Positions 1-42,465 of a stretch of 42,465 nt of DNA are shown one piece after another. The position numbers and the translations under genes were made by a program. A model generated the notes under the pieces. It was not told where the DNA came from. It worked only from the letters and a program-made list of their open reading frames with translations, and did no database searches. Within the stretch, counting starts at the first letter, position 1. Every line of letters begins with the position of its first letter. The stretch comes from Candidatus Poribacteria bacterium. GTDB lineage: Bacteria; Poribacteria; WGA-4E; PCPOR2b. The stretch lies in the NCBI GenBank assembly GCA_021295755.1, contig JAGWBT010000069.1, positions 1-42,465 of the forward strand. The letters run 5' to 3'.

Positions 1-1
1 C

Positions 2-130
2 AATCGTTTATCCAAAGATGTAGCTGCGGAAACAGTGATCACCCAAGAGATGATTGACCCGCCAGCAGATTCGCTGCTATGGTCGCTAAGACAGCAGCAG
101 GACGCACATTTTGGACTCATAGAAACCTGA
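2..130 (+). CDS. C-terminal tail of an unidentified protein (cut by window edge)
   Basis: An open frame runs from the window edge to a TGA at 128-130 and encodes 42 residues ending in AHFGLIET. The stop is only nine bases before the ATG of the next gene, whose ribosome-binding site (GAGGGG) overlaps this stop. That spacing is typical of two genes in one operon. The tail is hydrophilic and has no recognisable motif, so no function can be given. The evidence is the open frame and the tight coupling only. Confidence 0.5.
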   Translation, partial: NRLSKDVAAETVITQEMIDPPADSLLWSLRQQQDAHFGLIET

Positions 131-139
131 GGGGTTGGA

Positions 140-1777
140 ATGCAACCTGAGGATGTGATGACAAAAGCAAGTGAGTGGCGAATCGCTCTGGCACAGAGAA
201 TCATGCCAGTCTACGCAAACCATCCGAAGGTTAAAGTAGTGATTGTCGGTGGTTCGGTAGGCCGCGGAATTGCCGACTGCTATTCGGATGTTGAAATCGG
301 CGTTTTCTGGACTGAACCACCTTCTGAAGCAGAGCGCAAGACGTTGGCAGAACGGGTTGGTGCCGTTTATAGAGAGCAAATGAGCCCCTATGAATTTGAC
401 CCCCGCCAGCCGGGTGAAGAAGAAGCTGATGAGGACATCTACGTCGGCGGAGACAAAGATAGTGGCTTCAATGTCGATATCAAGCACAAGACGATTGCAG
501 CAGTGGAACAGTACTTGGTAGAGATGTTTGATCATTGTCAACCCCATGACAACCGACTCGCTGAAGTCCTATCTCATTCAATTCCGTTATACGGTCAGTC
601 ATTGGCTGAACAGTGGCGTAGGAAAGTTGCGATATATCCAACCGAGCTTGCACAAAAGATTGTCCATACTTTACTGCGGTTTGAGCAATGGTGGCTTTGC
701 GAGCAATTTGCTAAGGAAGAGGAGATGATCCTTGTACAGGAGCAATTTAGCGACCGCTTGACAACAGTAATCTCGGTGCTTGCTGTACTTAATCGTGTCT
801 ACCTGCTGGAAATCAAATGGACTGACTGGTCGATCGAGCAGTTGAAAATTTCTCCGTCGAATCTTATACACCGGGCGAAACAAATATTTGGACAGCCATC
901 CCAAGTTGCAGCCCAACAACTCCGCCAACTGATTGAAGAGACATTCGATTTAGTGAAGCTACATTTACCAGGAATCGGCGTTGAATCACGGCGGCAGAAA
1001 GCGTTTAAGAGAACCCCCAAATGGGTCATTCGATCTAAGGTAGACCTGACAAATTTAGAAAGTTGGCAGCACGAATTGCTACAAAAGGTTAAACAAGCCT
1101 ATGTTTCCAATCCTAATGTCAAGGCAATGATGCTCAGTGGACTCGCTTCTCAGCGGCGTATCAGTGGACTTACCTCTCGGCAGTATGCCAGCGGCGACTA
1201 CGGCGATCTTGAGTTCACAGTTTTTTGGGCAGATGCTCCTTCCGAAACAGAGAGAGGACAGGCAATCCAGGCTGTCCGTGGGACGCTGAACTCCATCGAA
1301 CCATTCGCCCCTAAGCAGGAAGGTGGAAGAGACAATTACAGCGTTTCTGGTGTGAACGTTGATGTCCAACATGTAACAATTGGACAGATAACGAGTATAT
1401 TGACATCAGTTCTTAACCAATTTGACCCAAGCATGAGCAAACAGGCGGTGATAGCAACACTAGTGCACGGGATTCCTTTGCATAATGAAAATCTGATCCA
1501 GCAATGGCAAAAGAAATCCGCTTTATATCCCGATGAGTTGATACAGTCAACTGTGAACCAGATTCTTTCTGACTTTAAGTGGGCATGGAGCAATCGTGTG
1601 GAGATTTACGCCCATCGCGATGGATCCCTATTTTTTCGTGGGTTGTTTACCTATCAGACTCAGGAAATGTTGAAGATCTTGATGAGTCTCAATCGGGTGT
1701 ACGTGCCCAAATACGGCAACCGACTCAACCCGCTCATTGAAGCATTAGAGATCGCGCCTCCGAATTTCGGTTCCTGA
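140..1777 (+). CDS. Tandem nucleotidyltransferase-like protein, ended early by an in-frame TGA
   Basis: The 545-residue product contains two related halves. The first half has a polymerase-beta-type nucleotidyltransferase signature at about residues 37-58: a GGS turn, then a DVEIGVFW strand supplying acidic residues. The second half repeats it at about 331-363 (LSGL...GDLEFTVFW) but lacks the clean GS turn, so it may be inactive. Both halves share the linker patterns APSE-E and LYPDEL/IYPTEL. Such folds transfer nucleotides to drugs, proteins or RNA; the substrate here is unknown. The start is supported by GAGGGG nine bases upstream. The reading frame continues without a shift past the TGA at 1775 and repeats the end of the first half (see 1778-1960), so this is probably a truncated allele. 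The family call is confident only at superfamily level. Confidence 0.7.
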   Translation: MQPEDVMTKASEWRIALAQRIMPVYANHPKVKVVIVGGSVGRGIADCYSDVEIGVFWTEPPSEAERKTLAERVGAVYREQMSPYEFDPRQPGEEEADEDIYVGGDKDSGFNVDIKHKTIAAVEQYLVEMFDHCQPHDNRLAEVLSHSIPLYGQSLAEQWRRKVAIYPTELAQKIVHTLLRFEQWWLCEQFAKEEEMILVQEQFSDRLTTVISVLAVLNRVYLLEIKWTDWSIEQLKISPSNLIHRAKQIFGQPSQVAAQQLRQLIEETFDLVKLHLPGIGVESRRQKAFKRTPKWVIRSKVDLTNLESWQHELLQKVKQAYVSNPNVKAMMLSGLASQRRISGLTSRQYASGDYGDLEFTVFWADAPSETERGQAIQAVRGTLNSIEPFAPKQEGGRDNYSVSGVNVDVQHVTIGQITSILTSVLNQFDPSMSKQAVIATLVHGIPLHNENLIQQWQKKSALYPDELIQSTVNQILSDFKWAWSNRVEIYAHRDGSLFFRGLFTYQTQEMLKILMSLNRVYVPKYGNRLNPLIEALEIAPPNFGS

Positions 1778-1960
1778 TTCAAGAGGATGTTCCGATTGAC
1801 CCCAGTCAGGGCGGTTGATGAATTGCAACACCTCATTGAAGAGACGTTTTTGCTAATCGAATCGGAATTCCCAGCGATAGACATCGAAGGAGCACGGGAG
1901 AAGTTCAGAAGTGAGCGTCGCAGAGCGTGGAATGAACCACCCAAGGGCATATTTTCTTGA
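1778..1960 (+). pseudogene. In-frame remainder of the nucleotidyltransferase gene beyond the TGA
   Basis: Reading on in the same frame after the TGA at 1775-1777 gives 60 more residues to a TGA at 1958-1960. They contain LQHLIEETFLLIESEFPAI, which aligns without gaps to LRQLIEETFDLVKLHLPGI of the first half (about residues 270-290). In that alignment the TGA falls opposite an arginine (CGG), as expected for CGA to TGA by one transition. The segment is therefore the lost C-terminal end of the second half. It could also be a read-through tail or a sequencing error. Confidence 0.7.
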
Positions 1961-2134
1961 TGATTGTAAAGGCTTGCGGAAAGATTTCTAGAACGCTTCA
2001 CATTTGACGCGCTATACAGGGCATACGTGATTTACACAATACTCATAGCGCCAACTAACCCTTGATTTTGAGTCAACTTGGTGTTACACTGAAACGCATG
2101 GACGATTGAAAGTTTCGATGATTCAGACAATAAT

Positions 2135-2233
2135 AGGACTTACGCAGTTGGTTTATAAGTCCCCCTGATAAGGGGGATTTAGGGGGTTAAAAATAAAAAA
2201 TCTCGTGCTGCGTGTTAAATTTGCGTAAGTCCT
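2135..2233. repeat. Family A inverted-repeat element, copy 1 (99 bp)
   Basis: The element is bounded by perfect 12-base inverted termini, AGGACTTACGCA at the left and TGCGTAAGTCCT at the right. Inside is a G/C hairpin, TCCCCCT-GATA-AGGGGGA at 2160-2176, followed by ATTTAGGGGGTT. It contains no reading frame. A near-identical copy lies at 5181-5280 and a truncated one at 42379. Its right end is only about 20 bases before the start of the next gene, so it may carry or replace that gene's promoter. It looks like a miniature inverted-repeat transposable element. Confidence 0.8.
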
Positions 2234-2253
2234 GTACAGAGGTGACATCAGCT

Positions 2254-3324
2254 ATGCACCATAAAAATCTTCCTCAAATCCAAGTTCCCTCAACGATGAA
2301 AGCCAGTGTGTACCGAGAATTTGGCGGACCCGAGGTGCTGCGCTACGAAGATATGCCCACGCCTGAGCCGGCAAAAGGCGAAGTGCTCGTCAAGGTGCTT
2401 GCTGTCGCCATTGATTACATCCAACTCCATATCCGACACGGTGGTAGTGGTCGCATCGGGTCCTCGCAAGAATCACACTACGGCATCAAAGATCCGCCAC
2501 ATATTCCCGGTGGCATGGCGTGTGTGGAAGTGGTGGCACTTGGTCCCAATACCGAAGGCATCGAAATTGGTACACGCCATCTAGTCGGTGGGCTGCGACC
2601 GGGGTCATACGTCGAATACGGTGTGGTTGATGCAAAAGGTTTACAACCTCGCCCGGACGGAAGACCCAACCCGACAGCTTATCCTTCCGCATTCACACCA
2701 GAGCAGGCAGCCGCCTTTGACTACGCTCCGGTTGCGTATCATACATTGAAAGTCGCTGCCGGCTTACAGGCGCGAGAAACTGTCCTCATTCACGCTGCTG
2801 CCGGCGGCACGGGCGTCCTTGCTGTCCAACTCGCCAAATACTTTGGTGCACAGGTAATCGCAACGGCGGGCAGTGAAGCGAAACTTCAATTGGTGCGAGA
2901 ACTTGGTGCCGATGTGGTGATTAACTACCGAACGGATGATTTCGTGGCAATGGCGTTAGAAGCCACTGATGGGCGTGGTGTTGATGTCGTGTGGGAATCA
3001 ATCGGCGGTGAGGTCTTCACACGAAACCTCGATTGTATGGCAGAAGCCGGGCGAATGGTGAGTTTTGGCTCAAACTCTTTCACGGGGATGGGGCAAGTCG
3101 ATTTCTGGCCATTCTGGATGAAGAACCTAAAGCTGATTGGATGGGGCGGTGTGAGCAATACACAGTCTCGCGCTCCGGAGATTATGGAGGAACTGATTAC
3201 CCTAGCCCAGGAGGGTAAACTCAGACCGGTGGTGCGGCATGTATACCGATTCGCAGACGCATCTGAGGCACACCGTCTGATCGAGGAACGGGGTTCGATT
3301 GGGAAAGTAGTGCTAACGCCGTGA
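2254..3324 (+). CDS. NADPH:quinone oxidoreductase-like medium-chain dehydrogenase/reductase
   Basis: The protein (356 residues) belongs to the zinc-independent medium-chain dehydrogenase/reductase superfamily. It opens with the typical MKASVYREFGGPEVL strand, has a GroES-like domain to about residue 150, and a Rossmann domain with the nucleotide-binding loop IHAAAGGTGVLAVQLAK. It ends with the family's SIGKVVL strand. No structural zinc cysteine cluster is seen, which fits the quinone oxidoreductase branch reducing quinones or enones with NADPH in the cytoplasm. The ATG at 2254 is chosen because GAGGTGAC lies eight bases upstream; an earlier ATG at 2212 lies inside the family A element. ATG 2296 (MKASV) is an alternative. 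The substrate is unknown. Confidence 0.88.
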   Translation: MHHKNLPQIQVPSTMKASVYREFGGPEVLRYEDMPTPEPAKGEVLVKVLAVAIDYIQLHIRHGGSGRIGSSQESHYGIKDPPHIPGGMACVEVVALGPNTEGIEIGTRHLVGGLRPGSYVEYGVVDAKGLQPRPDGRPNPTAYPSAFTPEQAAAFDYAPVAYHTLKVAAGLQARETVLIHAAAGGTGVLAVQLAKYFGAQVIATAGSEAKLQLVRELGADVVINYRTDDFVAMALEATDGRGVDVVWESIGGEVFTRNLDCMAEAGRMVSFGSNSFTGMGQVDFWPFWMKNLKLIGWGGVSNTQSRAPEIMEELITLAQEGKLRPVVRHVYRFADASEAHRLIEERGSIGKVVLTP

Positions 3325-3370
3325 GGGTTTCCGGTAGGCTGCGAGGGACACGTTCAGGTAGCCGATAGAT

Positions 3371-4045
3371 ATGAAAAAAGTGGCAGCAACTGTTACGATT
3401 CTGCTGTTGATAACCGGTATAGTGAAGGCGCGAGCCCAGCTCTACGAACACCCTTTCAACCTCCATCAATTAAAGATGGGGCAGGCAAGCATCGCGGCAG
3501 GGGCAGAGTATGTTAACGAACGGGTCGCGGCGGTTGGCGACCTTGAATACGGCTTGCTACCCGGTATTGAAGGATTTCTGAAGGCGGGACAACTCCATTT
3601 TGATGACGAGCGCTCAACCACGCAGTCACCAATTTCGTTCTTTTATTCAGGGCTTAGTTCGATCCAACCGCTGATCAGAAGCGATTGGGAGTGTTTGGCG
3701 AGTGCGAGTTTCTTCGGAAGTTTTGCGGAGGAGAGAACAGGTGCCGAGAACAGTACGCTAGGGTTTTCCATTGGATTCGGATTCTTCCATAAAATTGTCG
3801 GAGATTCGGTGCTGTCCGTTGCACCGTACGCACTCGCTTTTTATGACATGAGTTGGTGGACATTGGGGGAGGAAACGTCACGTGGCGGCGCATTTTCAGG
3901 ACAGATCGGCTTAGAGGTTGACCTATCGCCAACTATGAGTTTGCTCGGGAGCATCATCTATCCCCTTAAAGCAGATAGGGGGACGTTATATGGGATTTTT
4001 TTGTCCTTCCATCCGAGCGTCACCGACAGTGCTATAGGTCCCTAG
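3371..4045 (+). CDS. Secreted hypothetical protein, possible small beta-barrel
   Basis: The product is 224 residues with a clear N-terminal signal peptide: two lysines, a hydrophobic core TVTILLLITGIV, and a probable cleavage near ARAQ. The mature part is rich in glycine, aromatic residues and alternating hydrophobic positions (for example LGFSIGFGFFHKIV and SGQIGLEVDLSP), like outer-membrane or lipocalin-type strands. It lacks a lipobox cysteine. It lies 46 bases after the quinone oxidoreductase-like gene, and could be co-transcribed with it. I do not recognise the family; the export call is firmer than the barrel call. Confidence 0.65.
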   Translation: MKKVAATVTILLLITGIVKARAQLYEHPFNLHQLKMGQASIAAGAEYVNERVAAVGDLEYGLLPGIEGFLKAGQLHFDDERSTTQSPISFFYSGLSSIQPLIRSDWECLASASFFGSFAEERTGAENSTLGFSIGFGFFHKIVGDSVLSVAPYALAFYDMSWWTLGEETSRGGAFSGQIGLEVDLSPTMSLLGSIIYPLKADRGTLYGIFLSFHPSVTDSAIGP

Positions 4046-4134
4046 ACATCATTTCTTAAGAGCTGCTCAAGCGTTATAAAGTTAGGCTTGCCTGACGAAC
4101 ATCATTCATAGACATTGCGTAGAAAGAGGCTCAA

Positions 4135-5127
4135 ATGAAAAAAACAGTAACAGTTGTTTGCCATCACGAGCACGGCATTCCCGAAGAAGTAGCCCAAGTC
4201 GAATCGTGGGACACCCCCGCCATCGCTCCCAACCAAGTTCTAGTTGAGATGAAAGCTTCACCGATTAATCCCGCCGACATCAACAGGCTTGAGGGGAAGT
4301 ATCCAATTCGCTCCCCGCTACCTGCGATTGCGGGAAACGAAGGCGTTGGTATCATTGCAGAAACAGGCAGCGCGGTCGCCAATCTGCGCGTCGGTCAACC
4401 CGTTATCTCACTAGATCGAGTGGGCCACTGGTGCGATGCGTATGTATCAGACGCGAAAAGCCTGATTCCCCTGCCAGATGATATCCCTCTCAAGCAAGCA
4501 GCGATGCTATCAGTCAATCCGCCAACCGCTTGGCGGATGCTTGAAGGGTTCGCTGACCTCAAACCCGGTGATTGGGTGATTCAGAACGCCGCCAACTCTG
4601 GGGTCGGACGGGCTGTGATCCAGATCGCACGTTTACGCGGCTTGAGAACCATTAATGTCGTGCGCCGGGAGGATCTGATCCCCGAACTTGAAGCGGAAGG
4701 CGCCGATATCGTCGTCACCGATGAGATTCCACTGTCAAAACAAATTCGGGACTTGACAGGCAACGCTGATGTACCACTTGGATTGAATGCTGTCGGTGGG
4801 GAGAATGCACGGGAGATAGCCAAATCACTCAGCGATCGCGGCACATTGGTCACCTACGGTGCGATGGGACTCCAGCCACTACAGATGAGCAATAGCCTGT
4901 TAATCTTCAAAGACCTCTGTTTCCGCGGCTTTTGGATTAATGCTTGGTATAAACACGCTGATACTAGGGACATTCATGATATGTTCAATCAATTAATCCC
5001 TCTCATAACGTCAGGGAAATTGACAGTACCAGTTGAGCAAACATATCCACTCACCGATGTCAAGGCGGCTCTAGCCCATGCGTGTCAGAGCGCTCGGAAA
5101 GGAAAAATCCTATTCGTGATGAATTGA
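4135..5127 (+). CDS. MECR/ETR1-like trans-2-enoyl thioester reductase
   Basis: This 330-residue protein is a medium-chain reductase most like mitochondrial MECR/Etr1, which reduces trans-2-enoyl thioesters with NADPH. The tell-tale stretch is WVIQNAANSGVGRAVIQIAR followed by LRTINVVR, near-identical in pattern to that subfamily. SPINPADINRLEGKYP in the N-terminal domain is also characteristic. The C-terminal half has YGAMGLQPLQMSNSLLIFKD and a closing KGKILFVMN. No zinc-binding cysteine set is present. In bacteria such proteins may serve fatty acid synthesis or detoxify enals or quinones; the substrate cannot be read from the sequence. The start is ATG 4135, with AGAAAGAGG about ten bases upstream. 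It shares superfamily but not close similarity with the 2254-3324 gene. Confidence 0.87.
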   Translation: MKKTVTVVCHHEHGIPEEVAQVESWDTPAIAPNQVLVEMKASPINPADINRLEGKYPIRSPLPAIAGNEGVGIIAETGSAVANLRVGQPVISLDRVGHWCDAYVSDAKSLIPLPDDIPLKQAAMLSVNPPTAWRMLEGFADLKPGDWVIQNAANSGVGRAVIQIARLRGLRTINVVRREDLIPELEAEGADIVVTDEIPLSKQIRDLTGNADVPLGLNAVGGENAREIAKSLSDRGTLVTYGAMGLQPLQMSNSLLIFKDLCFRGFWINAWYKHADTRDIHDMFNQLIPLITSGKLTVPVEQTYPLTDVKAALAHACQSARKGKILFVMN

Positions 5128-5180
5128 GACGTGATACGTGAAATGAAGTTGTTGTATTTGCCTTTGTGCTATTATTGTAT

Positions 5181-5280
5181 GGGACTTACACAGTTGGTTC
5201 ATAAGTCCCCCTGATAAGGGGGATTTAGGGGGTTAAAAATAAAAGAATCTCGCACCGTGTGCTAAACTTGCGTAAGTCCT
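5181..5280. repeat. Family A inverted-repeat element, copy 2 (100 bp)
   Basis: This is the same element as at 2135-2233 in the same orientation. The left end is GGGACTTACACA (two changes from consensus) and the right end is a perfect TGCGTAAGTCCT. The interior keeps TAAGTCCCCCTGATAAGGGG and the GTTAAAAATAAAA stretch. It lies between the enoyl reductase and MFS genes. The remaining 80 bases to the MFS start show no clear promoter. Confidence 0.8.
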
Positions 5281-5360
5281 GTAATATAAAAACTGTCCGA
5301 AGGGTTGAGTACCTCGGGTAGATTATCTCCTTAACCTGTGGGAGGATTGTGCCGTAAGAA

Positions 5361-6671
5361 ATGGAAGTATCGCATAGTCGCCTTGTTAGTAGATCGCCGA
5401 TTTTCTACGGCTGGATTATTATGTTGATCGGGACACTAGGAATGATTATGAGCAGTCCCGGTCAGACCTATGTAGTATCGATCTTTATTGAGTCCTTCAT
5501 CACAGACCTAGGGATTAGCCGGTCGCTTGTCAGTACGCTCTACACACTGGGCACACTTGTGGGAAGTTTCGTCTTGCCGATTGTGGGATACCAAATCGAT
5601 CGGCATGGTGCCCGGTTGATAGTGGTGCTGATTACCGCGCTTTTCGGATTTGCTTGCGTCTACATGGGCTACGTGCAGAATGCCTTCATGCTCGGTTTAG
5701 GCTTCATCGCACTCCGCATGCTCGGTCAAGGAAGTTTGGGATTGGTCTGCACGAATATCATTAATCAGTGGTGGGTGCGCCGGCGGGGCATGGTGATGGG
5801 GATTTCCGGTATGGCAGGCTCCCTTATTAGTTTGGGAGGTTTTCCAAACCTTGTCAACTGGTTAATTCCTACCTATGGTTGGAGGTCTACTTATATACTC
5901 CTTGGGATAATACTCACGTTTGTGATAGCGCCCGTGGCGTTTATATTTTTTCGTAACCATCCAGAGGATTATGGACTCCAACCAGATGGAGGGGAATCAA
6001 GTACATTCAGGTTTCGCAAAAGAAAACAGGTGACCACGAGATTAACGGAGGTGAACTGGACGCTAGGAGAGGCGATGCGCACATCCGTCTTCTGGATTTT
6101 GGTGGCAAGTCTTTCTGCGATCAGTATGCTATCCACTGGTCTATTTTTCCATATGGTCAGCATCTTTACCGATAATGGATTGACACGCAATCTCGCCGCA
6201 GCAGTTTTTGTGCCTATCGCTGTGACCACTGCGGTCGTTAATTGGGGCAGCGGTCTTCTCGTAGACCGAGTCCCGGTGCGTATATTGCTGGCCACTGGTT
6301 TGTTCTTCCAGGCGCTGTCACTATTGATGGCATGCTCGCTTTCCGACATTACCCTTGCATTGGTGTTTGGCGTTGTCCTCGGAATTTCCAGCGGGCTCAT
6401 TCGTATCTTGGGCAGCGTGATCTGGGCGATGTACTTCGGACGGCATCACCTAGGGAGTATAACGGGGTTCACCTCAATGGTTACGATTATCGGCTCTGCG
6501 CTGGGACCGATGCCCTTGGGAATTGGTCGAGACTTGTTGGGAAGTTATAATCTTGCGTTAATGATTTCGGCGGCCATTCCGCTTCTGCTAGGAATTCTTG
6601 GCCTCTTTATTGCTGATCCCGTCCGTTTGGCGGGGCAGCTGCAAAAGCACGAACAAGAAACAGACGAATAA
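5361..6671 (+). CDS. MFS transporter, monocarboxylate/oxalate-formate type
   Basis: The 436-residue protein has twelve predicted membrane helices in two six-helix halves with a charged central loop at about residues 205-235 (FRFRKRKQ). It matches the OFA/monocarboxylate branch of the major facilitator superfamily: an N-terminal FYGWIIMLIGTLGM, then VVSIFIESFITDLGISRSLVSTLY, and a loop 2-3 DRHGAR motif. The R-MLGQGSLGLV helix resembles the fourth helix of that branch. Such carriers move small organic acids with protons across the inner membrane; the substrate is not deducible. It stands alone on the + strand, with element A2 upstream and an inverted repeat just after its stop. Confidence 0.85.
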   Translation: MEVSHSRLVSRSPIFYGWIIMLIGTLGMIMSSPGQTYVVSIFIESFITDLGISRSLVSTLYTLGTLVGSFVLPIVGYQIDRHGARLIVVLITALFGFACVYMGYVQNAFMLGLGFIALRMLGQGSLGLVCTNIINQWWVRRRGMVMGISGMAGSLISLGGFPNLVNWLIPTYGWRSTYILLGIILTFVIAPVAFIFFRNHPEDYGLQPDGGESSTFRFRKRKQVTTRLTEVNWTLGEAMRTSVFWILVASLSAISMLSTGLFFHMVSIFTDNGLTRNLAAAVFVPIAVTTAVVNWGSGLLVDRVPVRILLATGLFFQALSLLMACSLSDITLALVFGVVLGISSGLIRILGSVIWAMYFGRHHLGSITGFTSMVTIIGSALGPMPLGIGRDLLGSYNLALMISAAIPLLLGILGLFIADPVRLAGQLQKHEQETDE

Positions 6672-6690
6672 ACGAGCCGAACCCCTTTTT

Positions 6691-6756
6691 TTCTAGTAAG
6701 TCGATTTTCCAAAATCACCATTCTAGCGTCAAGATCTGAATCTCGACCTACTAGAA
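6691..6756. repeat. 66-bp inverted repeat after the MFS gene
   Basis: Arms TTCTAGTAAGTCGA (6691-6704) and TCGACCTACTAGAA (6743-6756) are inverted copies with one mismatch in 14 bases, separated by 38 bases. It follows the MFS stop codon by 19 bases, with a T-run immediately before the left arm. It could act as a transcript-end structure, but the T-run is on the wrong side for a classical + strand terminator. It could equally be a very short mobile element remnant. Confidence 0.5.
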
Positions 6757-6775
6757 TAACCCAAGTTGCTAGATT

Positions 6776-6906
6776 AGGAGTTACGCACTTCAGTAGTGAA
6801 CAACGATCGTTGTTCACTGCGGAATCCTTGATGGTGCCCCTGCTGTAGTTGCCCGTTTCTTAATCCCCGAACTACAGGATTTTGAGCGTTCAACTGCGTG
6901 AGTCCT
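6776..6906. repeat. Family B inverted-repeat element, copy 1 (131 bp)
   Basis: Its termini are AGGAGTTACGCA (left) and TGCGTGAGTCCT (right), one change each from the family A termini, but its interior is different. It contains a perfect 24-base palindrome at 6795-6818 centred on ACGATCGT. A second copy with the same palindrome and flanking CCTTGATG and TGTAGTTGCCCG segments is at 37484-37700. No reading frame is present. It is probably a non-autonomous element mobilised by the same enzyme as family A. Confidence 0.75.
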
Positions 6907-6959
6907 ATAGATATTGAAAATTCATCGGTTGTCGGTTAAAACTGAAGATGTTTGCCTTT

Positions 6960-7025
6960 CGCTCCAGAGGAGCGAGATGTCTATAGCGCGGCGAGATGTC
7001 CAATACCTGCGCTCCAGAGGAGCGC
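6960..7025. repeat. Two REP-like CTCCAGAGGAGCG hairpin units
   Basis: Two direct copies of a small hairpin occur 50 bases apart: CGCTCC-AGA-GGAGCG at 6960-6974 and GCGCTCC-AGA-GGAGCGC at 7009-7025, each followed by a related AGATGT/AATGT tail. A degenerate middle piece (GCGGCGAGATGTCCAATA) lies between them. The tail resembles GGGGCGACATGTGTAT inside the family D elements. This is non-coding repeat DNA between the MFS and dehydrogenase genes. Confidence 0.55.
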
Positions 7026-7038
7026 AATGTAAATTATG

Positions 7039-7136
7039 GTGAATTCTAAAAATAAATAGACACTTTCGCCCCCCGGTAGGTGCGGTTTGTAACCGCACCG
7101 GTTTGGAGTGTCTCATTAATTCTAAGGTCCACTATA
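7039..7136. repeat. Family C repeat element, copy 1
   Basis: The left part reads GTGAATTCTAAAAATAAATA then GACACTTTCG. The right part reads AGTGTCTCATTAATTCTAAG. The ends are imperfect inverted repeats around AATTAATTAGACACT. Inside is a strong hairpin GGTGCGGTT-TGT-AACCGCACC at 7079-7099. An inverted second copy with the same hairpin is at 40345-40534, and solo end fragments occur near 8331 and 42445. The right end abuts a TATAAT box ahead of the dehydrogenase gene. Confidence 0.7.
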
Positions 7137-7138
7137 AT
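7133..7138 (+). promoter_or_regulatory. Candidate -10 box for the 2-hydroxyacid dehydrogenase gene
   Basis: A perfect TATAAT sits at the boundary of the family C element, 53 bases before the ATG at 7191. No good -35 hexamer is found at the proper distance (best is GTCTCA at 7110-7115). If real, the promoter would be partly made of repeat-element sequence. Confidence 0.35.
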
Positions 7139-7190
7139 ATGGTTCAAACATAAACGGCACAATATTTTCAACACGAAGGGAGAAAGCTAT

Positions 7191-8165
7191 ATGCCGACAG
7201 AGAGCTTAGACCGAGCCAAAATTGTTGTTCCCGGCGACAATCCACCGCAGATACAAGGTTCCCCACATCTAGAGCGACTCGAGCCCTACGGCGATGTCAC
7301 TTTGTACACAGATCGTCCAGAGTCACTTGAGGAACAGATTGACCGCACAAAAGACGCAGATATTATCATGAACACGCGTGGCATCGTAACATGGTACGCC
7401 GAAGCCTTGCACCAAGTCCCGAAACTACGCATGATTGCAACGTGCTCAATCGGCACAGACATGCTTGATTTGGACACAGCAAGGGAACTCGGCATTGTTA
7501 TCTGCAATCAACCCGGTCGGACAGCTCCCGTTGTCGCTGAACACGGGTTTGGATTGATGTTCGCTGCAGCCAAACGCGCCGCGTTCATGACAGCAGCAGT
7601 GAAAGACGGTGGTTGGCCCCGAATGGACAACATCTACTTGCAGGGCAAAACGCTCGGGATTATCGGTACAGGACACATCGGAGCGGAGATGGCAAGGCTC
7701 GGTCGAGCTGTCGGGATGAACGTGATCGCCTGGACTTTCAACCCTTCACCCAAACGGGCGGCGCAACTGGGAGTCCAGTACGTCGAATTGGATGAGCTAT
7801 TGCAAAAGGCAGATGTTGTCAGTCTCCATGTCAAGCTAACCGATGATAGCCGCGAAATGATTGGAAAACGGGAACTCGAACTGATGAAGTCCAACGCTCT
7901 GCTGATTAATGTCGCACGCGGCGATATCGTAAATACGAACGCGCTCATTGAGGTGCTGAATTCCGGGCATCTCGGCGGTGCCGCAATCGATGTCTACGAT
8001 GAGGAACCACCGCCGGCCGACCATCCACTCCTCGACTGCGAACAGGTTATCCTTTCGCCCCATTGTGCGGACATGACGCCAGAGGGTGTTGATTTGCTCA
8101 ACGAAGGCGTTGTTGATAACGTTATCGCCTTCTTGGAGGGCAAACCGCAAAACGTAGTGCCGTAA
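7191..8165 (+). CDS. D-isomer-specific 2-hydroxyacid dehydrogenase
   Basis: The protein (324 residues) is a NAD(P)-dependent 2-hydroxyacid dehydrogenase of the phosphoglycerate/glyoxylate reductase family. It has the dinucleotide loop LGIIGTGHIGAEMARLGRAVG, the arginine motif INVARGDIVN, the acidic partner in DVYDEEPP, and the catalytic histidine in LSPHCADMT. Length is usual for a family member without an ACT domain, so a regulated SerA is unlikely. It would interconvert a 2-keto acid and a D-2-hydroxy acid in the cytoplasm. ATG 7191 is chosen because GAAGGGAGA lies seven bases upstream; the longer frame from 7080 starts inside repeat element C. The gene stands alone; the substrate is not predictable. 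Confidence 0.88.
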   Translation: MPTESLDRAKIVVPGDNPPQIQGSPHLERLEPYGDVTLYTDRPESLEEQIDRTKDADIIMNTRGIVTWYAEALHQVPKLRMIATCSIGTDMLDLDTARELGIVICNQPGRTAPVVAEHGFGLMFAAAKRAAFMTAAVKDGGWPRMDNIYLQGKTLGIIGTGHIGAEMARLGRAVGMNVIAWTFNPSPKRAAQLGVQYVELDELLQKADVVSLHVKLTDDSREMIGKRELELMKSNALLINVARGDIVNTNALIEVLNSGHLGGAAIDVYDEEPPPADHPLLDCEQVILSPHCADMTPEGVDLLNEGVVDNVIAFLEGKPQNVVP

Positions 8166-8330
8166 TCCGTAAAACGTAATGACGGGTGGTCATAATTGTT
8201 ATCTGAATTGCGGATTAAACTGATGGCACAGATTATGCCGAGGATACACCAGACGTATTACCGAATAAATCAACGATACCGTCCAATCAATAAATTTTCA
8301 ACGACTCGCAACTAAGGCTATTTATGAGCA

Positions 8331-8355
8331 CCCCTCCATTAATTCTAAAATCTAC
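8331..8355. repeat. Solo family C end fragment
   Basis: ATTAATTCTAAAATCTACCG matches the outer end of family C copy 2 (reverse complement of about 40345-40365) but the rest of the element is absent. It lies in the 223-base gap between the dehydrogenase and the Rpn-type gene, which otherwise shows no gene. It may be the scar of a deletion. Confidence 0.5.
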
Positions 8356-8388
8356 CGTAATTCCACAAGGCCCGTTCTGTATAACCCA

Positions 8389-9360
8389 TTGGCTCAAAAG
8401 GTGCTAAGGATGAACATTCACGACAGCGGATATAAGAAGCTATTCTCAAATCGAACCATCTTTCGACAACTTCTTGAAACCTTTGTTAACCAAGAATGGG
8501 TCCATTCCCTCAATTTCGACAACTGTGAATCCCTTGATAAATCCTTTATCTCCGAACACTACAAAGAAACCGAGAGCGATTTAATCTACAAAGTCCAGTT
8601 TCATGACCGTGAGGTCTATATTTACATCCTGATTGAGTTTCAATCTACTGTAGATCCGTTTATGGCGTTACGCGTTCTGAACTACATTACCAACTTTTAC
8701 ATGGATTTTCTCGTCAATAATAGGGGTGTCAAAAAACTACCGGCGGTCTTTCCAATCGTGTTATACAATGGAAGCGCGCCTTGGACAGCACCGGTGAATC
8801 TTTCGGCGTTAATTGAGCAGAACCCACCGCTGGGTAGATTTGCATTAGATTTTGAGTATTTCCTGATTGCTGAGAACCAATACAGTCAGGAGGCGTTGTT
8901 AAACATCCGGAACATCGTATCAATGTTGTTTCTGGCAGAATCCCATTACGATGTAGAGATGCTAGAGGTAGAGCTGCTAAATCTGTATTCGTCGGCGGAG
9001 GACAAACAGGCTGTCAGTCTGTTCTTAAACTGGTTTAAGCAGTTGGCTGTCCACGGACGGATTGAACCCGCAGATTATCAGGCACTAGAGTACATTTACC
9101 GAAACGAAGAGGAGGTGAAGACGATGTTAGTGACAGCATTAGAGAGAGACAGGCAGCGATTTTTTCAAAACGGTTTGCGTGAAGGCAGGCAGGAAGGCAA
9201 ACAGGAAGGGCTGCGTGAGGGTGAGCAGAGAGGCAGAATTGAAACCGCAAAGGCGATGCTTGCCAAGGGAATGGAGATAACACTCATTTCTGAGATCACA
9301 AACCTTTCAGAAACGCAACTCTTACAGTTGAAAGATGGACTTTCCTCAGTGAAGAATTGA
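8389..9360 (+). CDS. Rpn/YhgA-type PD-(D/E)XK nuclease (transposase-like)
   Basis: The 323-residue product belongs to the Rpn (recombination-promoting nuclease)/YhgA transposase-like family. It begins with the family signature HDSGYKKLFSNRTIFRQLL. The nuclease core is SDLIYKVQF...YIYILIEFQS, supplying the D and E-x-Q residues of a PD-(D/E)XK site, and then FPIVLYNGSAPW. The C-terminus has a run of REGRQEG/KQEG/REGEQ repeats forming a charged helix, then EISEITNLSETQL, the usual tail. E. coli RpnA promotes RecA-independent recombination and makes double-strand breaks. The start is uncertain: TTG 8389, GTG 8401 or ATG 8410; I favour 8389 or 8410. No inverted terminal repeats frame it. Confidence 0.85.
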   Translation: MAQKVLRMNIHDSGYKKLFSNRTIFRQLLETFVNQEWVHSLNFDNCESLDKSFISEHYKETESDLIYKVQFHDREVYIYILIEFQSTVDPFMALRVLNYITNFYMDFLVNNRGVKKLPAVFPIVLYNGSAPWTAPVNLSALIEQNPPLGRFALDFEYFLIAENQYSQEALLNIRNIVSMLFLAESHYDVEMLEVELLNLYSSAEDKQAVSLFLNWFKQLAVHGRIEPADYQALEYIYRNEEEVKTMLVTALERDRQRFFQNGLREGRQEGKQEGLREGEQRGRIETAKAMLAKGMEITLISEITNLSETQLLQLKDGLSSVKN

Positions 9361-9435
9361 AAACAGTGTTAAATCAGATACAGCTTCCAGCTTGAACTTT
9401 CAGGTATTTATGGGCGCATTTAGCCACAATTTTAA

Positions 9436-9479
9436 ATCCCGATTTATGCCGTTTCGAGCATCCTTGATGAAATCGGGAT
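9436..9479. other. Stem-loop in the gap between the Rpn-type and AlbA-type genes
   Basis: ATCCCGATTT (9436-9445) pairs perfectly with AAATCGGGAT (9470-9479) across a 24-base loop. No T-run follows, so it is a weak terminator candidate. It lies in the 209-base gap after the Rpn-type gene, where no gene is seen. Confidence 0.4.
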
Positions 9480-9569
9480 CGGGGCGGAGCGCAATGTGTT
9501 TAGCAGTGTATAACTTACCCAAACACCCTAGGTCAATCTACGTTATGCGAATAGGATAGGGGTATTACG

Positions 9570-10709
9570 ATGACGCCTTCTGAACTCCACGAAATCATCA
9601 GCCGGGGCGAAGACTCCAAAACACAGCTCAAACGCCAATTCAACAGCATTGATGCGTTAGCTACAGAGATTGCGGCGATGCTTAATTCCGAGGGTGGGCT
9701 GCTTATCGTTGGTGTGTCAGATTCGGGAGAGGTTTGCGGCGTTGCAAACATTCGCCAACTCAACCAATGGATTTCAAACGCCTGCTCTCAAAAGATCGAG
9801 CCCCCTGTAAGCGTAACGACGGAAAATCTGGGCATCGATGATAAATTGGTTGTTGTTATCAACGTTCCCTTGGGCACCGACAAGCCTTATGCCGTCAATA
9901 AAACGGCGTTTTGGGTGAAAGTGGGGGCTGATAAACGCCGGGCAACGCGGGAAGAACTCCGACGGTTGATGCAGGCATCGGGCACATTGTATGCCGACGA
10001 GATGCCACTCGCTCATACAAGCTGGGATGAATTGGATCTGTTGCGATTTAGAGATTTCTACAAACAGCAATACAATCAGGAAATTGATCAGCTTAACGCT
10101 TTCACCGAGCGCAGCCTATCAAACCTAAAACTCCTCAAATCACCCCATCTGACGTTAGCAGGGCTTCGACCACAGTTGATGGTCAAAGCGGTCGCATTTA
10201 TCGGCAACCGCTTGGAGGGAACGGAATATCTGGACAGCGAGGACATCGGATCAACCTTAGCCGAACAGTTCAAGGGGACAATGGGATTTCTCAAGCGTAA
10301 TCTACGAAAGCAACAAAACGGTCAGAATTTTAATTTTCCCGGTATTCTGGAAGTTCCCGAAATTGCCTTGGAAGAAGCAGTCGTCAACGCGCTTGTTCAC
10401 CGTGACTACCTGATTAGCAGTAGCATCCGCGTTTTTATCTTCGATAATTGTATCGAAATCATCAGCCCCGGCAAGCTGCCTAATACGGCGACGGTCGAGT
10501 CGATCCGAGCCGGAATACAGATTGTGAGGAATCCGGTGTTGATCTCATTTGTCCCGAAGATAGGAATCCCTTATCGCGGTTTAGGTTCTGGAGTTCCCCG
10601 AATGATTGAGGAATGTCGCAAAGCCGATCTCCCTGAACCTAAATTCATTGAAGATAAGGTTGCTGAAACATTTACAGTTGTTTTTGATAGACGATCAAAT
10701 ACCCGTTAA
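9570..10709 (+). CDS. AlbA/Schlafen-domain ATP-binding protein (RecG-like regulator family)
   Basis: The 379-residue protein has an N-terminal AlbA_2 (Schlafen-like) domain: EDSKTQLKRQ, then EIAAMLNSEGGLLIVGVSDSG and later KPYAVNKTAFWVKVGADKRRA. The C-terminal half is a GHKL-type ATP-binding fold: EEAVVNALVHRDY (N box), then IFDNCIEIISPGKLP (G1-like), then YRGLGSGVPRMIEEC (G2-like). These proteins are often labelled putative transcriptional regulator or RecG-like; roles include DNA binding and stress or phage response, but few are characterised. A full helicase domain is absent. It lies between an Rpn-type nuclease and uvrC on the same strand, 37 bases before uvrC, so co-transcription with uvrC is possible. 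The ATG follows a GGATAGGGG stretch. Confidence 0.83.
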   Translation: MTPSELHEIISRGEDSKTQLKRQFNSIDALATEIAAMLNSEGGLLIVGVSDSGEVCGVANIRQLNQWISNACSQKIEPPVSVTTENLGIDDKLVVVINVPLGTDKPYAVNKTAFWVKVGADKRRATREELRRLMQASGTLYADEMPLAHTSWDELDLLRFRDFYKQQYNQEIDQLNAFTERSLSNLKLLKSPHLTLAGLRPQLMVKAVAFIGNRLEGTEYLDSEDIGSTLAEQFKGTMGFLKRNLRKQQNGQNFNFPGILEVPEIALEEAVVNALVHRDYLISSSIRVFIFDNCIEIISPGKLPNTATVESIRAGIQIVRNPVLISFVPKIGIPYRGLGSGVPRMIEECRKADLPEPKFIEDKVAETFTVVFDRRSNTR

Positions 10710-10746
10710 GCAACCAATTTTGTGATCCTAATTAAAGTGCCAGAAA

Positions 10747-12588
10747 ATGAACCAAAAGATTAGCGATAAACTCTCAAACCTACCTGCCGGTCCCGGTGTC
10801 TATCTGATGAAAGACGCAGCGGAAAAAGTGCTGTACGTCGGCAAGGCAACCTCCCTGCGCCAACGGGTCAGATCCTACTTTCAAAATGCTGCCACCCCAC
10901 ACGCCTTGACCAAGCCGATGCTGCGTTATGTCCACGATATCGACACCATCCTTACTGCAAGCGATGTTGAGGCGTTAATCCTTGAAAACAACCTAATTAA
11001 AGAACATCAACCTCGCTACAATATTAGGCTCAAAGATGACAAACGCTATCCGTATCTGAAGGTGACAGTCAACGAACCGTTTCCGGGGCTTTACATTACC
11101 CGTCAAAAAGAGAGCGATGGTGCGAAATATTTTGGGCCCTTTGTACGTACCCGGGCAACACGCCAGACCATCAAGCAGCTGACAAAGGTCTTCCCTATCC
11201 GCACGTGTAATTTGGAATTGAAGGCATCAGGAAATCCCCACCGTGTGTGCTTAGATTATCACATTCAGCGTTGTCCCGGCCCCTGTGCGGATCTGACTAG
11301 CGTTAAGGAATACAATCAGATTGTGGACAATGTCCGCCGATTTTTGAGCGGGGACAAAGCGACGGTTCTAAAAGATCTGAGGACAAAGATGCAGGCCGCT
11401 GCAGCCGCACTCGATTTTGAAAGTGCCGCGAAATATCGAGACCAGATTGAGAATGTCGAAGATGCCATTGCCAAGCAGAACCTTGACAACCCGTCCGCGG
11501 AAAACGAGGATGTAATCGGCGTGGCGCAGGCGGGCGATGAGGCGTGTGTGCAGGTGCTGATGATACGTGATGGAAAGCTAATTGAGCGCGAACACTACTT
11601 TCTGAGAAACTCATCCAACGCTAGTGTCGAGACGCTGACCGCATTTGTCCAGCAATACTATCAGGATGCGTCGTTTATTCCGAAAACCATTTTGTTACCT
11701 GATGACATTGAGATGTCAGAAGCCATCCAACGTTGGCTGTCCCAGAAGCGCGGTAGTCAGGTAACGCTGTATTTTCCACAGAGAGGGCGTAAACGCCAGT
11801 TGGTAGAGATGGCAGCGAAGAATGCGAGTATCATACTTGAGCAGAAGGAACAGAACGTCGTTTTCAAAGCCGATGACAACCCCGCCTTGATGGAATTACA
11901 GGAGTTGTTGAACCTTCCTCACCCCCCTGCCCGGATCGAAGGGTTCGATATTTCCAATCTGGGAGATCGATTTCCTGTTGCCTCAATGGTGGTGATGGAA
12001 GATGCGGCACCCGCAAAATCTGAGTATCGACGTTTCAAGATTCGCACCGTTGAAGGGCAAAATGACTATGCCATGATGCAGGAAGTTGTCACCCGTCGGT
12101 TTCGTCGTGCTATCGAGGAAAATCGTTTCCCAGATCTGATATTAATAGATGGAGGCAAGGGGCAATTGAGTGCTGCGTGTGAAGCGTTGGAAACGCTTGA
12201 TTTGAGCCACCTACCGATTATTGGGCTTGCCAAACGATTCGAGCATATCTTTCTCCCCGGCAGATCTGATCCAATCGTGCTTCGGCGCGACAATCCGACA
12301 CTCCACCTCATTCAACGGTTGCGCGACGAAGCGCATAGATTCGCTATCACTTATCACCGAAAACGCCGCAGCCGTGCACTCAGCCATTCAGTTCTCGATG
12401 AAATTCCGAACGTTGGTGCCAAACGAAAGCAAGCATTGCTTCAACATTTTGGGGCTATTGAAAAGATACGTCAAGCCAGCCTTGATGAGCTACTAGCTGT
12501 GAAAGGGATAACCCACGGTGTCGCAGTAACTATTCACAAACACTTGAGGGAACGGGAGGATCAAACGAGAGACATATCAACGCAATAA
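10747..12588 (+). CDS. uvrC: UvrC, excinuclease ABC subunit C
   Basis: UvrC makes both incisions flanking a lesion in nucleotide excision repair, working with UvrA and UvrB. The 613-residue length is normal. Domains seen: GIY-YIG nuclease at about residues 12-90 (GPGVYLMKDAAEKVLYVGKA, then LRQRVRSYF), a cysteine-containing middle (CNLE...CLDYHIQRCPGPC), a UVR motif for UvrB (LDFESAAKYRDQIENVEDAI), the RNase H-like nuclease (IEGFDISNLGDRFPVASMVV ... LILIDGGKGQL), and tandem helix-hairpin-helix at the end (IPNVGAKRKQALLQHFG, VKGITHGVAVTIHKHL). All key elements look intact. uvrA and uvrB are not in the window. The ribosome-binding site is weak, and the start is set by family alignment. Confidence 0.97.
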   Translation: MNQKISDKLSNLPAGPGVYLMKDAAEKVLYVGKATSLRQRVRSYFQNAATPHALTKPMLRYVHDIDTILTASDVEALILENNLIKEHQPRYNIRLKDDKRYPYLKVTVNEPFPGLYITRQKESDGAKYFGPFVRTRATRQTIKQLTKVFPIRTCNLELKASGNPHRVCLDYHIQRCPGPCADLTSVKEYNQIVDNVRRFLSGDKATVLKDLRTKMQAAAAALDFESAAKYRDQIENVEDAIAKQNLDNPSAENEDVIGVAQAGDEACVQVLMIRDGKLIEREHYFLRNSSNASVETLTAFVQQYYQDASFIPKTILLPDDIEMSEAIQRWLSQKRGSQVTLYFPQRGRKRQLVEMAAKNASIILEQKEQNVVFKADDNPALMELQELLNLPHPPARIEGFDISNLGDRFPVASMVVMEDAAPAKSEYRRFKIRTVEGQNDYAMMQEVVTRRFRRAIEENRFPDLILIDGGKGQLSAACEALETLDLSHLPIIGLAKRFEHIFLPGRSDPIVLRRDNPTLHLIQRLRDEAHRFAITYHRKRRSRALSHSVLDEIPNVGAKRKQALLQHFGAIEKIRQASLDELLAVKGITHGVAVTIHKHLREREDQTRDISTQ

Positions 12589-12807
12589 ACCATAAAGCAC
12601 CCAATCGCAAACATTTGCTTCTGTCAATCTGTTATCAGGTATGAAAATTGCGCTTATTCGAGTGTATCCTTAATTTAGCTGGAAAGATTGCCGCTCAATT
12701 AGGGATAAAGGTTCACGTTGGATTTGCTGCACTTTGCGCCGCCGCACCGAGATGGGCAATCAAAGTGTACCGAGTAGTGCAATTCCCACTTTCAGGGAGA
12801 GGGAACA

Positions 12808-12924
12808 GTGAAAAGCCACCTGTTCGCACTCACCATGGCAGTTTCGCTTCACATATTGTTTTATACACATCTGCTTACAATAGGAACAGGAAACCACGAT
12901 ATAGAGGTAAATCAAGAAAAATGA
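12808..12924 (+). CDS. Possible 38-residue membrane peptide (TonB-anchor-like)
   Basis: A GTG at 12808, with GGGAGAGGG four bases upstream, opens a 38-codon frame ending at TGA 12922. It encodes a short basic start and one hydrophobic helix, LFALTMAVSLHILFYTHLL, then a polar tail. The SLH within the helix recalls TonB-type membrane anchors, so it may be a small membrane protein or the N-terminal stub of a lost TonB-like gene. It lies in the 399-base gap between uvrC and the first YibE/F gene, in which I see no other supportable gene. Low confidence. Confidence 0.3.
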   Translation: MKSHLFALTMAVSLHILFYTHLLTIGTGNHDIEVNQEK

Positions 12925-12987
12925 ATAAACTTTCTGTTTTTTTTTACGTTGTAGACATTATATTGTAATGAAGGAAAGGGAAGCTGA

Positions 12988-14223
12988 ATGAGTGAAAGAA
13001 ATGTAAAGATCCTCGGAATACTGGCAGTTCTCGTCATCGTCTTGGTGTTACACATCAAACTGTTCCAATTTAATGAGATTGTTCAACACGGTGCCTTGCA
13101 AACATTGGTCTGTCTCGGACGAGTGACAAAAATAGATACGAGCGAAGATGTTGATCAGATTATAACCTTCCGCATTATTTCCGGGAAATTTCGAGGAGAA
13201 ACTGTTCAGGTAAACAACATCTGGACGGGACGCGCATTCGGGGATCGGGTGATACGACAAAAGGACGTGCTCTTCCTTGAGATGCCCCTCAGACGCCAAG
13301 CTAAAACGACTCTGAGCGAAATACGTGACAACGTGCGAATGCTTGAATATTTCCGAACACCTTTTCTACTCTATCTTGCGGGGATGTTGGGCATCCTAAT
13401 CATTATGGTCGCTGGTATGAAAGGTATACGCGCAATCTTGACGTTGTTCGTCACTGCCTTTGGTATCTTATACATCCTAGTTCCCTTAACGCTCAACGGC
13501 TTCAATCCGATTGCCGCTGCCTTGTGTGTCGCAGCTTTACTGACCGTCTCAACCTTTGTGCTGATTGCTGGGTTCAGTTTTAAGGTGGTTCCCGGTGTGC
13601 TAGGCACCCTCGGTGGATTGGTCGCTGTTGGCTTCCTATCAGTAATCAGCCAAAAGGCAATGCTCTTCACCGGATTGGCGCAGGAATTTGGATTTCTTGA
13701 ACTCGGTATCGCTCTCTGGCGAACACCAGTTTCGCACGGTTGGGATTTCAAGGGGATCCTCGCAGCGGGGATGATTCTGGGGGCTGTCGGTGCCATGATG
13801 GATGTCGGTATGTCCATCTCTTCGTCTGTCTATGAAGTCAAGCAGGTCAACCCAAATGTCACCGTACGGCAAGCTATCCGTGCCGGATTGAACGTGGGCA
13901 GAGACATCATGGGGACAATGGCGGATACCCTAATTTTTGCATATCTGGGCGCGTACATGATCACCATGCTACTTCCCCGTATTGAGTTTCCCGAAGTCGG
14001 ATACCTCTACCCATTTCTCCGTTTAGCGAATGATGAAACAGCCGCCGTTGCTATCACACAAGCAATCGTCGGAACCATCGGGTTAGTTTTGACTGTTCCA
14101 ATCGCTGCGGTCATCGCCGGTGTCCTGACCAAATATATGAAGACCTGCCCTCAGAGGAGGAACTTGAAGAGCTTTTTCGCACTGATGACCCAAAAAGCAA
14201 AGCGCGTTTGGCCGTGCCGATAG
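12988..14223 (+). CDS. YibE/F family membrane protein, first copy
   Basis: The 411-residue product has an N-terminal membrane anchor (ILAVLVIVLVLHI), an extracytoplasmic beta-rich domain (VTKIDTSEDVDQIITFRIIS, then GETVQVNNIW), and from about residue 125 a seven-to-eight helix YibE/F membrane domain. Diagnostic stretches are LGGLVAVGFLSVISQ, GMILGAVGAMMDVGMSISSS and GLNVGRDIMGTMADTLIFAY. The family has no proven substrate. The start has GGAAAGGGAAG upstream. The last 25 residues (KTCPQRRNLK...) look non-native: the -1 frame there encodes an acidic tail, EDLPSEEELEELF, that runs on into the next gene, suggesting a single-base deletion near 14145. Confidence 0.85.
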   Translation: MSERNVKILGILAVLVIVLVLHIKLFQFNEIVQHGALQTLVCLGRVTKIDTSEDVDQIITFRIISGKFRGETVQVNNIWTGRAFGDRVIRQKDVLFLEMPLRRQAKTTLSEIRDNVRMLEYFRTPFLLYLAGMLGILIIMVAGMKGIRAILTLFVTAFGILYILVPLTLNGFNPIAAALCVAALLTVSTFVLIAGFSFKVVPGVLGTLGGLVAVGFLSVISQKAMLFTGLAQEFGFLELGIALWRTPVSHGWDFKGILAAGMILGAVGAMMDVGMSISSSVYEVKQVNPNVTVRQAIRAGLNVGRDIMGTMADTLIFAYLGAYMITMLLPRIEFPEVGYLYPFLRLANDETAAVAITQAIVGTIGLVLTVPIAAVIAGVLTKYMKTCPQRRNLKSFFALMTQKAKRVWPCR

Positions 14224-15572
14224 CACTGATTGTTGTCCTTGTAGGCACACAATACTTCTACCATCGAATCAACCGCGCATCAGCGGTGATTGTCGAGCAT
14301 CATGACGCAAACGGTAATCTCACCACTAGATCGGAATATGCCAAAGGCAAGGTGATTAGCCTCCTTGAATCAAACGCTCCCCTCCTGTTTACTGTGGACG
14401 GAACAGAGAAAGATAGTTTGGAGCGTCGGCAGATTTCCGAAAATCTACGGCGAGAATTTGAGCGCCATAACGTGCCACTATCACAAGACCTCACTGTTTC
14501 AATCAAAGGGTGGAGGGATACCAAATGGCTCATCAGGGATGAAAAGAACGAGGTCACCTTTTCTGTTGGCGAGGCGGAAGGCAAACTCAACGTTTACGAC
14601 GCGACGACAGAACATCACATCCTGAAAGTCGAAATGCTATCGGGGCTCTACGAAGGACAAACGATTATCATGCGGAACATCCTCAACCATAAAGTCGATC
14701 TGCTGAGTATCCCCGCCGAACCGGGAGATATTATCTTATGCCGCATGGGAGGGGCGCCGGATCAGGTCAGTTTGGTCAATCTCGTTCAGGAGTATGGGCG
14801 CGATCGATTTCTAATTTGGATGTTTGGGTTGATGTTAGTGGTGATTATCATTGTGGGACGGAACGAGGGGGTACGTACCGCCTGTGCGATGATCGGTTCA
14901 GGTTTAATCCTTTACTTCTTCATGATCCCCCTGATCTCACGTGGTGAAAACGCCGTGTTGATTGTCACGTTGACCTCCGGCATGATTGCTTTTGTATCCC
15001 TCGTATTCGTGATTGGTCCTAGTCGAAAGACCTTTTCTGCTGTGCTTGGCACGATGGGAGGTATCCTTGTCGCTGGGCTGCTTGTCATGTTCGCCCAAAA
15101 CTACCTCCGTTTTTCAGGCTTGGAAAATGCGGTCTCGGCGGATATCATAGAAGCCACTCGCACACCGCCTTTCGATTTCCGACAGGTGCTGCTCGCGGGG
15201 ATGTTAATGGGGGTGCTCGGTGTTGCTGTTGATGGTGCGATTGAGGTCGCCTCCTCAATGGAGGAAATTCGCCGAGCAAATCCAAACATGCCGACTTGGA
15301 GATTAATCACGTCTGGGATGAACGTCGGCACCGATATCCTTGGGACCATGGTTAATACATTGGTTTTTGCTTATCTGGGTGTGGAGTTCCTGTTTATCAT
15401 GGCAGTCGCGACACCCAATCTTGACCTCTTCCAATCCCCTACAATAGAGCTTTTGAGCGTCGGCATTGCGTCCTCCGAAATTGTGCGCTTGCTCGCCGGC
15501 ACACTCGGACTCGTCCTGACCATTCCGATGACCGCTACAATTTCAGCCGTCTGGAATCGACGCAGAAATTAG
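14208..15572 (+). CDS. YibE/F family membrane protein, second copy
   Basis: This 454-residue protein repeats the architecture of its neighbour: anchor helix (PIALIVVLVGTQYF), a larger extracytoplasmic domain (about residues 30-190, including MLSGLYEGQTIIMRNILN), then the YibE/F membrane domain with LGTMGGILVAGLLV, GMLMGVLGVAVDGAIEVASS and GMNVGTDILGTMVNTLVFAY. It overlaps the first copy by 16 bases and the annotated TTG start (14208; GTG 14214 is alternative) has no good ribosome-binding site. Upstream, the same frame stays open and codes plausible protein (EELEELFRTDDPKSKAR) back to about 14146. The true product may be fused to the first copy or start with an ATG lost by a one-base deletion. 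Confidence 0.82.
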   Translation: MAVPIALIVVLVGTQYFYHRINRASAVIVEHHDANGNLTTRSEYAKGKVISLLESNAPLLFTVDGTEKDSLERRQISENLRREFERHNVPLSQDLTVSIKGWRDTKWLIRDEKNEVTFSVGEAEGKLNVYDATTEHHILKVEMLSGLYEGQTIIMRNILNHKVDLLSIPAEPGDIILCRMGGAPDQVSLVNLVQEYGRDRFLIWMFGLMLVVIIIVGRNEGVRTACAMIGSGLILYFFMIPLISRGENAVLIVTLTSGMIAFVSLVFVIGPSRKTFSAVLGTMGGILVAGLLVMFAQNYLRFSGLENAVSADIIEATRTPPFDFRQVLLAGMLMGVLGVAVDGAIEVASSMEEIRRANPNMPTWRLITSGMNVGTDILGTMVNTLVFAYLGVEFLFIMAVATPNLDLFQSPTIELLSVGIASSEIVRLLAGTLGLVLTIPMTATISAVWNRRRN

Positions 15573-15611
15573 CGTGGTATCGCGCATTCGAGTGAGATAC
15601 TCACGGTTGGG

Positions 15612-16457
15612 TTAATACTCAACGCGTGGACGGACGACCGTCTCTCCATCCTCTTCGAGCAAGGGGCGATTGTAGATGTAGGGCGGCTCCAGCAGTGCAC
15701 GCTGCGCCTCGGTCAACTCATCAGCCCATTCGGGGAACGTTACATCATAGTAACCACCGGCATAATGTAGGTACTTCGGCGAGTATCGAACGAGCAACGA
15801 ACGGCGTTCGTGCTCATGGTTCTTCCAAGGCAGCGTTCCATGAATCGTTGCCTCGTTAAAGATAATCATGTCGCCTGCTTTGGCCGGAACGTTATAGACA
15901 ATCTCCTGATTGGCTTCCCACTCCCTGATCTCCTTCGGGCAGGGGAAATTTGCCTTGTGACTTCCCGGCACGACACAGAGTCCTCCGTCTCCCTCCTCGA
16001 CATCTGCAAGCTGATACTGGAGCACCACCATCCCGCAACGCATCTGTCCGTTGGTGTAGATGTAGTATGCCGCACCAAAAAAGTGATGATTAGTTGCGCC
16101 GTGAAGAAGCAAGCCTTCGGTGCCGGGGTCAGAAGTCAGGATAAAGGGGGAATGATCCAACCGCCAGCCTCGTCCGTGGATTGCGTCTAGGTAGGGAATT
16201 GCCTTCTTATGGACGATGATATCTCGAAATGGTTGGCACCACGGCTTGGGCCATGACAACATGCCAGTAAACATACCGCGTTTGTGCGTTCCGGCGAGTG
16301 TTTTGGACTCACCCACAGCTGAGTTATCGTCTTCAACCTGTTTATCGAGATTCGCGTCAACAGCGGCGTTGAGAGCATCAACTTCCTCTGATGTCAGAAC
16401 ATCTTTCACCACAAGAAAACCCTGTAAATCAAATAAGAATTTTTCGCGTTCGTTCAT
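15612..16457 (-). CDS. Phytanoyl-CoA dioxygenase (PhyH) family protein, first copy
   Basis: The 281-residue product is a member of the PhyH Fe(II)/2-oxoglutarate dioxygenase superfamily. It shows the N-terminal FDLQGFLVVKDVLTSEEVDAL, the core GDGGLCVVPGSHKANF, then GDMIIFNEATIHGTLPW with the distal iron histidine (H206), and RRSLLVRYSP with the 2-oxoglutarate arginine. The proximal ligand motif, normally H-x-D, reads LLLHGATNHHF (H119-x-A121), so the iron site may differ or use a nearby residue. ATG 16457 is chosen because GGAAGGAGAAAG is directly upstream; an earlier ATG lies at 16481. It converges with the YibE/F gene across 39 bases. The substrate is unknown; such enzymes hydroxylate lipids and small metabolites. 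Confidence 0.85.
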   Translation of the reverse strand: MNEREKFLFDLQGFLVVKDVLTSEEVDALNAAVDANLDKQVEDDNSAVGESKTLAGTHKRGMFTGMLSWPKPWCQPFRDIIVHKKAIPYLDAIHGRGWRLDHSPFILTSDPGTEGLLLHGATNHHFFGAAYYIYTNGQMRCGMVVLQYQLADVEEGDGGLCVVPGSHKANFPCPKEIREWEANQEIVYNVPAKAGDMIIFNEATIHGTLPWKNHEHERRSLLVRYSPKYLHYAGGYYDVTFPEWADELTEAQRALLEPPYIYNRPLLEEDGETVVRPRVEY

Positions 16458-16506
16458 CTTTCTCCTTCCAATACCGAACATAGTTGCAACTGAAGTGTAA
16501 GCAATA

Positions 16507-16753
16507 AACCAATGGTGCTAGTTTGCAGCTCTTGATAACCTGAAACGTGATACCTGAAATGCCGTTCTCCCAATAATCGGGAACGGGTCGGGACGTGAAA
16601 AGTATGGGTTCGTTGTTTTATTTAGCCTCAGCGGGGCGACATGTGTATCCGAGGGGGAGAACGTAAGAAGAATGAGTGAACCAACCAACTAATGAACCAA
16701 TAAACTCTTGAACAATGTGGAAACGACTTTCTCGCTAACTAGCACCAAAGGTT
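16507..16753. mobile_element. Family D inverted-repeat element, copy 1 (247 bp)
   Basis: The element starts AACCAATGGTGCTAG and ends CTAGCACCAAAGGTT, 15-base inverted ends with two mismatches. It is flanked on both sides by AATA, a possible 4-base target duplication. Inside are AGCGGGGCGACATGTGTATC and a run of GAACCAACCAACTAATGAAC-type repeats, with no reading frame. A second full copy is at 34086-34317 and a truncated third at 40540-40614. It separates the divergent dioxygenase and Gfo/Idh genes. Confidence 0.78.
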
Positions 16754-16845
16754 AATAATGATAGACGTTTTGCCCCTGTCGTCATCATACTAAAAAGCAC
16801 CGCATCTGTCAAATCCTTTTTTGGGCAGGCCTCGGAAAAAAGACG

Positions 16846-16874
16846 TTGACTCACCACTCAATCCGATGTAGAAT
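16846..16874 (+). promoter_or_regulatory. Sigma-70-type promoter for the Gfo/Idh-PhyH genes
   Basis: TTGACT (16846-16851) and TAGAAT (16869-16874) are separated by exactly 17 bases, each one change from consensus. Transcription would start near 16881, leaving a leader of about 75 bases before the ATG at 16957, which has AAAGGAG ten bases upstream. This is the best promoter match noticed in the window. Confidence 0.6.
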
Positions 16875-16956
16875 GAGACGATGGATTATCCATTAATTAA
16901 GGTTTGTTTATTTTGAAAAACGGGCGTGCCCCGTTCCACAACAAAGGAGCATACAG

Positions 16957-17988
16957 ATGAGCAACGATACAATTCGTGTAGGTGTTGTCGGCGCTGGCGC
17001 AAACACAAGAACACACCATATTCCAAAACTCCAAGCCATTGACGGCGTCGAGGTTATCAGTGTCTGCAACCGTAGCCGGGAATCTTCCGAAAGGGTCGCG
17101 CAGGAATTCGGTATCCCGACAATCTACGAAAATTGGCAGGAGTTGGTCGCGGCGTCCGATACAAATGCGATCGTTATCGGCACTTGGCCCTATATGCACT
17201 GTCGTGTCACATTGGCCGGGTTAGCAGCAAACAAACATGTGATGTGTGAAGCACGAATGGCGATGAACGCACAGGAAGCGCACGCGATGCGCAACGCCGC
17301 CCGTGAAAACACGCATCTGGTCACGCAGATCGTCCCGTCACCGTTCTCGCTGCGTGTGGACAACACTATCAGACGCCTCCTCGCTGACGGTTATATTGGT
17401 GATGTTTATGCGGTTGAAGTTCGTGCTGGTGGCACGTTCTTGGAACCTGACGCACCCATGCACTGGCGCGATGACTTTAACCTGAGTGGGTTCAATATCA
17501 TGAGCATGGGAATCTGGTACGAGGCGTTGTTGCGTTGGGTCGGTGAGGCGACCGAGATCATGGCGATGGGGAAAACCTATGTCAGAATGCGCAAGGATGA
17601 TGACGGTATCATGCGTCCTATTAGGATTCCACAGCATATCGACATCGTTGCGGACATGGCGTGTGGTGCACAGCTGCACGTACAGGTTTCCAATATCGCA
17701 GGTTTGGTTGATGGTCCCGAAGCGTACATCTTTGGCAGTACAGGCACCTTGCGGTTTGCCAATAACAATCTATACGGTGGACAGAACGGTGACGACGCAC
17801 TTACGGAGATTCCCATCCCTGCTGAAGAGGAAGGTGGATGGCGAGTAGAAGAAGAGTTTGTCAGCGCAATCCGTGGAAATGAAGTCATCACCCATACGAA
17901 CTTTGAAGATGGCGTAAAATATATGGAATTTACCGAAGCCGTTACGCGCAGTATGACGAGCGGCAAAGCCATATCGCTACCGCTGTAA
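16957..17988 (+). CDS. Gfo/Idh/MocA family NAD(P)-dependent oxidoreductase
   Basis: This 343-residue protein opens with a Rossmann fold, IRVGVVGAGANTRTHHIPKL, and has the family's YENWQELVAASDTNAIVIGTW segment, a MHWRDDFNLSGFNIMSMG stretch in the C-terminal beta-sheet domain, and a closing VTRSMTSGKAISLPL. The usual E-K-P motif, whose lysine helps catalysis, reads HVMCEARMAMN, with arginine in place of lysine. This suggests altered chemistry or substrate. Members oxidise or reduce sugars, inositols and their derivatives. The start is well supported by AAAGGAG. The dioxygenase gene follows 80 bases downstream and is probably co-transcribed. Confidence 0.9.
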   Translation: MSNDTIRVGVVGAGANTRTHHIPKLQAIDGVEVISVCNRSRESSERVAQEFGIPTIYENWQELVAASDTNAIVIGTWPYMHCRVTLAGLAANKHVMCEARMAMNAQEAHAMRNAARENTHLVTQIVPSPFSLRVDNTIRRLLADGYIGDVYAVEVRAGGTFLEPDAPMHWRDDFNLSGFNIMSMGIWYEALLRWVGEATEIMAMGKTYVRMRKDDDGIMRPIRIPQHIDIVADMACGAQLHVQVSNIAGLVDGPEAYIFGSTGTLRFANNNLYGGQNGDDALTEIPIPAEEEGGWRVEEEFVSAIRGNEVITHTNFEDGVKYMEFTEAVTRSMTSGKAISLPL

Positions 17989-18068
17989 TCAGAAGTCGAA
18001 AAAAGCAACCGGTTTGTATAATCTCGCCGTGAGACATTGAAGGCACAATTGTTAGAAAGGGGGAACCG

Positions 18069-18911
18069 ATGAATATCGTCACAACCGACTGGCGAACGCT
18101 ATCGCCGCCTGAACAGATTCGTCACCTTGAGGTCGAAGGCTATGTGGTGCTCCCTGATGCGCTAACGCCAGAGCAGCTTGAGCAACTCCGAGAGGAGACC
18201 GCGCAACTCCCCACTGAGCACAGCAGCTACCATGACCGACAGGGTAACGCTACCTGTCAACCCCAGTGGCATGGACGTGCTTTGGGCGAACTGATCGCCA
18301 ATCCACCGGTTATCGATTTTTTGGAGCGTGTAATTGGACAGGATATCATCTTCTTCAGTGGCGGCTACCGATACTACGAACCGGGCGCAATTGGTGTCGC
18401 TATGCACACCGACGGCTATCCGTACGGCTCAAACCTCGGCGGTTACCTCTGGACAGCCCCAGTGATTGTCCGCGTTTCATACTATCTGGATGATCTGACC
18501 CCGGAGAACGGTCCTTTCCGCCTCCTTCCACGCTCACATCTCTGTCTTCATCCCGATGCACAACCTTATATCCGGTACGACGCCCATCCCGAAGAGGTCG
18601 CGCTCCCAGCGAAGGCGGGCGACGCGGTGTTTTTTGGTCCCCGAATCTTCCATGGTGCCCATCCGTACAAGGGAGCAACTGGCATACGTCGAGTGTTGCT
18701 TTACGGCTATCGTCCCGCGTGGGCGTCGCCTGTCCAACCTGTGGACGAATGGGATCCAGAGGATTTAGCGAAAACTCCCGATATTGCACGTCGTTTCCTC
18801 CAGCCGCTCAACACCAAAGGTTGGAGCTGGGAGCTTGACCATCGTCCAGAGGACATGTTCGGGCGCGACGGTGCCGGTGTAAACCCAAGTCGGTGGGGGA
18901 ACGTCGATTAA
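18069..18911 (+). CDS. Phytanoyl-CoA dioxygenase (PhyH) family protein, second copy
   Basis: The 280-residue protein has a full PhyH iron site: proximal H113-T-D115 in AMHTDGYPYGS, distal H195 in FFGPRIFHGAHP, and an arginine pair in TGIRRVLLYGYRP for 2-oxoglutarate. The N-terminal EVEGYVVLPDALTPEQLEQL is typical, as is NGPFRLLPRSHLCL before the distal histidine. It should be an active Fe(II)/2-oxoglutarate dioxygenase of unknown substrate, acting in the cytoplasm. GAAAGGGGG lies upstream of the ATG. It follows the Gfo/Idh gene closely; together they may process a sugar- or lipid-like compound. It is only distantly similar to the copy at 15612-16457. Confidence 0.9.
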   Translation: MNIVTTDWRTLSPPEQIRHLEVEGYVVLPDALTPEQLEQLREETAQLPTEHSSYHDRQGNATCQPQWHGRALGELIANPPVIDFLERVIGQDIIFFSGGYRYYEPGAIGVAMHTDGYPYGSNLGGYLWTAPVIVRVSYYLDDLTPENGPFRLLPRSHLCLHPDAQPYIRYDAHPEEVALPAKAGDAVFFGPRIFHGAHPYKGATGIRRVLLYGYRPAWASPVQPVDEWDPEDLAKTPDIARRFLQPLNTKGWSWELDHRPEDMFGRDGAGVNPSRWGNVD

Positions 18912-18959
18912 GTCTAATGCGTCATTGTATCAAATCTCCTGAAGGAGGGGGCGTATCGT

Positions 18960-20990
18960 ATGAAATCCATCCGGTTTAAGTCCCTGAGTGTGAGTTGGGT
19001 GAACAGCACTACTCACCCAACTCAAGTTATACTGTGCCAGAGACTTGAAATACTTGCTTTAGTTATAGCTATAGGAATTACGCAGTCCGCTTGCCTTTCA
19101 ACAAACACCTACAAATTAGCGGAACAGCGCGTCCATGAGAGGGACTATCAAGGTGCGATTGACATCTACCAAGCGATAATTAACAGCAAGCCGAGCACAT
19201 CAGACGCACGCAAAGCACAACTAGCCATTGCCGAATTACACATTGATAAAATAGATCAACCAGAGGTGGGAGTGAGGCTGTATCAAGATCTGATCGCCTC
19301 TACACCTGACAGTGAGGAGACTGTAGAAGCATACTATCGTTTGGGATTTTACTATTTCAAAGCGATGGACTATGAATCGGCACAGAAATCCTTTGACGCT
19401 ATTGTCAACCAATTTCCACACCTTGAGCGCAGCCAGAACGCACAACTGATGCTTGCAAAGAGCCACGAAAATGCGCAAAACTTTGAGAAAGCAGTGGAGA
19501 TCTACGACAATGTCGCATATCGCCATCCCAATACGAAGCGTGCAAGTCAAGCACTCATCAATAAAGCCCGTATTCAGAAAGACTTTCTAAAGGATACGGA
19601 CGACGCCAAGCGAACGTATCAATTTCTGGTCAAACGCTACGGAAGAATCGCAGACGCTGGAGAAGCAATTCAACAGGCAAAGCAGGAACTCCGATCAATG
19701 GGGGCAAGTATCCCTGAACCGGATTCGCTGTTAACGACAAAGTATGAACGCCTGTCAGAAAAGCGAAAAGAACGTCGTGAACAAGACCGTCTGAAGAATA
19801 GAGTTACCCTTAGTCCGGTAATGGATGATGCAAACTTAGCTATAGAATCCGGTTTTGACGTAAGTCTTCAAGAAGTCATGCAAGGTGTAGGACCAATTCG
19901 ATTGGATGAGCAGGGTGCGCATTATAATGCCATGCTGATGATGGCTACCGGTATGTTCCAAGCCGAGAATTATCAGGAGGCAGGGGCATTATACCACCGA
20001 GGAATCAAGATCGCAGCTCAGAATGAGGCAAGGGTAGATCCATATCACTACGTGTCCCTGTCCGTCTGCTACCGCAAGATTGGATTGCATCAGCGTGCAC
20101 GTCAAGTGTTGAAAGAAGCGTTAAAAAAAGACAAAAGGATTCTTGATTCCATCATCGTATCGGGTTCGAACCACTATGTCAAGGGGGAGTACAAAAAAGC
20201 AATTGAGATCTATAGTTCTATCTTAGGACTGAGTTCTAACAAAACGCCGGGGCTTTACTGGAGACTTGGCTTGGTTTACCAGAAGATGGGGGAAGTGGAA
20301 AAGGAACGAGAATACTTTGAACGCGCTATCGCCGCTGATACGGACTACACCGATGCGCTTCAAAGCCTTGCTGAAGTACTTCACTATCGGCTGAACGATA
20401 CAGCGAACGCCGAAATCTTCCAAAGTCTTGTTGATGCACAAGGCCATAATACCCTCTCCATCGAAACAACCTATGCCGGCGAAAAAGCACTGGCGGATAT
20501 CTGTTACAAGTATGGCAACTACCCCCGCGCAAAATTGAAATACGCAGCTGCTGTGCGAATCGCGCAACGCGCAAAAAGAAGTGCTACTAGCAAAGTCAAA
20601 GAGCGAATACTCAAGAACCAGAGCATTTACGCGATGGTTCATGCTGCGATGGCTGCGTACAAGAGTGGAGGAGAAGATGAAGCGCAAGTGATGATAGATA
20701 CGCTCACTACCGAGTATCCAGAACACTCGCTGATACTATACGGGCACGGGCAGCTTGCTATGCTAAAAGGAGAGGTAGATATCGCACTTGCTGCCTTTAA
20801 CGCCTCTATGAAGAAAGATCCGCATTCGGATATCGTACCTCTTTCGCTTGGTGAATACTACCTGTCACAAGGATTCGCGGATGATGCCGTAGCGTTATGG
20901 GAGGAATTCATCAAAACCAATCCCAATCCGAATCACCATCATCGTGTACAACTTCGCCTCAAACCAGTCAAGGCTAAACTAAAGCAGTAA
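18960..20990 (+). CDS. TPR-repeat lipoprotein
   Basis: The 676-residue protein has a hydrophobic segment LEILALVIAIGITQSAC ending in a lipobox cysteine (C45), predicting lipid anchoring. At least ten tetratricopeptide-like repeats follow, for example YQGAIDIYQAIINSKP, YESAQKSFDAIVNQFP, FEKAVEIYDNVAYRHP and YKKAIEIYSSILGLSS, in two blocks split by a charged stretch (KRKERREQDRLKNR, about residues 265-285). The first block resembles the BamD/YfgL-type outer-membrane assembly folds. It probably scaffolds envelope proteins; the partner is unknown. AAGGAGGGGG supports ATG 18960, but the region before the signal core is unusually long (30 residues) and holds a perfect hairpin. Confidence 0.83.
   Translation: MKSIRFKSLSVSWVNSTTHPTQVILCQRLEILALVIAIGITQSACLSTNTYKLAEQRVHERDYQGAIDIYQAIINSKPSTSDARKAQLAIAELHIDKIDQPEVGVRLYQDLIASTPDSEETVEAYYRLGFYYFKAMDYESAQKSFDAIVNQFPHLERSQNAQLMLAKSHENAQNFEKAVEIYDNVAYRHPNTKRASQALINKARIQKDFLKDTDDAKRTYQFLVKRYGRIADAGEAIQQAKQELRSMGASIPEPDSLLTTKYERLSEKRKERREQDRLKNRVTLSPVMDDANLAIESGFDVSLQEVMQGVGPIRLDEQGAHYNAMLMMATGMFQAENYQEAGALYHRGIKIAAQNEARVDPYHYVSLSVCYRKIGLHQRARQVLKEALKKDKRILDSIIVSGSNHYVKGEYKKAIEIYSSILGLSSNKTPGLYWRLGLVYQKMGEVEKEREYFERAIAADTDYTDALQSLAEVLHYRLNDTANAEIFQSLVDAQGHNTLSIETTYAGEKALADICYKYGNYPRAKLKYAAAVRIAQRAKRSATSKVKERILKNQSIYAMVHAAMAAYKSGGEDEAQVMIDTLTTEYPEHSLILYGHGQLAMLKGEVDIALAAFNASMKKDPHSDIVPLSLGEYYLSQGFADDAVALWEEFIKTNPNPNHHHRVQLRLKPVKAKLKQ
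18991..19024 (+). other. Perfect 12-bp hairpin inside the lipoprotein start region
   Basis: TGAGTTGGGTGA (18991-19002) and TCACCCAACTCA (19013-19024) form a perfect 12-base stem with a 10-base loop, about 30 bases inside the lipoprotein gene. In mRNA it could affect early translation. It may also be a small inserted repeat, as it encodes part of the unusually long region before the signal peptide core. Confidence 0.6.
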
Positions 20991-21082
20991 GGCTCATACA
21001 AAAAGAAAGTGCAAAACGCGAACAGAAACCGAGTTTTGCCGAAAGAACTCGGTTTCTGTTGCACCATTTCTGAACATGAGCC
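20991..21082. terminator. Compound hairpin between convergent genes, likely bidirectional terminator
   Basis: Immediately after the lipoprotein stop, AACAGAAACCGAGTT (21021-21035) pairs perfectly with AACTCGGTTTCTGTT (21046-21060) over a 10-base loop. An outer pair, GGCTCAT (20991-20997) and ATGAGCC (21076-21082), encloses it. The position between two convergent genes suits a transcript end for both, although no long T-run follows. The same core stem recurs at 38470-38502, so it is also a dispersed repeat. Confidence 0.6.
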
Positions 21083-21133
21083 AAGCAGTAAAACCCAAGC
21101 CGATTTTATTCTTTACGTATCACGCATCACATA

Positions 21134-22408
21134 TCACAAACGCATATCCTCCGGCAAGTCACACATCTCCGCCATGGGACCGAAAATTCCTGTGACATCC
21201 TTTCGATATACATTTCCGCTGAGGATGTCAACAATGCCCTGCTGACATTCTGGAAACCGTCCCAAAAATCTTGCAAAACTGAAGTCTTTTGTATAGAAGG
21301 CGTAAACCAACTTACGGATTGCCTCCATTCCCGCAACAAATTCTGTGCCGAACCTTCCCAACTGCTCCGCTGAAAAATCCTCCTTTTCCAATGCTTCATT
21401 AATGGTGTCCGCTGCCATTTCGCCGGATTTAAGTGCGAGAAATAATCCAGAGGAGTAAACGGGATCCAGAAACCCAAAGGCATCCCCCACTAACACCCAT
21501 CCATCTCCAGCCATACGGTTGGCGCGATATGAAAAGTCCTTTGTGACCTTGACCGGGAACAGTTGCTTGGCATCAGCAAGACGTGGCTTCAAGGCAGGGC
21601 ACTTCGCGAGTTCTTCGTCAAAAATCGCTTGATGGGAAAGAGTGCCATCACTCCCCCTTCGGTCTTGCAGGAGATAGTCCAAATCACCCACAACCCCTAT
21701 ACTCACTCGATCGTGCGGGAGCGGAATAGACCAGAACCATGAATCCTTGCTCTCTGTGTGGAGAATTAGCGTCGCGCCTTCGTCAATTCCCTCGTCCCGA
21801 ATCCCGCCCTCAAAATGGGTGAAGATTGACGCTTTTTTCAGCGTTGGTTCTATGGTGTTTATCTTCAACTTCCGCGAAATTAGGGCGCTTTGACCTGTCG
21901 AATCCACAACCACCTTAGCTGGGAGTTCGGCTATCCGTCCATCCCCAAGTTTTGCTCGGACACCAACAGCTTTTTCCCCTTCAAACAACACCTCGTGCAC
22001 ACTGACACCGCGCTGAACTTCCACCCCTTTTTCCTGCGCGTTTTCGAGCAGCATCTGGTCAAACTCGCTGCGTAACACCTGCCAAGTCATAGAAGACTCG
22101 TGGGGATCGTTGCGAAAAAAATAGAAGGGTGCAGACGCTTTACCAGAACTGGCATAAAACTGAACACTATACTTTTCGGGAAAATGGCTGGCTTTCAGTT
22201 TTTTGATAACCCCCAATCGCTTAAATGTCCAGTAAGTCGCTGGCATCAGCGATTCGCCCACCTTAAACTGAGGAGACTTATCGCGCTCCAAAAGCAGCAC
22301 CCGATGACCTTTTTCTGCTACCAGTGTTGCAGTAGTGCTACCCCCAGGTCCACCACCGACGACGATTACATCATAACTTTCGTTTTTAGTTGCATCTTTT
22401 TTTTTCAT
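21134..22408 (-). CDS. FAD-dependent halogenase-like/geranylgeranyl-reductase-family oxidoreductase
   Basis: The 424-residue flavoprotein has the FAD loop VVGGGPGGSTTATLVAEKG (about residues 16-34), FKVGESLMPATYWTF (49-62), and the second FAD motif VLVGDAFGFLDPVYSSG (305-321). At 224-229 it carries W-F-W-S-I-P, matching the W-x-W-x-I-P signature of flavin-dependent halogenases. It may thus halogenate a small aromatic; geranylgeranyl reductase-like or simple monooxygenase activity is the alternative. ATG 22408 lies just after the gspD stop; a longer frame would start inside gspD. It is the last gene of the T2SS-directed string, 64 bases after gspD, and a flavin reductase partner is not nearby. 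Confidence 0.8.
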   Translation of the reverse strand: MKKKDATKNESYDVIVVGGGPGGSTTATLVAEKGHRVLLLERDKSPQFKVGESLMPATYWTFKRLGVIKKLKASHFPEKYSVQFYASSGKASAPFYFFRNDPHESSMTWQVLRSEFDQMLLENAQEKGVEVQRGVSVHEVLFEGEKAVGVRAKLGDGRIAELPAKVVVDSTGQSALISRKLKINTIEPTLKKASIFTHFEGGIRDEGIDEGATLILHTESKDSWFWSIPLPHDRVSIGVVGDLDYLLQDRRGSDGTLSHQAIFDEELAKCPALKPRLADAKQLFPVKVTKDFSYRANRMAGDGWVLVGDAFGFLDPVYSSGLFLALKSGEMAADTINEALEKEDFSAEQLGRFGTEFVAGMEAIRKLVYAFYTKDFSFARFLGRFPECQQGIVDILSGNVYRKDVTGIFGPMAEMCDLPEDMRL

Positions 22409-22472
22409 CGGTTCCGTATTTGCCTCATCGCAACCCAAGTTGCTATCTAGGTGAAGCGGAGGGGAAGTTACA

Positions 22473-25463
22473 CTATTTCTCCGATGGCTGTTTTTCGTTT
22501 TCCTGATTCTGGCCATTTAAACGCCACTCCTCAGATTGCCGCTCTAGTCTCCCGTAATCTTCCGGATTCTGAATATCAATAATATGCGGTGTGATGATGA
22601 TGACAACCTCAGAGTTTTCCGCTACGGTTTCTGTCTTTTTGAAGAGACCACCGATAAGCGGAATATCTCCTAGAATGGGCACTTTGCTTTCGATTTGCTG
22701 ACGTTTCTCCTTGATCATTCCACCCACCACAATCTGTTGTCCATCTTCTACATCAATGAAGGCACTAATTGAGCTATCCTCAGTAATAGGTGCGTTGAAA
22801 TCGGTGAACTCGACAAAATTACTCAAGGTGATCGTTGAGATATCTAAGCCGATAGTGCGTTTTTTACTATCCTCCGTCTGCGATTTCGCGATATGCGGCG
22901 TAAGTGTGATAGTGACTCCAACCGGTGGGTCAATGAAGTCGTAGTTGAACAGCGGCTGCGTCAGATTATCAGCCAAACTCGTAACATCTGCACTTTGTAG
23001 ATACGGGACGCGTCTGCCAGAACTCCATGTGGCTTCACGGTTATCACGAGTGAGCAGTGCCGGTGTTGATATGGTCTGCACCTTGTTTTCACGTATCAAG
23101 GTGTGGAGCAAAGCCATATATTCCTTTGTTGCCAAACTGATGTTAAAGCCGCTGATCTCCTGATTCAATCCAAGTTCCGCACCAAATTCCCCTACCAATG
23201 GGTTGCCATTCCGAACCTCTGCGCCGAACAAGCCGCGTTCTCGCGCTGTCAACTCCACGCCGAGTTTCGTGCTTTCATCGAGAGTCACTTCGAGGATCTG
23301 TATATCAATCCAAACCTGTCCCCTCACAAAGTCAAGTTCACGGATCATGGCTTCTACCTGCTCCATGTACCGCTGCGCGGTCGTTACGAGTACCGAATTG
23401 GTCTGATTGTCCGCTTCTACCTGAACTTGGCCACGTAGTGAATTGATGTCATTCTGTTCAGGCGTTCCACCGCGTGCGATGAAACGCCCAAAGTTGAACC
23501 CACGGTCGCCTTCTGCGTCTTCGCCCCATACATCTTCGAGCAGATCTTCGGTGTCTTCAGCGTTTGCGTATTCAAGGCGGATTAATTTCGTAACCTCCCG
23601 CTGTCCTACAGGGGTCGGTGTATCGAGTTCTTCAACGAACTGTGTGATGAGTGTGAAATTTCGTTGTGTTGCGGTGGAGATGATTATGGCATTGAGCGTT
23701 GGATAAGCCTCGGCAGTTACATTTCCAGCGAGGGATCCCTGGTTCTGATTCCGCGCCCGTCCGGGGACGAAAAAGAAGAAACCGCCGCTTCTATTGTTCG
23801 AGCCTTGATAGACGTTGTTAATAATATTGGCGACATTTTCCGCGTCCGCATATTGTAGCTTATAAATGCGAGTTCCCCACTCCTGATCGGGCATATTGAC
23901 ATCGAGACGGTTAATCAGACTGTCAATCGTCTCAAAGTTTTGGGAAGCTGTCGAGACTAGCAGGGCGTTTAAGCGGGTATCCGGCACAAGGTGAACCTCC
24001 CCCTGAACCCCAAATCCGCCGGCACTATCGCCCCGTTGCTCTTCCCGACGACGCCACCACCACGGGAGGTCTTCATCCTGACCGGAATCACCACCTTCAA
24101 AGAGATCGCGTAGGTTATCGGATAGGCTTTGCGACTCAGCAAACTTCAGGAAGTAGATTCGGATCTCTTCTTGCGGATCGGCTTGATCCAGTTGCGCAAT
24201 AATTTTCTCAATAATGGGAAAGTTTCGCGGATCGGAGGAGATCAGCACAGCGTTCAGACGATCGCTTGATGAGATATTTACAGCCCCAACTATACTCTGA
24301 TACTCTCCCCCATCCTCGGCTCGACGCCGCATCAAATCGCGTCGCGTCCGCTCCCACTCGCGCCGTTCCCACCATTCTGCATTTCTCCCGGGACGCCTGC
24401 CGGCGCTCACGCCCGTTATTAACTCTTCAAGCACTTGTGCCACCTCTTGGGCAATTGCGTAATTTAGCCGAAAGATTCTGATCTCCGTTTGAATGCTCGG
24501 TGCTGTGTCAAGTTGTCTAATCAAATCTCTCAACACAACAAGGTTAGCTTCGGAGGCTTTTACAACCAACGAGTTTGAACTCTCGTCGGCGGAAATCTGG
24601 ATCCGCCCACGAATCATGTCGATGCCGCCGCCTTCCTCTCTCGCACGCTCCATCATCTCCTGCATCTCTTCGGGCTTGCTCGTTGAACCCATCTTTCGCA
24701 GGAGGTTCGCAACTTCGCCTTCCTGTTGGAACACGTCATTTAGGGTCTGGGCAAGTGATGCCGCGGTGGCGTTCTGCAGCGGAATGATCTCCACTTTGAG
24801 CGGGGTGTCCGGTGCCTCATCCGCTACCTGCAAAATAGTTGCAATTCGATGAATATTGGAAGCGACGTCGGTAATAATTAACGAGTTACTATTGCCATCC
24901 GCGAAAATATTCGCCGCTTTGCTCAACAGTGGTTTGAGACTACTCACTAGCTCCGATGCGACAGCGCTGTTCAGTTGAATCATATATGTCTGGATCTCGT
25001 CGGTCTGTTCAATCAGACTTGGATCTGCCGTAATTCGCTTCACTGGCACTTTCATTCTGACTGCCTTCTCGAATGTCGTAATCAGCAAGGTGTTATTCGT
25101 CCGAATCATGGTCAGATCGTATTGAGCGAGAACCGTTTTAATTTCTTCTAGTGTTTCGTCGATTGTTACATTCTTGAGGTTAGTCAGTGCAAACTTCTTG
25201 TCCTTGATTTCGTTTTCGGAGGCAATAATCGTCAGGTTCGTCTCTGCGCTGATGAATTTAATTAAGCTTTGCAGATTCCCGCTTGGAAAATCAAAGTTAA
25301 ATCGAATCGCTTGACCGGCTTCGTCGCGCTCAGTAACCTCCATCCCTCTCTGATCGGCTTCCTGTGCCAACACTGACACAGTAAAAGGTCCTGTGGCCCA
25401 CCCAATGAATATCGACAGTATGAAGCGGATAAGTACCCGAACGGTGGGGTGAGCACTGTCCAT
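22473..25463 (-). CDS. gspD: GspD, type II secretion secretin with six N1-type modules
   Basis: The secretin forms the outer-membrane exit channel of type II secretion. From ATG 25463 it is 996 residues: signal peptide about 1-34, N0 domain about 55-135, six repeated N1-type modules at about 158-215, 223-320, 326-427, 432-522, 530-616 and 622-712, and the membrane domain 715-965. Each module has the pattern (S)NSL/LNA-hydrophobic strand, such as SNSLIITDV and LNALLVSTA. The pore domain shows VPYLQSADV, PPVGVTITLTPHI, VEDGQQIVVGGMI and VPILGDIPLIGGLF. Typical GspD has N0 plus three such modules in about 650-700 residues, so the periplasmic part is expanded. Two long acidic/arginine-rich insertions (WWERREWERTRRD; LPWWWRRREEQ) sit inside modules 3 and 4. 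A longer frame begins at 25586. Confidence 0.93.
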   Translation of the reverse strand: MDSAHPTVRVLIRFILSIFIGWATGPFTVSVLAQEADQRGMEVTERDEAGQAIRFNFDFPSGNLQSLIKFISAETNLTIIASENEIKDKKFALTNLKNVTIDETLEEIKTVLAQYDLTMIRTNNTLLITTFEKAVRMKVPVKRITADPSLIEQTDEIQTYMIQLNSAVASELVSSLKPLLSKAANIFADGNSNSLIITDVASNIHRIATILQVADEAPDTPLKVEIIPLQNATAASLAQTLNDVFQQEGEVANLLRKMGSTSKPEEMQEMMERAREEGGGIDMIRGRIQISADESSNSLVVKASEANLVVLRDLIRQLDTAPSIQTEIRIFRLNYAIAQEVAQVLEELITGVSAGRRPGRNAEWWERREWERTRRDLMRRRAEDGGEYQSIVGAVNISSSDRLNAVLISSDPRNFPIIEKIIAQLDQADPQEEIRIYFLKFAESQSLSDNLRDLFEGGDSGQDEDLPWWWRRREEQRGDSAGGFGVQGEVHLVPDTRLNALLVSTASQNFETIDSLINRLDVNMPDQEWGTRIYKLQYADAENVANIINNVYQGSNNRSGGFFFFVPGRARNQNQGSLAGNVTAEAYPTLNAIIISTATQRNFTLITQFVEELDTPTPVGQREVTKLIRLEYANAEDTEDLLEDVWGEDAEGDRGFNFGRFIARGGTPEQNDINSLRGQVQVEADNQTNSVLVTTAQRYMEQVEAMIRELDFVRGQVWIDIQILEVTLDESTKLGVELTARERGLFGAEVRNGNPLVGEFGAELGLNQEISGFNISLATKEYMALLHTLIRENKVQTISTPALLTRDNREATWSSGRRVPYLQSADVTSLADNLTQPLFNYDFIDPPVGVTITLTPHIAKSQTEDSKKRTIGLDISTITLSNFVEFTDFNAPITEDSSISAFIDVEDGQQIVVGGMIKEKRQQIESKVPILGDIPLIGGLFKKTETVAENSEVVIIITPHIIDIQNPEDYGRLERQSEEWRLNGQNQENEKQPSEK

Positions 25464-25684
25464 TGTATTCTGGTGCTCCGAAGTTGATTGGACACCTACC
25501 TTCCGCGATCCACCAGAATTGCTGGTCAGGTATTTATAACATCTCGGTTGCTGAAAACACATTGTCAAAACCTTCCTTATAAACATCTGAAGAAAATGGA
25601 ACCCTAGGACACAAGGACGCAGCGATGTAAAAAATGGAACCCTCGCAACTTCGCACTTTATCTCGTTTTACGCTTCACGTTTCG

Positions 25685-27136
25685 TTAGAGAACTCGTGCA
25701 ATCATTGAGAGGTTTGTGCTGATGGTCGTTTCCTTCTTGTCCGCTATCGTGATTTGCAGATCTTTGACCCGTAACCATTTCGAGCTAGATTCAATCGCGT
25801 ATATTAACCGGACCACCCGCTCAATTCTATTGCTGAAGCGCATATCAACGATGTACGTCTCAGGTTGATAGGTGGAAGGAACGCCTACAAGCCAAGTGTG
25901 AAGTTGGTCTTCCTGTTCCAGAATCTTATCAACATATTTAGTGAACGCACGGAGTTGTTGATCATAATCCAACGCCTTCTCAGTATCTTCTCCGTAATCC
26001 GTTTCATAGCGGTTGATTAATTTTTCAAATTTCGACAGCAGAACACTGTTAGGCTTGAACTTAATAGATGTCGTTTGTTTCGTGCTGCCAATCCCTAAAA
26101 ATCCACCCCTCGCTTCGTTAGTCTCTGCGGCGATTTGAGCTGCCAGAAATCCCCTCCTAAATTCAACTGCTCCAGCTAGTTGCTGTTTCAGGTTTGATTG
26201 AAGGAACTGGAGCAGTTCAATACGCAGTGTTAAAGGGATGATCTCGGGCAGCGATACGAATTGGCGATTAGCTTCCTGATTCACCGATTTCGGCGGTGAT
26301 GGCTTATCGAGTACAGGTGCGGAATCAATGTCTGACTCGGGCCCTTCAACTGTATCATCATCGATTGGCAGCGCTTCCGATTTGATTTCTACTACGCCTT
26401 CCTGACTCTCATCTTGCGCATCATCTTTCCCCCACCAAGCATCGAACATTGCCTCCATCGCCACTTCTTCAGTTTCGATTTGCTGTTCTTCCTCCTCCTC
26501 CATTATGGCATTCTGTTGTGATTCTAACTGTTGGAGTTCATTCGCTAGTTCGCCCAAATAGAGATAATACACTAGATTTTTCTTCGTTTGCGGCGGGAGA
26601 TTTTCAGATTTTGCCCCCGGCATCGGTCTAATATTGAGCTGATAATTAGGGCGCAGCCCAGCTTTTCTTGCGAGATCGGAGATTCGTCTTGAAATGACCG
26701 CTTGCGCCTGCTCACCCTCAAAGATAGGTCCCCGTATCTCCTTTAGTTTGTCTAAACTCTGAAATTCACCGTAATGTTTCTTATAGGCGAGCAGTGAATC
26801 TGCCTTATTTTCAAGAGCAGGGTGCAACGTCGCTAATGCGGCTGCGCGGTTTGCTCGGTTGAGGGCTTTTAAGTCAACCCGATTTGCAATTTCTTCAAAC
26901 AGAGAGTCAGAGATGATCTGCCCTTCTAAACCGACTTGTGCTTGAATATCTCGGTCAATTTGCTGCGTGACTTGAGCAAGTTGAACCAAGTTCTGTGCCG
27001 TTTCCAGTTTCTGTTGTTTGGCGGTAAGTTCATCGCCCGGGAACCCCTGTCGAATTAACGGCTCGACGAGAAAAATTAAGAGCACAATGCCAACAACAGC
27101 AAGTAAAATGATTTCACGTCGTGTGAGTTTTCTCAT
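25685..27136 (-). CDS. GspM/PilO-like inner-membrane scaffold protein
   Basis: The 483-residue protein has a single N-terminal membrane helix (IILLAVVGIVLLIFLV, residues 9-24), a long periplasmic helical part, a highly acidic linker at about residues 205-290 (EEEEEQQIETEEVAMEAMF), and a C-terminal ferredoxin-like end: YIVDMRFSNRIERVVRLIYA, then WLRVKDLQI. The last part resembles PilO/GspM, which pair with PilN/GspL to link the motor with the secretin. It is longer than usual (GspM about 160-180, PilO about 200 residues). The start ATG overlaps the stop of the PilM-PilN-type gene by four bases (27133-27136), so the two are translationally coupled. The assignment rests on position and fold-like pattern rather than a strong motif. 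Confidence 0.65.
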   Translation of the reverse strand: MRKLTRREIILLAVVGIVLLIFLVEPLIRQGFPGDELTAKQQKLETAQNLVQLAQVTQQIDRDIQAQVGLEGQIISDSLFEEIANRVDLKALNRANRAAALATLHPALENKADSLLAYKKHYGEFQSLDKLKEIRGPIFEGEQAQAVISRRISDLARKAGLRPNYQLNIRPMPGAKSENLPPQTKKNLVYYLYLGELANELQQLESQQNAIMEEEEEQQIETEEVAMEAMFDAWWGKDDAQDESQEGVVEIKSEALPIDDDTVEGPESDIDSAPVLDKPSPPKSVNQEANRQFVSLPEIIPLTLRIELLQFLQSNLKQQLAGAVEFRRGFLAAQIAAETNEARGGFLGIGSTKQTTSIKFKPNSVLLSKFEKLINRYETDYGEDTEKALDYDQQLRAFTKYVDKILEQEDQLHTWLVGVPSTYQPETYIVDMRFSNRIERVVRLIYAIESSSKWLRVKDLQITIADKKETTISTNLSMIARVL

Positions 27137-28836
27137 TTGCCGACCTTCTTTTTTTCTAGAAAAGCGCTTTTCTGACTACTGCTTTCGGTTTTCCGAGACA
27201 GATTGTGATTAAGATCGCGAGTTTGGGCGAACTGATGTATCGCATCTTTTGATAGATTACAGGTGATCTGCGCCTGAAAAATTGGCTTCTTATCGCGTTC
27301 AATGCTTGTGACCTGACCAGATTTGATATTTGTAAATGCCCCCGATTGTGCCATAGTGCTTATTGTCTGGCTCACATCTGGGTGCGATTGGGCTTCAATG
27401 TTGAAAGTAATCTTCGCTCTTTCAAGGTCATCTAATCTGGTAATGTTAAGCCCCGTCCAAGCGACCTTTGTGCGATCAGAAAACCGTACGCTCAACTCAC
27501 GCACGATATCGAGCGGAGAAACACGAGGTGCTAAAAGATTCACGATTGCTAAATCTTTGGTCAATGTTCTTTTCGCGTTGGATTCGGCTTGGCTGATGTT
27601 TCTGATCGCTCCATCCAGAGCAACAATTTTTGCCTGATGGATTCTGCTCTGCGTCAGCGCACCCAACCCAAGTCCTACTAGCAGCACCAATCCAGCTGCA
27701 ACAGCCATTAGCGTCCGCTTCCGCTGCTGAGCCTGTGTCAATTTGACCTTTTCTTCTGAGGGAAGGAGATCCAAAGAGATCTGGGAGGTTAACGCATTAA
27801 CACCTAGCCCCAAGGCAACAGCGAGTGTATCGCTAAAGCTGTCTACAGATTGGGAGTCGGAGCGTTGTTCGTCCCAGACCTCCTTGAAAGCATCAAGTGG
27901 ATTCCAAAGCAGAACTGGTACTTCTAAGCGATCCGCGATATAGTCTGCCAGGCCAGAAACCCGCGCTCCCCCACCGCACAACCAGATTTTACTGACGATC
28001 CTATCACCATCAAGGTTAAGGTCTCGTTTTGCCCCGTTTATAGAGCGTTTCAACTCTACGACTAGTCCATCCGCCCATTCGTACGAGGGATTAGAGGCTT
28101 GAAGGTGCTGATTCAGCGCAGCATCCATAATTTTTCGCCGCTCAGCGATCTCAAAATCGCTCCCCATCTCTTGCTGATATAGATGGGTCAGATGATTGCC
28201 GCCAATAGGAAAACTCCGTGAGAACCGTAGCGCCTCTTCAGCGAGCAAGCACAGGTCTGTCCGGCCCGCACCAATATCCACAACCATCGTCATTCCAGTT
28301 GACGAATCGTCTTTGTGATTTGCGATTCCCGCCAACGCACTCGTTGCGAGGGTAGAAGGCATCACACCTCTAGGTGTAATACCGAGTGGTTTCAGATAAT
28401 CTATCTGCTGTTGTACCGCTTCACGTCTTGCGGCAATTAGCTCGACGGAGATGCCATCCTCCGAACGATGCACGTCATGGTGGTCGTAGATAGCACCTTC
28501 CACCCGGAAAGGGAGTTCCGTTTCGGCCTGTATAGCAACTAGGTTAGAGAGTTGGTCATCTGTTGCCGCAGCGGGCAGGTTTGTCAATCGACGCGATGTG
28601 ACTAACAAGCGGGGAATTGATAACGCCACCGAAGTACTACGTCCGCCAACACCTCGCCACACACGCTGCAAGGCCTCGGAGATCACCTCAATCGGAACTT
28701 CTGTCGTAGGGGCTGTGTAGGGATACGCTTCTATCCCTACGTTGACGAGGCGAATTCCGGCTGCAGTCTGCTCTAGCTGCACCAACTTAATTGCGCTTGT
28801 GCCAATATCGATGGACACGATTTGGTTTTTTGCCAT
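27133..28836 (-). CDS. PilM-PilN-type fusion, GspL equivalent
   Basis: The first 345 residues are a PilM-like actin-fold ATPase: IVSIDIGTSAIKLVQLEQ at the start, VVDIGAGRTDLCLL in the second lobe and IWLCGGGARVSGLADYI near its end. Then comes ISLDLLPSEEK, typical of the N-terminus of PilN, a membrane helix at about 375-396 (LMAVAAGLVLLVGLGLGALT), and a periplasmic ferredoxin-like PilN domain (LDIVRELSVRFSD... AQSHPDVSQTISTMAQSGAF). In type II systems these parts form one protein, GspL; in type IV pili they are separate PilM and PilN. This protein has the joined layout with pilus-type halves and should recruit the GspE ATPase to the membrane. Confidence 0.85.
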   Translation of the reverse strand: MAKNQIVSIDIGTSAIKLVQLEQTAAGIRLVNVGIEAYPYTAPTTEVPIEVISEALQRVWRGVGGRSTSVALSIPRLLVTSRRLTNLPAAATDDQLSNLVAIQAETELPFRVEGAIYDHHDVHRSEDGISVELIAARREAVQQQIDYLKPLGITPRGVMPSTLATSALAGIANHKDDSSTGMTMVVDIGAGRTDLCLLAEEALRFSRSFPIGGNHLTHLYQQEMGSDFEIAERRKIMDAALNQHLQASNPSYEWADGLVVELKRSINGAKRDLNLDGDRIVSKIWLCGGGARVSGLADYIADRLEVPVLLWNPLDAFKEVWDEQRSDSQSVDSFSDTLAVALGLGVNALTSQISLDLLPSEEKVKLTQAQQRKRTLMAVAAGLVLLVGLGLGALTQSRIHQAKIVALDGAIRNISQAESNAKRTLTKDLAIVNLLAPRVSPLDIVRELSVRFSDRTKVAWTGLNITRLDDLERAKITFNIEAQSHPDVSQTISTMAQSGAFTNIKSGQVTSIERDKKPIFQAQITCNLSKDAIHQFAQTRDLNHNLSRKTESSSQKSAFLEKKKVGK

Positions 28837-28974
28837 GTTTTTTTCTCAATGGACTCTGTGAACTTATAGGGTGAATTTATAGCGTTGTAACCAGCCGGGT
28901 TTCGTCATTATTCCCAAATATCCACTTTTTCTACCCATTGTTCTCTGACTTGCTTAAAGTGATGAATTCTTCAT

Positions 28975-29961
28975 CTAGTTGTTTGGAAATAGTTCAAGCG
29001 TTGCCTCGCTCTTTGACTTTCCTTGTTCCTTCTTCTTCATATCCTGCAATGTGTTTCGCTCCCAGAAAACCCCGTCGGCATATCCTTGAATAGTTGTATC
29101 AGTTTCAGCCATCTGCAATCTTTTCTGAGTGTAAAAACAATATTCTTCGTCAATTTCAACCATGACGAAACTTCGCCCTAATTTCTTCGACACGACTCCT
29201 GCTGTTCCGCTCCCCGCGAAGGGATCGAAAACGATGTCTCCTCTTCTGGAACTTGCAAGAATCAGTTTCGCTAACAGCTTTTCAGGTTTTTGCGTTGGAT
29301 GGAGAGTGTTTTCCGGCATTGACCAGAAAGGAATTGTAAGATCTGTCCAGATGTTTGATGGTGCAGTGAGTCGAAAGTTTCCATCTGCCTCTTCTGTCCA
29401 ATCTTTTGGCTTTCCATCTTCCCGATAAGGCGCAATCGCTTGTCGCTTTAATTTCACAACATCTGCATCAAAATAGTAATCGTTTGAAACTGTACAAAAC
29501 CAAATATCCTCAGAATTATTCTTCCAATTCTTTTTTGCCCCGCGTCCTTTTTCCCTCTCAAAAGTGATTCTGTTTCTGACAATCAGATACTTATCGCAAA
29601 CGAACTGAATTGCTGTGGAAGATCGCCAATCCCCACAGATATAAACCGACGCACCCGGCTTTAACAACCGGATCAGTTTGGGTAGCCAAGACTCCATCCA
29701 TTCCATATAACCCTCGACTGACTGCTGCTTAAAAGAATAGGTGTTAAAATCCTTGGTCAAATTATACGGCGGATCGAGAAAGAGGAGATCGATAAAATGT
29801 GAGGGTAGCCAATTGAGGATATGGTGAAGATCTTGGTTGATGACTCTGTTCAAGATGCTATTCGCTGAAGCAGGACCGGCGATTTTTAATAAATGCTGCC
29901 GGTAGTCCGCTCTTTCCTGATCTGATAGTGTTATTGTTCGGTTTCGTGGTGCCTTCTCCAT
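28975..29961 (-). CDS. DNA methyltransferase, N6-adenine/N4-cytosine type, beta-class order
   Basis: The 328-residue enzyme transfers methyl from S-adenosylmethionine to adenine or cytosine in DNA. The catalytic motif IV is LLFLDPPYNLTKDF (DPPY at about 63-66) and the SAM-binding motif I, FDPFAGSGT, lies near residue 245. Catalytic motif before SAM motif is the beta-class order. HPTQKPEKLLAKLI (motif X-like) precedes motif I. No restriction enzyme or specificity subunit is adjacent, so it looks solitary. It sits between gspK and the GspL-type gene with only about 14 bases to the gspK stop, so it is co-transcribed with secretion genes. ATG 29961 has GTGGAG upstream; GTG 29973 is possible. Confidence 0.92.
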   Translation of the reverse strand: MEKAPRNRTITLSDQERADYRQHLLKIAGPASANSILNRVINQDLHHILNWLPSHFIDLLFLDPPYNLTKDFNTYSFKQQSVEGYMEWMESWLPKLIRLLKPGASVYICGDWRSSTAIQFVCDKYLIVRNRITFEREKGRGAKKNWKNNSEDIWFCTVSNDYYFDADVVKLKRQAIAPYREDGKPKDWTEEADGNFRLTAPSNIWTDLTIPFWSMPENTLHPTQKPEKLLAKLILASSRRGDIVFDPFAGSGTAGVVSKKLGRSFVMVEIDEEYCFYTQKRLQMAETDTTIQGYADGVFWERNTLQDMKKKEQGKSKSEATLELFPNN

Positions 29962-29974
29962 AGCGATCTCCACT

Positions 29975-31447
29975 CTAGTTCTGTCTCCAATACTTAGTCA
30001 CAATCTGTTCCCCGGTGCGATCAAGGGCACCAGCGCAAGAGGCAACTGTTTTGCCGAGATTGTCAATCCCTTCAGTTTCAATGAGAAAACCGTGCGAGCG
30101 ATAGGTAACTAACTCTGCAATCTGACGGAAAGTGTCCATATCAATCCCCTCGACCTCAAGGAGTTGACTGATGCTCTCAAAAGGATTCCCCTCAGTCCCT
30201 GCTTCCGCCAATGTCTCTGCCCGCTCACTGTCTTCAGGTTCCGATTCACGACGGCTGATAATTGCACCCGCTTTGTCCGCGTCCATGCCGGGCAACAGTT
30301 GTAATATCTCTTGCGGTGCCGTGTTGATGTTGATGAAACCGCTGACTACTGCCTCATCCTTTGTGGTAATCTGATCCACAATGCTGCTAAACTCTTCCTC
30401 CGTTATCAGTTTAACTTCTTTGAGTTGATCAACATTTTGGAAGTTGCCTTGGCTGTTACGGTGGTCGATAATCCGATCGGCGATACCCTCATCAATACCG
30501 TCTAACGTCTCCAACCGCCCGGCATCGGCGGTGTTGATGTTGACGATATTCTCCTCTTCTTCATTGCTTTCCACACTAATCTGTTCACGAATGTTGTTAA
30601 AAACCTGCTCCGTGACCGCTGTTGCATCAATCAGATCGCTGATACTATCGAACTCACGCTGTTGGACCAATGCGTCCTTTTCCCCTTGAGAGAAGACGAG
30701 CTGATTGTTGTTCCCTCGAATCTGTGTCAACTGTTGTCCATCCGCATTGTTAATATTAACGCGTGGATTGCCGTTGGCATCGGTATTTTTGTCGATTGAA
30801 TATACTGTTACCAGATCGACCAATCCGGGAACGCTCTGTTGGGTCCCAGCTGCCTCCGCCGCTATCCCGCTACCTACAGCCTCGGTTGCACTGGGACCTG
30901 CAGCTCCGTATAACAGATCTGGTGTCACGCCTGGGACTCGCGCTAGGTCTCGCACGGTGCGGTAGGGTCTTCCCTCTTCAATCGCCTGAGAAAGTGGTTG
31001 TTCTGTTATCTCCGGTTGTTGATAACCCATGAGAGTCAATAGACCTTCAATCATACTGACATCTACGGTGTTGATGTTGATCTTGGCACCTTCGTCAGTG
31101 ATTCTAACACGGTAAGTAAGAGCATTTACGGAGGCGACGGCATCTCCGATCTGTTCCTCTAGCCCGTCCGCCCAATTTTCGCCGAGTGAATCGTAAGGGG
31201 TTTCATCCCCACGCAGCATCACAATTGCCCTTTCAAATCCCGCTTTTGCTGCGTAATGGAGCTTTATTCGATCTGCGAAATTTGCCTGCGCCCGCTGCTC
31301 CAAACGAATTGAATATAAAAAATGGGTTGCAAGGACGGAGAGAACTGTCAGCAGCCAGAGCGTCGAAATAAGAGAAAGTCCACACTCGCAGGTGTGTAGC
31401 GGCGATTTGCATCTGAGATGAAATGGTGCGCCTTTCCTGCTTTCCAT
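29975..31447 (-). CDS. gspK: GspK-like minor pseudopilin with added helix-hairpin-helix-like repeats
   Basis: GspK caps the pseudopilus tip. The leader ends at G23, followed by LSLISTLWLLTVLSVLATHF; position +5 is serine instead of glutamate, a known GspK trait. The body is 490 residues against about 320-330 for standard GspK. Four NINT/A-type motifs appear: KININTVDV (about 122-130), RVNINNADG (229-237), IVNINTADAGRLETLDGIDE (301-320), and FININTAPQEILQLLPGMDA (371-390). The third and fourth, followed by IADRIIDHR and AGAIISRR, look like ComEA/GspK helix-hairpin-helix units. GAGGG lies upstream of the ATG. It follows gspJ by 11 bases. Confidence 0.87.
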   Translation of the reverse strand: MESRKGAPFHLRCKSPLHTCECGLSLISTLWLLTVLSVLATHFLYSIRLEQRAQANFADRIKLHYAAKAGFERAIVMLRGDETPYDSLGENWADGLEEQIGDAVASVNALTYRVRITDEGAKININTVDVSMIEGLLTLMGYQQPEITEQPLSQAIEEGRPYRTVRDLARVPGVTPDLLYGAAGPSATEAVGSGIAAEAAGTQQSVPGLVDLVTVYSIDKNTDANGNPRVNINNADGQQLTQIRGNNNQLVFSQGEKDALVQQREFDSISDLIDATAVTEQVFNNIREQISVESNEEEENIVNINTADAGRLETLDGIDEGIADRIIDHRNSQGNFQNVDQLKEVKLITEEEFSSIVDQITTKDEAVVSGFININTAPQEILQLLPGMDADKAGAIISRRESEPEDSERAETLAEAGTEGNPFESISQLLEVEGIDMDTFRQIAELVTYRSHGFLIETEGIDNLGKTVASCAGALDRTGEQIVTKYWRQN

Positions 31448-31458
31448 TCTTTATGCCC

Positions 31459-32364
31459 TCATCCACCTGGTCCAGCGGCGGCTCCACCGGGCGGTTGTTC
31501 ACTGAAGTTCACGCTCATTGGAAGATAAACCATTGTCGATTGGGTTATTGTACTGCTGCTGGTATTCTCGCTCTGCTGACTGTTTCCACCCCCAACAGTT
31601 ATCCAAACAACAACAGATGTCGGAATCATCTCGGTGTCGTCCCACGACTCATACCACTCTTCGCCATCGTAGTATCGCACATCGAAGGAAGTAATCTGAT
31701 CGATGATTGGAACAATATTCACATAGATTGGATTCCCCGCTTCATCCTCGGTGGGGAGGCTCTGCGAATCAAGCAGCGGTTGAATAACGGTTTCCACCTC
31801 CAACGCCGTCGTCGAAAGTCGGTAAAGGGCTAATCCACTCTCCACTTCACTATCTGCTGTCAAAAACTCACCACCCACCTCTGTCCTATTTTCTTGTTCG
31901 CTCCCAATCTGTCGAGCGGTATCTTCTCCAATATAGTAAGCGATTCGCTGGACATCGCTTACAAAGTTATCCTGATTGAGATCCTCATCTGCTACCACCG
32001 TTTGGTTTGCTGCATTCAATTCAGCGAGAAACGGGTCGGGATCGATATGAATCAACGTCACAAAACTGATTAAATCCCGATTAATCCCTTCCTCGATCGG
32101 ATTATCCTGCGACACAATGACAAGAGACTCATCGCCTTGTACAGCTTGCAGATTGCTCAAGTCTGTGGCAACGCGCTCCAACGCTATTCGACATTTCTGT
32201 GTCATTACAATCCGTGATTCAGATTTTTGATAAACATCCAAGGCAACATTAAACGCCGTGTAGGAGGCACCTCCAATAATGATTAGGATACTGACAGCGA
32301 CGAGCAATTCAAGTAAGGTAAAACCGTCGGCGTGGAGCGTAAGCCGTGAAATGTGAGATCTCAT
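31459..32364 (-). CDS. gspJ: GspJ-like minor pseudopilin
   Basis: From ATG 32364 the product is 301 residues, with the prepilin leader MRSHISRLTLHADG cut before FTLLELLVAVSILIIIGGAS; glutamate is at +5. Position between gspI and gspK, length and the C-terminal SFDVRYYDGEEWYESWDDTE segment (common to GspJ) support the call. The ATG overlaps the gspI stop by four bases (ATGA), which indicates translational coupling; a longer in-frame start at 32475 would lie within gspI and lacks support. An acidic middle region and a glycine-rich tail extend it beyond the usual 190-230 residues. Confidence 0.85.
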   Translation of the reverse strand: MRSHISRLTLHADGFTLLELLVAVSILIIIGGASYTAFNVALDVYQKSESRIVMTQKCRIALERVATDLSNLQAVQGDESLVIVSQDNPIEEGINRDLISFVTLIHIDPDPFLAELNAANQTVVADEDLNQDNFVSDVQRIAYYIGEDTARQIGSEQENRTEVGGEFLTADSEVESGLALYRLSTTALEVETVIQPLLDSQSLPTEDEAGNPIYVNIVPIIDQITSFDVRYYDGEEWYESWDDTEMIPTSVVVWITVGGGNSQQSENTSSSTITQSTMVYLPMSVNFSEQPPGGAAAGPGG

Positions 32365-32825
32365 CCGCCGCTCCCTTGTCCCTGTTGACCACCCTGTGCC
32401 TGATCCTGTGGTATCTGACGGTCTGCGAGATAGGTGCTCGCTGAAACTAGCCTTTCTCTGCCACGCTCCTGCCATGTGACGGTAACGGTAACTGAGCGTA
32501 GCCCTTCAATCTCATCCAATTCCACATCTTGAACATCTGAATGCCAACGGAACCGTGAATCCTCTCCAAATTCACCATTCTCTTCGCCGATATCCGGATA
32601 ACCCTCGGCCTCAACCGCCGCCAACCGAAATTTAAGGAGATACAAGGCGGTTGTTCTGTTTTCCGCCAGTGCTTGCCCTTTGGCCGCTTCCGTAAAGGAA
32701 CGGAGTAACGTCGGCAGGGCTAGTGACAAAATGGCTAATGTGACGACGATTTCGATTAGGGTAAAGCCGTTTTTGTCGTCCCCAGATCGGCGGAAAAGTG
32801 AGATTAGATTATTCAGAGGATTCAT
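32361..32825 (-). CDS. gspI: GspI-like minor pseudopilin
   Basis: The 154-residue protein has a leader ending KNG and a mature start FTLIEIVVTLAILSLALPTL with glutamate at +5. The following helix AAKGQALAENRTTALYLLKF fits GspI, in which aligned segments contain A-N-as-L-A. It overlaps gspH by 17 bases and gspJ by four. With GspJ and GspK it would form the pseudopilus tip complex. The tail is rich in glutamine and glycine. Confidence 0.84.
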   Translation of the reverse strand: MNPLNNLISLFRRSGDDKNGFTLIEIVVTLAILSLALPTLLRSFTEAAKGQALAENRTTALYLLKFRLAAVEAEGYPDIGEENGEFGEDSRFRWHSDVQDVELDEIEGLRSVTVTVTWQERGRERLVSASTYLADRQIPQDQAQGGQQGQGSGG

Positions 32826-33540
32826 CTGTCAACTCCAACGTTTCAAGTTGCTGCGAGTTAATTTTTTCAAGACGCACCCGTCCCGTTGCGTTTTCGACTG
32901 TTATAGACATTGTTTTACTGCGCTGATCTTGAATATATAGGACGGTGTCCTCCGACGAGCCTGTTGGAGAAAAGTAGATATAATCCACACCGGTATTTAT
33001 TTGAATAGTCTGAAAATTATGATTCGTGATCATGCGTGCTAAACTCACGTTATGCCCCGGTTTCTGTGGTATTCCGAGGATTGCGTTTGTTCGTGAAGGA
33101 GACATTTGCTGCAATGTTGTGTTGCCTTGATCTGCGGTTGGTTGTTGGGCGGGTCGCAAACTTGAAGAACTCGCGGTTAGAGGCGTGGACGGGTCTCCGA
33201 GATTGAAAGTTTCGTTGGAGGCAAGCCAGTAGCGGTTTGTCGTCAAATCAAACACAACGAGGTAAGCTGCCCGCTCAGTAATTGCCATATCACGCGCAAA
33301 GTTGAGCATATCTCGGATGGCGTGGGCGGTGGATTTCAAGCGCGTTGATGCGGCGAATCCACGTAGAGATGGCATCGCAATAGAGGAGAGAATTGCGATC
33401 AACGCAAGCACGATCATGATCTCAATCAGCGTAAAGCCATTTGGGATGAGCGGATATAACTCCTCCTTACCATGTAGGGAACAACTGTTGCATCGGGTTG
33501 AACCCCTTTCTGAACGCAAAATCCGGTTGGGTAAGTGCAT
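32809..33540 (-). CDS. gspH: GspH-like pseudopilin
   Basis: From ATG 33540 the product has 243 residues with a fairly long leader (35 residues, ending LIPNG) and mature start FTLIEIMIVLALIAILSSIA with glutamate at +5. The next segment, STAHAIRDMLNFARDMAITE, and AYLVVFDLTTNRYWLA are typical of GspH/FimT proteins. Its tail, INTGVDYIYFSPTGSSEDTV, also fits GspH. TTAAAGG is upstream of ATG 33540; a TTG at 33579 gives a longer form. It lies 68 bases after gspG and overlaps gspI. Confidence 0.85.
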   Translation of the reverse strand: MHLPNRILRSERGSTRCNSCSLHGKEELYPLIPNGFTLIEIMIVLALIAILSSIAMPSLRGFAASTRLKSTAHAIRDMLNFARDMAITERAAYLVVFDLTTNRYWLASNETFNLGDPSTPLTASSSSLRPAQQPTADQGNTTLQQMSPSRTNAILGIPQKPGHNVSLARMITNHNFQTIQINTGVDYIYFSPTGSSEDTVLYIQDQRSKTMSITVENATGRVRLEKINSQQLETLELTDESSE

Positions 33541-33608
33541 GTCTTTACCTTTAAGGAGTGAGACAAATGTTCGGTTCAATAAAGAACGACAGTGTGTGCC
33601 AATCTGCC

Positions 33609-34058
33609 TTATTGATCTATCTCCTGAATCCAGTTTGTGATGTCAGCGTTGAAGTCTGTACCTCCTTCCCTGCCATCCTTACCAAACGAATAGAGGTCGT
33701 AACTGTAACCTTCATGAAGGCCGGGATAGACATAGATGTAATTGTTGCCCCATGGATCTGTGAAAACTGGTTTGTTAATATAAGGACCACTCCAATTTTC
33801 GGGTTGCGGATTGGGCATTTGCCACAGTGCCTGTAGATTTTGTTCTACCGTTGGATAGTCTCCGATTTCGATCGCATACATCTCTAACGCGTTTTCCAAA
33901 GCGCTAATCTCCATCTTGGCTTTGGCGACCTTTGCCTTATCCGGCGCATTCAAGACCCGCGGTGCAATAAAGCTCGCCAACAGACCGAGAATAACAATAA
34001 CAATCGTAATTTCAATAAGCGTCAGCCCCGATTCATCTGATTTTAACTGTTTGAACAT
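33609..34058 (-). CDS. gspG: GspG, major pseudopilin
   Basis: The 149-residue protein has a short leader MFKQLKSDESG and mature start LTLIEITIVIVILGLLASFI; leucine at +1 replaces the common phenylalanine, and glutamate is at +5. The GspG signature follows: KAKMEISALENALEMYAIE, YPTVEQNLQALW, and the calcium-site region TDPWGNNYIYVYPG ... YSYDLYSFGKDGREGG. The length is normal. It is the main subunit polymerised into the pseudopilus. An ATG preceded by GGAGGTAG supports the start. Element D copy 2 separates it from gspF upstream. Confidence 0.95.
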   Translation of the reverse strand: MFKQLKSDESGLTLIEITIVIVILGLLASFIAPRVLNAPDKAKVAKAKMEISALENALEMYAIEIGDYPTVEQNLQALWQMPNPQPENWSGPYINKPVFTDPWGNNYIYVYPGLHEGYSYDLYSFGKDGREGGTDFNADITNWIQEIDQ

Positions 34059-34085
34059 TTTCTACCTCCCGTGTGGATATCTATA

Positions 34086-34317
34086 AACCAATGGTGCTAG
34101 CCTGCAGTTATTGATAATATGATGCGTGAAACGTCAAAACCATCAGTTCAGCGGTTCATCTAGCCCTAGCGGGGCGACATGTGTATCCGAAGGGTGGAAC
34201 GTCAGAAAAATAAATGAACCAACCGACTAATGAATCAATGAACTCACCGATAAATCGGGATTCAAAGCGACTTGAACAATGCGGAAACGGCTTTCTCACT
34301 AACTAGCACCAAAGGTT
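34086..34317. mobile_element. Family D inverted-repeat element, copy 2 (232 bp), inside the T2SS string
   Basis: The ends AACCAATGGTGCTAG and CTAGCACCAAAGGTT are identical to those of copy 1 at 16507-16753, and the interior AGCGGGGCGACATGTGTATC is shared. It occupies nearly all of the 271 bases between gspF and gspG. Its extra segment CGATAAATCGGGATTCAAAG is shared with the truncated copy at 40540. No reading frame. It must be transcribed if gspE-to-gspD is one operon. Confidence 0.78.
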
Positions 34318-34329
34318 ATCAGATAATGG

Positions 34330-35553
34330 CTATCCACTGATCGAGGTGCTGGCTTCAAAGATCGGAAGGATCATCGCAACTGCAATAAATCCAATCAGTA
34401 ACCCCATTAATAGAATCACCACGGGACCAATTGAGTTGGTAAGTCGTTCTAGATTTTTCTTGATTTCCAGATCGTAATATGTTGATAGTTTCGTCAGCAT
34501 CTGTTCAGGATCGCCGGATTCCTCACCAATCGCAACCATGTGGGTCAGTAGCGGCGGGAAGACAGCACTTCGCTCCAATTCTCGTGACAAAGTCGATCCG
34601 CGCTCGATTTCTTGTTCCGCACTTGCGACCGCGTTCCCGTAAACCAAATTGCCGATGGTATCCTTGACAACGCGAAGTGCCGGCAGCAGTATCACGCCAT
34701 TTTCAAGCAGCGTTGCCATTGTTCGCGTAAACCGTACCAGTGCAAAGTTACTGAAGATTATCCCAATAATCGGGAGTTTGAGTTTCACTCGATCAAAAGC
34801 CAGCTGTCCGCTTTCCGTGCGAATATACTGTCTGAGTCCCACGACGCCGCCAATTATCGCAATTAAAATGATCCACCAGTAAACACTTAAGAAATTAGTA
34901 ACGCCAATAAGAAATCGTGTCGGACCGGGCAATGCAACATCCAACTCTGCGAACATACCGGTGAATTTAGGGATAACAAATGTCATCAAAACCGCCACCG
35001 CACCGACGCTTAACGCCAGCAAAATGGCGGGGTAGAACAAGGCAGAGGTCACTTCAGTTTTGAGAAGCCGTTGTCTTTCGGCAAACTCAGCGAGCCGTTC
35101 CAACACGACACCGAGAACCCCACCCGCTTCGCCCGCTCTTACCATATTGACATACAACTCGGAAAATACCCTCGGATGCTGTGCAAGTGCATCGTTAAGC
35201 GGTGAGCCGTGTTCGACATCATATTTGACCTGCTCAACGACCCGCTTGAGCTCGACGCTCGTAATCTGTTCTAGCGTCACCCCCAAAGCGCGAGATAACG
35301 GAACGTGGGCGTTAATCAACGTCGCCATCTGATAGGTGAAAAACTCAACCTCTGTCGCCTTAATCCGAGTAGGTAAGAAAGGAATATGAATCCCTTTTCG
35401 ATCTTGAGTTTCTGCACTATCCTCAACGATGCTTGTGGGCCAATATCCCATCACCTTCAGTTTCGACACAAGTTCAGCCTTACTGCTCGCTTCTTGTGTA
35501 TTGGTGACCACCGTTCCAGTGGTCGTCAGAGCTTCGTAACGGAATCTTGGCAT
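34330..35553 (-). CDS. gspF: GspF, type II secretion inner-membrane platform protein
   Basis: The 407-residue product has the standard duplicated GspF/PilC cytoplasmic four-helix domains with three membrane helices. Conserved motifs are FTYQMATLINAHVPLSRALG, the P-VFSELYVNMVRAGEAGGVLG core of the first repeat, FTRTMATLLENGVILLPAL, and FPPLLTHMVAIGEESG in the second repeat. The C-terminal helix PVVILLMGLLIGFIAVAMIL and the end PIFEASTSI are typical. AGGAAAGGA upstream supports ATG 35553. It lies 52 bases after gspE. Confidence 0.95.
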   Translation of the reverse strand: MPRFRYEALTTTGTVVTNTQEASSKAELVSKLKVMGYWPTSIVEDSAETQDRKGIHIPFLPTRIKATEVEFFTYQMATLINAHVPLSRALGVTLEQITSVELKRVVEQVKYDVEHGSPLNDALAQHPRVFSELYVNMVRAGEAGGVLGVVLERLAEFAERQRLLKTEVTSALFYPAILLALSVGAVAVLMTFVIPKFTGMFAELDVALPGPTRFLIGVTNFLSVYWWIILIAIIGGVVGLRQYIRTESGQLAFDRVKLKLPIIGIIFSNFALVRFTRTMATLLENGVILLPALRVVKDTIGNLVYGNAVASAEQEIERGSTLSRELERSAVFPPLLTHMVAIGEESGDPEQMLTKLSTYYDLEIKKNLERLTNSIGPVVILLMGLLIGFIAVAMILPIFEASTSISG

Positions 35554-35605
35554 CAGGAGTCCTTTCCTGCAATACGCAACACTTTTACGCGTTACGCTTC
35601 ACCTT

Positions 35606-37351
35606 TCATACGACTTCGCCGATGTCAAACTCATCCTCTTGTGTGAGTCGTACAACTTCCTCGATGGTCGTGTAACCGGCAACCACTTTTCTCCAACCAT
35701 CCTCCCGCAACGTTTTCATCCCCAGTCGCATTGCGGCGCGTTTCAGTTGGCTTGCCGACGCTCTTTGGATGGTCATCTCGCGCAATTCCTCACTTATTAG
35801 GATGACCTCAAAGAGTCCAATGCGTCCCTTATAACCACGACCACGACACTCCTTGCAACCGACCGCACGAGGGATAAGCAGATCAGCGGTGATTATCCCA
35901 GTTTGGCTGCCGAGCAGGTCTTGGACGCGCTCTGGTTCCGGGGTGTACATCTCATAACAATGTGGGCAAACCCGACGCGCAAGCCGTTGGGCAATAATGC
36001 CCTCCAGCGTTGAGGCAACTAAGTACGGTTCTACGCCCATATCCACCAAGCGAGTAACCGCACTTGATGCGTCGTTGGTATGCAGTGAGCTAAAGACAAG
36101 GTGCCCGGTCAAAGAGGTATGGATCCCCATTTCTGCTGTTTCATAGTCTCGGATTTCACCGACTAGCACTTTATCCGGGTCTTGGCGGAGGATGTGCCTC
36201 AATCCCGCTGCAAAGGTCACATTTATCTCCGGATTCACCTGAATCTGGTTTATCCCTTCCAATTCATACTCAACCGGATCTTCTATCGTAATAATTTTGA
36301 CCTCCGGGGTATTGATCTCTTTCAGACAGGCATACAGTGTTGTCGTTTTACCGCTGCCCGTTGGGCCCGTTGCCAAGATAATGCCGTGTGGTTTCTGGAT
36401 CATTCGAAAAAACTGATCCAAATTGTCCTCTAGCAAGCCAAGTTGTTCTAGACCGAACGAGATGGATTGCCTGTCAAGGATTCGCAGGACGACACTTTCG
36501 CCATGCACTGTGGGCACGGTCGAAACACGTAGGTCAATCTGGCGGTTGCCAACGCTCTGAACGGTCACGCCGATCTTTCCGTCCAAAGGACGACGCCGTT
36601 CTGCTACGTTCATGCTTGCCATGATCTTGACACGGGAGGTAATTGCAGACTGGAGATGGGGAGGGGGGTTGGGCTGGTCTTCCAAAACACCGTCAATGCG
36701 GTAACGGATTTTGAGTTCACCGGGGAACGGTTCTATATGGATATCACTGGCACCGAGGCGGACAGCGTCAATGATAATCTGATCTACAGCGTTGATGACT
36801 GTCGGATCTTGGCTTAAGTCCTGCTCGCTGATGCCAAAATCGTCAATCGTTTCACGCTCAAGCGTGGCGACGGCACCAACGGGGCCCTTGATTCCTTCGC
36901 TGAGAATGGCAGCGGCGGTCTTTCCATAGGCACGGATAATGGCCGCTTCGATGTCCCCTTCGTCCGCAAGCACCGGTTCAATCTCGCATTCCGTAACCAA
37001 CCGCATCTCATCAATTAACCGGATATCCAGCACATCCGCCATAGCGACCATAAGTGTTCCTTCGCTCAGGCGAATTGGCAAGACCTTGCTCCGATAAGCA
37101 AAACTCGCTGAAACCCGCTCAGTTACTTCAGCCTCCGGAATAACATCTTCAAGCAATGTGCACAGCACTCCGTACTCTAGAGCCTGTTCAGCGAGTGCGA
37201 GAGACTTGGAGTCCACAAACTTTGAGAGGGCTTGAGTATGGGTAACACCTGTTGTTTCAATTTCTTCAAGAACCTGTTGATGCTCATCATCGGAGATTAA
37301 ATTTGAATCCAGTATCAGTTGTACTAGTGACTTCCCCACCGCATTGCGCAT
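35606..37351 (-). CDS. gspE: GspE, type II secretion ATPase
   Basis: The 581-residue motor ATPase has an N-terminal MshEN/T2SSE-N type domain (to about residue 145), Walker A ATGPTGSGKTTTLYA (about 325-340), an Asp box ITIEDPVEYELEGINQ, Walker B ILRQDPDKVLVGEIRDYETA, and a His box HLVFSSLHTNDASS. The zinc tetracysteine is present: CPHC (about 444-447) and CKEC with RGRGYKGR about 40 residues later. It powers pseudopilus assembly from the cytoplasm, docked on GspL. It is the first gene of the minus-strand string, so a promoter should lie upstream of 37351; I could not identify one. Confidence 0.96.
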   Translation of the reverse strand: MRNAVGKSLVQLILDSNLISDDEHQQVLEEIETTGVTHTQALSKFVDSKSLALAEQALEYGVLCTLLEDVIPEAEVTERVSASFAYRSKVLPIRLSEGTLMVAMADVLDIRLIDEMRLVTECEIEPVLADEGDIEAAIIRAYGKTAAAILSEGIKGPVGAVATLERETIDDFGISEQDLSQDPTVINAVDQIIIDAVRLGASDIHIEPFPGELKIRYRIDGVLEDQPNPPPHLQSAITSRVKIMASMNVAERRRPLDGKIGVTVQSVGNRQIDLRVSTVPTVHGESVVLRILDRQSISFGLEQLGLLEDNLDQFFRMIQKPHGIILATGPTGSGKTTTLYACLKEINTPEVKIITIEDPVEYELEGINQIQVNPEINVTFAAGLRHILRQDPDKVLVGEIRDYETAEMGIHTSLTGHLVFSSLHTNDASSAVTRLVDMGVEPYLVASTLEGIIAQRLARRVCPHCYEMYTPEPERVQDLLGSQTGIITADLLIPRAVGCKECRGRGYKGRIGLFEVILISEELREMTIQRASASQLKRAAMRLGMKTLREDGWRKVVAGYTTIEEVVRLTQEDEFDIGEVV

Positions 37352-37372
37352 TTTTTGGATACCCCTTCATCC

Positions 37373-37391
37373 TCCCAGTTTTTTGCTGGGA
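37373..37391 (-). other. Small hairpin in the gspE leader
   Basis: TCCCAG (37373-37378) and CTGGGA (37386-37391) pair across a 7-base A/T loop, about 22 bases upstream of the gspE start codon. It could shape the gspE leader. It is short, and may be chance. Confidence 0.3.
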
Positions 37392-37483
37392 ATTCGTTGT
37401 GTGCATAGGTAGACGCAGAGGGATAGGTGAGGTTTAGAGATCCAATAACTGTAAGCCTTTCTTAAGACTATGTTAACAAGAAT

Positions 37484-37700
37484 AGGACTTACGCACTTCA
37501 GTAGTGAACAACGATCGTTGTTCACTACGAACCCCTTGATGAGACTTCTGTTGTAGTTGCCCGATTCATCGGACATTAACAATCGTGTCCATCGGCGATA
37601 AATCGCCGAACGACAAATTCAAGACTCCTCTGATAGGATCGGAGTCTACGAGAATCGTGATCGGGACGGAGGCGTTGAGCGTTCAACTGCGTAACCCCTA
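37484..37700. repeat. Family B inverted-repeat element, copy 2 (about 217 bp)
   Basis: It begins AGGACTTACGCA, the family A terminus, and ends AACTGCGTAACCCCTA, a decayed match to the other terminus. It contains a perfect 28-base palindrome at 37501-37528 (24 of these bases shared with copy 1), then CCTTGATG, GTAGTTGCCCG and GAGCGTTCAACTGCGT as in copy 1. About 90 extra bases, with hairpins GGCGAT-AAATCGCC and GACTCC...GGAGTC, lie in the middle. It separates gspE from the HAD gene. Confidence 0.7.
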
Positions 37701-37729
37701 CAGGATTCAATTTCACTCATATTTTAAGT

Positions 37730-38416
37730 TCAATTTTCTAACTCCAAAAAACTATTAAGTTCCTGAAGGGTTGTAAGTTGAACATCGACGATTGACGCGT
37801 CGGGACACTCCTTGTCTTCCTCGCCGACTAACCAAGCAGCCCGCATCCCCACGCCTTTTGCACCAACCACATCGTCCGAATATGTATCTCCGACATAGAT
37901 TGCTGCTTCAGGGACGATACTTATTCCTGTCAATGCTGCATGAAATATGCCCGCCTCCGGCTTCGACACACCGACAACCGTTGAATCTACCACGATATCA
38001 AGCAGAGGTGAGAGGTTGTATTCGTCACACCAGCCTCGCGTGTTTCCAAAATTGTTGCTGATAACGCCGAGCCGGTATCGATCTCGAAGCGTTGCGAGCC
38101 ACTGTCGGTTACGGCCAAGACATTCCTTCGCTCCCTCGCAGAAAAAGTCTACATACCGGTCCTTAACGTCAGAATCTAAACCGAGTGCTTCGTAGATGCC
38201 GGTGGCGATGACATCCATCGTTTCGCGCAGCGTAAGCTGGGGAGCACTTCTACTGTCAATAAGTCTATAGACAGCGGCACGATCCACCCGATCAAACGTC
38301 TCTCGATCAATCTCCGGGTACGCCTGCTGGAGGAACCGGTATGTTCGGTCTCGCCAATGAACTCCGTTTCCATCGAGTGTGCCGCCAAAGTCGAACAACA
38401 AGGCACGAATGTTCAT
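37730..38416 (-). CDS. HAD-superfamily hydrolase
   Basis: This is a haloacid-dehalogenase-fold protein of about 228 residues. Motif I is LLFDFGGTLD with the nucleophilic aspartate, motif II is LGVISNNFGNTRGW, the lysine motif is VGVSKPEAGIFHAAL, and motif III is YVGDTYSDDVVGAKGVGM. A helical cap lies between residues 16 and 90. Members are mostly phosphatases of small metabolites. It follows the thiamine-diphosphate enzyme gene on the same strand across a 105-base gap containing a hairpin repeat. The start is ATG 38416; TTG 38422 is an alternative with a better-spaced GAGG. Confidence 0.87.
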   Translation of the reverse strand: MNIRALLFDFGGTLDGNGVHWRDRTYRFLQQAYPEIDRETFDRVDRAAVYRLIDSRSAPQLTLRETMDVIATGIYEALGLDSDVKDRYVDFFCEGAKECLGRNRQWLATLRDRYRLGVISNNFGNTRGWCDEYNLSPLLDIVVDSTVVGVSKPEAGIFHAALTGISIVPEAAIYVGDTYSDDVVGAKGVGMRAAWLVGEEDKECPDASIVDVQLTTLQELNSFLELEN

Positions 38417-38469
38417 GATCAATCAAACCCTCATAAAGGTAAGCATTTCGCGTAGCCTGAGACGCAAAG

Positions 38470-38502
38470 AGAAACCGAGTTTTTGTCAAAAACTCGGTTT
38501 CT
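38470..38502. repeat. Hairpin repeat related to the one at 21021-21060
   Basis: AGAAACCGAGTTTTT (38470-38484) pairs with AAAAACTCGGTTTCT (38488-38502) over a three-base loop. The core AGAAACCGAGTT is the same as in the hairpin after the lipoprotein gene, and both are framed by short outer pairs (TGAGAC ... GTCTCA here). It sits just after the acetolactate-synthase-like gene and could end its transcript, though no T-run follows. Confidence 0.6.
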
Positions 38503-38527
38503 GTTGGCTGCCTTCTTAACATGAGTC

Positions 38528-40156
38528 TCATCCTCTTCGCAATGGATCCGTCTGAAGCCAGCCAATCATACCAATGATCTCTTCCTGCCGACCCTCCATT
38601 GACACCTCGATGAGAGCGGGGCTGTCTGCGGCGAGTGCGTCTTGTAGCACACCCTTGAAGTCTGCTACTTCATCAACCCGCACGGCGTAAGCGCCGAAGG
38701 ATTTGGCAAACTGAATGAAATCCGGGTTACTCAAGTCCGTATCAATAGTACGCCCATTACATCCCTTTTGCTGAGACCCCTTTATCGCGCTCAATGCACC
38801 GTCGTTTACAACGATTGTTACGACATTGATACCGTACATCATTGCAGTGGCTAACTCAGGGGAGCCCATCATGAACCCGCCATCTCCGCTGAAGCACACA
38901 ACTGGCTTGTCCGGATTCGCAACCTTCGCGCCGAGTGCTGCAGGGAACGCGTAGCCGAGCGCAACACCGATGTTTGGATAAAGGAAAGTTTTCGGATCCA
39001 ACACCGGGTATTCAGCGAACGAAGCGTAGCCAATGCCATGAACATCGACGGAGAGGATTCCATCGTCTGGAAGCACTTCTCGAATCTCCGGCAACAGGGG
39101 CAAGGGCGGTTGCGCAGCAAATCTCTCGCGAATCCGTGCCAACGGCTGCGTCCATGAGTCTTTGCCTCCATCAACCTCTTCGATTAATGCTTGCAACGTC
39201 AATTTAAGATCACCGACAACACCCACGTCGCACGGATACTCTCGCCCTATTTCCTGCGCGTCCTCATCCAATTGAATTAGTGGACGTGGCGGTTGGAGAC
39301 TCCAAGTTCGTGTGTCAATTGATGTGAAACGGGGACCAATGGCAACTGTACAATCCGCAATCTGCATCGCTTGATAACCCGGATAACCGTAAACAATCTG
39401 CAAGGCGAGTGGGTGATCTTCGGGCAGAACACCCTTTGCGCATCGCGCCACAACAACCGGGGCGTTGAGTCTCTCAGCGAGTTGCTGCAATTCCTCACGT
39501 GCATCGGAATGGATGACCGCGGAACCTGCAAACAGGACCGGCCTCTCTGCGTTTCTTAGGGCTTCCGCTGCGGATTTTAGATCAGCAGGATTGGGAGCAA
39601 TGGCCGGCTGTCGTTCAACGCGGGGTGGGATGGCAACTTCTCCCTCACCGGTAACCACATCCATCGGAAATTCTAGTACAACAGGTCCGGGACGCCCTGA
39701 TCGCATAGCGCAGAACGCATTCTCGACAACCGTTGGGATTTCCTCTATCGTCTGTGCGATGGCACAATACTTGGTGACAGATTCAAAGAAACTCATCTGA
39801 TCCAAGCCGTGAAACATCTTGCTTGGATCTCTGGCATAAAATTCGGAGTCGCTTTGACCAGTAATCAACAGCACCGGCACGCAATCTGTGAATGCCTCCA
39901 CAATCCCTGTCGATGCATTACTTGCGCCGGGACCCGGGACCGTCAACGCAACACCGACCTCCCCGGTAGAACGTGCATAACCATCCGCCATCTGCGTCGA
40001 AGCATATTCATGGCGGACGAGATAGTGATCAATCGCGCCTGCTCCATGACGAAGGAGTGAATCGTAGATCTGTATGTTCTGTGTTCCAGGCATACCGAAA
40101 ACACAGCGTACCCCCTGCGCTTTCAAACACTCAATAAGAATATCTCCACCTTTCAT
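38528..40156 (-). CDS. Thiamine-diphosphate enzyme, acetolactate synthase large-subunit-like
   Basis: The 542-residue product has the three-domain layout of the acetolactate synthase/benzoylformate decarboxylase family. The N-terminal domain shows VFGMPGTQNIQIYDSLL and the catalytic glutamate in LVRHEYASTQMADGYARSTG. The central domain has RPVLFAGSAV. The C-terminal TPP site is CFSGDGGFMMGSPELATAMM ... VVNDGALSAIKGSQ (GDG-N pattern). True acetolactate synthase, or a decarboxylase or ligase for another 2-keto acid, cannot be separated by eye; there is no small regulatory subunit gene nearby. AAGGAG lies nine bases before the ATG. It probably shares a transcript with the HAD hydrolase. Confidence 0.9.
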   Translation of the reverse strand: MKGGDILIECLKAQGVRCVFGMPGTQNIQIYDSLLRHGAGAIDHYLVRHEYASTQMADGYARSTGEVGVALTVPGPGASNASTGIVEAFTDCVPVLLITGQSDSEFYARDPSKMFHGLDQMSFFESVTKYCAIAQTIEEIPTVVENAFCAMRSGRPGPVVLEFPMDVVTGEGEVAIPPRVERQPAIAPNPADLKSAAEALRNAERPVLFAGSAVIHSDAREELQQLAERLNAPVVVARCAKGVLPEDHPLALQIVYGYPGYQAMQIADCTVAIGPRFTSIDTRTWSLQPPRPLIQLDEDAQEIGREYPCDVGVVGDLKLTLQALIEEVDGGKDSWTQPLARIRERFAAQPPLPLLPEIREVLPDDGILSVDVHGIGYASFAEYPVLDPKTFLYPNIGVALGYAFPAALGAKVANPDKPVVCFSGDGGFMMGSPELATAMMYGINVVTIVVNDGALSAIKGSQQKGCNGRTIDTDLSNPDFIQFAKSFGAYAVRVDEVADFKGVLQDALAADSPALIEVSMEGRQEEIIGMIGWLQTDPLRRG

Positions 40157-40344
40157 AAGTGTGTTCTCCTTAGTGTTAATGCAAGTTAGTGGCAGCTGAC
40201 AATGCTTACCTTTTTAATTTATAACTTCAGAAACTGCTATTATAACCTATCTTTGAAAAGAAATCTATTCTTTCGTTAGAAAATCCTTACGGATAGAAAA
40301 CATGCCATAACTCTCACTTTGGCTGTCAGAACCGATTTTCTTAG

Positions 40345-40534
40345 TTATGGTAGATTTTAGAATTAATTAGACACTGCAAATCGGCGAGGTTAGGAAACCT
40401 CGCCTACCGGGGATGGAAAAATCCGCGCTACGACCCCGGTAGGTGCGGTTTTTAACCGCACCGCATCGGCGCAGTTGGAAACAGCGCCTACCCAACACGG
40501 GGAGCGAAAGTGTCTATTTATTTTTTTGAATTCA
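40345..40534. repeat. Family C repeat element, copy 2 (inverted, about 190 bp)
   Basis: The left end TTTTAGAATTAATTAGACAC and the right end GCGAAAGTGTCTATTTATTT are reverse complements of the two ends of copy 1 (7039-7136). Inside are two strong hairpins: GGCGAGGTT-AGGA-AACCTCGCC (40383-40404) and GGTGCGGTT-TTT-AACCGCACC (40442-40462), the second shared with copy 1. It sits in the 854-base gap between the TPP enzyme and nuoA. Confidence 0.7.
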
Positions 40535-40539
40535 CTGAG

Positions 40540-40614
40540 CTCCCCGGTAAATCGGGATCCAAAGCGACTTGAACAATGTGCAAACGACTTGCTCACTAAC
40601 TAGCACCAAAGGTT
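40540..40614. mobile_element. Truncated family D element (right end only)
   Basis: From CCCCGGTAAATCGGGATCCA to CTAGCACCAAAGGTT the sequence matches the last third of family D copy 2, but no left end (AACCAATGG...) is present. It begins immediately beside the family C element, which suggests that one element replaced or cut the other. Confidence 0.65.
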
Positions 40615-41010
40615 CTTAGCGAACCTTTAACGTTGTGTTCATGTAATCAAGGGGAGATGGGCATACACTGAACTCAATTAGGTTACGGAATTCCGTGACT
40701 ATTTCAAATTTAGAATTGACCGATTGATTCGCCGATGTTGTTCAATCCCAGTGTTGGCGGGGACTGAGGCGGAAAAAGGTTACATGCCATACAGGCAACC
40801 GTCCGTCAGGTTTTTTGTTGCAAATAATCTGGATCTGATATATAATTATGCTCTGAAGATCGTTATTAACTTATGATTGCGCTGATTGCACAGTTTGACA
40901 CGATTCTCTTTAGCCTTTAGTTTGTGAGAAATTTCACAAGCCCCCTCGAAAGGATGAGGCAAATTTTCGACCTATAGTAAAGATACAAGGGAATTTGCCC
41001 TGTGGAATAA
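40615..41010 (+). promoter_or_regulatory. nuoA upstream region with weak promoter candidate and palindrome
   Basis: No gene is seen in these 396 bases. ACGGAATTCCGT (40685-40696) is a perfect 12-base palindrome that could bind a regulator. TTGACA (40895-40900), with TAGTTT 17 bases later, is a possible but weak promoter about 90 bases before the nuoA start. TATATAATTATG near 40838-40849 is another -10-like stretch. All are tentative. Confidence 0.3.
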
Positions 41011-41403
41011 ATGCTTTTTAATTTCGCGAACGTGCTACTCTTTTTGGTTGTTGGGTGTCTATTTGTCACACTTAACCTCGTCGTCTCTCGCCTGCTCCAG
41101 ACCCGACTTTTCACCGACGAAAAGTATATGCCCTATGAGTGCGGTGAGGATCCGATTGGTGATACCCGCATTAAGTTTAACGCCCGCTTCTACGTCATTG
41201 CGCTTATTTTCTTAATCTTCGATGTTGAGATTGTGTTCCTATTTCCATGGGGTGTCGTTTTCCGTGAAATCGGGCTGCTCGCATTTGTCGAAATGCTGAT
41301 TTTCATCTTCATACTGCTGGTCGGCCTTGCCTATGTCTGGGTGAAAGGGGACCTCCAATGGATCCGCTCGATTCAGTCTGTAAGGGAGGAAATTGAACAA
41401 TGA
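41011..41403 (+). CDS. nuoA: NuoA, NADH-quinone oxidoreductase subunit A
   Basis: This is the small membrane subunit of respiratory complex I that helps link the hydrophilic arm to the membrane arm. The 130 residues contain three membrane helices and the conserved loop [20 protein letters not shown], then [19 protein letters not shown]. Length and motifs are normal. The stop overlaps the nuoB start by four bases (ATGA at 41400-41403), so the two are translationally coupled. Confidence 0.96.
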
Positions 41404-42002
41404 TAATCGAGGAGAAACTGGACAAGAATATTATCGTCACCTCTATTGATGCTGTCGCCAACTGGGCGCGTGCGTCTTCTTTATGGCCCATGACCTTTGG
41501 GCTCGCTTGTTGTGCGATTGAGTTTATGGCTACCGCCGCCTCAAATTATGATTTAGACCGCTTCGGCGCAGGAGTCCCGCGTGCGACCCCGCGTCAGTCT
41601 GATCTGATCATTGTCTCGGGCACAGTAACGTTAAAAATGGCGACTCGAATTAAACGCCTTTATGAACAAATGCCCGAACCGAAATATGTTATCTCCATGG
41701 GAAGTTGCGCCACGAGCGGTGGCCCATACTGGCAGCACGGCTATCATGTCCTCAAAGGCGTAGACAGAATTATTCCCGTTGATGTTTATGTTCCCGGTTG
41801 CCCGCCCCGTCCGGAGGCTGTGCTTGAAGGCTTGATGAAGCTGCAGGAAAAAATTAAAACGCAGACAGTTGCAAAACGAACAAGTGTGCCCTTCCTGAAG
41901 AAACTCTTCACCAAAACAGACTTGGAAAATAATGAGGAAGCGATGGCTGAAGCTAGAGCCGAACAGGAAGAACACGCAGATCAAGAAGAAGCCGCAGGTT
42001 AA
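41400..42002 (+). CDS. nuoB: NuoB, NADH-quinone oxidoreductase subunit B
   Basis: NuoB holds iron-sulfur cluster N2, the last electron carrier before quinone in complex I. The four ligands are present: the double cysteine in [11 protein letters not shown] (C37, C38), C103 in [12 protein letters not shown] and C134 in [10 protein letters not shown]. The quinone-site region [13 protein letters not shown] is conserved. After about residue 155 there is an acidic C-terminal extension ([20 protein letters not shown]). The 200-residue length is slightly longer than many NuoB. No nuoC follows before the window edge, although nuoC or nuoCD normally comes next. Confidence 0.97.
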
Positions 42003-42378
42003 ATTCTGCGGGACATACGCCAGAGTTTTGACCTGTCAGTGCCCTGACAAATCCCTGACATTTGGCGAGGTTATGTTGCTATTTAAGTGAAAAGCGGTTC
42101 ATAAATGCTGCGTATATGTCAGGTCAGCAAGCCGTCTACACGCCCCTTCTGTTGCGTGGTACAAATCTACAAACGCCCTGAAGCTACGCCTCATCAGGGT
42201 TCAAAGAGACATCCACCAAAGATGAACCCCCGATATGGGGTTGAAATTTTTTCTGGGACCTGACAGGGCCCTGCCAAACTGCTGAATCGTAGTGGTGTGG
42301 AATGTAATAGCCATACTGATTCGCTTCATTAGTGTTATGGTCAGTTTCATAGGATAATCCTGTTAATCTTTTAATAAT
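42003..42378. other. Non-coding stretch after nuoB
   Basis: No reading frame resembling nuoC is seen. The DNA holds several CCCTGACA/CCTGTCAG/CCTGACAG words (42030-42060 and 42258-42275) and a CAGGGCCCTG palindrome near 42265. One or more could form a hairpin after nuoB, but no clean terminator with a T-run is apparent. Confidence 0.35.
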
Positions 42379-42434
42379 AGGACTTGCGCAGCGCGTTCAT
42401 AAGTCCCCCTGATAAGGGGGATTTAGGGGGTTGG
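42379..42434. repeat. Truncated family A element, copy 3
   Basis: The left end AGGACTTGCGCA (one change) and the interior CATAAGTCCCCCTGATAAGG, then ATTTAGGGGGTT, match copies 1 and 2. The right half is missing. Within ten bases it is followed by AGTGTCTAAATAATTCT, a family C terminus (42447-42463), at the window edge. Confidence 0.65.
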
Positions 42435-42465
42435 CTGTGCATTGGGAGTGTCTAAATAATTCTGA

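What the first reader, a model, noticed from the sequence alone, without database searches (positions are those of the whole stretch)
22473..25463. Secretin with six N1-type modules
Six repeats of the N1 fold pattern precede the pore domain, where T2SS secretins normally have N0 plus three. The N-terminal part would form a channel roughly twice as long, which may span an unusually wide periplasm or hold a large cargo. Two modules carry W/R/E-rich insertions.
Basis: partly seen in the sequence, partly recalled or inferred. Interest (0 to 1): 0.6.

Follow-up and report, generated by a model that had tools for sequence, protein, structure and literature searches.

The report
Type II secretin with seven rings
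A sponge-associated bacterium (Candidatus Poribacteria) encodes the outer-membrane channel of a protein-export machine with six stacked building blocks where E. coli has three; this longer channel is conserved across its phylum, and some of these bacteria carry a second, shorter channel gene while having only one export motor.

Summary
ORF 22473-25586(-), probable start at 25463, is a GspD secretin. It has six Secretin_N (PF03958) modules, each above Pfam's cut-off on its own, preceded by an N0 domain: seven predicted periplasmic rings. E. coli K-12 GspD has three modules in the same scan. The gene closes a type II operon (E-F-G-H-I-J-K-L-M-D) of Candidatus Poribacteria. Every full-length ortholog counted, across at least nine families of the phylum, has six modules, so the architecture is old and maintained. 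N1, N2 and N6 match canonical positions; N3-N5 are the extra modules, N3/N4 being the closest pair. N2-N6 each carry a loop insertion at the same site, with conserved W/R or F-rich motifs. The 'wide periplasm' reading is weakened: this genome and three to four relatives have one GspE and one GspF but also encode a second, shorter GspD (four modules here), next to its own GspC-like gene. A long vestibule with loop 'gaskets' is the likeliest function, but is inferred. Thermus PilQ (N0 plus five modules) is the nearest described precedent. New variant of a known kind; phyla other than Poribacteria could not be surveyed systematically.

The parts
22473..25586 (-). gspD, six-module type II secretin (1037 aa as ORF; 996 codons from the probable start at 25463)
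   Evidence: Pfam, NCBIfam TIGR02517 393 bits against cut-off 351
25362..25463 (-). probable N-terminal signal peptide (M42 to about A74/Q75)
   Evidence: hydrophobic stretch ending SVLAQ, read from the sequence; conserved in position in alignment A1
25059..25310 (-). N0 domain
   Evidence: weak STN match; orthologs hit PF21305 GspD N0 up to E 1e-11
24810..24986 (-). module N1 (no insertion)
   Evidence: PF03958 46.9 bits; matches E. coli N1
24498..24794 (-). module N2
   Evidence: PF03958 56.5 bits
24171..24479 (-). module N3 (extra)
   Evidence: PF03958 44.5 bits; closest to N4, hhalign E 4e-34
23895..24161 (-). module N4 (extra)
   Evidence: PF03958 33.0 bits
23613..23873 (-). module N5 (extra)
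   Evidence: PF03958 47.6 bits
23331..23591 (-). module N6, next to the pore domain (counterpart of canonical N3)
   Evidence: PF03958 43.7 bits; best match of the last E. coli module
24288..24416 (-). insertion in N3 between helix 1 and strand 2 (..EWWERREWERTRRDLMRRR..)
24000..24104 (-). insertion in N4 (..PWWWRRREEQ..); the two W invariant in A1
23727..23807 (-). insertion in N5 (..GGFFFFVPGR..)
23430..23525 (-). insertion in N6 (..FNFGRFIARGG..)
22575..23099 (-). Secretin pore domain (Pfam match)
   Evidence: PF00263 124.9 bits
25685..27136 (-). gspM-like (483 aa; no Pfam match; assigned by position and N-terminal membrane segment)
   Evidence: conserved between L and D in relatives
27133..28836 (-). 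gspL (PilM-type)
   Evidence: PF11104 E 8e-36
29975..31447 (-). gspK with four HHH_3 stretches
31459..32475 (-). gspJ-like pseudopilin
   Evidence: T2SSJ E 1.5e-5, just below cut-off
32361..32825 (-). gspI-like pseudopilin
32809..33579 (-). gspH-like pseudopilin
33609..34058 (-). gspG, major pseudopilin
   Evidence: T2SSG E 2e-38
34330..35553 (-). gspF, the only one found in the genome
35606..37351 (-). gspE ATPase, the only strong match in the genome

Best explanation
This is the GspD secretin of a type II secretion system of Candidatus Poribacteria, in an extended form: N0, six ring-building modules (N1 to N6) and a standard pore domain. Shown: the six modules, the operon, conservation through the phylum, and that N3-N5 are the additions relative to canonical N1-N2-N3. 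Inferred: subunits assemble into a channel with seven stacked periplasmic rings, about 27-29 nm long if three rings are added to the 20 nm PulD; the extra rings lengthen the vestibule in which the pseudopilus and folded cargo move, bringing its mouth closer to the inner-membrane platform; and the conserved W/R and F-rich loops of N2-N6 act at successive levels as gaskets, guides or ring-interface clamps, as the insertion at the same site in the T3SS secretin InvG does. Why six rather than three is not settled. A demand for vestibule length or volume is preferred over a fixed response to periplasm width.
For: Six Pfam matches each over cut-off; GspD equivalog model over cut-off. T2SS genes all around, with the operon order kept in about 40 relatives. 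Six modules in every full-length ortholog by an own HMM and in 14 orthologs by Pfam. AF2 secondary structure with six beta-alpha-beta-beta-alpha units; Foldseek best hits are T2SS secretins, ExeD 1.3e-22 and E. coli GspD 1.4e-22. Module relationships: N3-N4 closest pair, N1 and N6 match canonical ends. Loop motifs conserved to the most distant genomes. InvG has its variable insertion between helix 1 and strand 2 of N3, where it stabilises rings and meets the filament (PMC6155069). PulD is 20 nm long with N0-N3 (PMC6882859). Thermus PilQ shows that such modules stack as rings (PMC5745081).
Against: The AF2 model is of low confidence overall (mean pLDDT 56, pTM 0.29), and a two-module model failed (pLDDT 44), so ring stacking and loop direction are not shown. 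No oligomer could be modelled. Nothing shows expression or cargo. A four-module GspD in the same genome with no second platform shows that six rings are not strictly required to reach that platform, if the two share it.
Confidence: 0.72

Rival explanations
1. Periplasm-width ruler: the poribacterial periplasm is unusually wide and the secretin needs seven rings to reach from the outer membrane to the inner-membrane platform, as proposed for Thermus PilQ.
For: Thermus PilQ, N0 plus five modules, is said to span most of a wide periplasm (PMC5745081). The six-module form is found throughout the phylum.
Against: Own genome and G003, G004, G012 (and G009, whose copy has an in-frame stop) encode a second GspD while holding one GspE and one GspF; it has four modules where counted. 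In PulD systems GspC bridges the remaining gap (PMC6882859). No width data found for Poribacteria.
Confidence: 0.25
2. Alternative channels on one motor: the six-module GspD and the four-module GspD are interchangeable outer-membrane parts, each with its own GspC-like adaptor, that dock on the single E/F/L/M platform and serve different cargo.
For: One GspE and one GspF but two GspD in G000, G003, G004 and G012. A GspC-like gene stands next to the four-module GspD in L117, L118, L122 and L123. GspC-like HR domains elsewhere in all 83 genomes searched.
Against: MAGs are about 92-97% complete, so a second platform could be missing. G007, which also has the four-module GspD, has two GspF. No expression or interaction data. 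The four-module GspD could be idle or serve another purpose.
Confidence: 0.35
3. Neutral expansion: tandem copies of the ring module were gained and kept without a specific advantage, and three modules would do.
For: N3 and N4 are close copies of each other (hhalign E 4e-34), which fits simple duplication.
Against: The count is six in every full-length ortholog across many families, and loop motifs specific to each module are conserved; neutral repeats usually vary in number.
Confidence: 0.12

Closest known systems
GspD of canonical T2SS (E. coli GspD, Klebsiella PulD, Pseudomonas XcpQ/XcpD)
   Same: N0, PF03958 modules and Secretin core; T2SS operon; TIGR02517 over cut-off; top Foldseek hits
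   Different: Three PF03958 modules in E. coli K-12 against six here; the literature describes N0, N1, N2 and N3 for T2SS (PMC10550240)
PilQ of Thermus thermophilus
   Same: Unusually many stacked N rings; long loops forming an extra periplasmic gate (PMC5745081)
   Different: Type IV pilus and DNA-uptake secretin, 13-mer, N0 plus five modules; here a T2SS secretin with N0 plus six
InvG (T3SS secretin)
   Same: Variable insertion between helix 1 and strand 2 of N3, the same site as the insertions here (PMC6155069)
   Different: Only N0, N1 and N3; one such insertion, against five here
Second poribacterial GspD (G000:C49, locus L117)
   Same: GspD with N0 and several modules; same genome
   Different: Four modules, 817-codon frame, outside the operon, next to a GspC-like gene

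Membership tests
Type II secretin GspD | C-terminal Secretin pore domain PF00263 | tested here: met
   E 7.4e-35
Type II secretin GspD | Scores over the GspD equivalog model TIGR02517 | tested here: met
   393 bits, cut-off 351
Type II secretin GspD | N-terminal N0 domain | tested here: met
   STN weak in the window protein; PF21305 E 1.1e-10 and 1e-11 in orthologs
Type II secretin GspD | Encoded with T2SS platform and pseudopilin genes | tested here: met
   E, F, G, H, I, J, K, L
Type II secretin GspD | N1-N2-N3, i.e. three PF03958 modules | tested here: not met
   Six modules. This is the usual count, not a formal criterion of the family; it makes the protein a variant
Type II secretin GspD | 15-fold ring in the outer membrane | not testable with these tools
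   no multimer prediction available
Type IV pilus secretin PilQ | Scores over the PilQ model TIGR02515 | tested here: not met
   211 bits, cut-off 284
Type III secretin SctC | Scores over TIGR02516 | tested here: not met
   178 bits, cut-off 238
GspC (HR-domain partner; gene outside the window) | Matches Pfam T2SSC PF11356 over cut-off | tested here: not met
   Best 20.8 bits against 27; but the top three PDB hits of the profile are GspC, best E 0.011, so 'GspC-like' only

The most novel reading that the evidence does not exclude
One type II secretion motor in Poribacteria serves two interchangeable outer-membrane channels of different length: a seven-ring GspD with a detached GspC-like protein, and a five-ring GspD with its own adjacent GspC-like protein. 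Ring number would then be a means of sorting cargo.
Probability: 0.3. Interest if true: 0.72.

Novelty: new variant of a known kind. Interest (0 to 1): 0.48.

Why it matters
T2SS secretins are usually described as N0 to N3. A phylum-wide T2SS with seven predicted rings gives a natural test of what ring number does: whether it sets reach, chamber volume or gating. The presence of a shorter GspD gene in some of the same genomes, apparently with a single platform, makes the question sharper and testable.

Tried and rejected
Full-length AF2 gave the six-fold secondary-structure pattern but low confidence; a separate N3-N4 model was worse and was not used. The plasmid collection gave 607 records with a similar protein but none covering 80% of the query, so no six-module relative appeared there. 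The literature searches that ran found no paper on a poribacterial secretin or T2SS and nothing on one platform with two secretins. Poribacterial periplasm width: one ultrastructure paper consulted, no data. GspC compensation: the idea that GspC linker length offsets ring number was considered and dropped, because the linkers of the GspC-like proteins vary widely among basal lineages.

Full report
What was claimed and what is there. The ORF is 22473-25586 on the minus strand. Pfam finds six Secretin_N stretches and one Secretin core. Searched singly in the genome, the six stretches lie at 24810-24986, 24498-24794, 24171-24479, 23895-24161, 23613-23873 and 23331-23591, and all exceed the curated cut-off. 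E. coli K-12 GspD, scanned the same way, has three. An N0 domain precedes them: weak in the window protein, clear in two divergent orthologs (PF21305, E about 1e-10 and 1e-11). The predicted periplasmic part therefore has seven domains against four.

What system it belongs to. NCBIfam calls it GspD over cut-off, and PilQ and SctC under cut-off. Upstream in the same orientation lie E, F, G, H, I, J, K, L and an M-like gene; M has no Pfam match and is named by position. About 40 relatives, all Candidatus Poribacteria MAGs, keep most of this gene order where the contig reaches. One prepilin peptidase lies on another contig.

How general it is. Most genomes of the phylum hold a GspD frame of roughly 920-1100 codons. 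An HMM built from the modules counts six in every full-length ortholog (in L115 one module is split into two hits, and Pfam gives six; L070 is truncated). Pfam gives six in 14 orthologs, nine and five. The count is thus old and stable.

Which modules are extra. Profiles of each position were scored against E. coli GspD and compared with each other. N1 matches E. coli N1; N6 matches the last E. coli module; N3 and N4 are the closest pair (hhalign E 4e-34), then N5-N6 and N4-N5. The simplest reading is that N3-N5 arose by duplication between N2 and the module next to the pore. This is inference from similarity, not a dated tree.

The insertions. N2 to N6 each carry an insertion between helix 1 and strand 2; N1 has none. 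Motifs specific to each module are kept even in distant families: W/R-rich in N3 and N4 (PWW in N4), FFFF-type in N5, F/R-rich in N6. In InvG the insertion at this same site of N3 contributes to a periplasmic constriction in one state and, with the needle present, threads between N3 and N1 and stabilises the ring (PMC6155069). By analogy the loops here may be gaskets, filament guides or ring clamps; the model is not good enough to tell.

Structure. AF2 on 20 orthologs gave mean pLDDT 56 and pTM 0.29, with modules near 70 and the order beta-alpha-beta-beta-alpha six times. Foldseek's best hits are T2SS secretins (ExeD, GspD, PulD). A two-module run failed (pLDDT 44). PulD, with N0-N3, is 20 nm long (PMC6882859). 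Adding three rings of about 2.5-3 nm each (own knowledge) suggests 27-29 nm. E. coli inner-to-outer membrane distance is given as 30-32 nm under hyperosmotic conditions (PMC8824477), so such a channel could come close to the inner membrane in an ordinary periplasm.

A second secretin and one motor. The genome has two Secretin matches. The other, on contig C49, has four modules and stands next to a gene with a GspC-like HR domain. The genome has one GspF and one GspE. G003, G004, G009 and G012 also have this GspD type with one GspF and one GspE, though the G009 copy carries an in-frame stop; module counts for G003, G004 and G012 were not made singly. G007 has two GspF, and G001, a one-contig genome, has only the six-module GspD. 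If both GspD use the one platform, ring number cannot be fixed by periplasm width alone. MAG incompleteness is the main caveat.

GspC. The own genome has no Pfam T2SSC match. In basal lineages a gene with an HR-like domain stands between M and D. Its profile finds HR-like ORFs in all 83 genomes searched, one in the own genome on contig C113 and up to 15 in some. The top three PDB hits of the profile are GspC chains, but weak (best E 0.011), and PF11356 stays under cut-off. They are called GspC-like here.

Verdict. The gene is a new variant of GspD, nearest in ring number to Thermus PilQ, which has N0 plus five modules and is called unusual by its authors. How common such GspD are outside Poribacteria could not be measured, and this limits the novelty claim. 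The function of the extra length is inferred.

Noticed in passing
G000:C49 (L117:13843-16293 -, GspC-like at L117:16254-16946 -): Second GspD with four modules and an adjacent GspC-like gene, in a genome with a single GspE and GspF.
   Followed up: partly
L126, L127, L128, L129, L130, L132, L133, L134 between gspM and gspD; own copy L140:3041-3778 +: GspC-like HR-domain gene in the operon of basal lineages but unlinked in the window's genome. Many copies look like secreted proteins with a cleavable signal peptide (sequence reading only).
   Followed up: partly
whole genomes, (G025 and G028: 15 matches each): Up to 15 GspC-like HR-domain ORFs per poribacterial genome; their role is unexplained.
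   Followed up: no
window 29975-31447: GspK, the tip pseudopilin, has four HHH_3 stretches (two T2SSK), where E. coli GspK has one T2SSK match; a second expanded part in the same machine.
   Followed up: partly
L064, L121, L124 (genus g6): Tandem pair of six-module gspD genes at the end of the T2SS operon.
   Followed up: partly
window 28975-29973: A DNA methyltransferase-like gene (name from sequence reading) sits inside the T2SS operon between K and L; found only in the window, L032 and L034 among the relatives compared.
   Followed up: no
window 21134-22516: FAD-dependent halogenase/oxidoreductase-like gene (PF04820) overlaps the 3' end of gspD; kept next to it in the closest relatives only.
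   Followed up: no
G009:C57 (L122): The four-module GspD of this genome is broken by an in-frame TAG.
   Followed up: no
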